Source of the DNA: Candidatus Saccharimonadota bacterium
GTDB lineage: Bacteria > Patescibacteriota > Saccharimonadia > Saccharimonadales > Saccharimonadaceae
Direction of reading: 5' to 3'
DNA: 64,000 nucleotides
NCBI GenBank assembly: GCA_030445265.1
Contig: JAUCSC010000001.1
Span: forward strand, 248,001-312,000
This document shows positions 1 through 64,000 of the stretch, one piece after another. Within the stretch, counting starts at the first letter, position 1. Each line of letters begins with the position of its first letter. The notes beneath the pieces were generated by a model. It searched no databases. It saw only the letters and a list, made by a program, of their open reading frames with translations, and had not been told where the DNA came from. Made by a program: the position numbers and the translations under genes.

Positions 1-1
1 T

Positions 2-997
2 TTTTTTAGCTACATGATTGAACTACTGGCGACGCATCGGGGCAGGCGTACATATATTGAATACCTGCCTTCATTACTCGAAGAATATCGTTTTTGGATG
101 CGCGGAAAAACGAAATTAAAGCAAACCGAGCACAATGCCTATCGGCGGGTTGTTCAGATGGAAGACGGCACGCTCCTGAACCGCTACTATGACAATAAAG
201 CGACGCCTCGCCCGGAGTCGCTCGATGAGGATACCGCTGCAGCCGACGAATCAGCCGAGCGTCAAGCTGACCGGATGTACCTGCATCTCAGGGCCGCAGC
301 TGAATCTGGATGGGACTTTAGCTCACGTTGGTTTGCCGACCAGACCGACATCAAGACTATCCATACGGCCGATATCATCCCCGTGGATCTGAACTGCCTG
401 CTTTATCATCAAGAGCTACTTCTGGCGCGCATGCACCGCCGTCTGCTGCGTCCGCTGACCGCACGTCGCTTCAAAAAAAAGGCCGAGCGTCGCAAGGCTG
501 CTATTCTGAAATATTGTTGGGATGACAAGGAAAAGTTCTTTACCGATTATAACTTTCATCATCAAAGCAGTACCAAGCGTATGACGCTGGCGGCTGTCTT
601 TCCGCTCTATGAAGGCATTGCTACCGATGAACAGGCGGCACATGTTGCAAAGCGGCTCAAGAAAGACTTTCTCAAGAAGGGTGGTCTCGTGACGACCCTC
701 ATCAATAATGGTCAGCAATGGGATGGTCCAAATGGCTGGGCACCGCTTCAATGGGTAGCTATCCAGGGACTCCGCCGCTATGGCTATCATGAACTTGCCA
801 ATGACATAAAAGCGCGCTGGCTCCAGCTCAATGACGGGGTATACGACAAACATTATAAATTGATCGAGAAGTATGATGTAACATCATCGAGCGGACTCGG
901 TGGGGGTGGTGAGTATCCACTCCAAGACGGTTTTGGCTGGACGAACGGTGTCTATAAAGCTCTTCAGTATGAAGAATCGTTAGAACTTCGTAAGTAG
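2..997 (+). CDS. Trehalase, GH37 (3' part; begins upstream of window)
   Basis: Hydrolyses alpha,alpha-trehalose to two glucoses. The reading frame is open from base 2, before the first ATG at 14, and reads FFSYMIELL, matching the FFxxM segment inside trehalases. The N-terminal catalytic part therefore lies outside the window. Seen here are the late GH37 signature QWDGPNGWAPLQ and the glycine-rich GLGGGGEYPLQDGFGWTNGV near the C-terminus, which carries the second active-site region. No signal peptide can be judged. The gene ends 9 bp before a convergent membrane-protein gene. Trehalose use fits a host-derived sugar supply (inference). Confidence 0.9.
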   Translation, partial: FFSYMIELLATHRGRRTYIEYLPSLLEEYRFWMRGKTKLKQTEHNAYRRVVQMEDGTLLNRYYDNKATPRPESLDEDTAAADESAERQADRMYLHLRAAAESGWDFSSRWFADQTDIKTIHTADIIPVDLNCLLYHQELLLARMHRRLLRPLTARRFKKKAERRKAAILKYCWDDKEKFFTDYNFHHQSSTKRMTLAAVFPLYEGIATDEQAAHVAKRLKKDFLKKGGLVTTLINNGQQWDGPNGWAPLQWVAIQGLRRYGYHELANDIKARWLQLNDGVYDKHYKLIEKYDVTSSSGLGGGGEYPLQDGFGWTNGVYKALQYEESLELRK

Positions 998-1006
998 GCG
1001 ACGGTA

Positions 1007-1870
1007 TCAGTCTAAATAGCGTGAATTATACTGTGGGCGAGATGGTGCGTACGTACTGCGCGCGGCGTCTAACACCAAGGCAGACAGGCCAAACAACCAG
1101 AAGATAGCTGTCATGATTCCTATGAGGATCAGAACGGTTTGCATACTCGTTGAATAGGGCTGCTCAATAGGAGTCGTTTTACGTAACTCTGGTTTCTGGG
1201 CAATGGCAATCCGGTGAATGATGACGGTTACTGATAATGCAGTGAAGGCAAGGATGGTAACGGCTCCAATAATTCTAAAATAGAGCGGAGCAATGAAAGA
1301 CGCATCAGGAGAAATTATCCAAGGCACCAACAAAACGGCGAGGAGTATGATGAGTACCGAAGACGTGAGGACAAGGTTTTTTGTCAGATCATGTTGAATC
1401 GTAAGCCGCCTGACGGCAGCGAGTAAGTAAGCCGTACCGATAGCTAGGATATAGACCAGGAATGCTTTCCAAGCACCTTCATTACCGATTAATCCCCATG
1501 TGCCTAGTGTCGCCGTAAACATGTTAGCGATAGTAGCTGCGAGCACGGTCGTAGGAAGAATAGACTTGCCGAGTTGGTTGTGTCGATCGCTTGAAACAAG
1601 GCCCAAAACAAGCAAGCTATGGGTCACAAATATAACGGTCGTCCATAGTGCTTTTTGAACGACTGAATTAAACTCTCCAATGAGAATGGCCGTGACTGAA
1701 ATGAGCGCGGACAGTATGAGCCCGCCGACGAGTACATACAAGAAGGCCAGTTTTAGCTTTCCTATTTTGGCGTCTACCGGTTTTTGTATGGCTGGTTCAT
1801 TATTTACCACAGCGTGAGTGGTAGAAGGATCGTGTTTTTGTTCTGTAGAGTGAGGGGTTGGTTCTTCCAT
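1007..1870 (-). CDS. Seven-TM membrane protein, unknown function
   Basis: I do not recognise the family. The 287-residue product has a polar N-terminus of about 38 residues and then about seven hydrophobic helices separated by short loops (roughly residues 40-65, 70-95, 105-130, 132-155, 165-185, 193-220, 243-270), so it should be an integral inner-membrane protein. On the minus strand a TATAAT-like box (1897-1902) and a Shine-Dalgarno AAGGAG about 7 nt before the ATG at 1870 support this start. It is convergent with the trehalase and is followed upstream by the deaminase-like gene in the same direction. Confidence 0.75.
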   Translation of the reverse strand: MEEPTPHSTEQKHDPSTTHAVVNNEPAIQKPVDAKIGKLKLAFLYVLVGGLILSALISVTAILIGEFNSVVQKALWTTVIFVTHSLLVLGLVSSDRHNQLGKSILPTTVLAATIANMFTATLGTWGLIGNEGAWKAFLVYILAIGTAYLLAAVRRLTIQHDLTKNLVLTSSVLIILLAVLLVPWIISPDASFIAPLYFRIIGAVTILAFTALSVTVIIHRIAIAQKPELRKTTPIEQPYSTSMQTVLILIGIMTAIFWLFGLSALVLDAARSTYAPSRPQYNSRYLD

Positions 1871-1930
1871 GCGAGACTCCTTAGTATTGTAAGGAGATTA
1901 TAGCACGGGCGTCAAAGTTCATGCGTTTAA

Positions 1931-2761
1931 TTAGCGCTGGTCAAGTAATTCGAGACGACGCTTCATGAGGTAGACACCGACGCTAGAGTCCCATAGTCTT
2001 TCTTCTTGCCGATCCTCCTCCGTATCAGTTATCTCGACTGACGTCTGGCCGGGCTCTGGTACGAATGGTTCAAATAACTTTAGCGGCGGGAATTCAAATC
2101 GTGTTATCGGTTCTGCCTGCGACTGCTCATCGTTATGGAACGCATCAAGCTCATTGATGGTGCTCATCTCAATTGTACGAAAAGTTGGCAGGGCACTGAC
2201 TATCAATGTTGCATCGGGATCGACCAGCGGATGATTCTTCATAACGTCTCGACAAAGACCACAGGGATGAAGTGTGTGCATCGTGTGACCACTTTGTTGA
2301 TCTAGCTGAGTTTCGCCGACGACCGCTACGATCGAAGCGGCTGTAAGATGTCGGTCAGTGGCCTTGAGCAGAGCAAGTTGCTCGGCATGGACATTTACAT
2401 CACGACTTTCACCCGGTTTATAGTTAATACCAGTCAGTATTTTGAACATTGCCGGTCCTCCGACGGATAGCGCCGTGATTGCAGCTCCAACTCGAAAGTT
2501 ACGATGTGAAACGGCGACTTCTCGTGCCTCGCGTGCCCGGTGTAGCGCTAGGAGTACATTGCCAGGAGTAAGACTGAGCGCGATATGTTTACGTTGGTAT
2601 TCCGGATTTAACCGTGAGGAGAAAGTAGGCGTGTCGGTTTCAGGCAACCGACTAAATGCTTCCATTGTTTTTTGCGTTAAATCTTGAGATGCGGACATGT
2701 CGACTCTATTTAAGGATGAAGGAGCGCAGCTGGCAAGCATGAGCGTATTTGCCAAATTCAT
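1931..2761 (-). CDS. Cytidine deaminase-like zinc protein
   Basis: Carries the two zinc-binding motifs of the cytidine deaminase fold: HAE at about residues 125-127 (ligand plus catalytic glutamate) and PCGLC at about 166-170. The family hydrolytically deaminates cytidine or related bases. At 276 residues it is about twice the size of single-domain CDA, with extra N- and C-terminal segments of unknown role, so its substrate may differ. The first ATG (2761) lacks a clear signal. An internal ATG at 2698 (MSASQDL) lies a few bases after a TAAATA box and is an alternative start. It lies just downstream of rarA on the same strand. Confidence 0.7.
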   Translation of the reverse strand: MNLANTLMLASCAPSSLNRVDMSASQDLTQKTMEAFSRLPETDTPTFSSRLNPEYQRKHIALSLTPGNVLLALHRAREAREVAVSHRNFRVGAAITALSVGGPAMFKILTGINYKPGESRDVNVHAEQLALLKATDRHLTAASIVAVVGETQLDQQSGHTMHTLHPCGLCRDVMKNHPLVDPDATLIVSALPTFRTIEMSTINELDAFHNDEQSQAEPITRFEFPPLKLFEPFVPEPGQTSVEITDTEEDRQEERLWDSSVGVYLMKRRLELLDQR

Positions 2762-2784
2762 TTCATGTGAGAGTAGATATGAAA

Positions 2785-3957
2785 TTAGAAGATCTTTTCG
2801 TCTCTAAGTTCATCGGGGAGAAAACCTTTTTCGTGCTTAAAATCAGCTTCCCATTTATAGTTTTTGGCATAGCCAAGGTCTTTCATGAGCTTTGTCGGCG
2901 CATTGCGAAGATGGAGGGGGACTGGCGCATCAGGATACTGTTTGGCGAGCGTCAACGCCCTATTCATGGCATCGGTGCTTGCTCGTGACTTCTCGCTTTT
3001 GGCAAGTGCCGTCGCCGCGTGGAAGAGGACGTAACTCGATTCCGGCATCCCGATGCGTTCGACAGCTTGGAAGGCGGCAATGGCGAGCGCAAGCGCCCCG
3101 TTGCCGGCCAGGCCGATATCTTCACTGGCAAAGATGACCATCCTCCGGGCGATGAACTTCGGGTCTTCTCCCGCTTCAATCATGCGGGCGAGATAGTAGA
3201 GCGTCGCATCGACATTGCTCCCGCGCATACTTTTGATAAATGCGCTGATAACGTTGTAATGCATGTCGCCCTTTTTATCGTATCCAGGGACACGTTTTTG
3301 GGCGGCTACTTTGACGACATCTGGTGTGACTTTTTTTTCGAGCCCCAGCGCGAGCTCCAGGTTGCCTAGGGCGATACGAGCATCGCCGCCCGATAGTTCA
3401 GCCAAGTAATCGAGCGCTTCGTCGGTGACCCGCTTCGTCGCTTTTTCGGACGACACGGCCCGCTGTAATATCTCAATGATTTCTTCTTTGGCGAGTGGCT
3501 GCAGGACCAGTACCCGGGTACGAGACAGGAGCGGATTGATCACCTCAAAACTCGGGTTTTCCGTCGTGGCGCCAATCAGCGTAATCAAACCCGATTCGAC
3601 ATGGGGCAAGAACGCATCTTGCTGAGCCTTATTGAAGCGGTGAATCTCATCAACAAACAGGATAGTGCGAAGCTGGAGGTTCCAGTTTTGGCGGGCATGC
3701 TCGATAACTTTCTCGACATCCTTCTTGCCGCTGGTGACGGCGGAGAGCTCAATGAATTCGGCATCGACTTCCCGGGCTATGATGCGCGCTAGCGTCGTTT
3801 TGCCACTGCCAGGAGGGCCCCATAGTATCAGACTGACCGGTTCTTTGTTCTTGACGATTTGCCGAAGAATTTCACCGGCACCAAGAAGTTGTCGTTGACC
3901 GATCACTTCATCGAGAGTGGTTGGCCGCATTCGTTCAGCAAGAGGGACACGATTCAT
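2785..3957 (-). CDS. rarA: Replication-associated recombination protein A (AAA+ ATPase)
   Basis: RarA/MgsA is a clamp-loader-like AAA+ ATPase acting at stalled forks. Visible are Walker [10 protein letters not shown], Walker [19 protein letters not shown], the sensor region TTENPSFEV, and the C-terminal tetramerisation region ending [11 protein letters not shown] chose the ATG at 3957 ([12 protein letters not shown], 390 aa) rather than the upstream ATG at 3990 because the -10 box TATAAT (minus strand, 3964-3969) ends exactly 6 nt before it. Transcription would therefore begin at the A of the ATG, giving a leaderless mRNA. The longer start would lie upstream of the transcript. Confidence 0.93.
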
Positions 3958-3963
3958 CCTCTT

Positions 3964-3969
3964 ATTATA
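3964..3969 (-). promoter_or_regulatory. -10 box placing TSS on the rarA ATG
   Basis: TATAAT on the minus strand with exactly 6 nt before the ATG at 3957; predicts a leaderless transcript. Confidence 0.6.
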
Positions 3970-4037
3970 GGGTAAAACGGGGAATGACATTGATTGTCGA
4001 CATGAAGGCAGTACAATAAGAGCAAAGGGAGAACTCT

Positions 4038-4817
4038 ATGGAAATCGTTATTTGGATAATTGTTGTCGCTATCATCATCTTTGTGCTGAGTGGCTTGAAG
4101 GTTATTAACCAGTATCAGCGGGGTGTGGTTCTGACGCTCGGTCGATATACCGGGCTTCGACAGCCAGGCCTGCGGGTCGTCATTCCGGTTATTCAGCAAA
4201 TGATTCGGGTCGATATACGTTCGACGCCAATCGATGTACCAAAACAGGAAATCATCACCAAAGATAACGTTACTGCCGGTGTCGATGCTATTGTCTACTT
4301 CCGCGTTATCGATGCGCCAAAAGCTGTCCTGGAGACGACCAACTACGTCTATGCAACCAGCCAGTTTGCCCAGGCTGCACTACGAGATGTAACGGGTAAT
4401 TTTGAGCTTGATGATCTGCTCGCCAAACGCGAAGAAGTGAGCCAACGCATAAAGGAAATTGTCGATGCCGAGACAGACAAGTGGGGTATCGACGTTGAAA
4501 ACGTCAAGATTCAAAATATCGAACTGCCGCAAGACATGAAACGCGCCATGGCAAAGCAAGCTGAGGCTGAGCGAGAGCGACGCGCCAATATTATTAACGC
4601 TGACGGCGAAAAGCTAGCCGCCCAAAACTTAGCCGATGCAGCCAAAATCTTTGCCGGTGTCCCAGGCGCGTTAAACCTACGTACACTTGGAACACTCGAG
4701 CGCATAAGCACCGAGCCAAGTCAAAAAACAACCTTCTTATTCCCGGTCGAATTGATCGATGCGCTGCGTGGAGCAACGAATGTATTGCATGGGAATGACC
4801 GCGATAAGAAGGGCTAA
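4038..4817 (+). CDS. SPFH/Band 7 (slipin/stomatin-like) membrane protein
   Basis: The 259-residue product has one N-terminal hydrophobic helix (residues 1-19) followed by the SPFH domain typical of slipins: YQRGVVLTLGRYTGLRQPGL, the R-x-TPIDVPKQEIITKDNV region, and the helical AEAERERRANIINADGE segment. These proteins oligomerise into membrane microdomain scaffolds and often modulate proteases. No NfeD partner is adjacent. The start ATG is supported by GGGAGAA about 6 nt upstream and a TACAAT box (4012-4017). Confidence 0.88.
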   Translation: MEIVIWIIVVAIIIFVLSGLKVINQYQRGVVLTLGRYTGLRQPGLRVVIPVIQQMIRVDIRSTPIDVPKQEIITKDNVTAGVDAIVYFRVIDAPKAVLETTNYVYATSQFAQAALRDVTGNFELDDLLAKREEVSQRIKEIVDAETDKWGIDVENVKIQNIELPQDMKRAMAKQAEAERERRANIINADGEKLAAQNLADAAKIFAGVPGALNLRTLGTLERISTEPSQKTTFLFPVELIDALRGATNVLHGNDRDKKG

Positions 4818-4866
4818 CACCTTGCATTCACGGTAGTTGCCCTGTAATATATATGGAGCAACCTAC

Positions 4867-4943
4867 GGCTCTTTAGCTCAGTTGGTAGAGCAGAGGCCTG
4901 AAGAGCCTTGTGTCCCCAGTTCAAGTCTGGGAGGAGCCACCAA
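4867..4943 (+). tRNA. tRNA-Phe (GAA), CCA encoded
   Basis: Full cloverleaf: acceptor GGCTCTT paired with AGGAGCC, anticodon loop CTGAAGA giving GAA, T-stem CCCAG/CTGGG with loop TTCAAGT, and genomically encoded CCA. Confidence 0.95.
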
Positions 4944-4979
4944 AGAAAATACCTCATGTCACATGGGGTATTTTCTTTA
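4944..4979 (+). terminator. Inverted repeat / terminator after tRNA-Phe
   Basis: AAAGAAAATACC and GGGTATTTTCTTT form a long A/T-rich stem with a short loop directly downstream of the tRNA. It is U-rich on the 3' side. Confidence 0.65.
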
Positions 4980-5021
4980 GGCGGAGCGTTTATTCCTCTT
5001 ATGCTACAATAAAGCATAATT

Positions 5022-5963
5022 ATGCATAGGGCAGTGCAGCAAAAACAAACAGGGTTCACGATCGTGGAGCTTCTCATCGTCATCGTCGTGATCGGCATTT
5101 TAGCTGCCATCACAATTGTCGCGTATAACGGTATTCAAAATCGGGCAAAAGCATCGTCGGCTCAGTCAGCGGCAGGTCAAGCCGTCAAAAAGATTTTGGC
5201 GTATTCGATCGATAATAGCGACAATTATCCCGCTACGTTGGCGGCTGCTGGTGTAGCCGATGCCAACAATACCACCTACCAATATTCGGTGAATAATACG
5301 GCGTCACCGAAGACGTATTGTGTGACCGCTACCACCGCAGACGCCAGCTATTATATGAATAACACGACACAAGCGAGTCCAGCAGCGGGCGCTTGTCCCG
5401 GGCATGGACAAAATGGAATAGCGGCTATCACAAACCTCGTATCGAACCCTAGTCTTGAAACGAATCTGACTGGTTGGGGCAATCTGGGCTGTTCCTCTAT
5501 CAGCCGCGATACTACAATAGCCAAGAATGGTTCTGCGTCGGCAAAGTGCATTTCTAACACGACAGGCGTACAATACTTTTCCGGTCCCGTGGCTGCGGTC
5601 GGGCCAGGAGAAACGTACCGCGTGTCAGCATGGGTACGCTCTGATCAAACACGGCAAGTAGAAATATATCTCGCCGCTCAAGATGCGACCTCAGTCGAAC
5701 TTCAACGTATCAACAGTAATTATGTGAATCTGACGCCCAACACATGGGTGCTCGCTACTGCTACAGGTACAACACCTGCGGGCACAGCAAGAATGATTGC
5801 GCAGGTCAACTTTCGAAATTCGATTGTAGGGGAGAACTCATGGGTAGACTCAGCGCTCTATACAGCATCGTCGAATACCTATAACTACGCCGACGGAAGC
5901 TCGACGAACTGGATATGGAATGGTACGGCAAATAATTCCACATCGACCGGGCCACCGCTTTAA
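5022..5963 (+). CDS. Type IV pilin-like protein with carbohydrate-binding-like C-terminal domain
   Basis: The N-terminus is a class III prepilin signal: short leader, cleavage at G/F in TGFTIVELLIVIVVIGIL, glutamate at mature position 5, then the hydrophobic alpha-1 helix. Residues about 40-130 resemble a pilin globular region. From about residue 135 (NLVSNPSLETNLTGWG) to the end is a jelly-roll-type module like CBM4_9 domains, similar to the modules in the deacetylase at 54403-56559. It should be a minor pilin or pseudopilin displaying a glycan-binding head (inference). A TACAAT box ends 11 nt before the ATG, so the leader is only about 5 nt. Confidence 0.82.
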   Translation: MHRAVQQKQTGFTIVELLIVIVVIGILAAITIVAYNGIQNRAKASSAQSAAGQAVKKILAYSIDNSDNYPATLAAAGVADANNTTYQYSVNNTASPKTYCVTATTADASYYMNNTTQASPAAGACPGHGQNGIAAITNLVSNPSLETNLTGWGNLGCSSISRDTTIAKNGSASAKCISNTTGVQYFSGPVAAVGPGETYRVSAWVRSDQTRQVEIYLAAQDATSVELQRINSNYVNLTPNTWVLATATGTTPAGTARMIAQVNFRNSIVGENSWVDSALYTASSNTYNYADGSSTNWIWNGTANNSTSTGPPL

Positions 5964-5989
5964 TAAATATGTGCTATAACTAGGTGATT

Positions 5990-6796
5990 ATGTCATGGCA
6001 GCACGAAGAACGAACGCCGGTGATCATCGCAGCGTTCAATGAAGAGAAGCGCATCGCTAACACGCTTGCGGCGCTTGATGTCGAAAACGTCGCTCCGCTG
6101 GTGATGGTCAATGGATCATCGGACCGTACGGCTGAAATTGCACGGCAGTATACCGATCAGGTTATCGAGCTAGAGGAACAGGGGAAGTTTCCTGCTCTTC
6201 AGCGCGGAGTTGAAATCCTTGGGAGGCAGGGACTGCATGGTGTTCTCTTCATAGACGCCGATAGCGTTCCTCGGCACCGTCGTATATGGGCAGATGAAAT
6301 GACGTTTCCATTCATCACAAATCCAGGCCCGATGGTAACGGCGGGGCGCCTGCGGTTCACCGAAGGCAGTTCGGTAGCGAATGGCATCCGGACGCTTCGC
6401 CGGCAGCGTGATTTTGCTGCATCAGCGCGTCGACAGGACTCAAGCTCTGTTTATGGAGCCAATATGGGCGTCCAGTTCCATACTGAGGATATTCGTGACG
6501 AATTCCTCGCCTTGCCGCATGTCTGGCCTGGCGAGGATAAACTGACGGCCGATCTCATCATGGAGCACGGGGGAAAGGTGAAGTACCTGGCGTCACCGTA
6601 CTCGGATGTGCACACGAGCTCGCGATACCATATTTCACTGCTTGAGCGTCTCGTCAAAGGAAAGCGTAATGCGGTCACGCAAAATGATGCCGGTTATCTC
6701 GCACGCTCCCCAAATGCCGCCCGGGCCTCGTATGTTGACGGACGTATCGTACCATTTTTGCCAAAAACCAGCGGCGTCATCAGCCCTGAAGCTTGA
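5990..6796 (+). CDS. Family 2-like glycosyltransferase
   Basis: GT-A fold features: VIIAAFNEEKRIANTLAAL near the N-terminus, the NGSSDRTAEIA nucleotide-binding region, and the metal-binding LFIDADSVP (a DxD-type motif). No membrane helices are evident, so it is probably cytosolic. The ATG at 5990 (MSWQHEE) was preferred over GTG 5984 because TATAAC (5975-5980) predicts a start site at about 5987, leaving a 3-nt leader. It follows the pilin-like gene by 26 bp and might glycosylate surface proteins (inference only). Confidence 0.8.
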   Translation: MSWQHEERTPVIIAAFNEEKRIANTLAALDVENVAPLVMVNGSSDRTAEIARQYTDQVIELEEQGKFPALQRGVEILGRQGLHGVLFIDADSVPRHRRIWADEMTFPFITNPGPMVTAGRLRFTEGSSVANGIRTLRRQRDFAASARRQDSSSVYGANMGVQFHTEDIRDEFLALPHVWPGEDKLTADLIMEHGGKVKYLASPYSDVHTSSRYHISLLERLVKGKRNAVTQNDAGYLARSPNAARASYVDGRIVPFLPKTSGVISPEA

Positions 6797-6857
6797 ATTA
6801 TTTGCCGTTTTTGACTATAATTCTTGAGACGAACAGATGAAATGCTGTCGTTCATAT

Positions 6858-6998
6858 GCGGGTGTAGCTCAGCTGTTAGAGTGAGAACTGTCAGTGACAG
6901 TTCGCAAGGGAACCTTCCGGTGAAAACTAGTTTTCATGCGCGAAGTTCCGGGGTCGCGGAATGTGACCGACTTGCCAGGCCAAGGACGCGATCCAGCA
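6858..6998 (+). pseudogene. Interrupted tRNA-Gly copy
   Basis: Bases 6858-6881 are identical to the first 24 bases of the intact tRNA-Gly at 7041 (acceptor 5' strand plus D-arm). They are followed by about 88 foreign bases holding two palindromes (GAACTGTC-AGT-GACAGTTC and GAAAACTAGTTTTC). An anticodon-like segment, CTTGCCAGGCCAAGGACG...TCCAG, then follows at about 6970-6996. No T-arm or acceptor 3' strand follows. It reads as a second tRNA-Gly gene broken by a small palindromic insertion. Confidence 0.6.
6950..6967 (+). repeat. 18-nt repeat next to tRNA-Gly fragments, copy 1
   Basis: GGGGTCGCGGAATGTGAC. A copy with one mismatch lies at 8513-8530, directly abutting a tRNA-Gly 3' relic. Confidence 0.7.
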
Positions 6999-7040
6999 GT
7001 CACCGAAACGAGAGAATCCGTACGCACTTTCCACACACAT

Positions 7041-7116
7041 GCGGGTGTAGCTCAGCTGTTAGAGCGCGTCCTTGCCAAGGACGAGGTCCAGGGTTAGAGT
7101 CCCTGTACCCGCACCA
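7041..7116 (+). tRNA. tRNA-Gly (GCC), CCA encoded
   Basis: Acceptor GCGGGTG paired with TACCCGC, anticodon stem GTCCT/AGGAC with loop TGCCAAG (anticodon GCC), T-arm CAGGG-TTAGAGT-CCCTG, and CCA encoded. Confidence 0.95.
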
Positions 7117-7127
7117 ATTCAGTTATT

Positions 7128-7156
7128 AAAGCACTTTACTTTGTAGAGTGCTTTTT
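7128..7156 (+). terminator. Intrinsic terminator after tRNA-Gly
   Basis: AAAGCACT / AGTGCTTT stem followed by a T run. Confidence 0.8.
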
Positions 7157-7169
7157 ATATGCTTGATAT

Positions 7170-7508
7170 ATGGTTAGCAAAGCCAAACAACCACATGACG
7201 AACTTATGTACTCCATTGCAGATTACTGCACGTTGCGTGTAGTTGATGTTCTTAGCGATGGTGAAAAGCGTTTCAATGAAATACACCGAGAGCTGACGGA
7301 CGCTAGTACTGTTACGCTCACCAAGAGACTCAAGAAACTAGAAGCATCCGGTTTGATTGAGCGCCATGTGGAGACTTTAGACAAACAATCGGTGACATAT
7401 TCACTAAGTGAAACGGGTAAGAAGATATTGCCGATTGTTACAGAGTTCCATAAATTATCAGATAGTTTAAAAAAGAGGGGTAAATATGAAAGCAGCACAA
7501 ATCAATGA
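7170..7508 (+). CDS. HxlR-type winged-helix transcriptional regulator
   Basis: The 112-residue protein has the HxlR layout: a cysteine near the N-terminus (DYCTLRVVDVLSDGEKRF), the recognition region LTDASTVTLTKRLKKLEASG, and the beta-wing VETLDKQSVTYSLSETG. HxlR proteins often sense electrophiles or oxidants through a conserved cysteine and control an adjacent oxidoreductase. The next gene is an MDR oxidoreductase overlapping by 23 bp, which fits. The pair is more AT-rich than its neighbours and sits between an intact tRNA-Gly and a tRNA-Gly 3' relic, suggesting acquisition. Confidence 0.85.
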   Translation: MVSKAKQPHDELMYSIADYCTLRVVDVLSDGEKRFNEIHRELTDASTVTLTKRLKKLEASGLIERHVETLDKQSVTYSLSETGKKILPIVTEFHKLSDSLKKRGKYESSTNQ

Positions 7509-8421
7509 GTTTGGTGATAATTCAGTTATAACAATCCAAGAAGCGGATAAGCCTACAGTATCTGCTGGGCAAGTTTTGATCGAGGTTCATGCAGCAAGCC
7601 TAAACCCAGTAGATTCAGGTATTCGTTCTGGCTATTTGCAAGAAATGGCACCAGTCCAGCTTCCGGTAACATTGGGCGGGGATATAGCTGGTGTGGTTGT
7701 GGAAGTAGCTGAAGACGTTGATGATTTTACTGTTGGAGATAAAGTATACGGTCAATCAGCTGCTATATTTGGCGTAAGTGGTGCTTTTGCCGAGTTTGCT
7801 AACGCGAACGTTGGTCAAATTGCTAAAATACCATCGAACTTAGACTTTCAGCAAGCCGCATCACTACCGCTCACAGCCTCAAGCGCAGTTCAGGCGCTTG
7901 TACACCATGCTGAACTTAAAGAAGGTCAAAAAGTCTTTATTCATGGCGGTACAGGAGGTGTTGGTTCGATCGCTATTCAAGTAGCAAAAGCGCTCGGTGC
8001 CTATGTCGCCACAACAGCAACTGCTGAAGGCATTGAACAGGTCAAGAAACTTGGTGCAGATGAAGTCATTGACTACAAAATCGAAGATTTCACCAACAAG
8101 TTAAGTGGATATGATGTAGTTCTCAATAATGTTCTCGGTGAATTTGATAAAACTTTGAGCATTCTTAAAGCAGGTGCTGTTGCTGTATCGTTGACTGGTC
8201 CAGCCGATGAAGCACTCGTAGAGAAACTGGGCATAACGACCGTCGCTCAGTTTACGCAGGTATCTGGTGAAATCCTTAACACACTTAACGATATGCTTGA
8301 AGCTGGAAAAGTTACACCGCAGGTGAGTAGGGTGTATTCACTTGATGATGTTGCAAAAGCTTTTGAGGACCGAGAGAACAATTCTATTCGCGGTAAAGTT
8401 GTTATTGCCGTAAAGCGGTAG
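7486..8421 (+). CDS. Quinone oxidoreductase-like MDR family protein, NAD(P)-dependent
   Basis: Zinc-less medium-chain dehydrogenase/reductase of 311 residues. The GroES-like N-terminal part contains VHAASLNPVDSGIRSG and LGGDIAGVV. The Rossmann part has the nucleotide-binding GGTGGVGSIAIQVAKALGA and a VNYK-like IDYKIED. Structural zinc cysteines are absent, as in quinone oxidoreductases. Likely reduces quinones or reactive aldehydes with NADPH in the cytosol, under the HxlR regulator it overlaps (inference from arrangement). Start ATG 7486 has AGGGG about 7 nt upstream, inside the hxlR 3' end. Confidence 0.9.
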   Translation: MKAAQINEFGDNSVITIQEADKPTVSAGQVLIEVHAASLNPVDSGIRSGYLQEMAPVQLPVTLGGDIAGVVVEVAEDVDDFTVGDKVYGQSAAIFGVSGAFAEFANANVGQIAKIPSNLDFQQAASLPLTASSAVQALVHHAELKEGQKVFIHGGTGGVGSIAIQVAKALGAYVATTATAEGIEQVKKLGADEVIDYKIEDFTNKLSGYDVVLNNVLGEFDKTLSILKAGAVAVSLTGPADEALVEKLGITTVAQFTQVSGEILNTLNDMLEAGKVTPQVSRVYSLDDVAKAFEDRENNSIRGKVVIAVKR

Positions 8422-8512
8422 CTAACAGTAGATAATCCTTTCCGTCTCTTCCTTCGCGCTCGGGATGGTTGGCAAATTTGCATGCTGACCATCCATTAAT
8501 GCATGTGGCGAC

Positions 8513-8530
8513 GGGGTCGCAGAATGTGAC
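8513..8530 (+). repeat. 18-nt repeat next to tRNA-Gly fragments, copy 2
   Basis: GGGGTCGCAGAATGTGAC, one mismatch from 6950-6967. The GCGAC-GGG-GTCGC hairpin overlaps its start. Confidence 0.7.
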
Positions 8531-8553
8531 AGAGTCCCTGTACCCGTACCAAT
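8531..8553 (+). pseudogene. tRNA-Gly 3' relic
   Basis: AGAGTCCCTGTACCCGTACC plus AAT matches bases 7096-7118 of the intact tRNA-Gly and its flank at 22 of 23 positions. It covers part of the T-arm, the acceptor 3' strand and CCA. No 5' part is attached. It marks the right boundary of the HxlR-MDR block and looks like an attachment-type duplication or recombination scar. Confidence 0.65.
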
Positions 8554-8612
8554 ATAAATATCAGCGCTTACGCCGCTTTTATTGAGATCTATTTTGCTAT
8601 AGTGGTAAGACG

Positions 8613-9245
8613 ATGTCTGAAATCACCGTTGATACTGAAAAGTTGACTTATGGGCTTGAACTTGGGATTGGTAATACACGAACTATCTTTGCTTCATTAC
8701 CACCTGAAGAAAGACTCCGCCTGACTGCTTGTGGCCTGGTATCTGCTGCCATTCACGCCTATGCTATCCGCGAAGGTATTCCTTCCAGGTTAATGCTGTC
8801 GACGCCTCAATTTTCATTCATCGATGATATTCAGCACGTATTTCCCCTCATAGGAGCGGGCGATGATCCTACGGTGATTGATGCTTCGGCGAGCCAGTTC
8901 TTGGGCTATGCTGGAATTTCTGTCGAATATCAAGATATTACGGGTCAAAGTATATTTCCGCCTGAAAAAGTGCTCAGTTTTGCATTGTCGGAAAGACACC
9001 TTGTTGTGAACTGGCTCGCGAAAGCAGTTCTAAATTTTCGAGCAGTAAATCAGCGTCCCGTAGGCAAGTTTGGCAGGCAACTCGGGGAGGGGCCTCTTGC
9101 TAATGCAAGTACCACACAGCTGAAAGAGGAATACGGTAGCATATGGAATCCAGAAAACACCCGTAGATGGGATGCGCCAGAGCATGTACAACGAGACGGC
9201 GAGGTAGTGAGCAGATATATATCACCGGGCGCTATAGTGGTGTAA
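8613..9245 (+). CDS. Hypothetical protein, 210 aa
   Basis: I recognise no family. It is a soluble-looking protein with mixed alpha/beta character (LELGIGNTRTIFASLPPEE, a long central region, and DGEVVSRYISPGAIVV at the end). There is no signal peptide or membrane helix. TATAGT (8598-8603) lies 9 nt before the ATG, giving a leader of about 3 nt, the style of this genome for single genes. It stands alone just beyond the tRNA-Gly relic. Confidence 0.65.
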   Translation: MSEITVDTEKLTYGLELGIGNTRTIFASLPPEERLRLTACGLVSAAIHAYAIREGIPSRLMLSTPQFSFIDDIQHVFPLIGAGDDPTVIDASASQFLGYAGISVEYQDITGQSIFPPEKVLSFALSERHLVVNWLAKAVLNFRAVNQRPVGKFGRQLGEGPLANASTTQLKEEYGSIWNPENTRRWDAPEHVQRDGEVVSRYISPGAIVV

Positions 9246-9316
9246 TTCCGGGAACTCACTCATATAGATTCTAAGAGATTGACCGAATATAATTTCTATT
9301 TTATTATATATCCCAT

Positions 9317-9478
9317 ATGGCTACCGAACAATCATTTGAAGATTTTGCTAATATCATCAGGGCGTCTGTTGACCATGCTACCCATGAAGTAGGGAACCAT
9401 GGAAAATTATGGAAGGAATATAACGGTGACTTAGATCACGTTCAGTACCTGGCTCCTACAGATGCAATTTTAAAGTGA
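9317..9478 (+). CDS. Small hypothetical protein, 53 aa
   Basis: Short open frame beginning MATEQSFEDFANIIRASVDH and ending LAPTDAILK. It is preceded by TATTAT/TATATA boxes ending about 7-9 nt before the ATG, as in other leaderless genes here. Its stop overlaps the 3' end of the convergent histidine kinase by 9 bp. It is acidic and hydrophilic and matches no family I know. It could be chance, but the start context is good. Confidence 0.45.
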   Translation: MATEQSFEDFANIIRASVDHATHEVGNHGKLWKEYNGDLDHVQYLAPTDAILK

Positions 9479-10465
9479 CGGTATGCAAACCCTTGCGTTC
9501 GTTCTATTTTCATGAGAACTTATGGCAATGTTTCCACCATGCAATTCAACGATCTGTTTTGTTATTGCTAGCCCGAGGCCGTAGCCATGAGCTGAATGGT
9601 GGATGTCTGTTTGATAAAAACGTTCGAAAAGACGAGTTACTTTTTCGGCTGGGATAGTCTCGCCGGTATTAGTAAAGCTGAATTCAACCATATTTCCTTT
9701 CTTGCGTACCGTTAGTTTCACGGAGCTTTTATTTGGTGAGAACTTTATTGCATTATCAAGAATATTTCCAAGCGCAATAATCAGCAAGTCTCGGTTACCT
9801 CGTAGCTGTAGGTTCGTCGCTTCTATGATCAATGCGATTTTCTTTTTTGTTATGATTTGTTGATACATACTCGTGATCTCGTCTATAAGATGATTCGACT
9901 CGACTGTGATTATATTCTGCAGCTTCTCATTACTGCCGATATGTGTCAGTAGGAGCAGCTCTCTAACGAGTGACGTCATGCGTTCTACTTCACGATTCGT
10001 ATTTGTAATCGTATCTCTATACTGCGCAACTGTGCGTTGTTTTTTTAATGCCAGTTCTAATTCGCCCGCCATCACTGCTAGCGGTGTTCTAAGCTCGTGT
10101 GAAGCGTTTGATATGAACTGCTGCTGCTGCTCCTGGCTCTTAATAAGGGGTTTGAGTGAGTGCTTCGACAACAGGTAGGCTAGTGTAGGAATTAAAAGTA
10201 ACGCGATGCTATTAATGCCGATAATAATATCTCGCATTCGGTCGAGTGCAACATCTGCAGCTACCGTTGCTGTGTCATCAGATAGTTCCTTGTTGTTTTC
10301 TGAGTTAGACTGCTCAACAAGCTCGTTGATGTGATCTACGTACCCTTTGCCTAGTGCGTCGTTGGTCCATAGATAAATACCGCCGCTAAATAGCCAAATA
10401 AAACCAAAGAAAACAATCGAATAATTAATAGTTAAACGTATAGTAGCTTTTTTGAATTCGTTCAT
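9470..10465 (-). CDS. Two-component sensor histidine kinase
   Basis: Membrane kinase of 331 residues. TM1 is at about 12-32, an external loop of about 50 residues rich in acidic and polar residues follows, and TM2 is at about 84-104. The dimerisation/phosphoacceptor H-box is SNASHELRTPLAVMAGE. The HATPase domain has an N-box (LGNILDNAIKFSPN) and a G-box (GYGLGLAITKQ). No clear HAMP domain is seen between TM2 and the H-box. It overlaps the response regulator stop by 4 bp (ATGA), so the two are co-translated. Confidence 0.93.
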   Translation of the reverse strand: MNEFKKATIRLTINYSIVFFGFIWLFSGGIYLWTNDALGKGYVDHINELVEQSNSENNKELSDDTATVAADVALDRMRDIIIGINSIALLLIPTLAYLLSKHSLKPLIKSQEQQQQFISNASHELRTPLAVMAGELELALKKQRTVAQYRDTITNTNREVERMTSLVRELLLLTHIGSNEKLQNIITVESNHLIDEITSMYQQIITKKKIALIIEATNLQLRGNRDLLIIALGNILDNAIKFSPNKSSVKLTVRKKGNMVEFSFTNTGETIPAEKVTRLFERFYQTDIHHSAHGYGLGLAITKQIVELHGGNIAISSHENRTNARVCIPSL

Positions 10466-11133
10466 GCTTCTAACTTATACCCTAAGTTACGGATCGTTTG
10501 GATTTGTTGGGGGTTGCCGCCTGCTTGTTTTATCTTTTGGCGCAGATACCTCACGTATGTTTCAACCACGTTTGAAAAGCCGTCGAAATTCATATCCCAT
10601 ACATGTTCGAGTAGATCATTTTTAGAAAGTACTTCACCGGCATGGTACATGAAAAAATGAAGCAAAGTGTATTCTTTAGCTGTGAGGTTAATGGGAGAGT
10701 CGTTATACGTCGCCACCTTCGTAGCTGTGTCAAGAGTGAGGCTTTTCACTTTAAGTATAACTGGCTCTGCTTTACTGCCCCGGCGAAGTAGGGCGCGAAT
10801 TCGTGCAGATAGTTCACCGAAAGAAAATGGTTTGACAAGATAATCATCAGCACCGGTATCAAGTCCATTTATTCTGTCATCGACACGATCGAGGGCCGTA
10901 AGCATGATTATCGGTATATCGGTATTCTTCTGTCGAATCTGGCGGCAAACCTCAATTCCGTTAATTTCAGGGAGCATGATGTCAAGGATAATAAGGTCGT
11001 ATCTGTTGATATCAAATTTATCGATTGCTTCCTGGCCATCATACGCCACGTCAACCATATAACCATCTTCATTGAGAGCTCTTTGAGTGAGAGCGGCAAG
11101 ATGCTTATGATCTTCGGCTAGTAAGAGCTGCAT
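10462..11133 (-). CDS. OmpR/PhoB-family response regulator
   Basis: Receiver domain with acidic pocket (LLAEDHK), phosphoacceptor aspartate in LIILDIMLPE, and the conserved PFSFGELSARIRALLRR lysine/proline region. The C-terminal winged helix ends YVRYLRQKI...IRNLGYKLEA. I chose the ATG at 11133 (MQLLLAEDH, 223 aa), because the annotated receiver fold begins there and the 12-residue upstream extension is non-homologous. It probably controls the small secreted protein and COG4705 gene just upstream on the other strand (inference). Confidence 0.92.
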   Translation of the reverse strand: MQLLLAEDHKHLAALTQRALNEDGYMVDVAYDGQEAIDKFDINRYDLIILDIMLPEINGIEVCRQIRQKNTDIPIIMLTALDRVDDRINGLDTGADDYLVKPFSFGELSARIRALLRRGSKAEPVILKVKSLTLDTATKVATYNDSPINLTAKEYTLLHFFMYHAGEVLSKNDLLEHVWDMNFDGFSNVVETYVRYLRQKIKQAGGNPQQIQTIRNLGYKLEA

Positions 11134-11256
11134 ACTTAAATTGTAACTTAGTAAGAATGAGAGGGACATGATAGGTGCTATTATTTTGGTCTCATGCTGC
11201 TCTCATTGAACAAAATATATACTTACTATGTAACCTAAGAAAGGGGCAACCAGCGC

Positions 11257-11463
11257 ATGAAACTTAATAAAAAGCTCATTGGTTTATTGGCCATACCAGT
11301 TATAGCTGGCGTCATTGGTGCAGTGGCCTTGAGTGCTACGGCAACTCACGCCGAATCTCAACCTGTAGAATCTTCACAGCAAGATGTTGCTGAGCCAGGC
11401 GATACGCAAGACTCTCCTGCCGAGGACAATGACACGATACCTGATGCTGAAACAAACGATTAA
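11257..11463 (+). CDS. Small exported acidic protein, 68 aa
   Basis: Has a typical signal peptide: MKLNKK, a hydrophobic core LIGLLAIPVIAGVIGAVAL, and a possible signal-peptidase site after ATHA. The mature part is only about 35 residues and very acidic (repeated D/E with Q, P and T), so it may bind cations or act as a sensor ligand. It starts with AAAGGGG about 12 nt before the ATG and ends at a strong terminator. Divergent from the two-component pair, which may regulate it. Confidence 0.65.
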   Translation: MKLNKKLIGLLAIPVIAGVIGAVALSATATHAESQPVESSQQDVAEPGDTQDSPAEDNDTIPDAETND

Positions 11464-11479
11464 GATGGGTCCTGCCCAT

Positions 11480-11510
11480 AAAGGGGCCGGTAAATATCGG
11501 CCCCTTTGTT
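11480..11510 (+). terminator. Intrinsic terminator
   Basis: AAAGGGGCCG / CGGCCCCTTT stem with a 7-nt loop, followed by a T-rich tract. Confidence 0.85.
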
Positions 11511-11589
11511 GTACTAGTGTTATTCCCATGTGTCGTCTGTTTTAATAAATGACAGGATATAGCTAACAGAAAGCAATGAATAGAAAATT

Positions 11590-12381
11590 ATGACAAAAGT
11601 AACAAAACATTCGGCGGCTCAAACAAAAAGGCAACTGCAGAGCAAAGTTCCTGAAATAATTATATTTTTTTGGATTATTAAAATCCTTTGCACGACAGTA
11701 GGTGAAACGGCAGCGGATTTTCTGAATATGAATTTAGATCTCGGACTGAGCGTTACTACATTTCTGATGAGTACACTCTTGATCATTGCCTTGATTGTTC
11801 AGTTCGCTACAAGACGATATGTGCCGGCAGTCTATTGGATAGCAGTAGTTCTTATTAGTGTCGTCGGGACGCTCATTACTGATAACCTTACAGATGTTCT
11901 GGCTGTTCCACTTGCTGTTAGTTCGATAGTCTTTGCTACCGCTTTGGCGATCACATTTGCTCTTTGGTATCGGAATGAAAAAACACTTTCTATCCATTCA
12001 ATCAATACGAGTAAACGTGAGGCCTATTATTGGTTGGTGGTCCTTCTTGCGTTTGCTCTCGGAACGGCAGTCGGGGACATGATTGCTGAACAATTTAACT
12101 TCGGCTACCTGCCTTCCTTCTTCTTGTTCGGTGTCGTTACCGGGCTCATCGTTGTTGGTCGTTTTGTATTCAAACTTAATGTAGTATTTGCCTTTTGGGC
12201 GGCATACATTCTTACTCGCCCATTAGGGGCGTCTCTCGGTGATTTTCTGTCTCAACCCACAGACTCGGGAGGCTTAAGTCTTGGCACTACGGTGACAAGT
12301 TTTATCTTTCTTGGCCTCATTCTCATTCTCGTTACCTATCTCATTTTTACAAAGAGAGATGTAGTGACTGAGAATGCATAG
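11590..12381 (+). CDS. COG4705-type multi-pass membrane protein
   Basis: About eight hydrophobic helices arranged as two similar halves. KILCTTVGETAADFLN in the first half is echoed by LLAFALGTAVGDMIAE in the second, and each half carries a conserved acidic TTxGExxxD/GDxxxD-like motif inside a helix. These features match the uncharacterised COG4705 family, often found near two-component systems. Buried acidic residues suggest ion or substrate movement, but function is unknown. It lies beyond the small acidic protein, near the histidine kinase pair. Confidence 0.72.
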   Translation: MTKVTKHSAAQTKRQLQSKVPEIIIFFWIIKILCTTVGETAADFLNMNLDLGLSVTTFLMSTLLIIALIVQFATRRYVPAVYWIAVVLISVVGTLITDNLTDVLAVPLAVSSIVFATALAITFALWYRNEKTLSIHSINTSKREAYYWLVVLLAFALGTAVGDMIAEQFNFGYLPSFFLFGVVTGLIVVGRFVFKLNVVFAFWAAYILTRPLGASLGDFLSQPTDSGGLSLGTTVTSFIFLGLILILVTYLIFTKRDVVTENA

Positions 12382-12589
12382 TTTGCTCGACTCTACGTGC
12401 ATCATTGAGGTAGCTGACTGCATAGGAATATAAGTACAATAAAGTTAAGTGGATAGTGAATATTGGTTTATTCTTCAAATTTTCTTTTCCACTGACGCTC
12501 TCTTATTTACTGCAGGCTTCACTATCTACATTGTTTAAAATCTAAAAGTATACTACTATACAAAAAAGCATTAAAAGGTATAAAACTAT

Positions 12590-12853
12590 ATGATAAAAAA
12601 ATCAAAAATTACGAACAATAAAAAAGAAATACTTTTTCAGTCAATTTCAATTGCATCTGCCGCCGGAGTAGTCGTTATAATTCTATTCTTAATTTCATAC
12701 GTAAATACAATGAATACTTTAAATAACGATTTAGCTAAACAGGTATTTACACTTTTAAATAAAGATACGCAGTTACAATACTGTATTGATAATGACATAA
12801 AGCCATGCACGTCTGATTCTATTAGTGATTATAATAATAAACTTGAGAAATAA
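12590..12853 (+). CDS. Small single-TM membrane protein, 87 aa
   Basis: Lysine/asparagine-rich N-terminus, one hydrophobic helix (SIASAAGVVVIILFLISYV, about 24-42), and a polar C-terminal tail with two cysteines (YCIDNDIKPC) that would be outside. It is strongly AT-rich compared with neighbours, suggesting a different origin or relaxed selection. TATACA/TATAAA boxes precede the ATG. No family recognised. Confidence 0.55.
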   Translation: MIKKSKITNNKKEILFQSISIASAAGVVVIILFLISYVNTMNTLNNDLAKQVFTLLNKDTQLQYCIDNDIKPCTSDSISDYNNKLEK

Positions 12854-12914
12854 TATTTTATCGTATTTGAACGGATTGTTCTTGCTCAGCAGCTAGGGCT
12901 CACTAAAATATTTT

Positions 12915-12937
12915 AAGACGCTTTGGCGTTTTTTTCT
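12915..12937 (+). terminator. Intrinsic terminator
   Basis: AGACGC-TTTG-GCGTTT stem-loop followed by a T run. Confidence 0.7.
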
Positions 12938-13023
12938 TTAAAGCAATATAACCTGACTCAATATTGTTATATGAGATAATAAGTTAATCAGTAGATTGCC
13001 AGAAAATAATAAAAGGAGTTTAT

Positions 13024-13440
13024 ATGAACAAGCAGATTTTTATTAACCTACCCGTCAGCGATCTGAGTGCATCAACGCAGTTTTACCAAGAGCTCGGTTT
13101 TACAAAGAACCCCACATTCTCGAATGAAAGCGCGAGCTGCATGGTGTGGTCGGATAATATTTTTGTCATGCTCTTGATGCATGACTTTTATAAATCGTTT
13201 CTAGCTGGCAAAGAAATCGCCGATACGAAGAAAACAAGCGGCGTACTGATCGCTTTGTCTTTGGAGTCAAAAGAAGCAGTCCAGCAATTTGCCGACACAG
13301 CCAAACAAAATGGCGGTGACTATTATCAAGTCGACAGCGGTGCGCCAGCTGATTTGATGTTTGGCTATGAAGTGCAAGATCTCGACGGTCACACCTGGGA
13401 GCCAATGTGGATGAGTCCTGACTTTGATCCTGAGCACTAG
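13024..13440 (+). CDS. VOC (glyoxalase/bleomycin-resistance fold) protein
   Basis: The 138-residue protein starts IFINLPVSDLSASTQFYQEL and ends EVQDLDGHTWEPMWM. These are the two beta-alpha-beta-beta-beta halves of the vicinal oxygen chelate fold, with a late DLDGHTWE metal-ligand region. Close relatives are annotated as lactoylglutathione lyase-like or extradiol dioxygenase-like proteins; the substrate cannot be told. AAAGGAG lies 6 nt before the ATG. The SDR gene follows after 25 bp, so they may form an operon. Confidence 0.85.
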   Translation: MNKQIFINLPVSDLSASTQFYQELGFTKNPTFSNESASCMVWSDNIFVMLLMHDFYKSFLAGKEIADTKKTSGVLIALSLESKEAVQQFADTAKQNGGDYYQVDSGAPADLMFGYEVQDLDGHTWEPMWMSPDFDPEH

Positions 13441-13465
13441 GCATAAATAAGGAGACAAGAACTAT

Positions 13466-14188
13466 ATGGCAAGAGTATTCATTACAGGATCGGCAGATGG
13501 GCTCGGGAGCCTAGCTGCCCAAGCCCTCGTAGAGCAGGGGCATCAAGTCGTACTTCACGCGCGAAACGAAGAGCGTGCTCGGGTAGCGCGCGTAAAAGTA
13601 CCAGAAGCTGAGGATGTATTAATTGCCGATCTGAGCGACCTGGAGGCAGTAAAAAAACTGGCCGAAGAGGTAAATCAGCTCGGACATTTTGATGCAGTCA
13701 TATATAACGCCGGCGTTTATCAGGCCCCTAATGAGCAAGTTTTTGCGGTTAACAGTCTTGCGCCATATGTACTGACTTGTCTCATCAATAAACCGGACAG
13801 GCTTATTTATATCAGCTCAGGATTGCATAGGAGCGGTGACGTCGATATTCAGAATATAGCGACTAACACCGGATATTCTGATTCTAAACTGCAGGTACTC
13901 CTGCTCGCAAAAGCGGTCGCCAGACTATGGGCATCGGTATACGCCAATGCCGTTGATCCTGGCTGGGTGCCGACAAAAATGGGTGGAAGCGGAGCTTCCG
14001 ACGATCTTCAGCAAGGAGTTGAAACCCAAGTATGGCTGGCAGTCGGTGATGACGCCGTAGGGACGGGTCGTTACTATTTCCATCGACAAGAAGACAGCTA
14101 CTCACCAAAAGCTGATGATATCGAACTCCAAGATAAATACCTCGCGTGCATGAAAGAGGTGAGTGGAATAGAAATTCCGCGTATATGA
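13466..14188 (+). CDS. Short-chain dehydrogenase/reductase (SDR)
   Basis: NAD(P)-binding motif ITGSADGLGSLAAQALVEQG (TGxxxGxG), the DLSDL segment, YNAGVY (NAG motif), and catalytic serine in YISSG. The usual YxxxK appears as YSDSKLQVLLLAKAV, which fits. At 240 residues it is a classical single-domain SDR, probably cytosolic. AAGGAG lies about 10 nt before the ATG. It forms a pair with the VOC protein upstream; the substrate is unknown. Confidence 0.88.
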   Translation: MARVFITGSADGLGSLAAQALVEQGHQVVLHARNEERARVARVKVPEAEDVLIADLSDLEAVKKLAEEVNQLGHFDAVIYNAGVYQAPNEQVFAVNSLAPYVLTCLINKPDRLIYISSGLHRSGDVDIQNIATNTGYSDSKLQVLLLAKAVARLWASVYANAVDPGWVPTKMGGSGASDDLQQGVETQVWLAVGDDAVGTGRYYFHRQEDSYSPKADDIELQDKYLACMKEVSGIEIPRI

Positions 14189-14285
14189 TCCTTTAATCAT
14201 TCAAGATACTGGGTGACTTTGCTTTGAAATCAGTGGTAAATGTAGTACGCTTATAGCAATAAGCACAAGCAGAATACTTTATTAA

Positions 14286-15680
14286 ATGAACGACGCACTT
14301 AATAAGCCACGTAGCCGCGGTCAGAACGATATGAATAAGCGGATCAAAAGAGCTGAAAAGCATGCCTATAATATTGCAAAAAGCATGCTGCACCGGAAAA
14401 GCTATAGCCGCTTGCTTCGGGTCATGGGCCCCGGGATTGTGACCGGTGCGGCCGATGATGACCCATCGGGTATCGCGACGTATTCCCAGACAGGCGCCGC
14501 TTATGGGTTTGGTCTGCTCTGGATATTTCCATTCATGTTCCCGCTACTACTCGCTGTTCAAGAAAGCTGCTCGCGTATCGGTGCAGTGACTGGCAAGGGG
14601 CTGGCCGCTATTTTGAAAGAAAATTATAGCAAGAAGCTCCTCTATATGTCGGTCATCCTCGTGGTCGTTGCCAATACCATCAATATTGGCGCAGACCTCG
14701 GTGCGATGGCAGCCACGACGCAGCTTTTTGTCGACCTGCCATTTGGGCTATTAGCCGCACTATATGCCGTGATCATCATGGGGCTGGTGATTTTTGTGAA
14801 CTACAAATCGTACGCCAAAATTCTCAAATGGCTAGCGGTAGCGCTCCTTGCCTATCCCGTAACGGCCTTTTTGATTGGGCAGAATTGGCCTGAGATATTT
14901 GCCCATACCTTTACGACGATGCCGCAGCTCGACCTAACGACGATGTACATCCTTGTCGGTATCTTGGGAACGACGATCTCACCGTATCTCTTCTTTTGGG
15001 ATACGTCAGAAGTCGTTGAAGAAGAGATCGCCAAAAGAAGGCTGACTGAAAAAACAAAAATCCCGCGAATCAGCAAGCGCTTCCTGCGCGGCGTTCGTCT
15101 CGATAACTTCGTCGGGATGTCGTTTGCAACAATTACTGCGTGGTTCATTGTGATTGTCTGTGCGTCGGTACTATTCAAGAATGGCATCACTGAGATCAAC
15201 ACGGCGTCAGACGCTGCAATGGCGCTTGAGCCACTTGTCCAGGGATTTCCCAACGCTGGACTGATTGCTAAATTGATATTCTCGGTAGGTATTATCGGCA
15301 TCGGCTTACTGGCGGTGCCAGTGCTGGCTGGCTCATCGGCGTATGCGATCAGCGAGACGGTTGGCTGGAAAGAGGGACTGTCTCGTAAGTTTAAAAAAGC
15401 CATCGGTTTCTACTGTGTCATTATCGCCGCTACGCTCGTTGGTCTGCTTATAAACTTTCTCGGCATTGATCCCATCCAGGCCTTGATCTTCACGGCAGTC
15501 TTTAACGGAGTAGCCGCAGTGCCGTTGCTCTTCATGATTGCGAGGATTGGTAATAGCAGCAAGATTCTCGGTGAATATAAAAATGGTCCCGTATCGAACT
15601 TTTTCGTTCGAATGGCATTTGTGGTGATGGCGGCGGCGGTGATTGTACTACTTTATTCCTTTATCGTCGGCATCGTTTAG
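14286..15680 (+). CDS. Nramp-related metal ion transporter
   Basis: LeuT-fold Nramp family member with about 11 membrane helices and a charged N-terminus of about 45 residues. The TM1 motif is GAADDDPSGIATYSQTGAAYG, i.e. DPSG where canonical Mn/Fe transporters have DPGN. In TM6 the canonical MPH is not visible (FFWDTSEVVEEE lies in this region). Substitution of these metal-ligand residues is typical of divergent Nramp-related proteins, so the transported ion (Mg, Mn or another) is uncertain. An internal ATG at 14331 (MNKRIKR) is an alternative start. Confidence 0.85.
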   Translation: MNDALNKPRSRGQNDMNKRIKRAEKHAYNIAKSMLHRKSYSRLLRVMGPGIVTGAADDDPSGIATYSQTGAAYGFGLLWIFPFMFPLLLAVQESCSRIGAVTGKGLAAILKENYSKKLLYMSVILVVVANTINIGADLGAMAATTQLFVDLPFGLLAALYAVIIMGLVIFVNYKSYAKILKWLAVALLAYPVTAFLIGQNWPEIFAHTFTTMPQLDLTTMYILVGILGTTISPYLFFWDTSEVVEEEIAKRRLTEKTKIPRISKRFLRGVRLDNFVGMSFATITAWFIVIVCASVLFKNGITEINTASDAAMALEPLVQGFPNAGLIAKLIFSVGIIGIGLLAVPVLAGSSAYAISETVGWKEGLSRKFKKAIGFYCVIIAATLVGLLINFLGIDPIQALIFTAVFNGVAAVPLLFMIARIGNSSKILGEYKNGPVSNFFVRMAFVVMAAAVIVLLYSFIVGIV

Positions 15681-15754
15681 CCGCCAGGCTATTGAAGTAG
15701 ATAATTCTATTTTCTGGTATTGCTCCAGCGCACCCCGAGGCGTATTGTTCTAAT

Positions 15755-16408
15755 ATGAATCAACGACTTCAAAAAATCTGGCACAATAATTCTCTGACCA
15801 TCATCATGCTGGCTCTCTTCCTTATCTTTTTAGTAGGGCAGAGCATCACGGGATTTGAGCAATATAATGAAGAACAAACCGAGCATCAGCAACACGTCAT
15901 AACGTATGGTGAATATCTCGGCAGTGCTCATTTTGTGGAAGCCGTGTTTGAAAACTGGGAGAGCGAATTCCTTCAGATGAGCATGTACGTACTACTTACC
16001 GTCTTTTTGGTGCAGCGAGGATCGGCCGAGTCACGAGAACCAGGTGCGGGAACTACTCCGCTTCGGGTTAAACGAAATTCACCGCGGCTATCAAAGATAA
16101 AAGGATTTGGTCGGATATTGTATGAGAACTCGTTATTCCTCGCCCTTTTTGCGTTGTTCATCATGTCCTTCTTCTTGCACGCGGCGGGCGGGGCGGCTAA
16201 TGCCTGCGAAGAAGCGATGCAACACCATGCCCAGTGCTATTCGACCCTAGAATATATCGGTACTTCTCAGTTTTGGTTCGAATCTTTCCAGAACTGGCAA
16301 AGTGAATTCTTGGCCGTAGCCAGTCTTGTCGTGCTATCGATATTCCTCCGCCAGAAAGATTCGCCAGAGTCTAAGGCGGTGACTGATCCAAATTCTAAGA
16401 CGGGGTAA
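15755..16408 (+). CDS. DUF6766-like membrane protein
   Basis: Two similar halves, each with a NSLxxxxLALFxxF helix, a middle polar stretch, and an [E/Q]SEFLxxxxxVLLxxFLxQ helix (first ESEFLQMSMYVLLTVFLVQR, second QSEFLAVASLVVLSIFLRQK). The pattern matches the uncharacterised DUF6766 family of four-helix membrane proteins. TM1 contains LIFLVGQSITGFEQYNEE. The second half has two cysteines that would lie outside. It begins shortly after an AATAT-type box. Function unknown. Confidence 0.65.
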   Translation: MNQRLQKIWHNNSLTIIMLALFLIFLVGQSITGFEQYNEEQTEHQQHVITYGEYLGSAHFVEAVFENWESEFLQMSMYVLLTVFLVQRGSAESREPGAGTTPLRVKRNSPRLSKIKGFGRILYENSLFLALFALFIMSFFLHAAGGAANACEEAMQHHAQCYSTLEYIGTSQFWFESFQNWQSEFLAVASLVVLSIFLRQKDSPESKAVTDPNSKTG

Positions 16409-16471
16409 TATCACTGCTGCAGTCAAAGAACGCGAGTATAATATGAGTAAAACTATTCAAGGAGGTAAGAA

Positions 16472-16768
16472 ATGCTCACAGGAATTGTTTATGCTATCGG
16501 TGGTTTCATTGAAGCTCTGGTGGGCCTTCGATTCATCTTCGAATTGTTTGGAGCCGACCCAGCAAGCCCGTTTGTTACCTGGATATATAGTTTGAGCACG
16601 CCATTCGTCGCGCCGTTTGCTGGTATTTTTGGACAAAACGCTACTATCACGGGAGCGGGCGTCGTTACGACGAGTACTTTTGACTGGGCAGCGCTGGTGG
16701 CTCTCGTAATCATCGGTATTGTCTTTGGTATCCTTGCCCGTGTGCTTACGCCTCGGCGTGTTGTCTAG
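16472..16768 (+). CDS. YggT-family-like small membrane protein
   Basis: 98 residues with two hydrophobic helices (about 5-25 and 68-90). The ASPFVTWIYSLSTPFVAPF segment between them resembles the YggT signature. YggT proteins are small membrane proteins linked to osmotic tolerance or division in other bacteria. A strong AAGGAGG lies 8 nt before the ATG. It stands alone, convergent with the MFS exporter. Confidence 0.65.
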   Translation: MLTGIVYAIGGFIEALVGLRFIFELFGADPASPFVTWIYSLSTPFVAPFAGIFGQNATITGAGVVTTSTFDWAALVALVIIGIVFGILARVLTPRRVV

Positions 16769-16791
16769 CTCGGCATGTATCAGAGATTAGT

Positions 16792-18492
16792 CTAATGCTC
16801 CATGCTATATTCGATTTTGTGCGGCATCAGGAAGCTTAAGATGAACGTGACGCCGACAATTGCGAGAGCATAAATCATAGTCGCTTTGAATCCGTTTGCA
16901 AAGTTGTCACTGGCAGCTTGTTTGGTGGCATCGGTAATGACAGCAGGTAAGCCGGGAAGTGATGGGCCTGTCGTTTGTCCACTTGCTTGTTCAAGCTTTT
17001 TGCAGCTCTCTGGAACGACCGTATTGTCGGTCTCTTCCGTCCGGTCAACGTAGCAGTCTTTGACGCCGCTGATGATTGATGCTTGTGCAGCGACCGGCAC
17101 ATTTTGTGATGATAAGTACGACTTGATGGCTGGTTCGGCATCGCTAAAACTTTGTGCCGCGTTATGACTGAGTGCACCAAAGAAAATGAGTCCGACAAGC
17201 GCAATACCAATTGCACCACCAACCTGTTGTCCGGCGCTGAGCGTACCGCTGGCAGATCCGGCATCTTCTTTTGGCACGTCTTTTAAGGTAATCGAGAACA
17301 TGAGCCCCATGATCATACCCATACCGATTCCAATGAGCAGTAAGCCAGGAGAAAGAGCCCATGGATTCACGTCTCTACCGCCACTTTGCAGGATGAGTGT
17401 CGTAACGATGAGGCCAATCGACATCACGACAGTACCGAGTGTCATCGTATAGCGGCCGATTCGGTTGGTGAGTTTTGGCGCAATGACGCCGATGCTGAGA
17501 CCGATACCGATGGCGACCGGCAACCCAGTCAGAGCTGCTTTGATGACATCAAAACCGAGTCCGATTTGGAGGGTCAGCGTAAAGGTAAAGAAGAAACCGA
17601 TCATGATGAACTGGAAGACGATATTTGTAATGAGGCCAATGGTATATGAATAGGTACGAAATAGAGATGGGATGATGAGTGGCGATTTGTCTTTTGCAAA
17701 CTTCTTCAGCTGCCAGAGCCAAAAGGCGACGAAGAATGGAATAGACGCGGCGATCATCACGAAGATCCAGCTCGGCCAACCAAGTTCGCGGCCTTGGATG
17801 AGCGGGAAGACAAGTAAGCCGAGGGCGATGAAGACAAGTACGGTGCCGATGACGTCGAGCTTGAGCGGATGCGGTGATTTGCCACGCGGTAAGTAGCGGA
17901 GCCCAGCCACAACCGCAAAGATACCGACCGGGATATTAATCAGGAAAATGGGGCGCCAATCAAGTCCAGCGATATTCCAGCTAATCAGGAAACCGCCAAT
18001 AATTGGTCCGAGTGAGGCCGACAGTCCGCCAAGTGCTCCGAAAAGCCCCATGACGGCAGCACGCTCTTTTGGCTTGTACATGACCTGCATCAAACTCATC
18101 ACCTGCGGTGCCATCATCGCAGCGGCGGCACCTTGTAACAAGCGCCCGACAATAAGAAGTTCGATATTTGGAGATAGTCCACACAATAAAGAAGCCAGAG
18201 TGAATGCCGTCACGCCACCTATAAACAGCTTCTTATAGCCGACGACATCACCGAGTCGACCGCCAGTAATCAGGAGGGTGGCGAATGCTAATGCGTAGCC
18301 GGCGGTAATCCACTGGATAGCCGCGTAGCTTGCGCCAAGTTCTGTTTGGATGGAAGGAATAGCAATGTTAACGATGGTGGTATCGAGCAAGTCCATGACG
18401 AACGCCAGGGCGACGATAACGAGTGCAATAGTGCGCTGACGACTGGTAAAGCTGCTCGCATGATGATGCGCAGAATGTTCTAGATTGGCCAT
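16792..18492 (-). CDS. MFS multidrug exporter, DHA2 (EmrB/QacA) family
   Basis: 566 residues and about 14 membrane helices, the DHA2 size. Motif A-like GGRLGDVVGYKKLF follows TM2. Motif C-like GPIIGGFLISW in TM5 marks antiporters. DxxxTIVNIAIPSIQ in TM1 carries the DHA2 aspartate. A large loop near residues 455-520 contains two cysteines (CYVD...SCKK). It should expel drugs or lipophilic compounds using the proton gradient. The start ATG at 18492 is upstream of the histidine-rich LEHSAHHHASS N-terminus. Confidence 0.92.
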   Translation of the reverse strand: MANLEHSAHHHASSFTSRQRTIALVIVALAFVMDLLDTTIVNIAIPSIQTELGASYAAIQWITAGYALAFATLLITGGRLGDVVGYKKLFIGGVTAFTLASLLCGLSPNIELLIVGRLLQGAAAAMMAPQVMSLMQVMYKPKERAAVMGLFGALGGLSASLGPIIGGFLISWNIAGLDWRPIFLINIPVGIFAVVAGLRYLPRGKSPHPLKLDVIGTVLVFIALGLLVFPLIQGRELGWPSWIFVMIAASIPFFVAFWLWQLKKFAKDKSPLIIPSLFRTYSYTIGLITNIVFQFIMIGFFFTFTLTLQIGLGFDVIKAALTGLPVAIGIGLSIGVIAPKLTNRIGRYTMTLGTVVMSIGLIVTTLILQSGGRDVNPWALSPGLLLIGIGMGMIMGLMFSITLKDVPKEDAGSASGTLSAGQQVGGAIGIALVGLIFFGALSHNAAQSFSDAEPAIKSYLSSQNVPVAAQASIISGVKDCYVDRTEETDNTVVPESCKKLEQASGQTTGPSLPGLPAVITDATKQAASDNFANGFKATMIYALAIVGVTFILSFLMPHKIEYSMEH

Positions 18493-18567
18493 ATATGTCT
18501 TTCTTGTATATTTGCGTTACTCTCAGTGTAAGCGAGAGCTGGCGCTGCAACAAGCGCTCGGATGCGT

Positions 18568-18573
18568 CATAAT
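18568..18573 (+). promoter_or_regulatory. -10 box placing TSS on the HhH-protein ATG
   Basis: CATAAT with exactly 6 nt before ATG 18580; leaderless transcript predicted. Confidence 0.5.
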
Positions 18574-18579
18574 AGAGAT

Positions 18580-19041
18580 ATGGTTCAGAAACGTACCCCC
18601 AAGCCAAAACCAGTTCACCACGCCGAAGATTTCGATCTTGATGTTACTACGGGTGATGATGACATGTTCCGATGGTTTTTATTATGTTATCTTTTTGGCA
18701 AACCGATTCAGTCTGGCGTAGCCGTGAAGACATGGAAATTATTTATATCAAAAAAACTTGATACACCGTGGTCAATTATTCAGCTCGGGGAGCGAAGACT
18801 AACGTTGCTACTCCGTGCTGGTGGCTATGCACGCTATGAGCATGTCACCGCGCGTGGCCTAGCGACTTGCATGGAGCAACTTATCCGTGATTATGAAGGC
18901 TCACTTGTACTGATGTACGAAAGCAGCCTGGACGAAGATGAATTCTCAAAGCGGTTGCAAAAACTGTATGGTGTCGGGCCGAAGACCGCCGAAATATTTA
19001 TGCGTGAAACCGAAGAGCTTTTTGCCAGAAGAGTTGAGTAG
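18580..19041 (+). CDS. Helix-hairpin-helix protein, endonuclease III-like C-terminus
   Basis: The C-terminal region LQKLYGVGPKTAEIFMRE is a helix-hairpin-helix DNA-binding motif like that of HhH-GPD glycosylases (GVGxKTA). The protein is only 153 residues, and neither the catalytic lysine/aspartate pair nor the iron-sulfur cysteines of Nth are evident, so it may bind DNA without glycosylase activity. ATG 18580 (MVQKRTPK) was chosen over 18562 because the CATAAT box puts the transcript start exactly there. Divergent from the MFS gene. Confidence 0.65.
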   Translation: MVQKRTPKPKPVHHAEDFDLDVTTGDDDMFRWFLLCYLFGKPIQSGVAVKTWKLFISKKLDTPWSIIQLGERRLTLLLRAGGYARYEHVTARGLATCMEQLIRDYEGSLVLMYESSLDEDEFSKRLQKLYGVGPKTAEIFMRETEELFARRVE

Positions 19042-19089
19042 GAGCACTAAATTGCGTACAAGCAAATAATATATTAAAATAGGTATACT

Positions 19090-19359
19090 ATGGATCGCGA
19101 TAACGTCATACCGTTTCGTCCTCGACCCGGCCGAGATGCCGAGCAATTATCACGTGCCGAAAAGAAAGCGCCTGAGCTGCATACGATTGCCACTATCGAG
19201 AACATGGAGCGCATAGCAATTATGGCTATGAATCGACTTGTTCAACATTGGAATAGTAATGACAAAGCAATCAGTGATGCTGCTTCTAGCGCAATCACGC
19301 GTATCGTAGAAGTGACTCAATCACCGCCGCACAGACCAGAACCACCAGAGGCCGGGTGA
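19090..19359 (+). CDS. Small hypothetical protein, 89 aa
   Basis: Unrecognised. Begins MDRDNVIPFRPRPGRD, has a helical middle (ENMERIAIMAMNRLVQHW...AASSAITRIVEV), and ends in a proline-rich tail. TAAAAT (19075-19080) predicts a start site about 3 nt before the ATG; a TATACT also abuts the ATG. No membrane helix or signal peptide. It precedes the metK riboswitch region. Confidence 0.55.
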   Translation: MDRDNVIPFRPRPGRDAEQLSRAEKKAPELHTIATIENMERIAIMAMNRLVQHWNSNDKAISDAASSAITRIVEVTQSPPHRPEPPEAG

Positions 19360-19399
19360 TTTTTCAGAAATCTGCTATACTTTCTTAGTACATTATTAA

Positions 19400-19556
19400 T
19401 CAGACGTATCCAGAGTGCAGCGAGAGAACTAGCTCGACGACCTGCCGGCAACCAGCGATAACGCACGGTGCCCCTTCTAGCCCTAGCGGAAAGATAAGAT
19501 ATTCATAGCTCCTTTTTATCTTTTGCTTTATGGGCGGAAAGATATGTGAAAGGAGT
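19400..19556 (+). promoter_or_regulatory. SAM riboswitch-like leader (SAM-I/IV clan) of metK
   Basis: Hallmarks of the S-box core appear in order. They are TATCCAGAG (19408-19416), then a helix, then GCCGGCAACC (19444-19453), GCACGGTGCC (19463-19472), and GGAAAGATAAG closing the core (19488-19498). The 5' TATC can pair with GATA to form P1. Downstream, GCTCCTTTTTATC (19508-19520) can pair either with the core-side AAAGATAA or with the Shine-Dalgarno AAAGGAG (19549-19555). This suggests ligand-controlled translation initiation. metK is a standard SAM-riboswitch target. I cannot decide between SAM-I and SAM-I/IV variants by eye. Confidence 0.8.
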
Positions 19557-19563
19557 ATTTTTT

Positions 19564-20556
19564 ATGTCAAATTTTAGAACTGCCGAAAGCGTCTCGCCGA
19601 AGCATCCAGATAAAATCTGCGATCAAATTTCGGATGCAATTCTCGATGCGCATCTAGCGGTTGATCCAAATGCGCGGGTTGCGGTCGATGTCGCCGGTGG
19701 GCATGGAACAGTCTTTGTGACGGGCGAGGTCACCTCACTCGCACAGGGGGTCGACGTCAAAGCAATCGTGAAGCGCCTGGCAGGGGACAACATAACGGTC
19801 ATCGAACACATTGCTACTCAGAGCCCGGAAATCGCACAGGGCGTCGATGTCGGCGGCGCAGGAGACCAAGGAATCATGGTCGGCTATGCCTGTGACGAGA
19901 CACCGGAGATGCTGCCTCTCGAAGTGGTACTGGCGCGCGACCTTAACCAATATTTATATGAGAGATGGCCAAACGATGGTAAGTCGCAGGTCACGACAGT
20001 GGACGGTTTGGTGCACACGATTGTCGCTAGTTTTCAGCATGCTCCGAGTGATGAACTTCACGAGGCGGTCCGTAGCTGGAACCGTCAGCAGACCATAGCG
20101 TCAAAATATGCACGCGAAACTATTCTTCACGTTAACCCAGCGGGTGACTGGCACGTCGGAGGATTTGATGCCGATGCCGGCCTGACTGGTCGTAAACTCG
20201 TTGTCGATAATTATGGCCCACGCATTCCGATAGGTGGCGGTGCTTTCAGTGGGAAGGACCCGAGTAAGGTTGACCGCTCGGCAGCCTATATGGCCCGTAA
20301 AATTGCAACCGATTATTTGCAGAAGCGCCAAGCACATGAGGTGTTTGTGTGGCTGGCATACGCCATCGGCTACAACCAGGCGTTAGAAGCAACCGTTATT
20401 ATTGATGGCGTCGAAGAGCAAGTGAGCGGCTATGACCTCACGCCAAAAGGGATCATCTCTGACCTTGACCTCCGAAGGCCGCTATACGAAGAAACGGCTC
20501 GGTATGGTCATTTCGGACATAGAGGCTTTCCTTGGGAGGGGTCAGTACGTTATTAG
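19564..20556 (+). CDS. metK: S-adenosylmethionine synthetase, compact form
   Basis: Makes SAM from methionine and ATP. Motifs: SVSPKHPDKICDQISDAILD (ATP/methionine site), GGAGDQGIMVGYA, and the P-loop-like GGGAFSGKDPSKVDRSAAY. The start ATG 19564 has AAAGGAG 8 nt upstream; the in-frame GTG at 19546 lies before the SD and is rejected. At 330 residues it is about 50 shorter than E. coli MetK: the loops after the N-terminal domain and the C-terminal tail (ends RGFPWEGSVRY) are trimmed. It is preceded by a SAM riboswitch-like leader, so it should be repressed by its product. Confidence 0.95.
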   Translation: MSNFRTAESVSPKHPDKICDQISDAILDAHLAVDPNARVAVDVAGGHGTVFVTGEVTSLAQGVDVKAIVKRLAGDNITVIEHIATQSPEIAQGVDVGGAGDQGIMVGYACDETPEMLPLEVVLARDLNQYLYERWPNDGKSQVTTVDGLVHTIVASFQHAPSDELHEAVRSWNRQQTIASKYARETILHVNPAGDWHVGGFDADAGLTGRKLVVDNYGPRIPIGGGAFSGKDPSKVDRSAAYMARKIATDYLQKRQAHEVFVWLAYAIGYNQALEATVIIDGVEEQVSGYDLTPKGIISDLDLRRPLYEETARYGHFGHRGFPWEGSVRY

Positions 20557-20581
20557 AGAAAATATTGTCACCATTAGCGTA

Positions 20582-20610
20582 TTGACATAGATTTATTTGT
20601 ATTATATAAT
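20582..20610 (+). promoter_or_regulatory. Consensus sigma70 promoter of GC-rich unit A
   Basis: TTGACA (20582-20587), 17-bp spacer, TATAAT (20605-20610): perfect consensus in both boxes. Predicted start near 20617, leader about 33 nt with GAGGGGAAA before the ATG. Confidence 0.85.
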
Positions 20611-20649
20611 ACGCAGGTTCGTTTTCGTTCCAACATTGAGGGGAAAGCA

Positions 20650-21105
20650 ATGCTTACTGAAAACACGCACATTCAAGGAGAGAAGCTGCACGAGGCTCTG
20701 GCTTCGTGCGGAATCATCTGCAACTCGTACCAAGGTCCGTTCATCGCAACCAGCGGGGAGCAGATGGCCGCCGCCCAGGAGCTGCTCGTCGAGCAGGGAT
20801 TCGGGCTGAGCAGGGCCGTCGTCACGGAGGAGTACTGCTACCAGGTGTTCAACCGCGACGAAGGCGAGGCCGTCAGGCTCACGCTCTATCCGGTTCGGCC
20901 GGATGAGCTGTTCTACGCCCTCATGTTCTACGTGGACGGCGAGCTGAAGCAGTTCCTGCCCGGGCCGGGCATGCTGCCCACCGTCGTCGGCACGAAGTCC
21001 GGCGGAGCCGTGCTCATGAAGCACGCGTTCCGGCGCCAGCACGGCGAGACCCTGTCCATCTGGATGCCGGTCTTCCACGGGACTTCGCTCGTCGAGTTCG
21101 TCTGA
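20650..21105 (+). CDS. GC-rich orphan protein A, 151 aa
   Basis: No known family. Third codon positions are strongly G/C (runs such as GAGCTGCTCGTCGAGCAG), unlike flanking genes. It is soluble, with a helix EQMAAAQELLVEQGFGLS, a beta-rich middle, and the end WMPVFHGTSLVEFV. It is visibly related to the protein at 26293-26763: MAAAQELL/MVEAQKYL, GFGLS/GYFLS, ALMF/ALMF, and WMPVFHGTSL/WVPIFAGSTL at the same relative positions. It has its own consensus promoter and a 12-bp terminator-like hairpin, so it forms a self-contained unit inserted between metK and a small membrane gene. Confidence 0.75.
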   Translation: MLTENTHIQGEKLHEALASCGIICNSYQGPFIATSGEQMAAAQELLVEQGFGLSRAVVTEEYCYQVFNRDEGEAVRLTLYPVRPDELFYALMFYVDGELKQFLPGPGMLPTVVGTKSGGAVLMKHAFRRQHGETLSIWMPVFHGTSLVEFV

Positions 21106-21140
21106 CCTCTCTCCGCCAACCAACCCGCTACACCCTGTCG

Positions 21141-21169
21141 AGCCCGTCGCTCCAGTGGAGTGGCGGGTC
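21141..21169 (+). terminator. Hairpin ending GC-rich unit A
   Basis: GCCCGTCGCTCC-AGT-GGAGTGGCGGGT forms 12 continuous pairs (with G-U). The sequence and flank (CCCGCTA...TGTCGAGCCCGT) are shared with the unit at 26.3 kb. Confidence 0.7.
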
Positions 21170-21227
21170 TTCGACTATCTGGGCACTTTTTCCAAGTTCT
21201 CGAACACTGACCTGGCATAGCTTCTGT

Positions 21228-21233
21228 TATTAT
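21228..21233 (+). promoter_or_regulatory. -10 box placing TSS on ATG 21240
   Basis: TATTAT with exactly 6 nt before the ATG. Confidence 0.5.
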
Positions 21234-21239
21234 CAGAGC

Positions 21240-21476
21240 ATGAATAAATACCTGCCACAAAAAGCAAAAGATATCAAAGGGCCCGTCGCGGTCGCAGAGT
21301 TACGTCGGGCGCATTATATTATTGCAATGCTTGCACTAGCGCTCTCTTTAATGATTGTGTTCGTTTCATTATTTGAAACGCAGTTTAATGTCATTCTGTC
21401 GACAGTGGCCGTCATACTCTTGGCATTCGTGGCTGCTGTGTCACTTGCTACCGTCTTTGTTTTGCGCAAGCGCTAA
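21240..21476 (+). CDS. Small two-TM membrane protein, 78 aa
   Basis: Basic N-terminus (NKYLPQKAKDIKGPV) and two hydrophobic helices (about 24-45 and 48-73) ending in LRKR, so both termini should be cytoplasmic. No family recognised. The -10 box at 21228-21233 predicts a leaderless mRNA. It ends 30 bp before the DUF2130 gene, which has its own leaderless-type promoter. Confidence 0.6.
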   Translation: MNKYLPQKAKDIKGPVAVAELRRAHYIIAMLALALSLMIVFVSLFETQFNVILSTVAVILLAFVAAVSLATVFVLRKR

Positions 21477-21494
21477 TCCTCAACCAGTAAGACG

Positions 21495-21500
21495 TATAAT
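21495..21500 (+). promoter_or_regulatory. -10 box placing TSS on ATG 21507
   Basis: TATAAT with exactly 6 nt before the ATG. Confidence 0.6.
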
Positions 21501-21506
21501 AAGAGC

Positions 21507-22811
21507 ATGAACGAAATTATCTGCCCGCACTGTAAAAAAGCTTTCAAGGTTGATGAGGCAGGATTTGCTGATATCCTCAACCAAGTCCGCAATCATGAAT
21601 TTGAAAAAGAGCTGCATGCGCGCGTCGAAATGTTAGAGCGGGATAAAGAAAACGCCGTTAAGCTCGCTGAGGCGAATGTTAAAAACGTTCTACAAGCCGA
21701 CATAGCAAAGCGCGATGCTGAAATAGCCGATCTCACAGCGCGAGCAACTGCTCGGATCAAAGAACTAACCGCTGAGGGCGAACTATCGGCTACGCGGCTC
21801 GCGGCCGCAAAAGATGCTCAACTCGCCGAATTAAATGCAAAACTTCTGTCCATCGAATCAGACCAAAAACTGGCGCTTACTGAAGCAGTCACAAAAGTAG
21901 AAAAAGAACGTGATGAACTAGCGAATGAGCTCAGGAGCAAAGATACCGAAAAACAATTGCTCGAAACATCGCTCAAAGCTACCTATGAAATCGAGCTCAA
22001 GTCAAAGGATGAGATGATCGCTTATTACAAAGATATGAAAGCGAAACTATCAACCAAGATGGTGGGCGAAACATTAGAGCAGCACTGTGAGAATGAATTT
22101 AACAAGCTACGGGCGACTGCGTTTCAAAATGCCTACTTTGAAAAGGACAACGATGCGAGGACGGGTAGCAAAGGCGATTATATCTACCGCGAGCTTGATG
22201 AATCCGGCAACGAGATTATATCGATCATGTTTGAGATGAAGAATGAGGGAGACGAAACAGCCACCAAGAAAAGGAATGAAGATTTCCTGCGCGAGCTCGA
22301 TAAAGACCGCACTGAGAAAGAGTGCGAATATGCCGTCCTGGTTAGCTTACTCGAGTCCGATAGTGAGCTCTACAATACCGGCATTGTCGACGTCTCCTAC
22401 AAGCACGACAAGATGTACGTCATCCGCCCGCAATTTTTCATTCCGATTATTACGTTACTGCGCAATGCGGCGCTCAATTCCTTGAAGTACAAATCCGAAC
22501 TGGCGTTAGTGCGGTCGCAGAATATTGACGTTACTAATTTTGAAGACGATCTCAATGACTTCCGAGACTCGTTTGGCCGCAACTATCGACTGGCGTCCGA
22601 AAAGTTTAAGTCGGCGGTAGACAGTATCGACAAATCAATCGGTCAGCTCCAAAAGACAAAAGACGCTCTCCTTTCCTCCGAGAACAATCTGCGTATCGCG
22701 AACGATAAGGCGGATGAATTATCAGTCAAGAAGCTGACACGAAACAATCCTACGATGGCAGCAAAGTTCGCTGAACTGGACAGCGCGGCTGACAGTGAGC
22801 AAATCCGCTAA
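21507..22811 (+). CDS. DUF2130 family coiled-coil protein
   Basis: Starts with a CxxC zinc-ribbon-like motif ([10 protein letters not shown]), followed by a long coiled coil (about residues 25-185, rich in A/E/K/L with [20 protein letters not shown]). The conserved DUF2130 domain is at about 190-330: [30 protein letters not shown], a FEMKNE core and [14 protein letters not shown]. The D...E-x-K arrangement resembles a nuclease-like fold, similar in layout to RmuC, but no activity is established. A TATAAT box predicts a leaderless transcript. Confidence 0.85.
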
Positions 22812-22873
22812 TGTCATACATCCGAAATAATTTATGATAAGATTATGGTAATTAAAAAACTGGGAGAAAACTC

Positions 22874-23131
22874 ATGACTGAAACCGCCGTGCCTATAGCA
22901 ACCGATAACGACAAGACACTCCGTCTCGTTGCATATATCCTGAATTTGGTAACCACCATTGCAGTCGGCTGGACGATCATCCCGCTCGCATGGCTGATTC
23001 CTATGACGGTCATCTCATACGGCATCTACAAGGGTACCAAGAAGAACACCGTTGCATTCGGTGTATGTACACTGCTCTTTGCAAATCTTGTTTCCGGCAT
23101 TCTCCTGCTGGTTGCTAAAAAAGACGCTTAG
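22874..23131 (+). CDS. Small membrane protein, 85 aa
   Basis: Three short hydrophobic segments (about 20-35, 36-52 and 60-80) after a polar start (MTETAVPIATDNDKTLRLV), and a KKDA tail. It resembles small membrane proteins annotated as hypothetical. GGGAGAA lies about 6 nt before the ATG. No function can be assigned. Confidence 0.6.
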   Translation: MTETAVPIATDNDKTLRLVAYILNLVTTIAVGWTIIPLAWLIPMTVISYGIYKGTKKNTVAFGVCTLLFANLVSGILLLVAKKDA

Positions 23132-23211
23132 AACCTCACGCAACTTCATGCGCGGCTCAAAGATTGTGGCCGCGCATGGTATGATGAGAATATAAGCGAA
23201 AGGGGAGGCCT

Positions 23212-24063
23212 ATCCGGACTGACACTATAAAGCGAATTGTACTGGTCCTGGTTGGGGCTATTGTTACTGCAGTCGGACTGCAGTTCTTTTTGTTACCAAA
23301 TCATTTGATCGACGGCGGGGTGACGGGCCTGTCGATCATTTCGGCGCAACTTTCGGGCCTACCACTTGGACTGTTCCTGATATTACTCAATGCACCGTTT
23401 GTGTATTTCGGCTACAAGAAGTTTGGGAGAGCATTTGCCTTCTATTCTGTGATTGGTATTGTGGCGCTGGCTCTCATGACCTTCGTTCACTTTCCCAACG
23501 GCTTTACGGACGTCCCGATTCTGGCGGCAGTATTTGGCGGGATGATTGTAGGTATTGGCGTCGGCATCGTCGTTCGCTATGGAGGTATTATTGACGGCGC
23601 AGACACGATCGCGGTGCTCATTGACCGAGAGACGATGTTTTCGGTGAGTGAGGCCATCATGGTAATCAACGGGTTTATTATTACTATCGCGGGGTTTGTC
23701 TTCGGCTGGGAGCAGGCGCTCTACTCACTTATCGCCTACTTCGTCGCACACAAAGCTATCCATGTGGCAGTTGAAGGTATCGATGAGTCGCGCTGCGTAT
23801 GGGTGGTAAGTATGGACATTCGGAAAATTGGTAAAGAAATCAACGAACTTATCAAAGAGCCAGTTACCTATGTCAAGGAGAGCAATCCGGGCGACCGTGA
23901 GCCACACGGGATAATGCTCGTAGTCATTACGAGGTTTGAGGAGCAGAAAGTCAAGAATGCGATTCGCGCCATAGACCCTAAAGCATATATCGTCATGACG
24001 GATGCACATGAGATTGTCGGTAAGATATCGGAGAATTCGCTGTACCGCGAGGCTAATCTTTGA
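23212..24063 (+). CDS. YitT family membrane protein (DUF161-DUF2179); start codon uncertain
   Basis: Five or six hydrophobic helices followed by a C-terminal cytosolic DUF2179-type domain (SRCVWVVSMDIRKIGKEINE...MVVITRFEEQKVKNAI). Family motif FFLLPNHLIDGGVTGLSII is present. The first canonical start (TTG 23290) would delete half of TM1. The frame stays open upstream through RIVLVLVGAIVTAVGLQFF to a stop at 23182-23187 without ATG or GTG. An AGGGGAGG (23201-23208) precedes ATC 23212, which would give the expected YitT N-terminus. I place the start there tentatively; a rare AUC/AUA start or a sequence error are both possible. Confidence 0.75.
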   Translation: MRTDTIKRIVLVLVGAIVTAVGLQFFLLPNHLIDGGVTGLSIISAQLSGLPLGLFLILLNAPFVYFGYKKFGRAFAFYSVIGIVALALMTFVHFPNGFTDVPILAAVFGGMIVGIGVGIVVRYGGIIDGADTIAVLIDRETMFSVSEAIMVINGFIITIAGFVFGWEQALYSLIAYFVAHKAIHVAVEGIDESRCVWVVSMDIRKIGKEINELIKEPVTYVKESNPGDREPHGIMLVVITRFEEQKVKNAIRAIDPKAYIVMTDAHEIVGKISENSLYREANL

Positions 24064-24116
24064 AATCGCCCCGGAAGCTGGCTCATTTAATATAGTTATA
24101 CTTCTTACATTCCGCG

Positions 24117-24122
24117 TAGAAT
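24117..24122 (+). promoter_or_regulatory. -10 box placing TSS on ATG 24129
   Basis: TAGAAT with exactly 6 nt before the ATG. Confidence 0.5.
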
Positions 24123-24128
24123 AGGTAC

Positions 24129-25010
24129 ATGGCCCATACTCGTGCTGAATTACTTGTCAATGGACGCTCCCGTAAAAGCCGGGGCGCTTTTAATGAAATT
24201 ATTGCAGCGTGCCAGGCACACGGTATCACGTTTGACCACCAGCACCTCATCAAGCCGAAGCACCTTGACCAGACGATTGAGGAGATAAAAGAACGTGCAC
24301 CCGACTTACTTGTTGTTGGCAGCGGCGATGGCACAATCAGCAACGTCGTCGGGCATTTGGCGAATAGTCATATTGAGCTCGGTATTATCCCGCTTGGGAC
24401 AACGAATAATTTTGCCCGTAGCCTGGAACTGCCACTTGAGATTGACGATGCGGCAAAAGTCATAGCAACCGGGCAGCCGCGCAATGTCGATCTAGGGCAT
24501 ATTGATGATGAATACTTTGCGAACGTTGCTGGGGTAGGGCTATCAGCAGTTATTGCTGGAAGTGTCAGCGACAACAACAAGCGACGATTCGGCCGGCTCG
24601 CGTATACGCTTGAAGGAGTCTGGCAATTGTTTAGATCGACGCCTTTCATCTTGAGCGTCGAAGATAAGGATAGTAATCTGAAGTTTAATATTGAAACGCA
24701 CCAAGCAATTATCGCAAACGGGCGCTATCATGCTGGCCGTCAAATCGCTGTTGATGCGTCGCTGACGAGCCAGGAGTTGATAATCTTTGCGCTAGGCGGA
24801 CGTTCAAAATTGAGTTTCCTGCTCGCTACCGTAGATTTCTACGTCGGCAAACGTAAAAGCATCCGGCATCAATCGTACATGATTGGCAAGAATGTCCGTC
24901 TAACGACAAGTTCACCACAGTCAATTGAACTCGATGGGGAAGTTAAATGTACGACGCCGTGCCACGCATCAGTGCGACCAGCGGCAATAAGAATCAGGAC
25001 AATCACATGA
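24129..25010 (+). CDS. Diacylglycerol kinase-family lipid kinase (YegS/DgkB-like)
   Basis: DAGK catalytic domain: an N-terminal LLVNGRSRKSRGAFNEII start, the nucleotide-binding VVGSGDGTISNVVGHL (GDGT motif), and PLGTTNNFARSLELP. The C-terminal beta-sandwich ends IELDGEVKCTTPCHASVRP, where the family has the LDGE motif. Phosphorylates a lipid such as diacylglycerol or undecaprenol using ATP at the membrane surface. The stop overlaps the ATG of the PAP2 phosphatase (ATGA at 25007-25010), giving a kinase-phosphatase operon. Confidence 0.9.
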   Translation: MAHTRAELLVNGRSRKSRGAFNEIIAACQAHGITFDHQHLIKPKHLDQTIEEIKERAPDLLVVGSGDGTISNVVGHLANSHIELGIIPLGTTNNFARSLELPLEIDDAAKVIATGQPRNVDLGHIDDEYFANVAGVGLSAVIAGSVSDNNKRRFGRLAYTLEGVWQLFRSTPFILSVEDKDSNLKFNIETHQAIIANGRYHAGRQIAVDASLTSQELIIFALGGRSKLSFLLATVDFYVGKRKSIRHQSYMIGKNVRLTTSSPQSIELDGEVKCTTPCHASVRPAAIRIRTIT

Positions 25011-25534
25011 AACAAGAATTATTAGCATTTGACACAGCGGTTGCTAAGCAAATCGGTCGTTTACCAAAAAATATGTATCTTTTCTTCAGCGTGGTTGGGT
25101 TAATCATTCGACCAGCACTATGGATTACAGCCGCCGTGGTGCTCGCCGCTATGCTTTATTTTGGTAATGAACACAGGCTGGCAATCATATGCATAATTAG
25201 CGCACTGTTTGTGCCACTGAGTTCGGTGCTGAAGCTACTGATGCGGCGGAGTCGGCCGGTTACTATCTACACGAAAGCCATGCGTATCAAATCCTACAGC
25301 TTTCCCAGTAGCCACTCCTATTCGGCAGCTCTTATCGCGACTTTGCTCGTCTTCCTAGCAACCGTGAAGCTGACAGCGCTCGCTCCGCTTCTCTTTATCA
25401 TCCTCGCGTTAATCGTACTGCTCGTCGGCGTATCTCGAATATTTGTTGGGGCACATTACCCGTCTGACGTCCTAGGCGGCATTATTCTTGGTATAATTAT
25501 TGAAGTCGCACTAATTGTAAGTCCGCATATCTAG
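25007..25534 (+). CDS. PAP2-family membrane phosphatase 1
   Basis: Phosphatidate/undecaprenyl-phosphate-type phosphatase with all three motifs: KLLMRRSRP (KX6RP), SFPSSHSYSAA (PSGH variant) and SRIFVGAHYPSDVLGG (SRX5HX3D). About five or six helices. ATG 25007 (MKQELLAFDT) was chosen because of the 4-bp overlap with the upstream stop. The 20-residue extension from 24947 would overlap the kinase needlessly. It acts opposite the lipid kinase, or recycles carrier lipid on the outer face. Confidence 0.9.
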   Translation: MKQELLAFDTAVAKQIGRLPKNMYLFFSVVGLIIRPALWITAAVVLAAMLYFGNEHRLAIICIISALFVPLSSVLKLLMRRSRPVTIYTKAMRIKSYSFPSSHSYSAALIATLLVFLATVKLTALAPLLFIILALIVLLVGVSRIFVGAHYPSDVLGGIILGIIIEVALIVSPHI

Positions 25535-25542
25535 GAGGGCAC

Positions 25543-26226
25543 ATGAAACATCCACTTTTTCAGTACTTTGCAAAGCCGGTTGTCAAACGGCTATTCGTTG
25601 GTTGCGGTATTTTCCTCATCTTTGCGGTAGGGTTCGTGTCACTAGCCAATGAAGTGTTTGCAGGTGAGACGATTGCTTTTGATCAAGCTATTCTCCGTGC
25701 TATTCATGCTGCTTCAAATGGTTTTTGGGATTGGTTTTTTGTGACGGTAACGCAATTTGGCGGAGTACTTGGGGTGATTATTATCACGGCCCTCATTTTT
25801 ACGTTACTTATTATACGGCGCAACTATCGAAGGGCTATGATCTTAATAGCCGGAGTCGGCGGCGCGGCGCTCATCAACGTACTATTGAAATTTATATTTG
25901 AGCGACCACGGCCTAACTTATGGCATCAGCTTGTGGTAGAGCATAGTTTTTCGTTTCCTAGCGGACATGCCATGGCGAGTAGTGCGCTCGCGCTAAGTAT
26001 CATAGCAATATGCTGGAATACGCGGTATCGTATCCCAGCTCTTATCTTATCTATCATGTACATTCTGATTATCGGGATATCACGGTTGTATCTCGGTGTT
26101 CATTATCCGACCGATATCATGGCAGGCTGGCTCGTTAGTACTGCATGGGTTTTGATTGTCGTTACGGTCATCAGTAGCTGGCAAAGAAAAGTTCCGCAGC
26201 GTATCGCCGACGACCCAGCGGTGTAA
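25543..26226 (+). CDS. PAP2-family membrane phosphatase 2
   Basis: A second PAP2 protein 8 bp downstream, with motifs KFIFERPRP, SFPSGHAMASS and SRLYLGVHYPTDIMAG intact. At 227 residues it has an extra N-terminal helix and external region compared with the preceding one (divergence is high, so a recent duplication is unlikely). GGAGGG lies 7 nt before the ATG. Likely co-transcribed with the kinase and first PAP2; substrates may be lipid pyrophosphates or phosphatidic acid. Confidence 0.9.
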   Translation: MKHPLFQYFAKPVVKRLFVGCGIFLIFAVGFVSLANEVFAGETIAFDQAILRAIHAASNGFWDWFFVTVTQFGGVLGVIIITALIFTLLIIRRNYRRAMILIAGVGGAALINVLLKFIFERPRPNLWHQLVVEHSFSFPSGHAMASSALALSIIAICWNTRYRIPALILSIMYILIIGISRLYLGVHYPTDIMAGWLVSTAWVLIVVTVISSWQRKVPQRIADDPAV

Positions 26227-26231
26227 GGGAG

Positions 26232-26260
26232 TTGTGACCGTCTATACTATATTGTATAAT
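26232..26260 (+). promoter_or_regulatory. Sigma70-type promoter of GC-rich unit B
   Basis: TTGTGA (26232-26237), 17-bp spacer, TATAAT (26255-26260). Confidence 0.7.
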
Positions 26261-26292
26261 ATAGATTAGTCGTACCCTACGATAGGAGAAAC

Positions 26293-26763
26293 GTGGAAAC
26301 ACAAGACAAGCACCTGACGCGGGGAGAGACGCAAAAGCTCCGTGAGCTACTCGACTCGGCAGTCAACATCTTTGTCCGAGTCTTCGACACAACCGATCCG
26401 GACACGATGGTGGAGGCGCAGAAGTACCTGCTCAAGCGCGGCTACTTTCTGAGCTACGCGGCGCACGATGCAGCGTTCTACTACCGCCTGGTCTTCCGGA
26501 CCATGAACGGCAAGTATGCCGACGAGGTAATGCTCCGTATCCTGCTCGACGGGACCTTCATGCCCCCCATGGCGTTGATGTTCCGCAGAAACAATGGGGA
26601 CGCGTTGCAACAGTACCGCCAACCTGGTCGCAGCAGCGTCATGGTCACAGATTCGGACGTGGCCGACGAAATGATCAGGACCTTCGAACGGCGATACATC
26701 GGTGGGGGATTCGTGCGCTGCTGGGTTCCCATCTTCGCTGGATCAACGCTCGCCGATATATAA
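26293..26763 (+). CDS. GC-rich orphan protein B, 156 aa (related to protein A)
   Basis: GTG start with TAGGAGA 5 nt upstream. No known family. The coding sequence is much more GC-rich than its neighbours. It has a helical N-terminus (LTRGETQKLRELLDSAVN), the segment MVEAQKYLLKRGYFLSYA, ALMFRRNNGD, and the end CWVPIFAGSTLADI. These align with protein A (20650-21105). It has its own promoter and a 3' hairpin whose sequence and flank match those of unit A. The two are therefore separate copies of one gene-plus-terminator unit that have diverged in the coding part. Confidence 0.75.
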   Translation: METQDKHLTRGETQKLRELLDSAVNIFVRVFDTTDPDTMVEAQKYLLKRGYFLSYAAHDAAFYYRLVFRTMNGKYADEVMLRILLDGTFMPPMALMFRRNNGDALQQYRQPGRSSVMVTDSDVADEMIRTFERRYIGGGFVRCWVPIFAGSTLADI

Positions 26764-26782
26764 CACACCCGCTATGAAAGTG

Positions 26783-26819
26783 TCGAGCCCGTTGCTCCGC
26801 CAGAGTAGCGGGTTCTCGA
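26783..26819 (+). terminator. Hairpin ending GC-rich unit B
   Basis: GCCCGTTGCTC-CGCCA-GAGTAGCGGGT, 11 pairs, with outer TCGA/TCGA. Homologous in sequence to the hairpin at 21141-21169. Confidence 0.7.
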
Positions 26820-26859
26820 TTTTATGGTAAGATGAGTCCAGAAAGTCGGACACAAGAAA

Positions 26860-27876
26860 ATGGCACAAAACAAACAAGACAAGAGGATCCTAAAAGTGAT
26901 GAGCCTCTTTAGTAAGAAAAAGGTGGCGAACAGCAGTGGTCATTCTAGGGCCAGTATCGAGTCACAGGAACATGCTGGGGCTGTGTGGATAGACGCTCAG
27001 AATCCGACGATCCACGAACTGGAAGAGATAGCTCGTACGTTTAACCTCCACTCCGTTCAAGTCCACCAGTCACTTCAGGGCGGACAGATAGCCCAGATGG
27101 ATATTGAGGACGATCATATCTTCTTGATCCTGCATTTTCCGTATCTCCTACCGAATGAAAACAAAATTTCTACCGGGCAGGTGAGTATTTTTCTGGGGAA
27201 GAACCACCTTATTACGGTGCACGACTCGACTACTCCGACCGTACGGAAACTTTTCCGTCAGTATCGTGACGATGATGCGCGTGATACCGGCTCGCCTGGA
27301 CGAATCCTTTTCCACCTCATCGAAACGATGCTACGTGATGTTCAGACGCTCACGCAGGGAGTATCTCTTGAGCTCGACGAGATTGAAGATAATGTGTTTG
27401 ACGTACGAACATCGGACGCTTTCCAAATCGGTGAACTGCGGCAAAAAATTATGCGCCTGCGCCGCACCCTGGCGACGCAAAAGAATGTTCTCGACCAACT
27501 TGATGCCGTTATCGATCAATTTACTGACGAAAAGCTAGAAGTTTACTACGAAAGTAATACCAATATGAGCCGACGCCTCTGGCAAACGGTTGAAGAAGCA
27601 CGTGAAACGATCGAAATTTATAAAGATGCTGACTTTACGACGAGTACGGAGCAGACCAACAAAATCTTGGCCATCCTGACGCTTCTCTTCACCCTGTCTA
27701 TTCCGGCAACAATCCTCGGTGCATTCTATGGAATGAATGTTTTAATTCCGGGTGGTCTTGAGGCTGGCTCATGGACATTCCTCGGCCCTTATACGACATT
27801 CAAGCTCATCATCGGCACATCAATCCTCGCAGCGGTGCTGATGTATCTGTATTTCCGCCACAAACGCTGGTTCTAG
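26860..27876 (+). CDS. CorA-like divalent cation transporter
   Basis: A large N-terminal cytosolic alpha/beta domain (VWIDAQNPTIHELEEIARTF...LHFPYLLP), a long stalk helix, then two C-terminal helices. The pore motif is YGMN (GAFYGMNVLIPGG), the invariant CorA/Mrs2 signature. The usual MPE loop is replaced by PGGLEAGSW. Pentameric Mg2+/Co2+ channel in the inner membrane. Start ATG 26860 gives a basic N-terminus; ATG 26899 (MSLFSKKKV) is an alternative. Confidence 0.9.
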   Translation: MAQNKQDKRILKVMSLFSKKKVANSSGHSRASIESQEHAGAVWIDAQNPTIHELEEIARTFNLHSVQVHQSLQGGQIAQMDIEDDHIFLILHFPYLLPNENKISTGQVSIFLGKNHLITVHDSTTPTVRKLFRQYRDDDARDTGSPGRILFHLIETMLRDVQTLTQGVSLELDEIEDNVFDVRTSDAFQIGELRQKIMRLRRTLATQKNVLDQLDAVIDQFTDEKLEVYYESNTNMSRRLWQTVEEARETIEIYKDADFTTSTEQTNKILAILTLLFTLSIPATILGAFYGMNVLIPGGLEAGSWTFLGPYTTFKLIIGTSILAAVLMYLYFRHKRWF

Positions 27877-27936
27877 AATCTTTTTTAAATAACCGTAAGT
27901 ACTATATAATGAGGACACACGGTAACATTTATTTAT

Positions 27937-28782
27937 ATGAACAGTTCTCAAAACAAACTTAAGAAGATTTTATTCATTGTCAGCGGGGTGGTAGTCGTTG
28001 CTATTATTGCTATCGCAACTGTCATGCTTTTGAAGAACGTAGCAACGCCAAAAAAAGACACGTCGGCAAGTGCCGTGAACCAATCCTCGGCTGCGCGGAC
28101 ACCGGCTGGTATAGTCGCTGGTTATAAGGATTCGACGTCACTGCCATCGCTTGCTGGCTACGCGCGTCAAGAATCGGCTGGCGTATCTTCGGCAGTAACA
28201 TTAAAAAAAGATTCAGAAGAATTTTCTATTGATATAGAAACGAAAAATTTTATCACGTATTTTGGTAAGTCGGACGCTACTGCTGCCAGTTTTGATGAAG
28301 TAGCAGGTGATACCGCTACTTACTTAAAAGAGCGCGGACTTGAAAAGACGACTACATCAACCCGCCTTGCGACATACGCGTCAAAAGATACTGTGTGCCA
28401 GTTACGATCGACTGCTGGTCGAGCAAATATTACGTTTGCGTGTACCACGGTGAGTGATATTGATGCGGAATACGCTGGTATTAAGCAACTCATTGGCCTT
28501 TATAATAACTCGGATCCCGTGACCGCCGTAACGGCCTTTACTTATGCCACCAGGACAGTAAACAAGCGAGATAATATCCAATCAGCGAAGTTAATCCTCA
28601 GGACTGATGATGTCAAAGCCGAGCCAACTATTCTGCTGTTTGGTGCGATCGGTGGAGTATGGGAGTATGTCGCCAATCTGAATGGTACCGGAAAGAGTGA
28701 TGGGAAGAATACGATTTCAGCGGTAGATCAAAAAGCGATTGATGATAAAAAATGGAGCGGGTTCTTACATGAGCAGCTTTAG
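27937..28782 (+). CDS. Membrane-anchored extracellular protein, unknown
   Basis: Short basic N-terminus (NSSQNKLKKI), one anchor helix (about 8-32), a Ser/Thr/Ala-rich linker, then about 240 exported residues with mixed alpha/beta character and three cysteines. No family recognised. It overlaps the following pilin-like gene by about 14 bp, so the two are translationally linked. It may be a pilus-associated or surface protein (inference from position). Confidence 0.65.
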   Translation: MNSSQNKLKKILFIVSGVVVVAIIAIATVMLLKNVATPKKDTSASAVNQSSAARTPAGIVAGYKDSTSLPSLAGYARQESAGVSSAVTLKKDSEEFSIDIETKNFITYFGKSDATAASFDEVAGDTATYLKERGLEKTTTSTRLATYASKDTVCQLRSTAGRANITFACTTVSDIDAEYAGIKQLIGLYNNSDPVTAVTAFTYATRTVNKRDNIQSAKLILRTDDVKAEPTILLFGAIGGVWEYVANLNGTGKSDGKNTISAVDQKAIDDKKWSGFLHEQL

Positions 28783-30229
28783 GCGAACAGTCCGCGGCTT
28801 TACGATGATAGAGATCATCGTCGCAGTGGTTATTATTGGTATCCTCGCGACCATTGCAACGTTTAGCTACAATACGGTCCAGTCACGGACGCGGGACAAT
28901 CAGCGGCAAACATCGGCTAAGATAATCGCCGGAGCACTCGAAAGTTATTACAATGATAACGGCGAATACCCGAGCTGCATGGCCCTGTCGGGCACTCCCG
29001 AAGCAGTCAGTGCGCTACTAAAAATCGATCGTAATGTACTTGAAGCACCGCTCGATCAGAATAACGTTAATTCGTTGAAGTGTACGGCAATTGATACGAA
29101 TACGACGACCGACTACTATTCCTTCACGGGTGATGGATCGGCGAGCTGTTCGACTGGTAGTTCGTGTCTTGAATGGACTATCTCATATAAGGATGAGTCG
29201 AGTGGTGATATAAAAACGATATCGAGTCGGCGCAGCATCAGTGAAGCTGCTCTGGGCACCCCTTCACTCAGTGGTTCGGCGCAAAGCGGCACTCAGATAA
29301 ATATGTCCTGGACACAAGTAGATAATGTGACTGGCTATGAGCTACAACGCAGCGTGAATGCCGACCTCAGTACACCGACGACTACGACATTTACCGGGTT
29401 ATCCAATTCTGCTACGGGACTGACTCAAGGTGAAAAATATTATTTCCGTGTACGAGCGACAACATCGGGTGCACCGAGTAACTGGTCGAATATCGTGGCG
29501 GTGACGACACCTATCAGCGCGCCGACTGGTACGCCAACGGTAGCCACCAGTCTTATTACGAGCAATACCATAGCCCGGGCGGCTGTATCGGGTTCGAGTT
29601 GTCCGGCAACTGGAACGGCACTCCAGTATCAGACGAGGTATCTTGAGGCAAATCAGGCAAGTGATTCAACCTGGTCGAGTTATTCTGGATGGCAGACGGG
29701 CACCGTTTATGACAAATCTGCCTTCGAGGGTTGGCGGTATACCTTTGAAGTCCAAGCGCGCTGCCAGGGAAGCGACGCAAACAGTAGTGCACTTACCAGC
29801 GCTCAGGCAGTGATTGTACGGCCGATAAATACACCAGTTCAGCCATCGTACGCCGCTGATTCGACGTGGTCGGCCGGCTATCGTTACAATATGTCATGGA
29901 ATACCAGCTGCCCATACGGCACCTGGCTGCCTGAGAGTGTGCAGATATACGACACGGGGCTTTATGAAGACACAAGGTTCCCGTCAACGGGTACGTATGG
30001 CACGACATTTACGGACTGGTGGTTCCTAGGCTGGGCGGCTGGTGAAGTTAACGAGACGGTGAACTACTACGCGCAGTATCGCTGTATGACCGACTTTAAT
30101 ACGTCGGCATGGTCACCGACCATCACCACCGTCATATCGATTACCTGTGAACCAGCCCGCCGCAACTACACCGATCCTCGCTGTGATGACTGGGGCCAAA
30201 ACCGTGCCACGCTGCCATGGGGCTCATAG
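28769..30229 (+). CDS. Type IV pilin-like protein with FN3-like domains
   Basis: Prepilin signal RGFTMIEIIVAVVIIGIL with cleavage at G/F and glutamate 5, and a pilin head to about residue 150 with paired cysteines. At about 165-250 is a fibronectin type III-like domain (MSWTQVDNVTGYELQRS...GEKYYFRVRATTSGAPSNWS). The C-terminal half has further beta-rich repeats with cysteines (AVSGSSCPATGTALQYQTRY...). ATG 28769 (MSSFRRTVRG) was chosen because it puts a short basic leader before the cleavage site. Likely a minor pilin with adhesive domains. Confidence 0.82.
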   Translation: MSSFRRTVRGFTMIEIIVAVVIIGILATIATFSYNTVQSRTRDNQRQTSAKIIAGALESYYNDNGEYPSCMALSGTPEAVSALLKIDRNVLEAPLDQNNVNSLKCTAIDTNTTTDYYSFTGDGSASCSTGSSCLEWTISYKDESSGDIKTISSRRSISEAALGTPSLSGSAQSGTQINMSWTQVDNVTGYELQRSVNADLSTPTTTTFTGLSNSATGLTQGEKYYFRVRATTSGAPSNWSNIVAVTTPISAPTGTPTVATSLITSNTIARAAVSGSSCPATGTALQYQTRYLEANQASDSTWSSYSGWQTGTVYDKSAFEGWRYTFEVQARCQGSDANSSALTSAQAVIVRPINTPVQPSYAADSTWSAGYRYNMSWNTSCPYGTWLPESVQIYDTGLYEDTRFPSTGTYGTTFTDWWFLGWAAGEVNETVNYYAQYRCMTDFNTSAWSPTITTVISITCEPARRNYTDPRCDDWGQNRATLPWGS

Positions 30230-30255
30230 TCTAGCTCCGCTGCCTCAACTCGTCG

Positions 30256-30261
30256 TATAAT
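30256..30261 (+). promoter_or_regulatory. -10 box placing TSS on the topIB ATG
   Basis: TATAAT with exactly 6 nt before ATG 30268. Confidence 0.6.
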
Positions 30262-30267
30262 ATTGTC

Positions 30268-31251
30268 ATGACAGCATATCTTCCGATTGAGCGGCAGAAA
30301 GCTGGTGGGGGCTTTCGTTATGTCGAAGCAGGCAATCAATTGACCGATCCGAAATTGCTCGATTTTATTAGTAAAATGGCAATTCCGCCGGCGTGGCGAG
30401 ATGTTCATATTGCCAGGAGCGAGCGATCAAAGATACTTGCGAGGGGTATAGATAGTGCGGGGCGGGTACAGGCTATTTATAGCCCTCGGTTCCGAGCAAG
30501 ACAGGAGCAATTAAAATTTGACCGTATACTACGATTTGCTGAAGCATTACCGGACCTCAGGCGCCAAGTAGAAAAAGATTTGGCACGCAAACGCCTGAGT
30601 AAAGAAAAAGTACTTGCCTGTATCGTCAAATTGATGGATCAAGAATATTTTCGTGTCGGCAACGAACAATATGCCAAAGAGCACCAGACGTACGGCATTA
30701 CGACAATTCGTAGTAAGCATGTCGACGTAAGAGGCGATACGGTAACGTTTGATTTTGTCGGTAAGAGCCACCAAAAGCATGTTAAACAAATCAACGATCG
30801 TCAAATAGCGCGTATCGTCAAGCAACTCGACGAACTTCCGGGCTATGAAATCTTTCGCTATCAAGATAGTGATGGGAGTATGCACGATATCCATACCAAT
30901 GACGTCAACGCCTATATAAAGCAGTACGCGGGTGAGGAATTTAGCGCAAAAGATTTTCGAACGTGGGGCGGAACGCTACTGGCGACCACAGAACTCATCG
31001 CTGCTGAAAAGCTTGCCACGAAAACGCAGCGGACAAAATTTGTCACGGAAACAGTCAAGAACGTTGCTAAGAAACTTGGTAATACGCCATCGGTTGCTAG
31101 GAGCTCCTATATCGATCCGCGGGTGATTGCCGCCTACATCGATAGTGAAGATATGCAGACTCTCAAGCAAGCGATGCAGTCGATGCGTCCGAAGAAGTAT
31201 TTGTCCCGTGATGAGCAATGCGTTCTTCGGCTGTTGAATAAGACAGTCTAA
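30268..31251 (+). CDS. DNA topoisomerase IB (poxvirus-type)
   Basis: Relaxes supercoils through a 3'-phosphotyrosyl intermediate. An N-terminal domain (GGGFRYVEAG...IPPAWRDVHIA, including the PPAW motif) is followed by the catalytic domain: LACIVKLMDQEYFRVGNEQYA (catalytic arginine region), TIRSKHV, FVGKSHQKH (catalytic lysine), DFRTWGGT, and the nucleophile tyrosine in SSYIDPRVI. All pentad regions are seen. 327 residues is normal for bacterial TopIB. The leaderless-type -10 fixes the start. Confidence 0.92.
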   Translation: MTAYLPIERQKAGGGFRYVEAGNQLTDPKLLDFISKMAIPPAWRDVHIARSERSKILARGIDSAGRVQAIYSPRFRARQEQLKFDRILRFAEALPDLRRQVEKDLARKRLSKEKVLACIVKLMDQEYFRVGNEQYAKEHQTYGITTIRSKHVDVRGDTVTFDFVGKSHQKHVKQINDRQIARIVKQLDELPGYEIFRYQDSDGSMHDIHTNDVNAYIKQYAGEEFSAKDFRTWGGTLLATTELIAAEKLATKTQRTKFVTETVKNVAKKLGNTPSVARSSYIDPRVIAAYIDSEDMQTLKQAMQSMRPKKYLSRDEQCVLRLLNKTV

Positions 31252-31283
31252 GCGACTCAAGGTTTGCTATAATAGGCCAAGAT

Positions 31284-31357
31284 GGCGCGTTGGCGGAGCA
31301 GTTACGCAGCGGTCTGCAAAACCGCGTAGACGGGTGCAACTCCCGTACGTGCCTCCA
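31284..31357 (+). tRNA. tRNA-Cys (GCA), CCA encoded
   Basis: Acceptor GGCGCGT/ACGTGCC, anticodon stem GCGGT/ACCGC with loop CTGCAAA (GCA), T-arm CGGGTGCAACTCCCG, and CCA encoded. TATAAT at 31268-31273. Confidence 0.94.
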
Positions 31358-31363
31358 CGATAT

Positions 31364-31390
31364 TCTCCCTATATGGGGGATTATTTTTTT
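31364..31390 (+). terminator. Intrinsic terminator after tRNA-Cys
   Basis: TCTCCC-TATAT-GGGGGA stem-loop and a T-rich tract. It lies at the 3' end of the convergent hydrolase gene. Confidence 0.7.
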
Positions 31391-31971
31391 ATGATGTCGA
31401 GCAATTCGGGAAACGTCGCGGTATTGCAGTGAAGACGGTCTTGAAATGTATGGACCTGGGCATCTTGAAGATCGGCGCGGTACTTGCTGAGTTCCGAGAA
31501 TGGGACAACGGGATCATCCTCGCTATGAAAAAGGTAGATTTCTTCTGCAGAAATCGACAGATTGGTAGCATCCCTACTCAGTTTAAATGTCGCCAGCGGT
31601 TCGTTCAGCTCATCATCGTAGGGTGCGGCAATGAGTACCAGCTTTTTCGCTAGCCCAGGCATAGGACTCTCAGAAAGAAACTTCGCTAAAAAAATGCCAC
31701 CGAGGGAATGCCCAATAAGAGTCACGTCGTTTTCCAAAAAGGGGATGAGTTTAGCGAAGTATAGTGACCACTCGTCATATTGGGCATTATCCTTATTGGG
31801 GAACGAAGGCAGTAGCACGTCAACGCCAGGAAGGTGTTCTGGGAGCCAGTTATTCCAACGAGGCCGGTAGAGGAGCCGAGCATAGTCCAGCTGTCGGCTT
31901 CCGAGTGCTTGTTTATACGCTTTTACTGAGGGGTAGGTGTCGCCGCCATGGATAATGCAAACTTGTTTCAT
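31381..31971 (-). CDS. RBBP9/YdeN-like alpha/beta hydrolase
   Basis: Small serine hydrolase of 196 residues. N-terminal strand with CIIHGGDTYPS, nucleophile elbow GHSLGGIF, acid region HSEDDPVVPF, and catalytic histidine near HTFQDRLHC. This matches the YdeN/RBBP9 esterase group; the natural substrate is unknown. ATG 31971 (MKQVCIIHGG) was chosen over 32019 because TATAAT (minus strand, 31978-31983) ends exactly 6 nt before it. Confidence 0.85.
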   Translation of the reverse strand: MKQVCIIHGGDTYPSVKAYKQALGSRQLDYARLLYRPRWNNWLPEHLPGVDVLLPSFPNKDNAQYDEWSLYFAKLIPFLENDVTLIGHSLGGIFLAKFLSESPMPGLAKKLVLIAAPYDDELNEPLATFKLSRDATNLSISAEEIYLFHSEDDPVVPFSELSKYRADLQDAQVHTFQDRLHCNTATFPELLDIIKK

Positions 31972-31977
31972 CCTGTA

Positions 31978-31983
31978 ATTATA
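31978..31983 (-). promoter_or_regulatory. -10 box placing TSS on hydrolase ATG
   Basis: TATAAT on the minus strand, 6 nt before ATG 31971. Confidence 0.6.
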
Positions 31984-32024
31984 GCGTGGAATGAATAGTA
32001 GATTTGCTATAATGAACAAGATAA

Positions 32025-32111
32025 GCGCGGATGGTGGAATTGGTAGACACGAGAGACTTAAAATCTCTTGGCCTCACGGTCGTGCGGGTTCAAGTCCCGC
32101 TCTGCGCACCA
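32025..32111 (+). tRNA. tRNA-Leu (TAA), CCA encoded
   Basis: Class II tRNA: acceptor GCGCGGA/TCTGCGC, anticodon stem AGAGA/TCTCT with loop CTTAAAA (TAA), long variable arm, T-arm GCGGG-TTCAAGT-CCCGC, and CCA encoded. TATAAT at 32008-32013. Confidence 0.95.
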
Positions 32112-32118
32112 GAATATG

Positions 32119-32145
32119 AAACTCGGCACAACATGCCGAGTTTTT
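32119..32145 (+). terminator. Intrinsic terminator after tRNA-Leu
   Basis: ACTCGGCA / TGCCGAGT stem followed by a T run. Confidence 0.85.
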
Positions 32146-32191
32146 GCTATAATAAAAGCGGACAATAAACCGTTATTTAACAGGGGAAAAA

Positions 32192-32755
32192 ATGCTCACA
32201 TTACTTATTATTATCGCTATCGTAGTCATACTGGCCGTTGCATTGTGGGCTATTTATAACAGCCTCGTCACACTTCGTATCCGTGTCGAAGAAGCCTGGA
32301 GTGATATCACTGTACAATTAAAGCGTCGTCTCGACTTGATCCCAAATCTCGTTGAAACCGTTAAGGGATACGCCAAACATGAGCAAGGCGTTTTTCAAGC
32401 CGTCACGGAAGCTCGTGCCAACGCCCTCAATGCGCAGGGTGTACAAGCAACAGCTGCAGCTGAGAACCAATTTGAAGGTGCGCTTAAGAGTCTGTTTGCT
32501 GTCGCCGAAGCTTATCCAGACCTCAAGGCGAGTCAAAATTTTGTTGAACTCCAACAAGAGCTGGTTGATACCGAAGATAAGATTCAGGCAGCACGGCGGT
32601 TTTATAACAGTGGCGTTCGTGACCTGAATACCAAGATTCAGACGTTCCCAAGCAATATCGTCGCTTCATTCTTTAAGTTTACGGTGCGAGAGTTCTTTGA
32701 ACTTACTGCTAGCGAACAAGCTGTCGCCGACAAGCCTTCAGAAGTAAAATTCTAG
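32192..32755 (+). CDS. lemA: LemA family protein
   Basis: One N-terminal membrane helix (residues 3-25), then the all-helical LemA domain: [40 protein letters not shown], and [22 protein letters not shown]. The helical domain faces outside. LemA is commonly paired with the HtpX-type peptidase, which follows after 21 bp. Role unclear; probably envelope maintenance. GGGGAAAA lies before the ATG. Confidence 0.93.
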
Positions 32756-32776
32756 TCATCACTCGAGGTACCTACC

Positions 32777-33658
32777 ATGTATAAAGCAATTGCCGCAAAC
32801 AAACGCAACACTATTCTGATTATGGCCGTTTTCGTCGGCTTGATTAGCGCGATTGGTTGGGCGGTCAGTTACTTTTATGGTGGAGATCCATCGATTACTT
32901 ACTTTGTGATTGGCGGGGCGTTCCTGTATGCATTGATTCAGTATTTTGCTGCCAGCAAGCTAGCGATTGCCATGACGGGTGCCCAGCAGATTGAGAAGCG
33001 CGATAACCCCAGGTTATATCGAACTGTTGAAAATCTCTCCATTACTCTCGGCATGCCGATGCCGAAAGTGTATATCATGAACGATGCGGCGCCAAACGCC
33101 TTTGCGACCGGTCGTGATCCTCGGCATGCTGTCGTTGCGGCAACTACCGGTTTGCTTGAAATCATGGACGATGACGAACTAGAAGCCGTGATGGCCCATG
33201 AGATGGGGCATGTACAAAACTACGATATTCGCGTCAGTATGATTGCGTTTGGACTGGTGAGCGCAATCGGTATCCTGACAGATATCATCACGCGCATGTT
33301 TTTCTTTGGCGGCGATCGTAGGGAGGGGAACTCAAGCCCAGTCCTGTTGGTCATTGGAATCGTCGTCGTGATTCTTGCGCCAGTTGTCGCGACGATAGTC
33401 CAGCTCGCCGTTAGTCGTCAGCGTGAGTATCTTGCCGATGCAACAGGCGCACTGACGACACGACACCCTGACGCATTAGCATCGGCTCTCGAGAAGCTGC
33501 AACAGTATGGCCGTCCGATGAAGCATCAAAATACCGCTACGGCCCACCTCTTCTTTACTAGCCCCCTTCGTGCGAGCTTCTTCTCTAATTTATTCAGTAC
33601 CCATCCACCGCTTGAGGAGCGGATCAAACGACTTCGGGCTACAGCCGGTTCGTTTTAA
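32777..33658 (+). CDS. htpX: HtpX-like membrane zinc metalloprotease (M48B)
   Basis: Four hydrophobic segments (two N-terminal, two after the active site). Zinc-binding HEMGH in DELEAVMAHEMGHVQNYD, and the downstream third ligand region in SRQREYLADATGA. Degrades damaged membrane proteins from the cytosolic face. It forms a likely operon with lemA upstream and a membrane-protein gene 8 bp downstream. 293 residues is normal for HtpX. Confidence 0.94.
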   Translation: MYKAIAANKRNTILIMAVFVGLISAIGWAVSYFYGGDPSITYFVIGGAFLYALIQYFAASKLAIAMTGAQQIEKRDNPRLYRTVENLSITLGMPMPKVYIMNDAAPNAFATGRDPRHAVVAATTGLLEIMDDDELEAVMAHEMGHVQNYDIRVSMIAFGLVSAIGILTDIITRMFFFGGDRREGNSSPVLLVIGIVVVILAPVVATIVQLAVSRQREYLADATGALTTRHPDALASALEKLQQYGRPMKHQNTATAHLFFTSPLRASFFSNLFSTHPPLEERIKRLRATAGSF

Positions 33659-33666
33659 GCAATTCT

Positions 33667-36733
<3,067 letters not shown>

Positions 36734-36787
36734 CTTGTCGACTAGTAGATAGCTCTTGTACAATACGGATATAAATAAGGAGTATAT

Positions 36788-37162
36788 ATGGCCGAGCATG
36801 CAACCGTTACACCCGGAACCGAAACATCTCCATCGTCACCAAACCCCGGACAGGGATTCGGTATTGCCAGCCTCGTGACGTCACTCGTCGGGCTTGGGCT
36901 CGTGGGCCTCATTCTGGGCATCATCGGTATTAACCAATCGAAAAAAGCCGGCCAAAAAAATGGTTTTGCGCTGGCTGGCATAATAATCGGTATCGCGAAT
37001 ATCATTGTCGCGACACTTTTCCTGATCCTGATGGCTATTGGTATCTTTGGGTTCATGTCTCAATGTAAAGATCTTGGCCCCGGTACTCACACGGTCAATG
37101 GTGTAGAGATAACCTGTAGCGCTGCACCGGTCGATTCCGGCCCGTCGCTCTATCAAAACTAA
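36788..37162 (+). CDS. DUF4190-like two-TM membrane protein
   Basis: Proline/threonine-rich N-terminus (about 25 residues), then GFGIASLVTSLVGLGLVG...GIIGINQSKKAGQKNGFALAGIIIGI, the layout of DUF4190 domains with two helices joined by a basic loop. A short external tail with cysteines follows. AAGGAGT lies before the ATG. Function unknown; ends at a shared bidirectional terminator. Confidence 0.75.
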   Translation: MAEHATVTPGTETSPSSPNPGQGFGIASLVTSLVGLGLVGLILGIIGINQSKKAGQKNGFALAGIIIGIANIIVATLFLILMAIGIFGFMSQCKDLGPGTHTVNGVEITCSAAPVDSGPSLYQN

Positions 37163-37170
37163 GACCATAA

Positions 37171-37201
37171 AAAATAACCCCGCACGAATGCGGGGTTATT
37201 T
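37171..37201. terminator. Bidirectional terminator
   Basis: AAATAACCCCGCA-CGAA-TGCGGGGTTATTT, flanked by A and T runs. It serves the convergent genes on both sides. Its core AACCCCGCACGAATGCGG recurs at 53168-53185. Confidence 0.9.
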
Positions 37202-37216
37202 CGTCGAAGGACGGTA

Positions 37217-37558
37217 TTACCAGCTGCGCTGACGGAATGAACCGCCACCGTTGCCGCCGCCACCGTTTCCGCCACCGTTGCCACCGAAGTCGCGACGAGG
37301 TCGGTCTTCTTTTGGCCGAGCAAGGTTAACGCTGATGGTACGACCATCAAGTTCCTTGCCGTCGAGTTGGTCGACTGCTTTTTGGTTGTCGCTTTCGTTA
37401 GCGAATTCCACAAAGCCAAAGCCCTTAGAACGGCCGCTGTCACGATCAGTGACGACGCGGGCGCTAGTGACTTCTCCGATTGTCTCGAAAAATGCCTTCA
37501 AACTGTCATCGTTAGTTGCGTAAGCAAGGCTACCGATGAATAAGTTTTGCTGTGCCAT
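37217..37558 (-). CDS. RRM-type RNA-binding protein with Gly-rich tail
   Basis: A single RRM domain with RNP2 LFIGSLAYA and RNP1 KGFGFVEFA, the bacterial glycine-rich RNA-binding protein type. A tail of arginine/aspartate and GGGNGGG repeats (about 85-113) follows. Binds single-stranded RNA; relatives are often cold-induced. It has a long 5' leader of more than 150 nt (37559-37720) containing hairpins, including TTATCC-TCTT-GGATAA, which hints at temperature or structure-dependent control (inference). Confidence 0.9.
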   Translation of the reverse strand: MAQQNLFIGSLAYATNDDSLKAFFETIGEVTSARVVTDRDSGRSKGFGFVEFANESDNQKAVDQLDGKELDGRTISVNLARPKEDRPRRDFGGNGGGNGGGGNGGGSFRQRSW

Positions 37559-37720
37559 ATTTATGGATCTCTTTTCTTCTTCTCTTTCGTATTGTCAGAT
37601 CGACCTGCCGGCAATATTGCTGCGAAGAAGAGAATTTATCCGAAGAGGATAAGCGCTCGCCTTTTGCTTGATACGCGTGTGCTTCTGAACGCCTTTATTT
37701 AAGCACAAATTAAGAGAAAA
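37559..37720 (-). promoter_or_regulatory. Long structured 5' leader of RRM gene
   Basis: Gene-free stretch upstream of the RRM ATG. On the minus strand it contains TTATCC/GGATAA and GCCGGCAGG-type hairpins and a purine-rich AGAAGAAAAGAGAT Shine-Dalgarno region. No small ORF seen. Confidence 0.4.
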
Positions 37721-37776
37721 TACTAGTAGTGGCTTTTAATGCTTGTGCTATGACATGGTTTGAGGCATAATGTACG

Positions 37777-37903
37777 CAAGCTGGTGCGCTAGGAAGGGGT
37801 ACTTCCGGCGCTGAAAACAAACAGCATAAAACAAACCAGTGCCCCTGGGTGGGCGCGCAACAGCTCACCAAAGACTCACCGCTCGCATCAGTGGTGAGTT
37901 TTT
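37777..37903 (+). ncRNA. Candidate structured small RNA
   Basis: Promoter-like CATAAT at 37766-37771, then a 10-bp bulged hairpin (GCGCTAGGAAG-GGGTA-CTTCCGGCGC, 37786-37811). An A-rich unpaired linker with two ACAAAC repeats follows, then a second hairpin GTGCCC-CTGGGT-GGGCGC, two CTCACC copies, and an intrinsic terminator ACTCACC...GGTGAGTTTTT. No open reading frame explains it. It does not match the conserved cores of SRP RNA, RNase P or tmRNA that I know. The tRNA-Ala promoter (TATAAT 37907-37912) follows immediately. Confidence 0.5.
37874..37903 (+). terminator. Terminator of candidate small RNA
   Basis: ACTCACC / GGTGAGT stem with T run. Confidence 0.75.
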
Positions 37904-37924
37904 GGTATAATCATCATTTGTGAC

Positions 37925-38001
37925 GGGGCATTGGCACAGTTGGCTAGCGCGCTTCCATGGCATGGAAGAGGTCATCGGTTCGAATCCGATATGCTCCACC
38001 A
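37925..38001 (+). tRNA. tRNA-Ala (GGC), CCA encoded
   Basis: Acceptor GGGGCAT/ATGCTCC, anticodon stem CTTCC/GGAAG with loop ATGGCAT (GGC), T-arm ATCGG-TTCGAAT-CCGAT, and CCA encoded. Confidence 0.93.
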
Positions 38002-38333
38002 AACTGATTATGGTTATCACTATCAATAGTGGAACAACAGAGGCCACCATGTACCGATGGTGGCATTTCTGCATTCTGACCGAGATTCAACGGGTGACAC
38101 AGCGAGAGACCATTACAGGATCTGACCTCTAGCGGAGCGGTTCTAGTTAGGCACTCAAGGTGTCTATCGGTACGTGTTCGTGAGCCTTGTTGTGACAGGG
38201 GTGTCCTGTACCGATGCTGAATCTACTAACGCTTGACCTGTCGCACTGCGCTGTCATAATCAGGGGCAGATGGGCAAGAAGCGACAACTATTCACACCGT
38301 TGCGTAATACGTCCGAGAGACGGTGTGTTAATC
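38002..38333 (+). other. Gene-free junction between tRNA-Ala and island
   Basis: Holds a terminator-like hairpin GCCACCAT-GTACCG-ATGGTGGC (38043-38064). The decamer TGTACCGATG occurs twice (about 38050 and 38207). A larger inverted pair, ATCGGTAC (about 38166) with GTACCGAT, encloses ACAGG-GGTGT-CCTGT. No gene is seen. No duplicate of the tRNA-Ala 3' end was found at the far side of the island. Confidence 0.5.
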
Positions 38334-40961
38334 ATGACTAGCGATGGTTGGGCGAAGTTCTGGGCTGTTGACCTACACGTGCACACACCGGGCTCTGGCG
38401 ACGCTAAGGCCGAAGATTTTGGCACCGCTGAGAACATTGTTAATGCGGCCCTTGGCGCTGGCTTGCATGCGATCGCCGTTACAGATCACAACACTGCATC
38501 GTGGGTCGATCAGATGACTGCAGCAGCCACAGGCACTGATTTAGTCGTTCTTCCTGGCTTCGAGCTGAGCACACCTCAGGGGCACCTGCTGGGTATCTGG
38601 GAAGAGGGAACGTCCTCGGCAGTGCTTCAGGATGTCCTTATTCGTGTGGGTATTGCTCGAAACAAATTCGGCAACTTGGATGCGCTTACTGCCAAGAGCA
38701 TGAGCGAGTGTGCGCAGGAGATTATTGCTGGAGGCGGTATTGCCATCGCCGCTCATATCGATAAGGAAAAGGGGATCCTAACCCAGCCGGTACAGACTCA
38801 CGTCAATCAGGTACTGGCTGATCTCAATATCTCGGCATTCGAGTATGTGAAGACCGAGACTCCCGCAAAGGTAGAAGCCAAGCTGAATGGTGCTCGTCAG
38901 CCGGCCCTCGTGCAGAGTTCCGATGCCTACGACGCCTCGCTGAGCCGACATTCTGTGACTGCGATCGGAATTCGACGAACCTGGATCAAAGCAGCGCGAC
39001 CCGACCTGTGTGGTCTTGAATATGCACTAGACGATCCAGATCTACGTGTCACACTGTCGGATCCGGCCTTGCTCCCAGCGCATCCAACCATCGATTCGGT
39101 TTCTATCTCCGACGGATTCCTCGCTGGTGTCGCTATCGACCTCAGTCCAGATCTCAACGCCCTGCTCGGGGGTACCGGAGTTGGAAAGTCTTTGGTTCTC
39201 GAGGCGATCCGCTTTGCCCTCGCACAGCAGGTTGATGGCGCGGTTTTCAAGACCATTTTTGATGAGGTAGATCACCGACTGGAGCTAGCGCTCCGTACCG
39301 GCACCGACGTAATTGTTCAAATTTCCGCCTCTGACGAGAAGTACCGGATTACACGCACCTACTCGACAGTCGTCTCCAAACCAAGAGTCGAACAGAAAGT
39401 CGATGGCGATTGGATTGAGATCGACCGAACACCAGCCTCGCTACTCGGGATCGCATCCTTCTCGCAGGGAGAAATCCTCGAATACGCACGCGAGCCCGTT
39501 GGACGGGTAGGCCTCGTCGATGCACATCTTGATTTATCCGGGATAGAGGAGCGGGTCACTAATGCAGAAGACGCGCTCCGCGCGAACGCTGGCAAACTCA
39601 TCGCCTCTAGAAATCGAGTCGCCGAACTGACGGAAAAGTCAGCCAAGGTTACTGAGTTGAAAGAGCGTGAACGGGTGCTCTCTGAACTTTTCGATGCCGA
39701 GCTAGTGAAATCCCAACGTCTTTGGACCGCTGAACAAAGTACCATCGCAACACTTGCTGAGCAGGTAGAAGGCGTCAGATTCAGCAGACCAACCGAGCCT
39801 GACGCAGTATCGACAAGCCTCTCGCCACAGCACGATAAGCAATTCGAGAGTATCCGCATCGCAAGGGAAGCTTTGTCGACGGCAATTGAAGATGCTAAGA
39901 AGCTGGTTGATGCCAGCCTTGAATCCCTTAAGACGACCGTCGAAGGAGTTCGCACCGAGTTCAACGCTGAGTACAAAAAGTTTCAGGCAAAGCTCGATGA
40001 ACAGGTCGAGAAAAGTGGCGGCACATCGTTGCGGAGCTTGCGTCGCGAACTGGAGACTGTCCAAACCGATCTTGGCTTAGCGAACGTTGCCTCGGACGAA
40101 CTAAAAAGGGTTGCGCAGCCGGCGCTGAAGACGCTGACGGAAGATCGAGAGACCTTACTAACGCAGCTAAAACAAGCTCGTGATGATCGACGTACACTGC
40201 GCCGCGGCCGTGCACGCGAACTCAACACCAAGACTGCCGGATTTGTGAAGATCGACATTCCCAGCCATGGAGATACGTCCAAGTTCCGTGTAGAGCTTGA
40301 GGTTTTAAAGGTCGGATCTCATGTACAGGAGCGAGTTCTCGATCTCATTGCAGAGAAGGTCCATCCTTATCAATTTGTTCGAGCTGTTTGGAGCGGAGAT
40401 CCGACTCAGATTGGCACCCTACCTAATGGTGTCACCGCCACCGATATCTCAAGACTGATCACGAATATTGCCGACAAAGATTTGAGCGAACAGCTTTTGG
40501 AATGTCAGCTGGTCGATACTCCAGATGTGCTTGATGTGAAATTCAAGAAGCCAGAGGGCGGCGACTACGTTAACATCGAAGACCTTTCCCACGGTCAGAA
40601 ATGCACCGCGATCCTAGTGATCCTTCTCGCCGATGGCGAAAATCCAGTACTCGTCGACCAACCCGAAGATGCCCTTCATGCACCATGGATTGAGGAGTAT
40701 TTAGTCAACCGCTTGCGTGAACTTCGGGGCACACGACAATACATCTTCGCTACTCGTAGCTCTGGCCTGGTGGTAAGTGCTGACGCTGAACAGCTGATTA
40801 CAATGCGCGCAACCGCGGAAAAGGGAGAAATCGAAGCCAGTGGCTCATTGGAGCGTCATGACTTGAACAAACTGGCTCTTCATCACCTGGAAGGCGGAAA
40901 GATTCCGTTCGGGCGGCGCACTAGAAAGCTTCGATCGTCTATTTCCGACGTGATCTCTTGA
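38334..40961 (+). CDS. PHP-domain / SMC-like ATPase fusion (TrlF-like)
   Basis: N-terminal PHP metallo-hydrolase domain: DLHVHTPGSGD (H15, H17), AVTDHN (51-53), GFELST...GHLLGI, AAHIDKEKG and a late SSDAYD aspartate. Next comes an SMC/Rad50-type ATPase split by a coiled coil: Walker A GGTGVGKS (about 279-286), coiled coil about 400-640, signature LSHGQ (about 751-755), and Walker B VLVDQPEDALH. Such fusions are DNA/RNA-acting enzymes often found in defence contexts; activity here is inferred. ATG 38334 was chosen; the 40 residues from 38214 are not domain-like. It lies 332 bp after tRNA-Ala in an accessory island. Confidence 0.85.
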   Translation: MTSDGWAKFWAVDLHVHTPGSGDAKAEDFGTAENIVNAALGAGLHAIAVTDHNTASWVDQMTAAATGTDLVVLPGFELSTPQGHLLGIWEEGTSSAVLQDVLIRVGIARNKFGNLDALTAKSMSECAQEIIAGGGIAIAAHIDKEKGILTQPVQTHVNQVLADLNISAFEYVKTETPAKVEAKLNGARQPALVQSSDAYDASLSRHSVTAIGIRRTWIKAARPDLCGLEYALDDPDLRVTLSDPALLPAHPTIDSVSISDGFLAGVAIDLSPDLNALLGGTGVGKSLVLEAIRFALAQQVDGAVFKTIFDEVDHRLELALRTGTDVIVQISASDEKYRITRTYSTVVSKPRVEQKVDGDWIEIDRTPASLLGIASFSQGEILEYAREPVGRVGLVDAHLDLSGIEERVTNAEDALRANAGKLIASRNRVAELTEKSAKVTELKERERVLSELFDAELVKSQRLWTAEQSTIATLAEQVEGVRFSRPTEPDAVSTSLSPQHDKQFESIRIAREALSTAIEDAKKLVDASLESLKTTVEGVRTEFNAEYKKFQAKLDEQVEKSGGTSLRSLRRELETVQTDLGLANVASDELKRVAQPALKTLTEDRETLLTQLKQARDDRRTLRRGRARELNTKTAGFVKIDIPSHGDTSKFRVELEVLKVGSHVQERVLDLIAEKVHPYQFVRAVWSGDPTQIGTLPNGVTATDISRLITNIADKDLSEQLLECQLVDTPDVLDVKFKKPEGGDYVNIEDLSHGQKCTAILVILLADGENPVLVDQPEDALHAPWIEEYLVNRLRELRGTRQYIFATRSSGLVVSADAEQLITMRATAEKGEIEASGSLERHDLNKLALHHLEGGKIPFGRRTRKLRSSISDVIS

Positions 40962-40998
40962 CGAATAGCCAGCGGGCCTTCATAGTGATCCGTCCCTC

Positions 40999-41409
40999 AT
41001 GGCACGGCTCACTAATCACGTCTATCTGCTGCAGCACCATCAACTAAAGAAGGAATGGTCATCGTCAGGCGGTGGCGCCTTCGTCATGTTGAGTCCCACC
41101 GAACAGTGGACCCTTCACGCCTACTACGAGTTCACCAAGTCACTGTCAGACGCCGAGCTCATCACGCACCGTCGTCGCATCAGCCAATCGCAACCGTCGT
41201 TGCCACATCGCGCCGGCAAGGCAGTCGCGAAGCTCGCTGTGTTCACCGATCGGCTCGAGGCGTACCGCGCACGGCCGCGAGTTCGAACCCGGAAGAAAGG
41301 CGCCCCATACGAAGTGCGCATCTTCAGTGAGGTGAATATGAATATTGATCCGGTCGAGTTTGCGCGGATCCTGATACAGGCAGCCAAAGAGCGGAGCGAT
41401 CAGGACTAG
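40999..41409 (+). CDS. Hypothetical partner of PHP-ATPase, 136 aa
   Basis: Unrecognised soluble basic protein: MARLTNHVYLLQHHQLKKEW at the start, an arginine-rich middle (HRRRISQSQPSLPHRAGKAV, RARPRVRTRKKG), and a helical end. It follows the PHP-ATPase by 37 bp in the same direction and is probably co-transcribed. The basic character would suit nucleic-acid binding. It may be a second component of the same system (inference from position only). Confidence 0.6.
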   Translation: MARLTNHVYLLQHHQLKKEWSSSGGGAFVMLSPTEQWTLHAYYEFTKSLSDAELITHRRRISQSQPSLPHRAGKAVAKLAVFTDRLEAYRARPRVRTRKKGAPYEVRIFSEVNMNIDPVEFARILIQAAKERSDQD

Positions 41410-41720
41410 ATGCAGTGCTTTTTACAACCATTAGCGCTGTAGGCATGCGCAGGATCTGATCTGTTACATGTGTGCCTTTGGGTGGGTGGATCGCTCAAGG
41501 TACTTCCCAATTCCGCCGTTGACTCTTGAGCTTGAATGATTCAGATTGTGGGCATATGGCCCAAGTGGAAAGACAGGAAAGGATTACTGAACGAACGCGC
41601 GTCACGTTCACATTCGAGCGTGAAGTTACTCGATCCGTGGGCAAGGGTCATGTAGCCGGATCGAAACTTGTCGTTGTTTTTACCATCATCCAAATCCTTC
41701 TTCAGACGTGCGACTTCTTC
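41410..41720. other. Gene-free stretch within island
   Basis: No convincing gene, RNA or repeat seen. One short frame (41526-41732) has no start signal or recognisable composition. Confidence 0.5.
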
Positions 41721-42176
41721 CTAAAGCCGTGATCGTCCGTGCGTGTCCCGGAACCGAACACCGCGCTCACGAAGTCGACTGTGAATCGTGTGACCATCAA
41801 AGCCGAGGCGGGCAGCGATCTTGGCGACGGATAGACCTTGCTCGTACAAGCGGACCGCCTGATCGATTTGCGAGTAGCTCATCGATTTTGGTCGGCGTGT
41901 AACCGAAGCACGATTGAGCTGTTCAATCACCGTGGTCTTGCTAATGCCGAGTTCAGTCGCAATTTCGACGACTCGACCGCCTGCTTCGTAAAGTGCGACG
42001 ATCTGCTGTCGATCGCGCATCGTCACTTTCTTGGCGCCACGGGGGAGCGGTGAACGAGCAGCTCGCCTTGTTTTCGATGTCTCGGCTCGTTCAATCAGCT
42101 CTAAGAGGTCAGATGTGGCTGAAGACCGATTCGAGTAAGCCCGCAGGAGCCCCACCAAGCATTTACATAATGCCAT
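41721..42176 (-). CDS. Double helix-turn-helix recombinase-type DNA-binding protein
   Basis: Two successive helix-turn-helix units: QQIVALYEAGGRVVEIATELGISKTTVIEQL and QAVRLYEQGLSVAKIAARLGFDGHTIHSRL, ending RGVRFRDTHGR. This arrangement and the DTHGR ending resemble the DNA-binding tails of actinobacterial resolvase/recombinase-related proteins. No catalytic serine-recombinase domain is present, so it is either a remnant or a free-standing DNA-binding protein. A stop codon lies immediately before ATG 42176. It is divergent from the GC-rich gene at 42323 and overlaps that gene's promoter. Confidence 0.7.
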   Translation of the reverse strand: MALCKCLVGLLRAYSNRSSATSDLLELIERAETSKTRRAARSPLPRGAKKVTMRDRQQIVALYEAGGRVVEIATELGISKTTVIEQLNRASVTRRPKSMSYSQIDQAVRLYEQGLSVAKIAARLGFDGHTIHSRLRERGVRFRDTHGRSRL

Positions 42177-42190
42177 TTACATGGTATTAT
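42162..42190 (+). promoter_or_regulatory. Promoter of GC-rich unit C
   Basis: TTTACA (42162-42167), 17-bp spacer, TATTAT (42185-42190). Gives a leader of about 125 nt with hairpins CCTGCAC/GTGCAGG and CTCGT-GGAA-ACGAG. Confidence 0.6.
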
Positions 42191-42322
42191 TTTTTTACTC
42201 AATCAATGGTTGAGGCCGCTGCTACCTAGGCGCGGTGTAGAAGTTTCGTCTTTGTAAGCTTGAACTCCTGCACCGTGCAGGCACTCGTGGAAACGAGAAC
42301 ATCATAGAAATGGGTGAGATTG

Positions 42323-42679
42323 ATGACTGAAAACGAGAGCGAACCAAGGCCGGTTCCTGCTACGGCGATTCACGGCGTCATGCCGATGCACGGCCAGACG
42401 TTCAATCTGGCTGAGGCAGCACAGGTGATCATGGCGCGCGACCCGGAGATGGGTCGGACGATGTGGCGGGCGCTTCTCAGCGGAGAAGCTGGAGACCGGC
42501 TACGGATCGAAGCCGAAGAGCACCTGTGGTATCTGTTCTGGGAGATGATCGAGAACGTCGTCGTCCCGAACGGCCGGATCATCGAGGAGCTGATCGAGGA
42601 GGTCTGGCCGGACTACAAGCGCATCGCGCAGGTGGAATATGTCGAGGGCAAAGTCCTCGACGACGTCATCCTCACCTGA
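42323..42679 (+). CDS. GC-rich orphan protein C, 118 aa
   Basis: No known family. Strongly GC-rich codons compared with flanking murF-like gene. Acidic and helical: FNLAEAAQVIMARDPEMG, EEHLWYLFWEMIENVVVPNG, LIEEVWPDYKRIAQVEYVEG. No signal peptide. ATG 42323 was preferred over GTG 42314 because of the GGGTGA spacing and because MTENESEP begins the charged N-terminus. It has its own promoter, structured leader and 3' hairpin, like units A, B, D and E. Confidence 0.65.
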   Translation: MTENESEPRPVPATAIHGVMPMHGQTFNLAEAAQVIMARDPEMGRTMWRALLSGEAGDRLRIEAEEHLWYLFWEMIENVVVPNGRIIEELIEEVWPDYKRIAQVEYVEGKVLDDVILT

Positions 42680-42752
42680 AGCCCGCACCCCGCGTGCGGA
42701 GGCCTCCGGCGAAAGTCGTGATGGTCTCCGCGCCGGGTGTTGGGCTCTTTCA
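42680..42752 (+). terminator. Large hairpin ending GC-rich unit C
   Basis: AGCCC...CACCC...GCG pairs with CGC...CGGGTG...GGGCT, with an inner GGAGGCCTCC palindrome, followed by CTTTC. Confidence 0.6.
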
Positions 42753-42789
42753 ATTCTTACGGCATAAAGTACTGTATTATTGAAGCAGT

Positions 42790-44073
42790 ATGTTGAAACG
42801 ATTTATACAAACAATTCTCGAGGGTTATGTAAAGAAATATTTGGCGCGTCATCCAGATATTACATTAATTATTGTGACAGGGAGCGTTGGCAAGACGAGC
42901 ACAAAAGTCGCCGTTGCTACTGTCCTGAGCGAACGCTTCCGCGTCCGGCTTCATGAAGGCAATCACAATGCTGAGCTGAGTGCTCCGCTGGCCATTCTCG
43001 GGATAGAATACCCGGACAATATTCGCAGCCTAAGCGCCTGGATGGCCGTATTCAAGGCGGCTCGGCAACGGATAAAAAATCCCACGGATACGGATGTCAT
43101 CGTCCAAGAAGTGGGGAGTGATCGTATTGGACAAGTACCTCATTTTGGGACATATGCGCGACCCGGAATCGCCGTTATTACGGCTGTCTCCCCGGAACAT
43201 ATGGAGTATTTCGGCACGATCGAGGAAGTGGCTAAAGAAGAGCTGGCTGCTGCTAATTTTAGTGAAAAAGCTATTATCAATCGAGATGACATATCGGGAC
43301 AATACGCTTCGATATTATCAAATCCGAACGTGACGACATACGGGACGAGCGCCTCAGCAGAGTATTATTTCACGTCTCAAGATTTTGATATTGAGCGCGG
43401 CCATCGCGGGCAATTAGTTGGTCCGCGCTGGGATGAACCTATTGCTGCAACCATCAAAGTACTCGGCGAGCACAATTTGCGGCCAGCGGTCGCCGCAGCC
43501 GCAGTGGCCGATAGTCTCGGCATGACACCAACTGAAATTAGGAGCGGCCTCGAGAAAGTCCAGCCAGTAAGTGGTCGGATGAACATGCTCCGCGGTATGA
43601 ATGACACCTTACTGATCGATGATACTTATAACTCGAGCCCCCTTGCGGCGAGCTCGGCCCTCCAGGCCCTGTACCAGCTGACCGTACCCCAGCGTATTGC
43701 GGTGCTCGGGAGTATGAATGAGCTGGGATCGTCGTCAGTAGCTGAGCATCAAGCTATTGGCAAAATGTGTGATCCAAATCAGCTTGCTTGGGTCATTACC
43801 GTAGGCAAAGAAGCCAGGGAGCATCTTGCGCCAGCGGCCAAGGCGAATGGATGTCAGGTTGCGAGCTTTGATTCTGCGATTGAAGCCGGCGGTTTCGTCC
43901 ATCAGCATCTCGAAAAGGGCGCGGCAGTGCTATTCAAGGGCTCACAGGGAGGCGTCTATCTGGAAGAAGCGGTCAAAGTGCTCCTCCACTCAACTGATGA
44001 TGAAGCGAAGCTGGTGCGACAGTCTCCTCAGTGGCTAAAGGATAAGAAAGCCTTCTTTGAGAGCCTTGCCTAG
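42790..44073 (+). CDS. MurF-like Mur ligase without N-terminal domain
   Basis: ATP-dependent amide ligase of the Mur family: P-loop VTGSVGKTSTKVAVA, metal/carbamate region around QEVGSDRIGQ, ISPEHMEYFG-like VSPEHMEYFG, and the MurF-type C-terminal motif LIDDTYNSSPLAASSAL. In peptidoglycan synthesis MurF adds D-Ala-D-Ala to the UDP-tripeptide. The normal N-terminal UDP-MurNAc-binding domain (about 80 residues) is missing: the P-loop begins at about residue 30. TATTAT (42775-42780) gives a 3-nt leader. Substrate may therefore differ from canonical MurF. Confidence 0.85.
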   Translation: MLKRFIQTILEGYVKKYLARHPDITLIIVTGSVGKTSTKVAVATVLSERFRVRLHEGNHNAELSAPLAILGIEYPDNIRSLSAWMAVFKAARQRIKNPTDTDVIVQEVGSDRIGQVPHFGTYARPGIAVITAVSPEHMEYFGTIEEVAKEELAAANFSEKAIINRDDISGQYASILSNPNVTTYGTSASAEYYFTSQDFDIERGHRGQLVGPRWDEPIAATIKVLGEHNLRPAVAAAAVADSLGMTPTEIRSGLEKVQPVSGRMNMLRGMNDTLLIDDTYNSSPLAASSALQALYQLTVPQRIAVLGSMNELGSSSVAEHQAIGKMCDPNQLAWVITVGKEAREHLAPAAKANGCQVASFDSAIEAGGFVHQHLEKGAAVLFKGSQGGVYLEEAVKVLLHSTDDEAKLVRQSPQWLKDKKAFFESLA

Positions 44074-44121
44074 TATGGTAGGATAGGCATAAACAGTAAT
44101 AACCTTTAGAGGAAGAGCCAC

Positions 44122-45444
44122 ATGCCTGACGATAACAATCAATATAACCCGTTTCGACCGCAGCAGCCCCCGGCGCCATCCGATCCCAATCAATCTGCGG
44201 TGAATGAACCAGTTCAGGCACCGATTGAGCAGCCAGCGCCAGTATCATCTCCACCCGAAACGGCCAGTGACTCTGCGTGGACGGCTCCTGAACCTCCTGT
44301 AGCTACCACGCCGCCTCCATTTGAACCTACCCAAGATAATATCCCAAGCTCGTCTCCGGCCGGTATTTTTCCCGTGTCCGAATCTCCGAGTGAACCAGTA
44401 GCTGAGCCTACACCGCCAAAAAAGAGTAAGAAGGCGTGGATAATTGGTGGCATTATCGCAGCCGCGCTTATCGTCGTCAGTGCAGTGGGCGTTTCTGCCT
44501 ATACCTTCGTCTACCAAAACCCTGAGCGTGTTGTACTCGACGCTATCAGTGGCGCACTTCAAGCGAAAACTACTACATATGTTGGGTCGTTAGACTTTAA
44601 AGATGATAGCTACGCAGTCAAGGTAAGCCTGGACGGGAAACAGGACGGTATCCACGCCGGCACTTTGGCAGCAACCGTTAATTTAACTAGTGATGACATA
44701 ACAGCCAGTATTAAAGCCTCTGTACTGATGGATCAGGATGGCGTATTTTATGTCAAAATCGACGATTTGCGTGAACTGCTGGACAAGATAGTATCAGAGA
44801 GTCTAGCAGAGGTAGACTTATCAGATTATGACAACATCATCACTTTAGTCGACAGTAAATGGGTACGGTTCTCTCCCGAGGACATGGGTGAAGTGAGTGA
44901 AGAATATTCAAAAGCGCAGACTTGTCTAATGAACGAGCTCAAACAATTCAAAGAAAACGAGGACATACGCAAAGAGATCGCGGCGTTATACGACAATAAC
45001 CGATTTATTTTAGTAAAAGACAGTCTAGGCAACAAAGATATTAACGGCGTTTCAAGCATAGGTTATAACATCGAGATTGATGGCAAAAAAGTGAACAGCT
45101 TTTATAAAGGTCTCGGTGAAACTACTTTAGGTAAAAAAATCGCTGCTTGCGATAAACGATTTACGTTTGATGACGGTGAAACTTATAATGATAATGACAA
45201 ACCACAGACGCTAGAACTATGGGCTAGTCAGTTCGGCCATGAGCTGACAGAGCTAAAAGTAGCAGATAAAAAAGATAGCGCTGAATACTCAGGGCTACTA
45301 CAGCCTAAATTTAATCAAGATTTCACCGTCACAGCTCCTAAGGACTTTGTTCCCCTCAAGGATGTCATCGAAGAATTTAATAAGCTTTCAGAATCTAACA
45401 ACGCCGAAGCACTCGGAGCATCGATCTTTAAGTTCAGCGAATAG
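44122..45444 (+). CDS. Membrane-anchored surface protein with Pro-rich cytoplasmic tail
   Basis: 440 residues: a proline/serine/glutamate-rich N-terminal region (about 1-100) ending PPKKSKK, one membrane helix (about 111-133), then an extracellular domain of about 300 residues with a repetitive beta structure (KTTTYVGSLDFKDDSYAVKVSLDGKQDG) and a few cysteines. This topology, with a low-complexity tail inside, is common among uncharacterised proteins in these bacteria. No catalytic motif seen. It may interact with the host surface or envelope (inference). Confidence 0.65.
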   Translation: MPDDNNQYNPFRPQQPPAPSDPNQSAVNEPVQAPIEQPAPVSSPPETASDSAWTAPEPPVATTPPPFEPTQDNIPSSSPAGIFPVSESPSEPVAEPTPPKKSKKAWIIGGIIAAALIVVSAVGVSAYTFVYQNPERVVLDAISGALQAKTTTYVGSLDFKDDSYAVKVSLDGKQDGIHAGTLAATVNLTSDDITASIKASVLMDQDGVFYVKIDDLRELLDKIVSESLAEVDLSDYDNIITLVDSKWVRFSPEDMGEVSEEYSKAQTCLMNELKQFKENEDIRKEIAALYDNNRFILVKDSLGNKDINGVSSIGYNIEIDGKKVNSFYKGLGETTLGKKIAACDKRFTFDDGETYNDNDKPQTLELWASQFGHELTELKVADKKDSAEYSGLLQPKFNQDFTVTAPKDFVPLKDVIEEFNKLSESNNAEALGASIFKFSE

Positions 45445-45489
45445 TATCCTCCTGACGAGAAGAGGTAGGTTTGCTACAATAGGAAGGTT

Positions 45490-48384
45490 ATGAAGCGCTA
45501 CAATCCTTCCGAAATCGAACCGAAGTGGCAGGCAGTCTGGGACGAACAGCAAGTCAACCACGTTGATGCTGACCATCAGCGCCAAAAACTATACGTTTCC
45601 GGCATGTTCCCGTACCCGAGTGGAGCTGGTATGCATACCGGCCACGCCTTCAGCTATTCGATCGTCGATGCAATCGCGCGCTTTCACCGCCAGCATGGCA
45701 TGAATGTCCTTAACCCAATGGGCTGGGACACCTTCGGATTGCCAGCGGAAAACTATGCGATCAAGACAGGTACTCAGCCAGCGGCTGCCACCGAAATCAA
45801 CATTGCGAATTTCAAGAAGCAATTTAAGCGCATGGGCGTCAGTATTGATTGGCACCGGGAAATAAACACCACTGACCCAGAGTATTACCGCTGGACACAG
45901 TGGGTATTTACAAAGCTGTTTGAGCGTGGCCTGGCCTACCAAAAAGAGAGCCTCCAGTGGTGGTGTCCTGTCGACAAAACGGTGCTTGCGAATGAGCAGG
46001 TCGAAGGCGGCCATTGTTGGCGCTGCGGCAGCTTGGTTGAGAAAAAGTCGATGAAGCAGTGGTTCTTTAAGATCACCGAGTATGCCGACGCGCTGCTGGA
46101 TGAAATCGAGGATTTGGATTGGCCACAAAAGATTAAGACAGCCCAGACGAACTGGATCGGAAAGTCACAAGGCGCAGAGATTGAGTTTTCGCTTTCGGAA
46201 AATGGGGCTGCAGATGTTTCTTCAAACGCGACCTCAATTTCCGTCTTCTCAACTCGACCGGATACGATTTTCGGTGCTACGTTCTTAGTGATTGCGCCAG
46301 AACATCCGCTGGTTACCTCACTTACGACTGATGAGATGCGTGAATCAGTCGAAAGCTACGTCAAAGACGCCGTCAAGAAGTCTGAAATCGATCGGATGAA
46401 CGACACAAAGGAAAAGACCGGCGTATTTACGGGCAGCTACGCAGTCAATCCAGCAACCGGAGAAAATATACCCGTCTGGGTGGCGGATTATGTTCTGACT
46501 GGCTACGGCACGGGTGCAATCATGGCTGTTCCGGCGCACGATGAACGTGATTATGCATTTGCCGAAAAGTTTAAGCTGCCGATTATTAATGTGATAAATC
46601 CTTCCTTCGGTGAACCGCAGGGTGATGAAACGCATAAAGTCGGCGTGAATATTGCTTTACGCGATCCAAAGACGGATAAGGTTGTCGTCCTCGATTGGGG
46701 CCCACGTCGTGAACGTTCCGGAGGCATGATGCTTATCGGTGGCGGTGTCGACAATGATGAAGATATCGTCGAGTGCGCCATACGCGAAATTGCTGAAGAA
46801 ACTGGCTATACCGACGTCCAACTTGTGGCGCGGTCGGAGGCAATCGGCCGAGGCTATTTCTATTCCAATGTAAAAGACAAGAATTATTCGATTGATGCGC
46901 ATGGTCTTTATTTTGAACTGGTGAGTGACAAGCAGGAGGACACGAATCTTGATGAAGGTGAAAAAGAAAAGTTCACGGTTACGTGGCAACCGACGGACAA
47001 AGTGGCTGCCATGCTTGACGACGGGATTCACCGCTACTTCTTTGAAACGCTCGTAGAGGGCAAAAGTTATCACGGCGAAGGACTGTTAGTAAATAGCGGC
47101 GCCTTCAATGGCATGAGTACCAGTGATGCCCGGGAAGAGATTGTCGACTGGCTTGAGCAACAAGGCACCGGACGATCAATGATTACCTACAAGATGCGTG
47201 ACTGGCTGATCAGCCGGCAACGATATTGGGGCGCGCCGATCCCTATCATTCACTGTGAGGAGCATGGAGCTGTTCCTGTCCCCGACGATCAATTGCCGGT
47301 CGTGCTGCCAGTTGTTGAAGACTTTGCACCGAAGGGTGACGGCAAATCAGTCTTGGGCCGCGTTGAGGAATGGGTCAATACGACCTGCCCGACCTGCGGT
47401 GGGCCAGCAAAGCGTGAAACCGATACAATGGACGGGTATGCCTGCAGCAGCTGGTATCTTCTTCGTTACGCCGATCCACACAATGACGTACAGGCCTGGG
47501 ATCCAGAGAAAGCAAACTACTGGGCACCAGTTGACTACTACGTAGGCGGCGACCATGCCGTTGCTCATCTTTTGTATGTGCGTTTTTGGACGCATGTCTT
47601 CCATGACATGGGACTGACTCAATTTAAGGAGCCGGTAAAGAAACTGGTTTACCATGGCTATATTAATGCCGAAGATGGCACAAAGATGAGTAAGAGCAAG
47701 GGTAACGTGATCGATCCACTCGACATTATTGATCAAGGCTATGGTGCCGATGCACTTCGTACCTATGTGCTCTTCATGGGACCCATCGAACTTGATGCCG
47801 CCTGGGACTCACGAGGCATCGCTGGGGTATACCGGTTCCTCAACCGCGTATGGACGCTCACACAGCAATATCTTGATGCTGACAAAAACCAGACAAAGAA
47901 CGACGAGGCGGTGAAGGTAGCAATGCACCGTGCGACGAAGAAAGCGACCGATGATTATCGCCGCCTCAGCTTTAACACGGCAATTGCCGCGCTCATGGAA
48001 TATACCAACGAGCTGTATAAGTATAAGATTGATGGCTACTCAGATACGGTCTGGCGTGAAGCACTCTCGCGGCTGGTGCAGCTGGTTGCTCCGGTGGCTC
48101 CGCACATTGCCGAAGAGCTTTGGCATCAATTGGGGCATGACTCGTTTATTCAAAATGCCCCGTGGCCTACCTGGGACGACGCTTTGACTGAAAATGAATC
48201 GATAACTATCGCCGTACAGGTGAATGGTAAGCTCCGCGGCGAAGTGACGCTCGAGAAAGATGCGAGCGAAGATGATATCAAAGCAGCTGCGCTATCTCAC
48301 GAAAATGTGGCAAAGTTTTTGGACAATAAAGAACCGACCAAGATCATATATATCCGTGGTCGGCTCGTCAGCATTGTCGTTTAG
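45490..48384 (+). CDS. leuS: Leucyl-tRNA synthetase with inserted Nudix domain
   Basis: Charges tRNA-Leu. HxGH signature is HTGH (49-52), with CP1 editing motifs GTGAIMAVPAHDERDYAFA (D-R-D) and KMSKS (732-736). A C-terminal anticodon domain is followed by a VQVNGKLRGEVTL tail. Between FKLPIINVI (about 362-370) and GEGLLVNSG (about 529-537), where E. coli LeuRS has about 20 residues, there are about 150-160 residues. These contain a complete Nudix box: GG near 417, then E, and REIAEETGY (432-440). 964 residues versus about 860 in E. coli reflects this insert. TACAAT gives a 3-nt leader. Confidence 0.95.
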   Translation: MKRYNPSEIEPKWQAVWDEQQVNHVDADHQRQKLYVSGMFPYPSGAGMHTGHAFSYSIVDAIARFHRQHGMNVLNPMGWDTFGLPAENYAIKTGTQPAAATEINIANFKKQFKRMGVSIDWHREINTTDPEYYRWTQWVFTKLFERGLAYQKESLQWWCPVDKTVLANEQVEGGHCWRCGSLVEKKSMKQWFFKITEYADALLDEIEDLDWPQKIKTAQTNWIGKSQGAEIEFSLSENGAADVSSNATSISVFSTRPDTIFGATFLVIAPEHPLVTSLTTDEMRESVESYVKDAVKKSEIDRMNDTKEKTGVFTGSYAVNPATGENIPVWVADYVLTGYGTGAIMAVPAHDERDYAFAEKFKLPIINVINPSFGEPQGDETHKVGVNIALRDPKTDKVVVLDWGPRRERSGGMMLIGGGVDNDEDIVECAIREIAEETGYTDVQLVARSEAIGRGYFYSNVKDKNYSIDAHGLYFELVSDKQEDTNLDEGEKEKFTVTWQPTDKVAAMLDDGIHRYFFETLVEGKSYHGEGLLVNSGAFNGMSTSDAREEIVDWLEQQGTGRSMITYKMRDWLISRQRYWGAPIPIIHCEEHGAVPVPDDQLPVVLPVVEDFAPKGDGKSVLGRVEEWVNTTCPTCGGPAKRETDTMDGYACSSWYLLRYADPHNDVQAWDPEKANYWAPVDYYVGGDHAVAHLLYVRFWTHVFHDMGLTQFKEPVKKLVYHGYINAEDGTKMSKSKGNVIDPLDIIDQGYGADALRTYVLFMGPIELDAAWDSRGIAGVYRFLNRVWTLTQQYLDADKNQTKNDEAVKVAMHRATKKATDDYRRLSFNTAIAALMEYTNELYKYKIDGYSDTVWREALSRLVQLVAPVAPHIAEELWHQLGHDSFIQNAPWPTWDDALTENESITIAVQVNGKLRGEVTLEKDASEDDIKAAALSHENVAKFLDNKEPTKIIYIRGRLVSIVV

Positions 48385-48514
48385 CCTATCTTCTCATTAT
48401 AACACTTATGCTAATATATGTCAAATGTAGAGGTACTTCACTTGATACGGAGGTGGCGCTCGTAGTATAATGCAGGGTAAGTATTATAAAAGAACCTCAT
48501 AAGGAGTACATTGT

Positions 48515-48667
48515 ATGGGACAGCCCAAGAAACAGACGAGCCCCCGCAAGACGGGACTACGTCGGAGTCACCTTCGACTGACGCTTGCTCGCCGTGTCAA
48601 CGCTACGTCACCGGTAAAGGTGAAGACTACGCGCCGTGAAACCGGCAAAACGAAAACCGAAGCTTAA
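48515..48667 (+). CDS. rpmF: Ribosomal protein bL32
   Basis: 50-residue basic protein starting GQPKKQTSPRKTGLRRSHLR, matching the conserved bL32 N-terminus (PKK.TS...RRSH). The zinc-ribbon cysteines of many bL32 proteins are absent, and the C-terminus is a short basic tail (TTRRETGKTKTEA). AAGGAG (48501-48506) lies 8 nt before ATG 48515. Binds 23S rRNA in the 50S subunit. It precedes nusB by 46 bp and may be in the same operon. Confidence 0.88.
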   Translation: MGQPKKQTSPRKTGLRRSHLRLTLARRVNATSPVKVKTTRRETGKTKTEA

Positions 48668-48713
48668 GGCTCCGGCTACCTTAAAACAACTGAATTAAAG
48701 AGAGAAAAACGCC

Positions 48714-49172
48714 ATGGCATCAAACCGTCATCTCGGACGCATCGTCGCTTTGCAGACTCTGTATGAATATGAGTTTCGCGTTCAATCCGAAGACGAGTCC
48801 GCCTCTGTCGACGAAATCCTCAAACGGAATCTCGACCGATATGAAACCGCCATCGAAGATACTGGCTTTGTCGAAAATATCGTCAAAGGGGTTATAAAAA
48901 CCCAAGCCGACCTCGATGCAAAGATCCAGCCGATTGCTCCGGACTGGCCCATCGACCAAATAGCCCGAATTGACCGTAATATTCTCCGCATTGGTGTCTA
49001 CGAATTGCTTCATGAAGCAAAAGTCGTTCCGCCAAAAGTGGCCATCAACGAAGCAGTCGAACTTGCCAAAGCGTTTGGATCTGACAACTCAAGTAAATTC
49101 GTCAACGGCGTCCTCGGGACAGCCTACCGGATTCTCGTTGAAGGAGCAGACAATGCCAGCACCACAGTTTGA
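48714..49172 (+). CDS. nusB: Transcription antitermination factor NusB
   Basis: All-helical RNA-binding protein: [19 protein letters not shown] at the start, the middle [20 protein letters not shown], and the signature [30 protein letters not shown]. With NusE/S10 it binds boxA in rRNA transcripts. It overlaps the Nudix gene by 20 bp and leads an RNA-metabolism operon (nusB-nudix-rnc). Confidence 0.95.
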
Positions 49173-49647
49173 TAAGTTCAAAAAGTATTTTAACCGCAAG
49201 AAGCCGTCGATTCAGGAAATTGTTCGTGAACCGACCGCTGGCGGTATCGTGTTTCGACGCGACAAGGACAACGGGATTGAGATCCTGTTAATCCAGGATG
49301 CCAAGGATCGCTGGACTATTCCCAAAGGTCACGTCGAGGAAGGCGAGACCGCCCAGCAAGCAGCAAAGCGTGAAATAGGCGAAGAAGCCGGACTGACCAA
49401 TACGGAAGTCCTCGGATGGCTCGGCAAGATTCATTTTCGATATCGACGGATCGATAAGCTTGTCCTCATGACAACCCAAATCTATTTGGTGCGGGCCGGC
49501 GGCGATACGAACGCTATTCAAAAGGAAGAGTGGATGAACGGCATAAAGTGGTTTAAGTTTCACGATGCCCTCGATGCTATTGAGTATGAGGACATCGGGA
49601 AACTTATGTTGCTTGCCATGAAGCGAATTCGGCAGGAGAACCTCTAA
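49153..49647 (+). CDS. Nudix hydrolase
   Basis: Stand-alone Nudix protein of 164 residues with full box [23 protein letters not shown]. The preceding RWTIPK strand and following [13 protein letters not shown] are typical of the MutT/Ap4A-hydrolase-like group. Hydrolyses nucleoside diphosphates linked to another moiety; possible RNA 5' or Ap4A substrate given its neighbours nusB and rnc. ATG 49153 has AAGGAG 6 nt upstream within nusB. It is not closely similar to the Nudix insert in LeuRS. Confidence 0.9.
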
Positions 49648-50364
49648 GTGAGTGGCATGCAAGTCGCACCGTATCAGGAGTTTGCCCGCGACAAGTTAGG
49701 CTATGAGTTTATTGATATCGAGCTTCTCGTGACTGCGCTGACCCACCGGAGCTATGTGAATGAGCACAAAAAGAGCGTCAATCAGCACAATGAGCGACTA
49801 GAGTTTCTGGGAGACGCCGTCCTTGAACTGGTCGTGACTGACTTTTTATTTAAGAATTATAGCGAGCCGGAAGGTATTTTGACGAGCTGGCGTGCTGCCT
49901 TGGTCCGGACGGAAAGCATTGGCGATGCTGGTCAAAAACTTGGCTACGAGCCGCTTGTTCGGATGAGCCGAGGTGAAAAGCAGGGGAGTGAACGCGCCCG
50001 GCTTCAGATCCTAGCTAACGCCTTTGAAGCACTTATCGGGGCGATTTATCTCGAACGCGGCTATGAAGATGCAGCCGTGTTTATCCATGCCAATATCACC
50101 AGCAAGCTTGAGAATATCTTATCTGAAGGCACCTGGCGCGATGCAAAGTCGCATTTGCAGGAAGTGATGCAGCGTCATGACAACGTCACACCGCTCTACA
50201 AAGTTATTTCAGAAATCGGGCCTGACCATGACAAAATATTCACGCTTGGTGTCTATGCGGGCGGCAAATTGATGGGCAAGGGAACCGGCCCGAGTAAACA
50301 GGTAGCTCAGCAGCAGGCTGCGAAGCAGGCGCTCCATGCCTATGAAAAGGGTTCGGAGCATTGA
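49648..50364 (+). CDS. rnc: Ribonuclease III
   Basis: Cleaves double-stranded RNA, including rRNA precursors. RIIID signature NERLEFLGDAVLELVVTDFL with catalytic E/D, the second acidic motif NAFEALIGAIYLERG, and a C-terminal dsRBD (DAKSHLQEVMQRH...KQVAQQQAAKQALHAYEK). GTG start directly after the Nudix stop, with an upstream AGGAG. Normal length at 238 residues. Confidence 0.95.
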   Translation: MSGMQVAPYQEFARDKLGYEFIDIELLVTALTHRSYVNEHKKSVNQHNERLEFLGDAVLELVVTDFLFKNYSEPEGILTSWRAALVRTESIGDAGQKLGYEPLVRMSRGEKQGSERARLQILANAFEALIGAIYLERGYEDAAVFIHANITSKLENILSEGTWRDAKSHLQEVMQRHDNVTPLYKVISEIGPDHDKIFTLGVYAGGKLMGKGTGPSKQVAQQQAAKQALHAYEKGSEH

Positions 50365-50459
50365 CTCGAGAGTAAAAATAGGGTAAACTAACTCGAGATA
50401 AAAGCAGAGATAAGCTCCGTGAAAACGAAGCGATTAAGTGAAAAGGATTTGATAGAAAT

Positions 50460-50861
50460 ATGCTCGCAATTCGATTGCAACGCCTCGGCCGTAGTGGTTA
50501 CCCAACCTACCGCGTGGCAGTACAAGAGTCACAACGACACCCATCAAGTGGTCGTGTGGTCGCTTATGTTGGAAGTTATAACCCACACACCAAGCAATCG
50601 CATGTTCAAGTAGAACTAGCTCAGAAGTACCTGGATAATGGCGCACAGCCATCACCACGTGTTGTTAAGCTTCTCAAAGACGCCGGCGTCGTATTGCCAA
50701 AATGGGTCAATGAGCTTGGATCAGCTAAGCAAAAGGGTATACGTCACCCCGACAAGCTTCGCAAGAACCAGCCAAAAGAAGAGCCGGTTGCCGAAGTTGC
50801 ACCAGCACCAGAAGCAGCTGAAGCTGACACCGCTGAGCCGACTGAAGCACCAGCCAAATAA
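50460..50861 (+). CDS. rpsP: Ribosomal protein bS16 with C-terminal extension
   Basis: bS16 core in residues 1-80: LAIRLQRLGRSGYPTYRVAVQ, SSGRVVAYVGSYNPH and LDNGAQPSPRVVKLLKDAGV. A lysine-rich stretch and an Ala/Pro/Glu tail (about 95-133) make it about 45 residues longer than usual. Part of 30S assembly. It heads the conserved rpsP-khpA-trmD neighbourhood and ends at its own terminator. Confidence 0.95.
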   Translation: MLAIRLQRLGRSGYPTYRVAVQESQRHPSSGRVVAYVGSYNPHTKQSHVQVELAQKYLDNGAQPSPRVVKLLKDAGVVLPKWVNELGSAKQKGIRHPDKLRKNQPKEEPVAEVAPAPEAAEADTAEPTEAPAK

Positions 50862-50888
50862 GCGCATCTCTGCTTATGCTAATTGAAC

Positions 50889-50913
50889 GCCCCTCCGCAC
50901 AGAGGGGCTTTTT
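50889..50913 (+). terminator. Intrinsic terminator after rpsP
   Basis: GCCCCTC / GAGGGGC stem and TTTTT. Confidence 0.9.
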
Positions 50914-50967
50914 CGTGCTACAATAATAGTACGATATCAGTGAGTAGACCGGAAAGATGGAGGGCTT

Positions 50968-51360
50968 ATGTCGACAATAGACCAGCAATTCGTAGAATAT
51001 ATCGTAAAGTCCGTGGTGGGGCATGCGGACGACGTCATCGTTGAACGAACTATTGATGAAAAAGGGGTTTTACTGACCCTCACCGTGAACCCAGATGATC
51101 TTGGGCGTGTCATCGGCAAGCGAGGCGTAACCGCGCAGAGCCTCCGGACATTACTACGAGCACTCGGCACCAAAAACGATGCCCGTTACAACCTCAAGAT
51201 CGTCAATAACGACGACCAGAGAGACTCATATAGTACATCATCAGATGACGAGGTTGCACAGCCTGTGGACACTTCCGTAGAGGAAGCTGTGGATAAGGGG
51301 TCTGACTACACGAAAAAGACTCGTGAAGAGCTTGCAGAACTCGACGATCTCGATATATAA
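50968..51360 (+). CDS. khpA: KH-domain RNA-binding protein KhpA, extended
   Basis: Residues 1-76 are the small KH protein found between rpsP and rimM/trmD: DQQFVEYIVKSVVGHADDV and the GxxG loop VIGKRGVTAQSLRTLLRA. A further 55 residues (Ser/Asp/Glu-rich, then KKTREELAELDDLDI) form an acidic extension absent from typical 76-residue KhpA. It binds RNA and is linked to cell-elongation control in other bacteria. Confidence 0.9.
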   Translation: MSTIDQQFVEYIVKSVVGHADDVIVERTIDEKGVLLTLTVNPDDLGRVIGKRGVTAQSLRTLLRALGTKNDARYNLKIVNNDDQRDSYSTSSDDEVAQPVDTSVEEAVDKGSDYTKKTREELAELDDLDI

Positions 51361-51453
51361 TCATAAACAGTTCAAACAAACTTACTTGAACTGCGAGAAA
51401 CCAGCTCTATGCGAGCAACAAACACCACATTTGTTGAGAGCTTATGTGAATTA

Positions 51454-51480
51454 GAAACTGCCTTTTTTAGGGCAGTTTTT
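51454..51480 (+). terminator. Intrinsic terminator after khpA
   Basis: AAACTGCC-TTTTTTA-GGGCAGTTTTT. Confidence 0.85.
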
Positions 51481-51504
51481 ATGTTTTTGACGTATGTACG
51501 TACA

Positions 51505-51574
51505 TAAAAAAAGGAAGCCCACCGAAAGGGCTCAAGCTAAAGCGGCTGTAAGCCGATTCGGCGGGCTTCCTTTT
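51505..51574 (-). terminator. Long compound terminator of GC-rich unit E
   Basis: AAAAGGAAGCCC.CCGAA and TTCGG.GGGCTTCCTTTT form an 18-bp arm with one mismatch; an inner CGGCT-GTA-AGCCG sits between. A T run follows on the minus strand. Confidence 0.85.
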
Positions 51575-51582
51575 ACGGTGGG

Positions 51583-51843
51583 CTAGATGCCCTCGTCTGA
51601 GTGTTGCTTGGAGGGGCGAAGCGCTCGGAGGAATTGATCCTCTTTGACTTCCCACTCCTTACATTCTCCGTCGAAGACCGTCCATTTCTCACTAGTGGCC
51701 GGACTTTCATCGGTGGCCTCAAGGGCCGGGTGGTACTTGGCGCCGAAGACGTTCTTGAAGCAGATCGGAGGGCCATCGATCGTCAGGATCGGGGCTTGGA
51801 CCTGCTTCATGTGTTCGTCGGCAGCCGCAGTTGGGAGAAGCAT
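51583..51843 (-). CDS. Orphan protein E, 86 aa
   Basis: No known family. ATG 51843 (MLLPTAAADEHMKQV) has GGAAGG about 10 nt upstream; the longer frame to 51903 lacks this. It is acidic, with VQAPILTIDGPPICFKNVFG and WTVFDGECKEWEVKEDQFLRAL. It has a near-consensus promoter and a long terminator of its own, and lies on the minus strand between khpA and trmD, breaking an otherwise conserved plus-strand cluster. Confidence 0.65.
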   Translation of the reverse strand: MLLPTAAADEHMKQVQAPILTIDGPPICFKNVFGAKYHPALEATDESPATSEKWTVFDGECKEWEVKEDQFLRALRPSKQHSDEGI

Positions 51844-51908
51844 AGTACTGCAACCTTCCACTAGGGGCCGATAGGATTCAGATAATGAATCATCTGAAAG
51901 CAAAGAAC

Positions 51909-51937
51909 AGTATACAACACATTTACAAATATGTCAA
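51909..51937 (-). promoter_or_regulatory. Promoter of unit E
   Basis: Minus strand TTGACA (51932-51937), 17-bp spacer, TATACT (51909-51914). It overlaps the region upstream of trmD. Confidence 0.8.
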
Positions 51938-51959
51938 TATATTTTACAATAAGTCAGAT

Positions 51960-52610
51960 ATGAACATACAAGTTATCACGTTATTCCCTGAGATGTTTGA
52001 CGGCGTCCTCAATAGCTCCATGATGTGGAAGGCGCAGAAAGAACAGGCGGTTACCTTTCGCATAATCAATCTCCGCGACTTTGGCATCGGCCCACGTCAG
52101 CAAGTTGATGACACGCCGTATGGTGGGGGAGACGGCATGCTCCTCAAGCCGGAGCCGTTGTTTGCGGCGACGAAAGACGCCAAAGCATTTGATCCGTCGG
52201 CTCGAGTGGTGCTAATGACGCCTCGTGGGCAGCGCTGGACACAGGCAACAGCCTCTGAATGGTCAAAGCGTGATAATGGCCTCATTTTTATCTGCGGGCG
52301 CTACGAAGGCTATGACGAGCGCATTGTGAGCTTGGTCGATGACCAGGTAAGCGTCGGGGATTACGTGTTAACCGGCGGAGAGCTGCCAGCCATGACTATT
52401 ATTGATAGTATCGTCAGATTAATACCTGGCGTACTCGGCGGCGAAAAGAGCGCGGAAATAGAAAGCTTCAGTGACGGTGAGACACTGGAATTTCCTCAAT
52501 ATACGAAACCTTCAGAATATGACGGCATGAAAGTGCCTGACGTACTCCTGAGCGGAAATCACGCCGCGATTGAAAAGTGGCGACAAGAGAATTCATTAAA
52601 GGCTGAGTAA
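51960..52610 (+). CDS. trmD: tRNA (guanine37-N1)-methyltransferase
   Basis: SAM-dependent SPOUT enzyme methylating G37 of tRNAs. Motifs: [45 protein letters not shown] and the knot [16 protein letters not shown] 51960 (MNIQVITLF) was chosen over 51885 because TACAAT (51945-51950) predicts a 3-nt leader and the extension is not TrmD-like. rimM, its usual neighbour, is not between rpsP/khpA and trmD here. Confidence 0.95.
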
Positions 52611-52642
52611 CAGTTCGAAAGGTCTAGATAGGTTAGGCCACT

Positions 52643-52682
52643 CAAGCTGTTACCCGAGATTCCACCTTCGGGCAACAGCTTG
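52643..52682 (-). terminator. Hairpin ending GC-rich unit D
   Basis: CAAGCTGTT.CCCGA / TCGGG.AACAGCTTG stem (14 pairs, one mismatch). No clear U tract. Confidence 0.65.
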
Positions 52683-52711
52683 TTGCACATGGTGACGCTC
52701 TCGGGGAGGCG

Positions 52712-53098
52712 CTAGTTGGATCGGGGCCGCGCCCAGATGGTGATGTCGCAGGCCTCTTCGTTTCCGCCGTAGGACGACTGCTCGTCGTAGAGCATGACGA
52801 TGAGGTCGACATCGTCACCAAGTCGCTCGCGAAGAAGGGCTTCAACACGGTCCTTGAGCGGCTCCGGCCGTACACCGTTTGCTCTTTGCCAGCGAACGGC
52901 GATACGGGCCGAGAACTCATTGTTGTAGGCGACAATTTGATTTCGCGCTGCTTTATCGATGAGATCCTTGGCGACCTTCTGAGCCGCCTCTTCCAGCTTC
53001 TGAGCAGCTTGTGCTACGAAATCCACCGTGTGAGCATTCTGCTCACGACGAACATCAGCGGGATGACGGACGACGATCGGTTCTTCTTCTGGTTCCAC
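52712..53098 (-). CDS. GC-rich orphan protein D, 128 aa
   Basis: GTG start with GAAGGAG 6 nt upstream. No known family. The N-terminal half is a long amphipathic helix (VDFVAQAAQKLEEAAQKVAK), followed by EPLKDRVEALLRERLGDDVD and a beta-rich end DITIWARPRSN. Codons are GC-rich. It has its own promoter (minus strand, 53133-53161) and 3' hairpin, and converges on trmD. It belongs by style, not by visible homology, with units A, B, C and E. Confidence 0.65.
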   Translation of the reverse strand: MEPEEEPIVVRHPADVRREQNAHTVDFVAQAAQKLEEAAQKVAKDLIDKAARNQIVAYNNEFSARIAVRWQRANGVRPEPLKDRVEALLRERLGDDVDLIVMLYDEQSSYGGNEEACDITIWARPRSN

Positions 53099-53132
53099 CC
53101 TTACTCCTTCAGCTCGGTGAATGAGGATAGGT

Positions 53133-53161
53133 ATAGTATGACATCAATACCATTATTTCAA
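53133..53161 (-). promoter_or_regulatory. Promoter of GC-rich unit D
   Basis: Minus strand TTGAAA (53156-53161), 17-bp spacer, TACTAT (53133-53138). Confidence 0.6.
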
Positions 53162-53167
53162 AAGAAA

Positions 53168-53185
53168 AACCCCGCACGAATGCGG
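53168..53185. repeat. Second copy of CCGCA-CGAA-TGCGG hairpin core
   Basis: AACCCCGCACGAATGCGG, identical over 18 nt to the core of the terminator at 37176-37193, but with only 5-bp pairing because the right flank differs. A relic or copied terminator. Confidence 0.6.
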
Positions 53186-53370
53186 AGAGTCCTTTGTTGT
53201 GGTGGATGTCGTAGAGCGATGAGTCACAACATGAATTTTTTTGGAGTTTATGTTTGTTTTAGTAACTTTCGCTTGATATGTACTGTACTGAAACCCGAGG
53301 CTAAGCGCAAGCTTTTTATCAAAAATAACAACGATTGTACGTACGCTTTGCGAGACGTATACTGATTAGC

Positions 53371-53835
53371 ATGAGTATATTCGTCAAAGCACAGCCCGCT
53401 CCTGGTCCTGTCTCCCGTAATGTACAGTGGCTTGCCCTGGGATATGCCGGGCTCCTCACTATCCTAGCTCTCACTCAGCTGTATAGCTTTGAAGATGACA
53501 TATTACTCTTCGGGAACGCCTTGCCGGATGGGTTCGCTTTTGTGGCACCGTTGATTGTCGTGAGCGAAGTGTTTGCGCTTCCGTACCTTTTGAGGCTTCA
53601 GCTGAGTCCTGCTATGCGAGTGCTGAGCATGGGTCTCGGTTGGGTAGCAGCTTTAAGCTGGATTGTATGGCCATTAATCTTCATGGGTACAGCTCACCCT
53701 GAGCATAACAGTGGACTGCTTGGAGTAGGGCTGATCGATGTTCCACTATGGTGGACGATCATTGCTGGGGCAGCTATGCTGAGCGTGATAGTAACGATTA
53801 GCAAAAAGATGCCATCATATAAACAAAGAAACTAG
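53371..53835 (+). CDS. Small multi-pass membrane protein, 154 aa
   Basis: Four hydrophobic helices (about 18-36, 52-70, 84-104 and 127-145). No family recognised. ATG 53371 (MSIFVKAQPAPG) was chosen over 53335 because TATACT (53358-53363) predicts transcription starting within 1 nt of it. No operon partner. Confidence 0.65.
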   Translation: MSIFVKAQPAPGPVSRNVQWLALGYAGLLTILALTQLYSFEDDILLFGNALPDGFAFVAPLIVVSEVFALPYLLRLQLSPAMRVLSMGLGWVAALSWIVWPLIFMGTAHPEHNSGLLGVGLIDVPLWWTIIAGAAMLSVIVTISKKMPSYKQRN

Positions 53836-53897
53836 TTGTGGTGTATGCCTATCCAAGCGTATGATAGGGACAATAAGCATATAAGAGGGAGACGGCT

Positions 53898-54401
53898 ATG
53901 GAATATGTGAAAAAAGTAGAACATCAAATCGCTGAGTGGCTAAAGGATTTGCCGCATTTACCGGCTGGTGGCCAGAAATGGATAGCTGAAAATCTCTGGT
54001 GGATGGTCCTTGCTTACGTCATCATATCGGGAATCGGCCTTCTGATTGCAATAGGTGGCCTCATACTCTTTTCTACCGCTGGCTCAATACTGGCCCCTGT
54101 GGTAACTGGCCCAGCGATATTGACCGCATTCATCGGGATACTCTTTTCTATCGCCACGCTTGTCGTCGCTGCTCTCGCCATTAAGCCACTGAAGGACGTA
54201 CAGAAAAAAGGCTGGGTCCTGCTTTTTCTCGCATTATTGATTTATGCGGTCTCAATCGTCGTCAACGGCATCTTATCCTTTAGCGTCCTCGGGTTCTTCC
54301 TCAGCATTATCTTCGGATTTGTTGGCTTGGCGGTCGCCGGCTACTTCTTGTTTGAAGCCCGTGGCTACTTCGCTCACCCTGCAAAGTCTACTGCGAAGTA
54401 A
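53898..54401 (+). CDS. Four-TM membrane protein, 167 aa
   Basis: A cytosolic amphipathic N-terminus (EYVKKVEHQIAEWLKDLPHLP), then about four helices (34-60, 65-88, 98-120, 122-150). No motif recognised. GAGGGAGA lies before the ATG. Ends 1 bp before the convergent deacetylase stop. Confidence 0.65.
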   Translation: MEYVKKVEHQIAEWLKDLPHLPAGGQKWIAENLWWMVLAYVIISGIGLLIAIGGLILFSTAGSILAPVVTGPAILTAFIGILFSIATLVVAALAIKPLKDVQKKGWVLLFLALLIYAVSIVVNGILSFSVLGFFLSIIFGFVGLAVAGYFLFEARGYFAHPAKSTAK

Positions 54402-54402
54402 T

Positions 54403-56559
54403 TTATAGTTGCGCTTTTGTCTCGATGAAGGCGTCGTTGTACGTTTTGACCGTGATGCCGCTGCTCACGACAGCTTGAATCTGCTTATCAAAGTCAGCGA
54501 TATAACTATCGTATGGTCCAGGATTATTGGCAACGCGGTGATAGACCAGCACGAGCCACGTCTTGTCGGCTTGTGCATGAGCAATCCAAGCAGCGACTTG
54601 TTGTGGCGTCGTGGTATCAAGAATATTCTGGACGCGTATATCATACGCATTGAAATTGTCTTTTGAATTATAGCCTTCATCCACGCTTCGGTGTGACTGA
54701 TAGTACTTCTTTACTTCCGTAACGACTCGGGCGTCATAGTCACCATATGGTGAAGCAAAATTGAGGACTGGCTTACCGATTAACTTTTCAAGATATTGTT
54801 TTGAGTGGGATAGCTCATAGGTAAGTGCGGTCGGTGTCGTCGTTGTCAAGAAGGGATGCGTAACAGTGTGAGAGCATATTTCATGACCGCTCTTGGAGAA
54901 TGCGAGAGCGCCGTTAATGACGGCCTGGCTTTGACCTTCTAAGAACTGGGTAGCGTAGCACTGTGTCGATTTGAGACCATATTTGTTGAGTATCGGCAGG
55001 GCGTTGGTAGCATTATCTTCATGGCCATCATCAAAGGTAAGCGTCAAAAGCGGACGACTAAAGCCAGTAGGGCTGTAAGGGGTAAGACTGTAATTGTCCG
55101 TCTGAAGCCAACCATTCTGACTAATGTAGAAGAAGACCGATGAGGAGACTGCTCCGGCAGGGACCGTAAAGGTGTCACTGTACTTCTGCCATACCGTTGT
55201 ACTGTTTGCAGCTGGCTGGGCAATTGGTAAACCAAAATACTGTGTGCTGCCGTCTGCCATGTTAAACATAGCAACAGGATGTGGCGCTACGTTTGTCTTG
55301 TACCAAGCGGTCACTCGGTACTGGGAGCCGACTTTTAGCGTCGTGATAGGCTCAAAGTACCATTTAGCATCCCCGTCTTTATAATTCGTAACCGTTACCT
55401 TGGTGCTCTTCGTACCAGACTGGCCTTCGTTGACATATTCAAATTTCGGTGTGTTTGTACCCCAGTTGCTAGAAGTCCAGCCAGAGGGCAGATTATTGGC
55501 CGAGGTTTCCATTGAAGGGTTGGCGATAGTCGGTCCAGTAGGTGCTGGCAATGCGACGCTCATACTGACATCATCAATACTCAGTGTGCCGACACGGTCA
55601 ATGAGGTGATACACCGATGCTTTGACGGCAGTAGACGGTGCGGTTATGGTTGCACTGTATTGGGCCCAGGTAGACGCGCTCAATGGGGCGTCGGTAAGAT
55701 CTTGGTATGTATATGCACCGGCAGCATCCTGAAAGGCAACGACGACACGGGTTACGACGCTTGCTTTATAAAAATCACGATATAGGTAACTCTTCGTAGG
55801 GGTGACGGTAACTGGTGCGGCATACCATTTGGCATCACCATTAGTAAAGCTCGTCATAGAAACGGTCGCGCTTCGGCTGCCAGTTCGCCCGGTACTTCCA
55901 TACGTAAAGCTTGCGGTATTTGTACCCCATTTATTATTAAACCAGCTAGCGGGCATAACGCCGTTGGCGGTTTCAAATGATCCATTCGCAATGAGGTTAT
56001 CTTGATCTACTGGTGCGGTAACGGTAGCGGAAAGATTGAAGTCATCAGTCTCGAGTGTACTGACGCTACTGACAAGGTGCATAATTGAAATCTTAGCGGC
56101 GTTTGCTGGTGTCGTGAAGGTACGACTAAAGGCGACCCAAGTGCTACTTGCGGGCATCGTATCAACATACGCATAAGTATTCTTACCAGTCGTATCGGTA
56201 TATTGCAGATCTAATTCACTTGCTCCAGTTGCTTTGTACCAACTCGTATAGGTGTAAGAGGTATTCGGTTTTACGGTGACTGCATCGTGCATCCATTTGG
56301 CATCTCCATCGGTTCGGGCAGTCATGGCTACTTTGAGGCCTTTGCCGGTATGACCTGTCGTCGTGTACGCCAATGTCGTCGTATTTGTGCCCCATTTGTT
56401 GGCAGTCCAGTTAAGAGGAGTAGTTCCGCTCGCTGTTTCGACTGATGGGTTAGCGATAAGATTTACTTCAGCGGCGTTCACAAGGAGTGGCGTTAAGATG
56501 TTTGACAATATGCCAAGTGTAAACAGAAATGATAATAGGATTAAGCGGATGCGATTCAT
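54403..56559 (-). CDS. Secreted polysaccharide deacetylase with three binding modules
   Basis: Signal peptide at residues 1-29 (IRLILLSFLFTLGILSNIL...NAA). Three tandem jelly-roll modules of about 145 residues follow, each starting xxIANxSxETAxxxxPxxW and containing a KWGTNT and GDAKW pair (about 33-178, 188-335, 345-490). A NodB domain (about 505-718) has LTLTFDDGHED, the metal histidines SHTVTHP, SPYGDYD and VYHR. It should de-N-acetylate a cell-surface or host glycan outside the cell. It lies near a processive GT2, as in PgaB/PgaC-type systems. Confidence 0.9.
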   Translation of the reverse strand: MNRIRLILLSFLFTLGILSNILTPLLVNAAEVNLIANPSVETASGTTPLNWTANKWGTNTTTLAYTTTGHTGKGLKVAMTARTDGDAKWMHDAVTVKPNTSYTYTSWYKATGASELDLQYTDTTGKNTYAYVDTMPASSTWVAFSRTFTTPANAAKISIMHLVSSVSTLETDDFNLSATVTAPVDQDNLIANGSFETANGVMPASWFNNKWGTNTASFTYGSTGRTGSRSATVSMTSFTNGDAKWYAAPVTVTPTKSYLYRDFYKASVVTRVVVAFQDAAGAYTYQDLTDAPLSASTWAQYSATITAPSTAVKASVYHLIDRVGTLSIDDVSMSVALPAPTGPTIANPSMETSANNLPSGWTSSNWGTNTPKFEYVNEGQSGTKSTKVTVTNYKDGDAKWYFEPITTLKVGSQYRVTAWYKTNVAPHPVAMFNMADGSTQYFGLPIAQPAANSTTVWQKYSDTFTVPAGAVSSSVFFYISQNGWLQTDNYSLTPYSPTGFSRPLLTLTFDDGHEDNATNALPILNKYGLKSTQCYATQFLEGQSQAVINGALAFSKSGHEICSHTVTHPFLTTTTPTALTYELSHSKQYLEKLIGKPVLNFASPYGDYDARVVTEVKKYYQSHRSVDEGYNSKDNFNAYDIRVQNILDTTTPQQVAAWIAHAQADKTWLVLVYHRVANNPGPYDSYIADFDKQIQAVVSSGITVKTYNDAFIETKAQL

Positions 56560-56673
56560 AAAACCTCTTTAATTGACCTCTTTATTCTCGGTTATAGTAC
56601 TATAGAATTAACAATTTGTCAACAATCATATGTAATAGTAGAAGCTTATGGTTATAACTGTTATACAATACTC

Positions 56674-56702
56674 TTTACAAAAAAGCATAAATAGTGTATA
56701 CT
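56674..56702 (+). promoter_or_regulatory. Strong promoter of LPFTG microprotein
   Basis: TTTACA (56674-56679), 17-bp spacer, TATACT (56697-56702). Start expected near 56709. Confidence 0.7.
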
Positions 56703-56708
56703 GCATAT

Positions 56709-56839
56709 GAAATTGCGGAGTATTCGCTATCGTACCAGGGGTGTGAGCCTGGTATCTGTGACGAACCTACAATTCGATATAAATGGAGCCGTGAGGAGTG
56801 GTGGGCGTATTCGCGACTCTCTAAATAAAGGAGACCATT
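56709..56839 (+). promoter_or_regulatory. Structured 131-nt leader of LPFTG gene
   Basis: Contains TACCAGG-GGTGTGAG-CCTGGTA, two TATTCGC copies and GAGT...ACTC pairing, ending in AAAGGAG 6 nt before the ATG. Much longer than the usual near-zero leaders here; may control translation. No known riboswitch recognised. Confidence 0.45.
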
Positions 56840-57010
56840 ATGTACGGAAAAGGAGCAACCCCTAGTGTCGCTGGTGTAGCTGTACTTCCATTTACTGGAG
56901 GAAACGAAGTACTATTGACCGTCGCAGCAAGCCTTATCGCTCTCGGCGTCGTCGTATTCGTAGCTTCTCTGATCATGGGCCGCAAAAGCCGCCAATCAGA
57001 AGCAAACTAA
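56840..57010 (+). CDS. LPFTG sortase-signal microprotein, 56 aa
   Basis: Short protein MYGKGATPSVAGVAV followed by LPFTG, a hydrophobic helix (LLTVAASLIALGVVVFVASLI) and the positive tail GRKSRQSEAN. This is a complete C-terminal cell-wall sorting signal (LPxTG, TM, charged tail). There is no N-terminal signal peptide and only 15 residues before the motif. A sortase gene lies 80 bp downstream. It may be a surface-anchored peptide, a sortase substrate carrier or a pilin-like unit. The strong promoter and structured leader suggest high expression. Confidence 0.8.
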   Translation: MYGKGATPSVAGVAVLPFTGGNEVLLTVAASLIALGVVVFVASLIMGRKSRQSEAN

Positions 57011-57011
57011 T

Positions 57012-57033
57012 CCTACAGTGGTTACATTGTAGG
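57012..57033 (+). terminator. Hairpin after LPFTG gene
   Basis: CCTACA / TGTAGG stem. Confidence 0.45.
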
Positions 57034-57042
57034 TACATCGAT

Positions 57043-57069
57043 GCGCGGCTTTCATTACGGAAGCCGCGC
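57043..57069 (+). terminator. GC-rich hairpin before sortase
   Basis: GCGCGGCTT-TCATTACGG-AAGCCGCGC, 9 pairs; no strong T run. Separates the LPFTG and sortase units. Confidence 0.55.
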
Positions 57070-57077
57070 TCGTCGTT

Positions 57078-57083
57078 TATAAT
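57078..57083 (+). promoter_or_regulatory. -10 box placing TSS on sortase ATG
   Basis: TATAAT with exactly 6 nt before ATG 57090. Confidence 0.6.
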
Positions 57084-57089
57084 GCATAT

Positions 57090-57692
57090 ATGACTATGAA
57101 AAAAGCCCGAATATTACTATTGATCTCAAGCCTCATCTTTTTTATAGGTGGAGCGACTTTTCTCGGACTGTTTGCATTGCCATATCTTCAAGCCCGGCAA
57201 GCCGCTGCTACCATGCCGGCTGTCTCCGTGGCTACACAACAAACTGAACCGATGCAGCGGCCCGATGACTATATCGGCGGTACTCCGCGACATATTACCG
57301 TACCGTCTGTCGGCATTGATCTAGCGGTCCTCGACGGCCACTACAACGAGCAAAATGGTGAGTGGACCTTGGGTTATGACGGCGCGTACTTCGCGACACC
57401 GACCTCACCAATCTCCAATCAACATGGCAACACGTTAATATACGGACATAATCATGACGCAATCTTTGCTAAATTAGCGGGGGTCAAAGCAGGTGACAAA
57501 GCGACCGTAGCCACTGAAAACGGCTATGTCTTTACCTATGTATATAAATCATCGGAAGATGTGAAACCAACAGATGTATGGATACTCAATGATAACGGAT
57601 ATCCTCAGATGACGCTGCAAACTTGCACAGGGTTTCTTGATCAATATCGCAAGATGTACTTTTGGTCGTTTGAATCGTACGCAAAGGCCTAG
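57090..57692 (+). CDS. Sortase
   Basis: Membrane-anchored transpeptidase: one N-terminal helix (about 5-32) and a sortase barrel. Catalytic histidine in LIYGHNHDAIF, cysteine in LQTCTG, and arginine in DQYRKMYFW. These are the three expected residues in order. Cuts between T and G of LPxTG-type signals and joins the protein to a wall or other acceptor. The LPFTG microprotein just upstream is an obvious candidate substrate. The TATAAT box predicts a leaderless mRNA. The stop overlaps the convergent GT2 by 4 bp. Confidence 0.92.
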   Translation: MTMKKARILLLISSLIFFIGGATFLGLFALPYLQARQAAATMPAVSVATQQTEPMQRPDDYIGGTPRHITVPSVGIDLAVLDGHYNEQNGEWTLGYDGAYFATPTSPISNQHGNTLIYGHNHDAIFAKLAGVKAGDKATVATENGYVFTYVYKSSEDVKPTDVWILNDNGYPQMTLQTCTGFLDQYRKMYFWSFESYAKA

Positions 57693-58978
57693 TGAGCCAC
57701 GTCGAGTAGTGCTTGTGCCGACACCTTATAGCGGCGGCCATCTGTTGACCAGCCTTTGACCTCACTCTTAAATTTACCTAATATGACTACTTCGACAAAC
57801 GCGACGACATAGACGGCAATTTCAACATACCGTAAAAAGTAGAAATAGGGCAGGGCACCGATGAGGTTCCAGCGCTTAGCGGCAATCGAAGCGAAGATTG
57901 CTATGGCACCATTGATGATAAGATCGAGGGCGATAAGGATAGGGATGATCCACCAATTGCCGGTCATAACAATAAGCATCGGTATGAGCACGAGAACTTG
58001 AAAGAAAAAGAGTATCGTCTGAAATATTGAGAAGCTAAGGCTAAGATCAATCTTTTGGAGTCGTGAGCCTATCCGGTATTTTGTTACGCCTTGGAAAAAG
58101 CCTCGTTGCCAGCGCAGGTTCTGCTTGATGAAGTCAGAAAGGGTTTGGGGGTCTTGAGTATAGTTGACTGCTTTTGGAATATATAAAATCTTACCGAGTT
58201 TTTTGCGGTGCACCTGAAGCGTGATGTCGAAGTCTTCTGTCAATGTATTAGCTTCAAATTCCAGATCTTTTAGAATGTCTGTTCGGAAGCAGGTGATCGG
58301 TCCAGGAAAGACGGAGATCATGCCGAGCTTTGCCTGTATTCGACGGGTTACTTGTTGCGAGTACGTGTAGGAGAGCGCACGGTACGTACTTATCCAGTTG
58401 CCGCGAAGGCTTTGGACAAATCCAACCGCAACAGCGTACTTAGCCGGGTCAAGATTCTTGCGGTAATGGCGGAAGTAATCACTTGAAAAGATACTGTCAG
58501 CATCTGCGACATGCAGCCAATCATAGCGATCTTCAAGCTTAAAGTGATCAATGGCCTGTTTGACAGCCATAGCTTTTCCGCTGCGCTCGACATTTAGGAC
58601 GTGGTCCTCGCCAAGTAGATTGGTAGCTATCTCTCTCGTCTTATCAGTCGAGCTATCATTCACGACGTAAATATCTCTTTTTTTCTGACCAGCCGCAATG
58701 GCAGATCGGATCGTTTCAGCAATGATAAGCTCTTCGTTGTGAGCTGGCAGAAGGAGTACGAGTTGTTGACGATTTTTGATGGTTGGTACGGTCTTATCAT
58801 TAAATAACGCAAGTTGATCATAGGTAACAGGCTCAAATTGGGGTACGTTAAGGCGTATGAGCTGAGCGCTCGCCAGCATTTCGGCGCGGGATGGTACCGC
58901 TAATGTGCGGCTAAGAATCGGCCGACGACCGGGTATATGCATATCACGCTGAGGGTAGGTAATCTGATGTTCTGTCAT
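57689..58978 (-). CDS. Processive membrane glycosyltransferase (GT2, PgaC/BcsA-like)
   Basis: GT2 synthase: LLPAHNEELIIAETI, YVVNDSSTDKTREIA, VADADSIF (DxD), TLTEDFDITLQ (TED) and QNLRWQRGFFQG (QxxRW), the full set for processive synthases. C-terminal helices (about 320-345, 350-370, 385-405) form the export channel. Likely makes an N-acetylated exopolysaccharide that the nearby secreted deacetylase modifies (inference). TATAGT (minus strand, 58985-58990) predicts a leaderless transcript. Confidence 0.9.
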   Translation of the reverse strand: MTEHQITYPQRDMHIPGRRPILSRTLAVPSRAEMLASAQLIRLNVPQFEPVTYDQLALFNDKTVPTIKNRQQLVLLLPAHNEELIIAETIRSAIAAGQKKRDIYVVNDSSTDKTREIATNLLGEDHVLNVERSGKAMAVKQAIDHFKLEDRYDWLHVADADSIFSSDYFRHYRKNLDPAKYAVAVGFVQSLRGNWISTYRALSYTYSQQVTRRIQAKLGMISVFPGPITCFRTDILKDLEFEANTLTEDFDITLQVHRKKLGKILYIPKAVNYTQDPQTLSDFIKQNLRWQRGFFQGVTKYRIGSRLQKIDLSLSFSIFQTILFFFQVLVLIPMLIVMTGNWWIIPILIALDLIINGAIAIFASIAAKRWNLIGALPYFYFLRYVEIAVYVVAFVEVVILGKFKSEVKGWSTDGRRYKVSAQALLDVAH

Positions 58979-58984
58979 GATTGC

Positions 58985-58990
58985 ACTATA
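58985..58990 (-). promoter_or_regulatory. -10 box placing TSS on GT2 ATG
   Basis: TATAGT on the minus strand, 6 nt before ATG 58978. Confidence 0.5.
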
Positions 58991-59080
58991 CTATCACAAA
59001 ATTGCTGAAAAGTCAATATAGTTACGCTTAATGCATATGTATGAAGTTGTAGCGGTATTTGATATAATTGTCGAGGTCGG

Positions 59081-59155
59081 TGGGATGTGGCCAAGTGGTA
59101 AGGCACCAGGTTTTGGTCCTGGCATTCGGGGGTTCGAATCCCTCCATCCCAGCCA
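59081..59155 (+). tRNA. tRNA-Gln (TTG), CCA encoded
   Basis: Acceptor TGGGATG/CATCCCA, anticodon stem CCAGG/CCTGG with loop TTTTGGT (TTG), T-arm GGGGG-TTCGAAT-CCCTC, and CCA encoded. TATAAT upstream at about 59062. Confidence 0.95.
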
Positions 59156-59167
59156 CGTGATTATATG

Positions 59168-59190
59168 AAAGACTTCTTCGGAGGTCTTTT
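59168..59190 (+). terminator. Intrinsic terminator after tRNA-Gln
   Basis: AAAGACTTC-TTC-GGAGGTCTTTT stem-loop. Confidence 0.75.
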
Positions 59191-59225
59191 GTTCTTTAAT
59201 GAGCAATCATGTATACTGTTCCCAA

Positions 59226-59420
59226 ATGCTAAAAAAACAAATACTCACTAAAATTCGGCTGACATACTTTTTCATCTTCTTTGCGGGGCTTTTTGTCGCC
59301 CTGACGTTACTGTTGCCTAATATAACGTTTGCGAGTGGTGCGCTGACCTTTTCTCGGTCAACTCGTTCTTGTATGGTTTTATATTGCTCCGATCCTAAGC
59401 GCCCAAAAAGCGAGGATTAA
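59226..59420 (+). CDS. Secreted microprotein, 64 aa
   Basis: Signal peptide: basic KKQILTKIR, hydrophobic core TYFFIFFAGLFVALTLLL, and possible cleavage after TFA. The mature part is about 25 residues with two cysteines (SCMVLYC) that could form a disulfide, and a basic end. ATG 59226 was chosen because TATACT (59212-59217) predicts a 2-nt leader; the ATG at 59199 is upstream of the transcript. No family recognised. Confidence 0.6.
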   Translation: MLKKQILTKIRLTYFFIFFAGLFVALTLLLPNITFASGALTFSRSTRSCMVLYCSDPKRPKSED

Positions 59421-59466
59421 AGAGTTATATAAAATTGTCCGCACCGAATCGAATGCGATATTTGCT

Positions 59467-59952
59467 ATGGTATTGAGTATTAAGAAGCTACCGAAGCCGC
59501 TACGAAATAAGCTGCAGGATATGTTTTTAAATTATTTAAAGAAATCTGTCCGTGAGCAGAAAGCTGGAGCTGGCGAAGTCGAGTATGAAAGACTGATTAC
59601 ATTTTGTCTCGATTACGACGGTGAGCACGAAGAGCAAATTTCGAAACTGCTCGATAAGCTCGTGGCTAATCAGCAGAATCGCACGAATTTTGCCATGCAG
59701 ATGAGCAACCGGGTATATTCGAATGAGTGGATTATTATGTTTATTCTGTTTACCGTCACCTTGTCATTCGTCATTTTTCTTGATGCAGGTGAAGGAGTCG
59801 TCTTTCAACTCCTAGCGGCGTTACTCGCAACGGGCCTGAGTATGCTGCTCGTCATTCTATACAAGATGTCGACTCTGACCCACAAAAAAGCAAAGCAAGT
59901 ATGGAACCCGTATAAAAAGCTTATCGATAGTCATTTCTACCGCATTGACTAG
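59467..59952 (+). CDS. Two-TM membrane protein, 161 aa
   Basis: A helical cytosolic N-terminal region of about 85 residues (LPKPLRNKLQDMFLNYLKKS...EEQISKLLDKLV), two adjacent helices (about 92-112 and 116-137), and a short basic tail. No family recognised. It precedes the ABC exporter by 57 bp but has a separate leaderless-type signal downstream. Confidence 0.6.
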   Translation: MVLSIKKLPKPLRNKLQDMFLNYLKKSVREQKAGAGEVEYERLITFCLDYDGEHEEQISKLLDKLVANQQNRTNFAMQMSNRVYSNEWIIMFILFTVTLSFVIFLDAGEGVVFQLLAALLATGLSMLLVILYKMSTLTHKKAKQVWNPYKKLIDSHFYRID

Positions 59953-60009
59953 CTAGCAACTACCGCTCGATACCGGATTGTTTTTGGGAATATGCTAACC
60001 TAGTATGGT

Positions 60010-61818
60010 ATGCCCAAGCCAAAAAAAATGATGACAAAATTATCTCAGCGCGAACGCTTACGCGCTATTTTTAAGGTTGCAAAAATGACCTACCAGACGG
60101 CACCGGGTGCTGTCTTCGTGCAGGTATTTACGTCGGTATTTAACGCCGTCCTCCCAATTGTTCTCACGTTTTTTGCTGCAGCGACAACAACGGCACTGGC
60201 CGAGGCTTTCAACGGTGATGAATCAGCGGGGCAGCGGGTCCTGCTATTCGTCATCTTGACCGCGGTCCTCGGTGTCTTTTCTTCCGCCTGGTCAACGATT
60301 GAAAATTATATCGGTCAGCTGCTCCGGTATAAGATTGAGGCCTCAATAAGTGATCATATGTACGAGCATTTCCTTCGGCTCGATTTTTGGCATTATGATG
60401 ATAAGGAAACGATTGATACCTACGACAAAGCATCACAGTTTGCCCGTTTTTTCCCATATGTCTTCAGCCGCTTAGCGGATGCCTTCAGCCAGTTGATCGC
60501 TCTGATCGCCGGACTCGTCGCCCTTGTTTTTGTGAGCTGGTGGCTCGGCCTCATCCTCATCGCAGCGGTCATACCGGGACTCATTATTCAGTTCCGTTTA
60601 TCACGAGCGCAGATCAAGCACTGGAATAGTAACGTTGATACGCGGCGATCAATCGGCATCATCGAATGGAGTCTCCTGCAGCCACAGCATATGGCGGAGC
60701 TGCGGCTCTATAGTATGGCGAGGTACTTGCTCGATCTCCGTTCGAAGTTAAGAGACAAGGATGATAAAAAGCGGATAGAATTTGAACGCGCCTTTATCTT
60801 TAAGCGTCTTGGGGCAAATACCCTGGAGGCAGCGGCCGAAGTCATCGCATTGATTTGGACTGCACTTCAGATCATCGGGCATGCCTTTCCGATCGGCTAC
60901 TTTATCTATGTGCAGCAAGTTGTTTCTCGAGCGCTGGGCGGGGCGAACAGTTTCGTGTCGTCGATAAATAATCTTGACGAAGATCTCTCAAACCTGGTGG
61001 AATACCAACGCTTCATTGAGCTTCCTGAATCTGGAACCGGCACAAAACGGTTTCGAGGTACCGTACAGACTATTTCGATCGAGAATGTCTCCTTTACCTA
61101 CCCGCAGGCTAAGGCCCAAGTACTTGATGGTGTCTCATTTGCTATAGATAAAGGCCAGCATGTGGCGATTGTCGGCGAAAATGGGGCAGGTAAGTCGACG
61201 CTCATAAAACTCATTACCGGATTATATCAACCAACCAGCGGCAGTATACTTCTCGACGGCACGCCGCTTGGCGAGTATGAGGTCGACAGTTGGCACCGGC
61301 ACCTCGCCGTGCTCCAGCAAGACTATCTGGCTTTCGGCTTCGCCACGGCCAAAGAGAATATCTACTATGGTGATGTCAGTCACCCGCTGGACAGTTCGCG
61401 ATTTGACAGCGCTGTTGACATGGCGGAAGCACGTAAATTTCTCGAAAAGCTTCCGAATGGGCTCGATAGTTACGTGTCGCCGTGGATGGAAGACGACGAC
61501 GGCAATAAGGGCGTCGATCTTTCTGGTGGTCAATGGCAACGCCTGGCACTGGCAAGGAATTTTTATCGGGACAGCGGCATTATTATTCTTGATGAACCAA
61601 CCTCCGCAATTGACGCACTGGCTGAATCGCGGATCTTCAAACATCTATTTCAGAGTAAAGATAAAACGATCATTACGATTAGCCACCGCCTGACGACGGT
61701 TAAGAAAGCGGATGTTATATATATGATGAAAGACGGGAAGCTCGCGGAAAGTGGCACCTATGATGAACTTGTCGCGCATAAAGGCGCCTTTTACAAAATG
61801 TTTGAATCTCAATTGTAG
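60010..61818 (+). CDS. ABC exporter, fused membrane and ATPase domains
   Basis: 602-residue half-transporter. Transmembrane domain with about six helices (residues 30-330), then the nucleotide-binding domain: Walker A GENGAGKST, Q-loop VLQQDYLAFGF, signature LSGGQWQRLALARN, Walker B IIILDEPTSAIDALAE, H-loop TISHRLTT. Probably a homodimeric exporter of lipid, peptide or drug. Substrate unknown. The -10-like TAACCT and ATG 60010 imply a very short leader. Confidence 0.92.
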   Translation: MPKPKKMMTKLSQRERLRAIFKVAKMTYQTAPGAVFVQVFTSVFNAVLPIVLTFFAAATTTALAEAFNGDESAGQRVLLFVILTAVLGVFSSAWSTIENYIGQLLRYKIEASISDHMYEHFLRLDFWHYDDKETIDTYDKASQFARFFPYVFSRLADAFSQLIALIAGLVALVFVSWWLGLILIAAVIPGLIIQFRLSRAQIKHWNSNVDTRRSIGIIEWSLLQPQHMAELRLYSMARYLLDLRSKLRDKDDKKRIEFERAFIFKRLGANTLEAAAEVIALIWTALQIIGHAFPIGYFIYVQQVVSRALGGANSFVSSINNLDEDLSNLVEYQRFIELPESGTGTKRFRGTVQTISIENVSFTYPQAKAQVLDGVSFAIDKGQHVAIVGENGAGKSTLIKLITGLYQPTSGSILLDGTPLGEYEVDSWHRHLAVLQQDYLAFGFATAKENIYYGDVSHPLDSSRFDSAVDMAEARKFLEKLPNGLDSYVSPWMEDDDGNKGVDLSGGQWQRLALARNFYRDSGIIILDEPTSAIDALAESRIFKHLFQSKDKTIITISHRLTTVKKADVIYMMKDGKLAESGTYDELVAHKGAFYKMFESQL

Positions 61819-61934
61819 CTAGATGACGGCACGTTTTTACCCGATGAGGGGCTGCATTGCCGAGCGAGTGAAGTTTGTTACAGAAGAAAACCACCGTCCC
61901 TCCTTTAATAAGAAGCGTAGCAAAAGGAGGGACG

Positions 61935-63089
61935 ATGAATAAAATAACTAAACAGTCTATTGATGAACTTATAGACGTCGAGGGCGAAGAACTTATCAGC
62001 ATATATCTACCGACACACCGCTATCCGACGCCGCCACATATGCAGGAAGATCAGACTCGACTCAAAAATCTGGTTCGTGAGGCTCAGCGTATGATAGATC
62101 CGGATTCGATTATGCAAAGCGCGCTACACGACATCCTCGACAAAGTGAACGAGACGCAGCTTTGGCACCGTACGACCGAGGGACTGGCGATTTTTAGTGA
62201 CGGAGAGACCATACAATTATTCTCCCTTCCGATAGAATGTGAAGAGCACGTTTTTGTCGGCGAGCATTATGATATTGCCCCACTCATTGCGGTGCTTTCC
62301 TACGACCAGCCCTATTATCTCCTTTGTCTGGCGATGCATAACTCGAAGCTGTTCAAGGGTGACGTCTATGGACTGCAGCCGGTCGCGATCGACTTTCCGA
62401 AGAGTCCAGAGGACGCACTGAACATCGACGAGTTATTTTCAAACAGTCATACTCAGCGGAGCAATAATAAAGATAGCCGGCGCTCAAATAATGCTGTCAG
62501 TCCTCATGGTCAAGGTGATTCACGTGAAGCCGGTGGTGAAGAGCGTATGTATTATTTCCGTCAAATCGAAGCGATGATAAAGGCCGACAAAGAATATGAT
62601 GCTGACCTTCCGCTGGTTGTGGCTGCGACGGAGAGTGAAGCAGGCGATTTTAGAGCATTTTCATCGCTCAATATATGTGACCAATTCATCCACGGCAATG
62701 TGACGCATCTGAGTACTGACGAGCTCCATCACCAGGCGTGGGCAATTATTGAGTCGACCAAAAGTGAAGATTCAGTAGAAGCAGTCCAGACCGAGTTTGA
62801 AGCTAGTCGGGGCGCCGACCGTTTTTCGGACCAGCCATTAGAGATTGAAAAAGCGGCCGAAGAGGGACGAGTCAGCACTCTAGCCGTGCAGCTCCTTATT
62901 CAGTCGCGCGATTCTGTTCGTGACGTCATACGAGATGCCGTGCCGATGATTCGGTTTGGTTTGGAATATGAGAAGTACGACATAGCGAAGATCGTATCAG
63001 AGGTGTATCGGCGAGGTGGTACGATACTAGCCAGCGCGAACAGCTATGTACTGGGAAGCGTGCCGCTTGCGGCATCGATGCGTTACTAA
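61935..63089 (+). CDS. baeRF-like protein (bacterial archaeo-eukaryotic release-factor family)
   Basis: 384 residues. Starts with a domain ISIYLPTHRYPTPPHMQEDQTRLKNLVREA, followed by a central domain with LAIFSDGETIQLFSLP and FVGEHYDIAPLI. The C-terminal eRF1-like domain ends RGGTILASANSYVLGSVPLAASMRY. This is the layout of the baeRF3/7 families, related to eRF1/Pelota and thought to act on ribosomes or hibernation; role unproven. ATG 61935 has AGGAGGG 5 nt upstream; the longer frame from 61875 has no such site. Confidence 0.75.
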   Translation: MNKITKQSIDELIDVEGEELISIYLPTHRYPTPPHMQEDQTRLKNLVREAQRMIDPDSIMQSALHDILDKVNETQLWHRTTEGLAIFSDGETIQLFSLPIECEEHVFVGEHYDIAPLIAVLSYDQPYYLLCLAMHNSKLFKGDVYGLQPVAIDFPKSPEDALNIDELFSNSHTQRSNNKDSRRSNNAVSPHGQGDSREAGGEERMYYFRQIEAMIKADKEYDADLPLVVAATESEAGDFRAFSSLNICDQFIHGNVTHLSTDELHHQAWAIIESTKSEDSVEAVQTEFEASRGADRFSDQPLEIEKAAEEGRVSTLAVQLLIQSRDSVRDVIRDAVPMIRFGLEYEKYDIAKIVSEVYRRGGTILASANSYVLGSVPLAASMRY

Positions 63090-63134
63090 GTTTTTAGTGT
63101 TTTTCTAAGCACGAGCGGAGTATCATAAGATTAC

Positions 63135-63635
63135 ATGAATGATGTGCTGATACGAATTATTGCAGATGGCTTGGTTATACCGATCATCTTGATAGGTGCC
63201 TATGTGCTTATCGCTAAAGTACCCAGAGGCCACCGCATCGAATCGTACAGCCGAATATTAATGGCAGGGCTGACGGCATATCTCATCGCCAAATTAGCGG
63301 GTACATTGGTCACCAGTGACATCCGACCGTTTCAGGAATTAGGGATTAATGCCGGCGCATTGTACTTGAACAATGGTGGTTTCCCGTCTGACCATGCATT
63401 GTTCGTAACGGTCATAACCGCAGCGGTATGGTTTGAGACGAAAATGTATAAAACCGCTGCTCTGCTGACCGTGCTGACTATTCTCGTGTGTGTCGGTCGA
63501 GTGCTTGCTCACGTTCATTGGGTTGCAGATGTGGTATTTGGTGTTATTATAGCTTTAGTGGGCGCACTCTGGTACTTAACGACATATCAATCTGCCCGAA
63601 CCGACCGAAAGAAGCTCGATCGACGCGCAGTCTAG
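63135..63635 (+). CDS. PAP2-family phosphatase 3 (undecaprenyl-diphosphatase-like)
   Basis: About five helices. Motif 2 is GGFPSDHALFVT (PSDH instead of PSGH), and motif 3 is GRVLAHVHWVADVVFG. Motif 1 (KX6RP) is loosely represented by KLAGTLVTSDIRPF. The changes match small bacterial undecaprenyl-pyrophosphate-like phosphatases. CATAAG 6 nt before the ATG suggests a leaderless start. The next gene follows after 9 bp with AGGAGGA. Confidence 0.85.
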   Translation: MNDVLIRIIADGLVIPIILIGAYVLIAKVPRGHRIESYSRILMAGLTAYLIAKLAGTLVTSDIRPFQELGINAGALYLNNGGFPSDHALFVTVITAAVWFETKMYKTAALLTVLTILVCVGRVLAHVHWVADVVFGVIIALVGALWYLTTYQSARTDRKKLDRRAV

Positions 63636-63644
63636 GAGGAATTG

Positions 63645-64000
63645 ATGGCAAACATCATCTTTGAGGACACGACTGGAAATAATTACGGTCGCAAAACTTG
63701 GATTTTTACTATTTTAACCGGGCTTGCTCTCGGTGTAATCTATTGGCTGCTCAGTCGGCTTCTTCATGAGTATGCTGTTCAGCCGTTACTATGCCAACTA
63801 TGGCAAACGTCTGGAGTCTGTACTGACTCGCGCGAAATAGCGGGTCACGTCGCCACTATTCTGGTGGCCGTAATCGGTCTTTTTGTGACCGTTAAGCTCC
63901 GAATCTTCCGACCACTTCTGGTCGTCGTCGCAGTCGCCGCCACGCTATGGGGATTATCCGAATGGCTGCAAGGTCTGCGTTGGCCAGAAGCCGTCGCCTA
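63645..64000 (+). CDS. Membrane protein, 5' part (continues beyond window)
   Basis: Open frame from ATG 63645 (TAGGAGGA 6 nt upstream) to the window end, at least 118 residues. Helices are at about 18-40, 68-86 and 88-104, with two cysteines in the first external loop (LLCQLWQTSGVC). No family recognised. Likely co-transcribed with the PAP2 gene. Confidence 0.7.
   Translation, partial: MANIIFEDTTGNNYGRKTWIFTILTGLALGVIYWLLSRLLHEYAVQPLLCQLWQTSGVCTDSREIAGHVATILVAVIGLFVTVKLRIFRPLLVVVAVAATLWGLSEWLQGLRWPEAVA

What the first reader, a model, noticed from the sequence alone, without database searches (positions are those of the whole stretch)
38002..42200. tRNA-Ala-adjacent island with a PHP/SMC-like ATPase
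An 875-residue fusion of a PHP phosphoesterase and a Rad50/SMC-type ATPase, a basic 136-aa partner, and a double-HTH recombinase-type protein lie just downstream of tRNA-Ala. Known: PHP-ATPase fusions occur in mobile and defence contexts. Its Walker B region reads DQPEDALH, where relatives I recall have DQPEDxLDN, so the D-loop may be altered. A defence or nucleic-acid quality-control role is plausible. The partner gene is unrecognised.
Basis: partly seen in the sequence, partly recalled or inferred. Interest (0 to 1): 0.6.

Follow-up and report, generated by a model that had tools for sequence, protein, structure and literature searches.

The report
Defence-gene cassette inserted at tRNA end
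A 4.2-kb cassette carrying a probable antiviral gene sits at the end of a tRNA gene in a tiny, probably epibiotic bacterium; it belongs to an apparently undescribed family of cassettes, often in tandem, that carry different antiviral systems and are shared with Actinobacteria, the phylum of known hosts of such epibionts.

Summary
Window 38002-42157 is one integrated cassette. Its left end, a conserved ~230-bp element, abuts the CCA of an intact tRNA-Ala. Its right end is a tRNA-3'-end mimic whose reversed CCA forms the probable TTG start codon of the double-HTH protein (dHTH). The 136-aa 'partner' (p136) belongs to the cassette, not to the ATPase.

The same layout (left end, variable cargo, p136, convergent dHTH, CCA mimic) recurs at tRNA-Ala, Val, Leu, Gln and Lys genes in Saccharibacteria and Actinobacteria, sometimes in tandem arrays. 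Of 20 large cargo proteins scanned, 18 match PADLOC (SIR2-HerA, Gabija, CBASS, Shedu, type II R-M, OLD/AriAB). The p136 tree mixes the two phyla, and one HerA cargo is 68% identical across them.

No site-specific recombinase was seen in the cassettes. Two carrier genomes have a single Phage_integrase-family gene and no resolvase, so a recombinase acting in trans or a new one is needed. p136 has no Pfam or PHROGs match. The ATPase is TrlF-like but below NCBIfam's cut-off; its 'odd' D-loop is shared with a Gordonia plasmid homologue. Mobility and defence are inferred, not tested.

The parts
37925..38001 (+). tRNA-Ala (GGC), intact; integration target
   Evidence: ARAGORN
38002..38240 (+). left-end element: core palindrome, hairpin, T-arm-like motif, paired GTACCGATG sites; abuts the tRNA CCA
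   Evidence: aligned with 12 other islands; nhmmer E 1e-26, window is a training row; model hit in own genome 1.2e-11, training row
38005..38025 (.). imperfect palindrome TGATTATG-GTTAT-CACTATCA, candidate recombination core arm
   Evidence: sequence; comparable palindromes at this position in most other islands, read by eye
38043..38064 (.). GC-rich hairpin just after the tRNA holding one ATGTACCGATG copy
   Evidence: scored on - strand; exact motif at 38049-38059
38165..38216 (.). inverted pair of GTACCGATG-type sites (38165-38175 -, 38206-38216 +), candidate protein-binding sites
   Evidence: 9 consensus pairs, 2 with double changes
38233..38260 (+). sigma-70-like promoter TTGACC-N16-CATAAT for the cargo; near-identical stretch in L090 (Micrococcales)
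   Evidence: consensus match only
38334..40961 (+). TrlF-like PHP + ABC-type ATPase (875 aa), cargo, probable antiviral effector
   Evidence: NF045780 E 6e-100 but 336 bits vs cut-off 350; PADLOC Ppl 2e-40; 48% to Gordonia plasmid protein
40999..41409 (+). p136: element core protein, predicted all-alpha, unknown family
41721..42158 (-). dHTH: two-HTH DNA-binding protein; probable start TTG formed by the reversed CCA of the right end (ATG at 42176 is the longer alternative)
42129..42157 (.). right end: ATTCGAGTA ... GGAGCCCCACCA, tRNA-3'-end mimic; last 6 nt identical to the tRNA-Ala end

Best explanation
SHOWN: window 38002-42157 is one integrated cassette of a family built as left-end element - cargo - p136 - convergent dHTH - tRNA-CCA mimic. 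In 11 of 13 Saccharibacterial left ends the element begins directly after the CCA of an intact tRNA; cassettes also sit head-to-tail in arrays. The cargo is mostly antiviral systems, here a TrlF-like PHP-ATPase. INFERRED: the cassette moves as a circle. Strand exchange takes place in the 6-8 bp shared by the mimic and the tRNA 3' end (which explains target choice) and leaves the tRNA intact. dHTH binds the repeated GTACCGATG/ACCYCTGTT sites and controls recombination and its own expression; p136 is a second nucleoprotein or directionality factor. The catalytic recombinase is most likely supplied in trans, a chromosomal Xer-type tyrosine recombinase being the first suspect. The left end provides a promoter for the cargo. 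The ATPase senses invading nucleic acid or its processing, and the PHP domain cuts nucleic acid or nucleotides (by analogy with Ppl/TrlF, recalled).
For: Left ends: 13 aligned, 11 abutting ARAGORN tRNAs of Ala, Val, Leu or Gln type. An HMM of those 13 finds unseen left ends in 8 of the 14 loci L088 and L090-L102, at tRNA ends or cassette junctions, and more in L106, L142 and L143. A model from 9 rows hits 16 of 295 family genomes; 13 of those are among the 15 p136-positive genomes, and new hit G241 again follows tRNA-Ala, with a dHTH downstream. Right ends: shared terminal run of 6-8 nt in 8 of 8 islands compared, matching the isotype (one of the 8, L048, has a damaged tRNA of unknown type). 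Pairing: dHTH follows p136 in 15 of 15 loci L088-L102 and in 9 of 10 Saccharibacterial loci with full-length p136. Empty sites: 0 of 15 other tRNA-Ala loci have the left end. Cargo: 18 of 20 proteins in PADLOC. Arrays: L093 three cassettes, L090 two, L022 two. Transfer: p136 tree, HerA 68% and SIR2 49% identical across phyla, cassette GC between the two host ranges.
Against: No excision, circle or recombination was observed. No recombinase was seen in any cassette, so the catalytic step is unknown. The window's genome shows no Phage_integrase or Resolvase gene (genome 77.55% complete). L024 has p136 but no dHTH in the stretch read; some cassettes have dHTH without p136 (L095, L140), so p136 may be dispensable or act in trans. 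Several copies are decayed (L023, L026, L051, L052, L054). The 6-bp match in the window (CCACCA) would be weak evidence alone, and no direct repeat of 14 bp or more was found. Not every cargo is defence: L140 holds a prepilin-like gene, and two of 20 scanned proteins had no PADLOC match.
Confidence: 0.82

Rival explanations
1. p136 (with dHTH) is itself a new kind of site-specific recombinase, so each cassette is self-sufficient.
For: p136 is the commonest protein of the cassettes besides dHTH and has invariant R3, H40, D117 and near-invariant Y9, Q36, R58 in 19 sequences. Two carrier genomes have only one Phage_integrase and no Resolvase gene. No Pfam or PHROGs family for the window protein.
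Against: Small all-alpha model without a clear fold match (inconclusive). Some cassettes lack p136. The invariant residues could be structural.
Confidence: 0.15
2. The cassettes are satellites moved in trans by integrases of prophages or conjugative elements that use the same tRNA ends.
For: G233 C12 has a prophage-like region with a tyrosine recombinase directly left of the cassette's damaged tRNA (L048). ORFs reading as large serine recombinases overlap tRNA genes in several genomes. Many integrases in actinobacterial carriers.
Against: G015 and G278 carry one Phage_integrase and no Resolvase gene. No p136 in 50,697 phage or 72,556 plasmid records by tblastn of the window protein, nor a relative in the viral contig scan.
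Confidence: 0.25
3. The ATPase and p136 form one functional defence pair and the tRNA position is incidental.
For: Adjacent genes, same strand, 37 bp apart.
Against: p136 homologues lie beside unrelated cargos and with dHTH instead; no p136 was found on the plasmid that carries the Gordonia TrlF-like gene.
Confidence: 0.03
4. The cassettes no longer move; they are relics exchanged by natural transformation and homologous recombination at shared left-end and dHTH sequences.
For: Left ends and dHTH genes repeat in arrays, giving homology for exchange; decayed copies exist.
Against: Exact junctions at the CCA of different tRNA isotypes with isotype-matched right ends call for site-specific recombination.
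Confidence: 0.1

Closest known systems
tRNA-targeted genomic islands (Islander-type; only the start of the Islander abstract seen in a search listing, PMC4383910)
   Same: Inserted at a tRNA 3' end; tRNA kept whole; a fragment of the tRNA end marks the far end; cargo varies
   Different: No integrase gene in the cassette; shared end only 6-8 nt; tandem arrays; two uncharacterised core proteins
Integrons (recalled)
   Same: Tandem arrays of exchangeable cassettes downstream of a fixed site with a promoter-bearing end
   Different: Each cassette carries its own end element and dHTH, usually p136; no IntI-like gene seen in cassettes; anchor is a tRNA gene
Xer-exploiting elements, IMEX (recalled)
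   Same: Small elements without a recombinase gene; palindromic core suggests use of a host recombinase
   Different: Target is tRNA ends, not dif; Xer use not shown
TrlF (NF045780) and Ppl (NF042955 / PADLOC) ATPases
   Same: PHP domain followed by ABC-type ATPase; alignment over almost the full TrlF profile
   Different: Scores below both curated cut-offs (336 of 350; 205 of 1000 bits)

Membership tests
TrlF family (NCBIfam NF045780) | score at or above curated cut-off of 350 bits | tested here: not met
   336.3 bits, E 6e-100, residues 47-907 of the 915-aa frame on profile 3-944
TrlF family (NCBIfam NF045780) | N-terminal PHP plus C-terminal ABC-type ATPase | tested here: met
   (PHP Pfam score 25.9, just under 26.4; AAA_21 and AAA_23 above cut-off)
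Ppl anti-phage protein (NF042955) | score at or above curated cut-off of 1000 bits | tested here: not met
   204.7 bits; PADLOC Ppl 136.6 bits over residues 48-656
tRNA-targeted genomic island | element begins at the 3' end of an intact tRNA gene | tested here: met
   window and 10 more of 13 left ends
tRNA-targeted genomic island | tRNA 3' fragment repeated at the far end | tested here: met
   6-8 nt identical in 8 of 8 islands compared; none of 14 nt or more in the window
tRNA-targeted genomic island | element encodes its integrase | tested here: not met
   the three window cassette proteins scanned with Pfam and NCBIfam, none listed with a recombinase catalytic domain (only 25 of 44 Pfam rows of dHTH shown); other cassettes read by eye only
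Integron | array served by an integron integrase | tested here: inconclusive
   no Phage_integrase gene in the window's genome and one in G015, both with cassettes; IntI itself was not searched for
Integron | tandem cassettes with shared ends | tested here: met
   L093, L090, L094, L022
Xer-exploiting element | integration at dif by XerCD | not tested
   dif was not located; insertion is at tRNA ends
Tyrosine or serine recombinase family (for p136) | recognisable catalytic domain or fold | tested here: inconclusive
   no Pfam or PHROGs hit better than E 0.01 in 19 members; Foldseek PDB and viral none at E<=0.001; VIA-align best Z 3.9, 84 aligned, rmsd 4.6

The most novel reading that the evidence does not exclude
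A new class of mobile element: self-contained, integron-like arrays of antiviral cassettes anchored at tRNA 3' ends, in which p136 (with dHTH) is a previously unknown site-specific recombinase and the first codons of the regulator are written by the attachment site itself. These arrays pass whole defence systems between Saccharibacteria and Actinobacteria, the phylum of their known hosts.
Probability: 0.17. Interest if true: 0.95.

Novelty: new variant of a known kind. Interest (0 to 1): 0.85.

Why it matters
It gives a concrete answer to how genome-reduced epibionts acquire antiviral genes: small cassettes with defined ends, shared with the phylum of their known hosts (host range recalled). 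Because the ends and core genes are recognisable, any unknown gene inside a cassette becomes a ranked defence candidate, and the missing recombinase becomes a sharp, testable question. The cassettes could also serve as integration tools for Saccharibacteria and actinobacteria.

Tried and rejected
Rejected: TrlF and p136 as a functional pair (p136 goes with other cargos). Rejected: the D-loop change as an oddity of this protein (shared by a Gordonia homologue). Rejected: that any tRNA-Ala is followed by such a left end (15 other tRNA-Ala loci lack it; one of them, L065, has an N gap inside the tRNA).

Tried without result: direct repeats of 14 bp or more in the window; p136 in Pfam and PHROGs, in plasmid and phage records, in viral contigs (27 pattern matches, no relative); p136 folds (best E 4.2; best E 0.65; best Z 3.9 to FAT domains and Z 3.8 to a sigma-A segment, both in the range of chance for helical models; no recombinase is in the rows shown there). 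RNA folding of the left end shows only the inverted pair of sites. A first alignment with actinobacterial rows (A11) misaligned three rows, so the left-end model was built from nine rows (A12).

Literature: searches (listings only, no paper opened) showed no description of such cassettes; most subscription papers and all bioRxiv preprints are absent from that library. What I say of Ppl/TrlF function, IMEX, integrons and Saccharibacterial hosts is recalled.

Rows dropped before counts: the truncated L023 p136 row was left out of A3; L021, L025, L048, L049 and L050 were left out of A12. L088 ('bacterium isolate BP4.bin56') was counted as Saccharibacterial in the tree by my assumption. Cargo proteins were chosen by me, mostly the largest ORFs; small ORFs were not scanned.
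Full report
What is there. The ATPase is TrlF-like: it aligns over nearly the whole NCBIfam profile but scores 336 bits against a cut-off of 350, and it matches PADLOC Ppl. Its best relative in the plasmid collection is 48% identical over 866 aligned columns, on a Gordonia hongkongensis plasmid; the next listed is 29%. Both share DQPEDALHAPWI, where four remoter homologues have DQPEDNLDN, DQPEDMLDN or DQPEDNLDS. Among 100 relatives, the window's own genome included, only the window has the full protein; 8 others give partial hits, the best being more distant family members in G071 and G008. In a sample of 296 genomes of an actinobacterial class 3 carry a relative at E <= 1e-30, 27-29% identical.

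p136 led to the element. It has matches in 8 of 100 relatives, the window included, and in 15 of 295 genomes of the window's family. Most of these sit near tRNA genes of different isotypes, with unrelated neighbours, and usually with a dHTH gene in convergent orientation. In a sample of 379 genomes of the phylum p136 was found in 5, all in the window's family.

Left end. The sequence after the tRNA is conserved over ~230 bp in 13 islands: a palindromic core, AACAGAGG with a hairpin, ACCYCTGTT, a T-arm-like GGGTTCGAGTCCC, then an inverted pair CGGTACAT/ATGTACCG. In 11 of 13 it starts directly after the CCA of an intact tRNA (Ala 4, Val 3, Leu 2, Gln 2); of the other two, L021 begins at a contig edge and L048 follows a damaged tRNA. 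Fifteen other tRNA-Ala loci lack it. A model from nine rows finds it in 16 of 295 family genomes, 13 of them p136-positive. Of the three new genomes, G241 carries it directly after tRNA-Ala, followed by a dHTH and a Mur-ligase gene like the one beside the window's cassette; G143 has it about 1 kb from a tRNA-Pro; G185 gives only a weak 35-bp hit with nothing further found. Copies in G205 and G163 look like remnants.

Right end. The dHTH gene starts at a tRNA-3'-end mimic: read backwards, the CCA plus the next base gives TTG in the window and several others. The last 6-8 nt equal the end of the target tRNA in 8 of 8 islands compared, and they follow the isotype: Gln islands end CCAGCCA, Leu islands CGCACCA, Ala and Val islands CCACCA. 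By eye the match is 9 nt in L090 (tRNA-Lys) and 11 nt in L140. So the first residues of dHTH are probably encoded by the attachment site. The window's element is therefore 38002-42157.

Two phyla. A scan of 84,980 species genomes with p136 gave 18 loci: four named Saccharibacteria or Saccharimonadia, one unnamed MAG (L088), and 13 Actinobacteria. In 15 of 15 loci L088-L102 dHTH follows p136. The left-end HMM, built only on Saccharibacteria, finds left ends in 8 of the 14 loci L088 and L090-L102, at tRNA-Lys or tRNA-Ala ends or at cassette junctions, and at E 3e-34 after tRNA-Ala in G545, a genome drawn from the actinobacterial class. Prevalence in that class sample was 5 of 394, the centre included; only about 10 candidates per genome were scored. 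The p136 tree interleaves the phyla; one clade for the Saccharibacterial rows is rejected (AU p 0.0035) and starred branches force at least two changes. Cassette GC lies between hosts: 50-54% in six Saccharibacterial loci against 45-49% around them, and 57-60% in six actinobacterial loci against 67-75%; two others differ (L096 55% against 51%, L143 51% against 46%). Direction of transfer is not resolved.

Cargo and arrays. Of 20 chosen cargo proteins 18 hit PADLOC at 1e-5 or better: SIR2 and HerA in both phyla (HerA 68%, SIR2 49% identical), GajA and GajB, a CBASS cyclase, SduA, a type II REase and MTase, OLD-like and AriAB ATPases, PDC-S06. Four of these (L023, L090 second cassette, L093 third cassette, L092) are weak, generic ATPase or helicase matches. 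The two SLATT-like/nucleotidyltransferase cargos of L025 and L093 are only 23% alike. Gordonia L093 holds three tandem cassettes, the first with its left end in L106; L090, L094 and L022 hold at least two. A sigma-70-like promoter TTGAC-N16-CATAAT follows the left end in the window and, nearly letter for letter, in L090; similar sites occur in L023, L091 and L094, while most of the 24 left ends examined show only weak matches.

Mechanism. No recombinase was seen in a cassette. Carrier genomes G015 and G278 have one Phage_integrase and no Resolvase gene; the window's genome, 77.55% complete, has neither. p136 is predicted all-alpha (pLDDT 83.7); no Pfam or PHROGs family matches the window protein and Foldseek gave nothing at E <= 0.001. 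I therefore favour a recombinase in trans, Xer-type first, with dHTH and p136 as accessory factors. That p136 is itself the enzyme is kept as the bold reading. Movement and antiviral function are inferred from comparative evidence only.

Noticed in passing
window 42314-42679 +: GC-rich 121-aa ORF (GC3 0.79) just outside the right end; GC-rich small ORFs also lie beside islands in L020 and L023, and the leader CTGCACCGTGCAGGCA is shared with L023 near 9669. Possibly a second kind of small cassette.
   Followed up: partly
window 26293-26763 +: Another ORF with unusually high GC3 (0.76; most ORFs of the window 0.4-0.6); the shared leader was not seen beside it.
   Followed up: partly
L024 2169-3755; L051 12866-14437; L027 14100-15665; L108 7421-9850: ORFs reading as large serine recombinases whose frames overlap tRNA genes (Gly, Met, Asn, Pro): a separate tRNA-overlapping integration arrangement in Saccharibacteria and an actinobacterium.
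   Followed up: no
window 45490-48384 +: Leucyl-tRNA-synthetase-like ORF with an insertion that reads like a NUDIX box (GGGVDNDEDIVECAIREIAEETG), seen by eye.
   Followed up: no
L027 9143-11995 -: A more distant TrlF-family gene (G071) a few kb from a serine-recombinase/tRNA-Asn arrangement.
   Followed up: no
L095 7193-8541: A minimal cassette in Flexivirga: left end, one 253-aa ORF and a dHTH with a single HTH, no p136.
   Followed up: partly

What the first reader, a model, noticed from the sequence alone, without database searches (positions are those of the whole stretch)
56674..57692. 56-residue LPFTG protein without signal peptide, beside a sortase
The small gene encodes almost nothing but a sorting signal: 15 residues, LPFTG, a helix and a basic tail. 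It has a strong promoter, an unusual 131-nt structured leader and an adjacent complete sortase. Known sortase substrates carry a signal peptide and a large ectodomain. Possible roles are a peptide displayed on the surface or transferred to a host, a pseudo-substrate that primes the sortase, or an N-out inserted mini-protein. It is too short for normal gene finding, so it may be overlooked in related genomes.
Basis: partly seen in the sequence, partly recalled or inferred. Interest (0 to 1): 0.7.

Follow-up and report, generated by a model that had tools for sequence, protein, structure and literature searches.

The report
Tiny sortase substrate in sugar-polymer locus
A 56-residue protein that is little more than a cell-surface anchoring tag is a real gene conserved across Saccharibacteria, nearly always beside its own anchoring enzyme and an active sugar-polymer synthase, which suggests it is a short peptide handle used in attaching or modifying that polymer rather than an ordinary surface protein.

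Summary
The ORF is real. It is one of at least 34 collected members (52-65 aa) of a family concentrated in Saccharimonadales, with an ATG (mostly MYG/MSG), a Shine-Dalgarno site, an invariant LPxT, one hydrophobic helix and a basic tail. Codon substitutions show protein-level purifying selection (pN/pS 0.02 and 0.08). No member has room for a signal peptide plus ectodomain. In 27 of 29 loci with enough flank the next gene is a sortase with intact His/Cys/Arg.

The mini gene lies in a polysaccharide module: a processive GT2 synthase (PgaC/hyaluronan-synthase-like) and usually a CBM-polysaccharide deacetylase. A sister module, also in this genome, has a full-length LPxTG-like protein in the same slot, a sortase, and a synthase homologue that lost its catalytic motifs. 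Mini goes with an active synthase in 23 of 23 loci; full-length substrate with a dead one in 14 of 14.

Best model: a dedicated N-out sortase substrate whose ~19-residue peptide is transferred to an amine acceptor as a tether or decoration for the polymer. Substrate role likely; acceptor and function inferred. The "structured leader" is not supported; the promoter is real and conserved. New variant of sortase sorting; nothing in the searched literature describes it.

The parts
56674..56702 (+). Promoter TTTACA-17-TATACT with a conserved CA 6 nt after the -35 (element GCATAA/GTCATAA in the spacer)
   Evidence: motif in 19 of 29 mini loci, 0 of 256 control genes; a version of the full motif occurs once in this genome
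56709..56839 (+). 5' leader of about 131 nt; no supported structure
   Evidence: z = -0.20; no Rfam hit; similarity to relatives stops just past the promoter
56828..56833 (+). Shine-Dalgarno AAGGAG
   Evidence: GGAG-type site before the start in nearly all relatives
56840..57010 (+). Mini sortase substrate, 56 aa
56840..56884 (+). N-terminal tail, residues 1-15 (MYGKGATPSVAGVAV); with LPFT gives the predicted 19-residue peptide after cleavage
   Evidence: alignment A3: tails of 13-27 residues, near-zero net charge
56885..56899 (+). LPFTG sorting motif
   Evidence: LPxT invariant in 34 of 34 members
56900..57007 (+). Hydrophobic helix and basic tail (GRKSRQSEAN)
   Evidence: AF2 helix 23-55, pLDDT about 90 in the core; mean 3.2 positive residues in the last 16
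57090..57692 (+). Dedicated sortase, 200 aa; N-terminal membrane helix; H120, C179, R187
   Evidence: PF04203 1.6e-21; catalytic residues invariant in 19 relatives; AF2 pLDDT 87.7 and Foldseek hits to class A/C sortases
57689..58978 (-). Processive GT2 polysaccharide synthase (PgaC/IcaA- and hyaluronan-synthase-like), convergent, 4-nt overlap; DAD, TED, QxxRW intact
54403..56559 (-). Polysaccharide deacetylase with CBM_4_9 repeats and an N-terminal signal-peptide-like stretch, divergent
   Evidence: PF01522 2.7e-24, 3 x PF02018; PDB deacetylases

Best explanation
The 56-aa protein is a dedicated, minimal sortase substrate inside an exopolysaccharide module. Shown here: it is a conserved gene under protein-level selection; it sits in the slot directly before a sortase with intact catalytic residues; its neighbours are an apparently active processive GT2 synthase and usually a polysaccharide deacetylase. 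Inferred from charge pattern and sorting-signal anatomy: it inserts N-out without a signal peptide, the sortase cleaves LPFT|G outside the membrane and holds the 19-residue peptide MYGKGATPSVAGVAVLPFT as a thioester, then passes it to an amine (cell-wall stem peptide, or an amino sugar exposed by the deacetylase). Inferred from the two-module comparison: the peptide's purpose is tied to the polymer, most likely as a covalent tether or decoration linking the glycan and the cell wall. Rough likelihoods: real translated gene 0.97; sortase substrate 0.85; function tied to the polysaccharide 0.65; tether/decoration specifically 0.45.
For: Selection: pN/pS 0.084 and 0.020; synonymous changes dominate in the N-tail as well as the rest. 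Sortase next gene in 27 of 29 loci with enough flank; in an independent sortase-led scan 17 of 31 loci carry the mini directly upstream. Active-looking synthase in every mini locus where it could be read (window, 15 loci, 7 further distinct loci: 23 of 23; the TED motif was not matched in one, L108) and a deacetylase in 14 of 17. The sister module has a 107-445 aa LPxTG-like protein in the same slot, mostly with a signal peptide, and a GT2 homologue (hhalign 99.8%, E 1.5e-30) without the motifs: 10 loci and 4 more, one of them in this genome. Two distinct active synthase lineages go with the mini (window type vs same-strand type). Where no sortase is adjacent (L064, L073, L121, L123) the mini still sits beside a GT2 and in some a deacetylase.
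Against: No biochemistry: acceptor, cleavage and tethering are unobserved. The dead synthases may descend from a single split (one clade in the GT tree), so the mini/active and full/dead association may be one ancient event seen many times; the sortase tree suggests more than one but is weakly resolved. YidC (PF02096) was not found in this genome, so the insertion route is open. The identity of the polymer is not known. The N-tail is poorly conserved between species apart from M-Y/S-G and the residues next to LPxT.
Confidence: 0.5

Rival explanations
1. Plain surface display: the sortase attaches the ~19-residue peptide to peptidoglycan, where it acts by itself (adhesion or interaction with the host cell); the polysaccharide genes are neighbours only because both are surface functions.
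For: Standard sortase chemistry; MraY is present, so lipid II is plausible; Saccharibacteria live attached to other bacteria (own knowledge).
Against: The link to an active synthase holds even where the sortase is not adjacent and holds across two synthase lineages; the exposed peptide is short, small-residue-rich and variable.
Confidence: 0.17
2. Accessory membrane subunit or regulator of the synthase (in the manner of the small IcaD/PgaD partners) whose abundance is set by sortase cleavage.
For: Small single-helix protein beside an IcaA/PgaC-like synthase with no other small partner identified here; present beside a GT2 without adjacent sortase in L064, L073, L121, L123.
Against: LPxT is invariant in 34 of 34; in the sister module the same slot holds ordinary LPxTG-like surface proteins, which marks it as a substrate slot.
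Confidence: 0.15
3. Released peptide signal: the sortase hydrolyses the acyl intermediate and the peptide leaves the cell as a species-specific pheromone.
For: Short peptide, variable N-tail between species.
Against: No receptor or transporter noticed as a recurrent neighbour; context is polymer synthesis; sortases normally transpeptidate.
Confidence: 0.06
4. Chance ORF or untranslated remnant.
For: Short; below cut-off of anchor-domain models.
Against: Order-wide orthologues, Shine-Dalgarno sites, strong purifying selection, conserved promoter.
Confidence: 0.01

Closest known systems
[quoted passage not shown]
   Same: LPxTG motif, hydrophobic helix, basic tail, dedicated sortase next door
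   Different: No signal peptide, no ectodomain, 52-65 aa in all; this member is below the curated cut-off of PF00746
LAXTG motif-containing small protein (NCBIfam NF058583)
   Same: A named family of small proteins with a sortase-type motif; 2 of 34 members match it weakly (best E 0.0039)
   Different: No match for the window protein; motif, lineage and locus differ; whether it has a signal peptide was not examined
PEP-CTERM/exosortase (EpsH) system
   Same: C-terminal sorting tag processed by a transpeptidase-like enzyme linked to exopolysaccharide genes (PMC1569441)
   Different: Exosortase is a multi-spanning membrane protein of a different family, PEP-CTERM proteins carry signal peptides, hosts have an outer membrane
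ica/pga poly-GlcNAc loci (IcaA/PgaC synthase with deacetylase IcaB/PgaB)
   Same: PgaC/IcaA-like GT2 (TIGR03937 1.2e-26) with a polysaccharide deacetylase
   Different: GT score far below the equivalog cut-off (93.6 vs 422.3); a sortase and a sorting-signal peptide take part; polymer unknown
Pf3 phage coat protein (N-out, Sec-independent insertion; PMC8548208)
   Same: Very short, weakly charged N-tail, one helix, no signal peptide
   Different: No sequence relation (no PHROGs match); not a virion protein; carries LPxTG; YidC not found in this genome

Membership tests
LPXTG-anchored surface proteins | LPxTG motif, hydrophobic segment, positively charged tail | tested here: met
LPXTG-anchored surface proteins | N-terminal signal peptide | tested here: not met
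   Only 15 polar/small residues before LPFTG and a 61-codon open frame; N-tails 13-27 aa in 34 members
LPXTG-anchored surface proteins | Extracellular domain | tested here: not met
   N-tail of 15 residues only
LPXTG-anchored surface proteins | Score above curated cut-off of PF00746 | tested here: not met
   14.4 vs 20 bits; at E up to 0.1, 11 of 34 members match PF00746 and 14 of 34 match TIGR01167
LPXTG-anchored surface proteins | Cleaved and covalently attached by a sortase | not testable with these tools
   needs biochemistry
Sortase (PF04203) for the neighbouring gene | Sortase domain with catalytic His, Cys, Arg | tested here: met
   76.8 bits vs cut-off 26.6; H120, C179, R187 invariant; sortase fold
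Named sortase classes C, D, E, F and GN in NCBIfam | Score above class-specific cut-off | tested here: not met
   Only the general TIGR01076 model passes (40.7 vs 39.35); class models are far below their cut-offs
PgaC/IcaA poly-GlcNAc synthase (TIGR03937) for the GT2 | Score above equivalog cut-off | tested here: not met
   93.6 vs 422.3 bits
Processive GT2 synthases | DxD, TED and QxxRW motifs, C-terminal membrane helices | tested here: met
   ADADS, LTEDF, QNLRW; matches to hyaluronan and cellulose synthases in PDB; helices judged from the sequence only
N-out, Sec-independent membrane proteins (Pf3 type) | Short weakly charged N-tail and positive C-tail | tested here: met
   N-tail mean 0.41 positive, tail mean 3.2 positive; tail exceeds N-tail in 34 of 34
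N-out, Sec-independent membrane proteins (Pf3 type) | YidC present in the cell | tested here: inconclusive
   PF02096 not found in this genome; estimated completeness 77.6%, a divergent copy may be missed

The most novel reading that the evidence does not exclude
A sortase that attaches a polysaccharide rather than a protein: the mini-protein is a ribosomally made peptide linker, and the sortase uses it to join a newly made, partly deacetylated exopolysaccharide to the cell wall (or to amidate amino sugars of the polymer with peptides). In the sister module the synthase is dead and the same slot is filled by an ordinary surface protein.
Probability: 0.3. Interest if true: 0.85.

Novelty: new variant of a known kind. 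Interest (0 to 1): 0.62.

Why it matters
Sortase substrates are defined in textbooks and search models by a signal peptide, a surface domain and a C-terminal tag. A conserved family that keeps only the tag, paired with its own sortase and an active polysaccharide synthase, shows that the tag plus a short peptide can be the whole cargo. If the peptide joins a glycan to the wall it would be a new use of sortase chemistry and a handle on the poorly known cell surface of Saccharibacteria, which live on other bacteria. The two-module contrast inside one genome (active synthase with mini, dead synthase with full-length protein) makes it directly testable.

Tried and rejected
Structured leader or riboswitch: folding no better than shuffles and no Rfam match, variable leader length in relatives. 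Start-site error hiding a signal peptide: only 61 open codons; the longer frames in some relatives (L061, L076, L080, L091) are upstream read-through before a MYG/MSG-type start with its own Shine-Dalgarno site (L091 judged from the sequence). Phage coat protein: no PHROGs match. LPxTG pattern counting in the genome was uninformative: 29 hits against 27 in the reversed control. A Fisher test of the mini/active-synthase link was computed but is not relied on, since loci are related and some recur under two locus ids; I counted distinct loci by hand. Multiple origins of the dead-synthase module: suggested by the sortase tree, not by the GT tree; not claimed. Literature searches for Saccharibacteria/Patescibacteria LPXTG or small signal-less sortase substrates found nothing relevant; only open-licence papers were searched.

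Full report
What is there. The window lies in a 645,641-base single-contig genome of a Saccharimonadales-type bacterium: the relatives found by name are nearly all Candidatus Saccharibacteria. At 56840-57010(+) a 56-aa frame starts 6 nt after AAGGAG and consists of 15 residues, LPFTG, a hydrophobic helix and a basic tail. A sortase of 200 aa follows 79 nt later (PF04203 76.8 bits). Its catalytic H120, C179 and R187 are invariant in 19 relatives; its AlphaFold model (pLDDT 87.7) matches class A and C sortases in the PDB.

Is it real. A first search of 61 genomes gave short frames with the same layout beside sortases. A profile of 12 members over 247 genomes of the order found about 45 genomes with clear short-frame hits, well separated from weak hits to sorting signals of long proteins. 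34 members were aligned: 52-65 aa, LPxT invariant, residue 2 Tyr (23) or Ser (9), N-tails of 13-27 residues with almost no charge, and a tail more positive than the N-tail in 34 of 34. Nearly all have a GGAG-type site before the start. In two close pairs synonymous change dominates (pN/pS 0.084 and 0.020), in the N-tail as in the rest. Outside the order the family is nearly absent: in a 380-genome sample of the phylum 8 genomes match, 3 of them outside the order, and only two of those are short frames. So the frame is a translated gene under protein-level selection.

The leader folds no better than shuffled sequence (z -0.20), has no Rfam match and is not conserved beyond the promoter region. 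The promoter is conserved: TTTACA, a CA dinucleotide 6 nt later and a TAnnnT -10 box occur before 19 of 29 minis and before none of 256 control genes of the same contigs; a version of the full motif occurs once in this genome.

The neighbourhood. Divergent from the mini is a secreted-type polysaccharide deacetylase with CBM_4_9 repeats; convergent with the sortase is a GT2 synthase related to PgaC/IcaA and hyaluronan synthases. This set recurs. Of 29 mini loci with enough flank, 27 have the sortase as next gene. In a separate scan led by the sortase only, 17 of 31 loci carry the mini directly upstream, 16 of 16 testable ones have the GT2, and 14 of 17 the deacetylase; L105 has mini, sortase, synthase and deacetylase as four consecutive genes on one strand. 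Some minis lack an adjacent sortase (L064, L073, L121, L123) but still lie beside a GT2, and in some a deacetylase, so the mini follows the polymer genes at least as closely as the sortase.

The sister module. Ten sortase loci without a mini have, in the same slot 7-34 nt before the sortase, a protein of 107-445 aa with an LPxTG-like signal, mostly with an N-terminal signal peptide. Their next gene is a homologue of the synthase (profile-profile probability 99.8%, E 1.5e-30) that has lost DxD, TED and QxxRW, and they have no deacetylase within the stretch held. A search with the dead synthases over the order added further loci and the same split. Counting distinct loci by hand: mini with intact synthase 23 of 23 (window, 15; the TED motif was not matched in L108), full-length substrate with dead synthase 14 of 14 (10, 4). 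This genome holds one of each: the second lies at contig positions of about 54707-56929, with a 189-aa protein that has a signal-peptide-like start and a C-terminal LANTS-helix-RQQR, a sortase and a dead synthase. The mini also goes with two distinct active synthase lineages. The caution is phylogeny: dead synthases form one clade in the GT tree, while the sortase tree spreads the full-length type over several places with weak support. The association may be one old event rather than many.

How it most likely works. Shown: gene, selection, substrate slot, catalytic residues, active-synthase context. Inferred: N-out insertion without a signal peptide, as for the Pf3 coat protein (PMC8548208), although YidC was not found in this genome (completeness estimate 77.6%); cleavage between T and G; transfer of a 19-residue peptide to an amine. 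MraY is present, so lipid II or wall stem peptides are possible acceptors; amino sugars freed by the deacetylase are the other candidate. The polymer link suggests that the peptide tethers or decorates the polysaccharide. This is analogous in spirit to the PEP-CTERM/exosortase link with exopolysaccharide (PMC1569441), but with a true sortase and no signal peptide.

Membership and novelty. The mini meets the sorting-signal features of LPXTG proteins and fails the signal peptide, ectodomain and Pfam cut-off tests; it works like a sortase substrate but is not a standard one. The sortase is a member of PF04203 and passes none of the NCBIfam class models that it matched. The GT2 is not a PgaC equivalog. 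Literature searches found no description, within an open-licence library only. I rate it a new variant of a known kind, interest 0.62.

Noticed in passing
genome G000 contig C1 about 54707-56929 (locus L005, outside the window): Sister module in the same genome: 189-aa protein with signal-peptide-like start and LANTS-type sorting signal, sortase, and a GT2 homologue without catalytic motifs
   Followed up: partly
L093, L094, L096, L097, L098, L109, L110, L111, L113, L114: A family of catalytically dead GT2-like membrane proteins directly after sortases, most without a Pfam match; role unknown, perhaps a scaffold for sortase or substrate
   Followed up: partly
56644-56721 and upstream of about 20 relatives: Conserved promoter with gCATAAg upstream and GTCATAA/GCATAA in the spacer; looks like a binding site for a regulator specific to this module
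   Followed up: partly
L121 and L123: Mini homologues in another class or outside the order, beside a GT2 (and a CBM-containing secreted protein in L123) but with no sortase adjacent
   Followed up: no
19403-19500: SAM riboswitch (RF00162, 47 bits)
   Followed up: no
genome G000: No YidC (PF02096) match although the genome is one contig; absence, divergence or missing sequence not resolved
   Followed up: no
L099 and L106: Sortases of a third context: neither a mini nor a full-length LPxTG protein in the slot; long branches in the sortase tree
   Followed up: no
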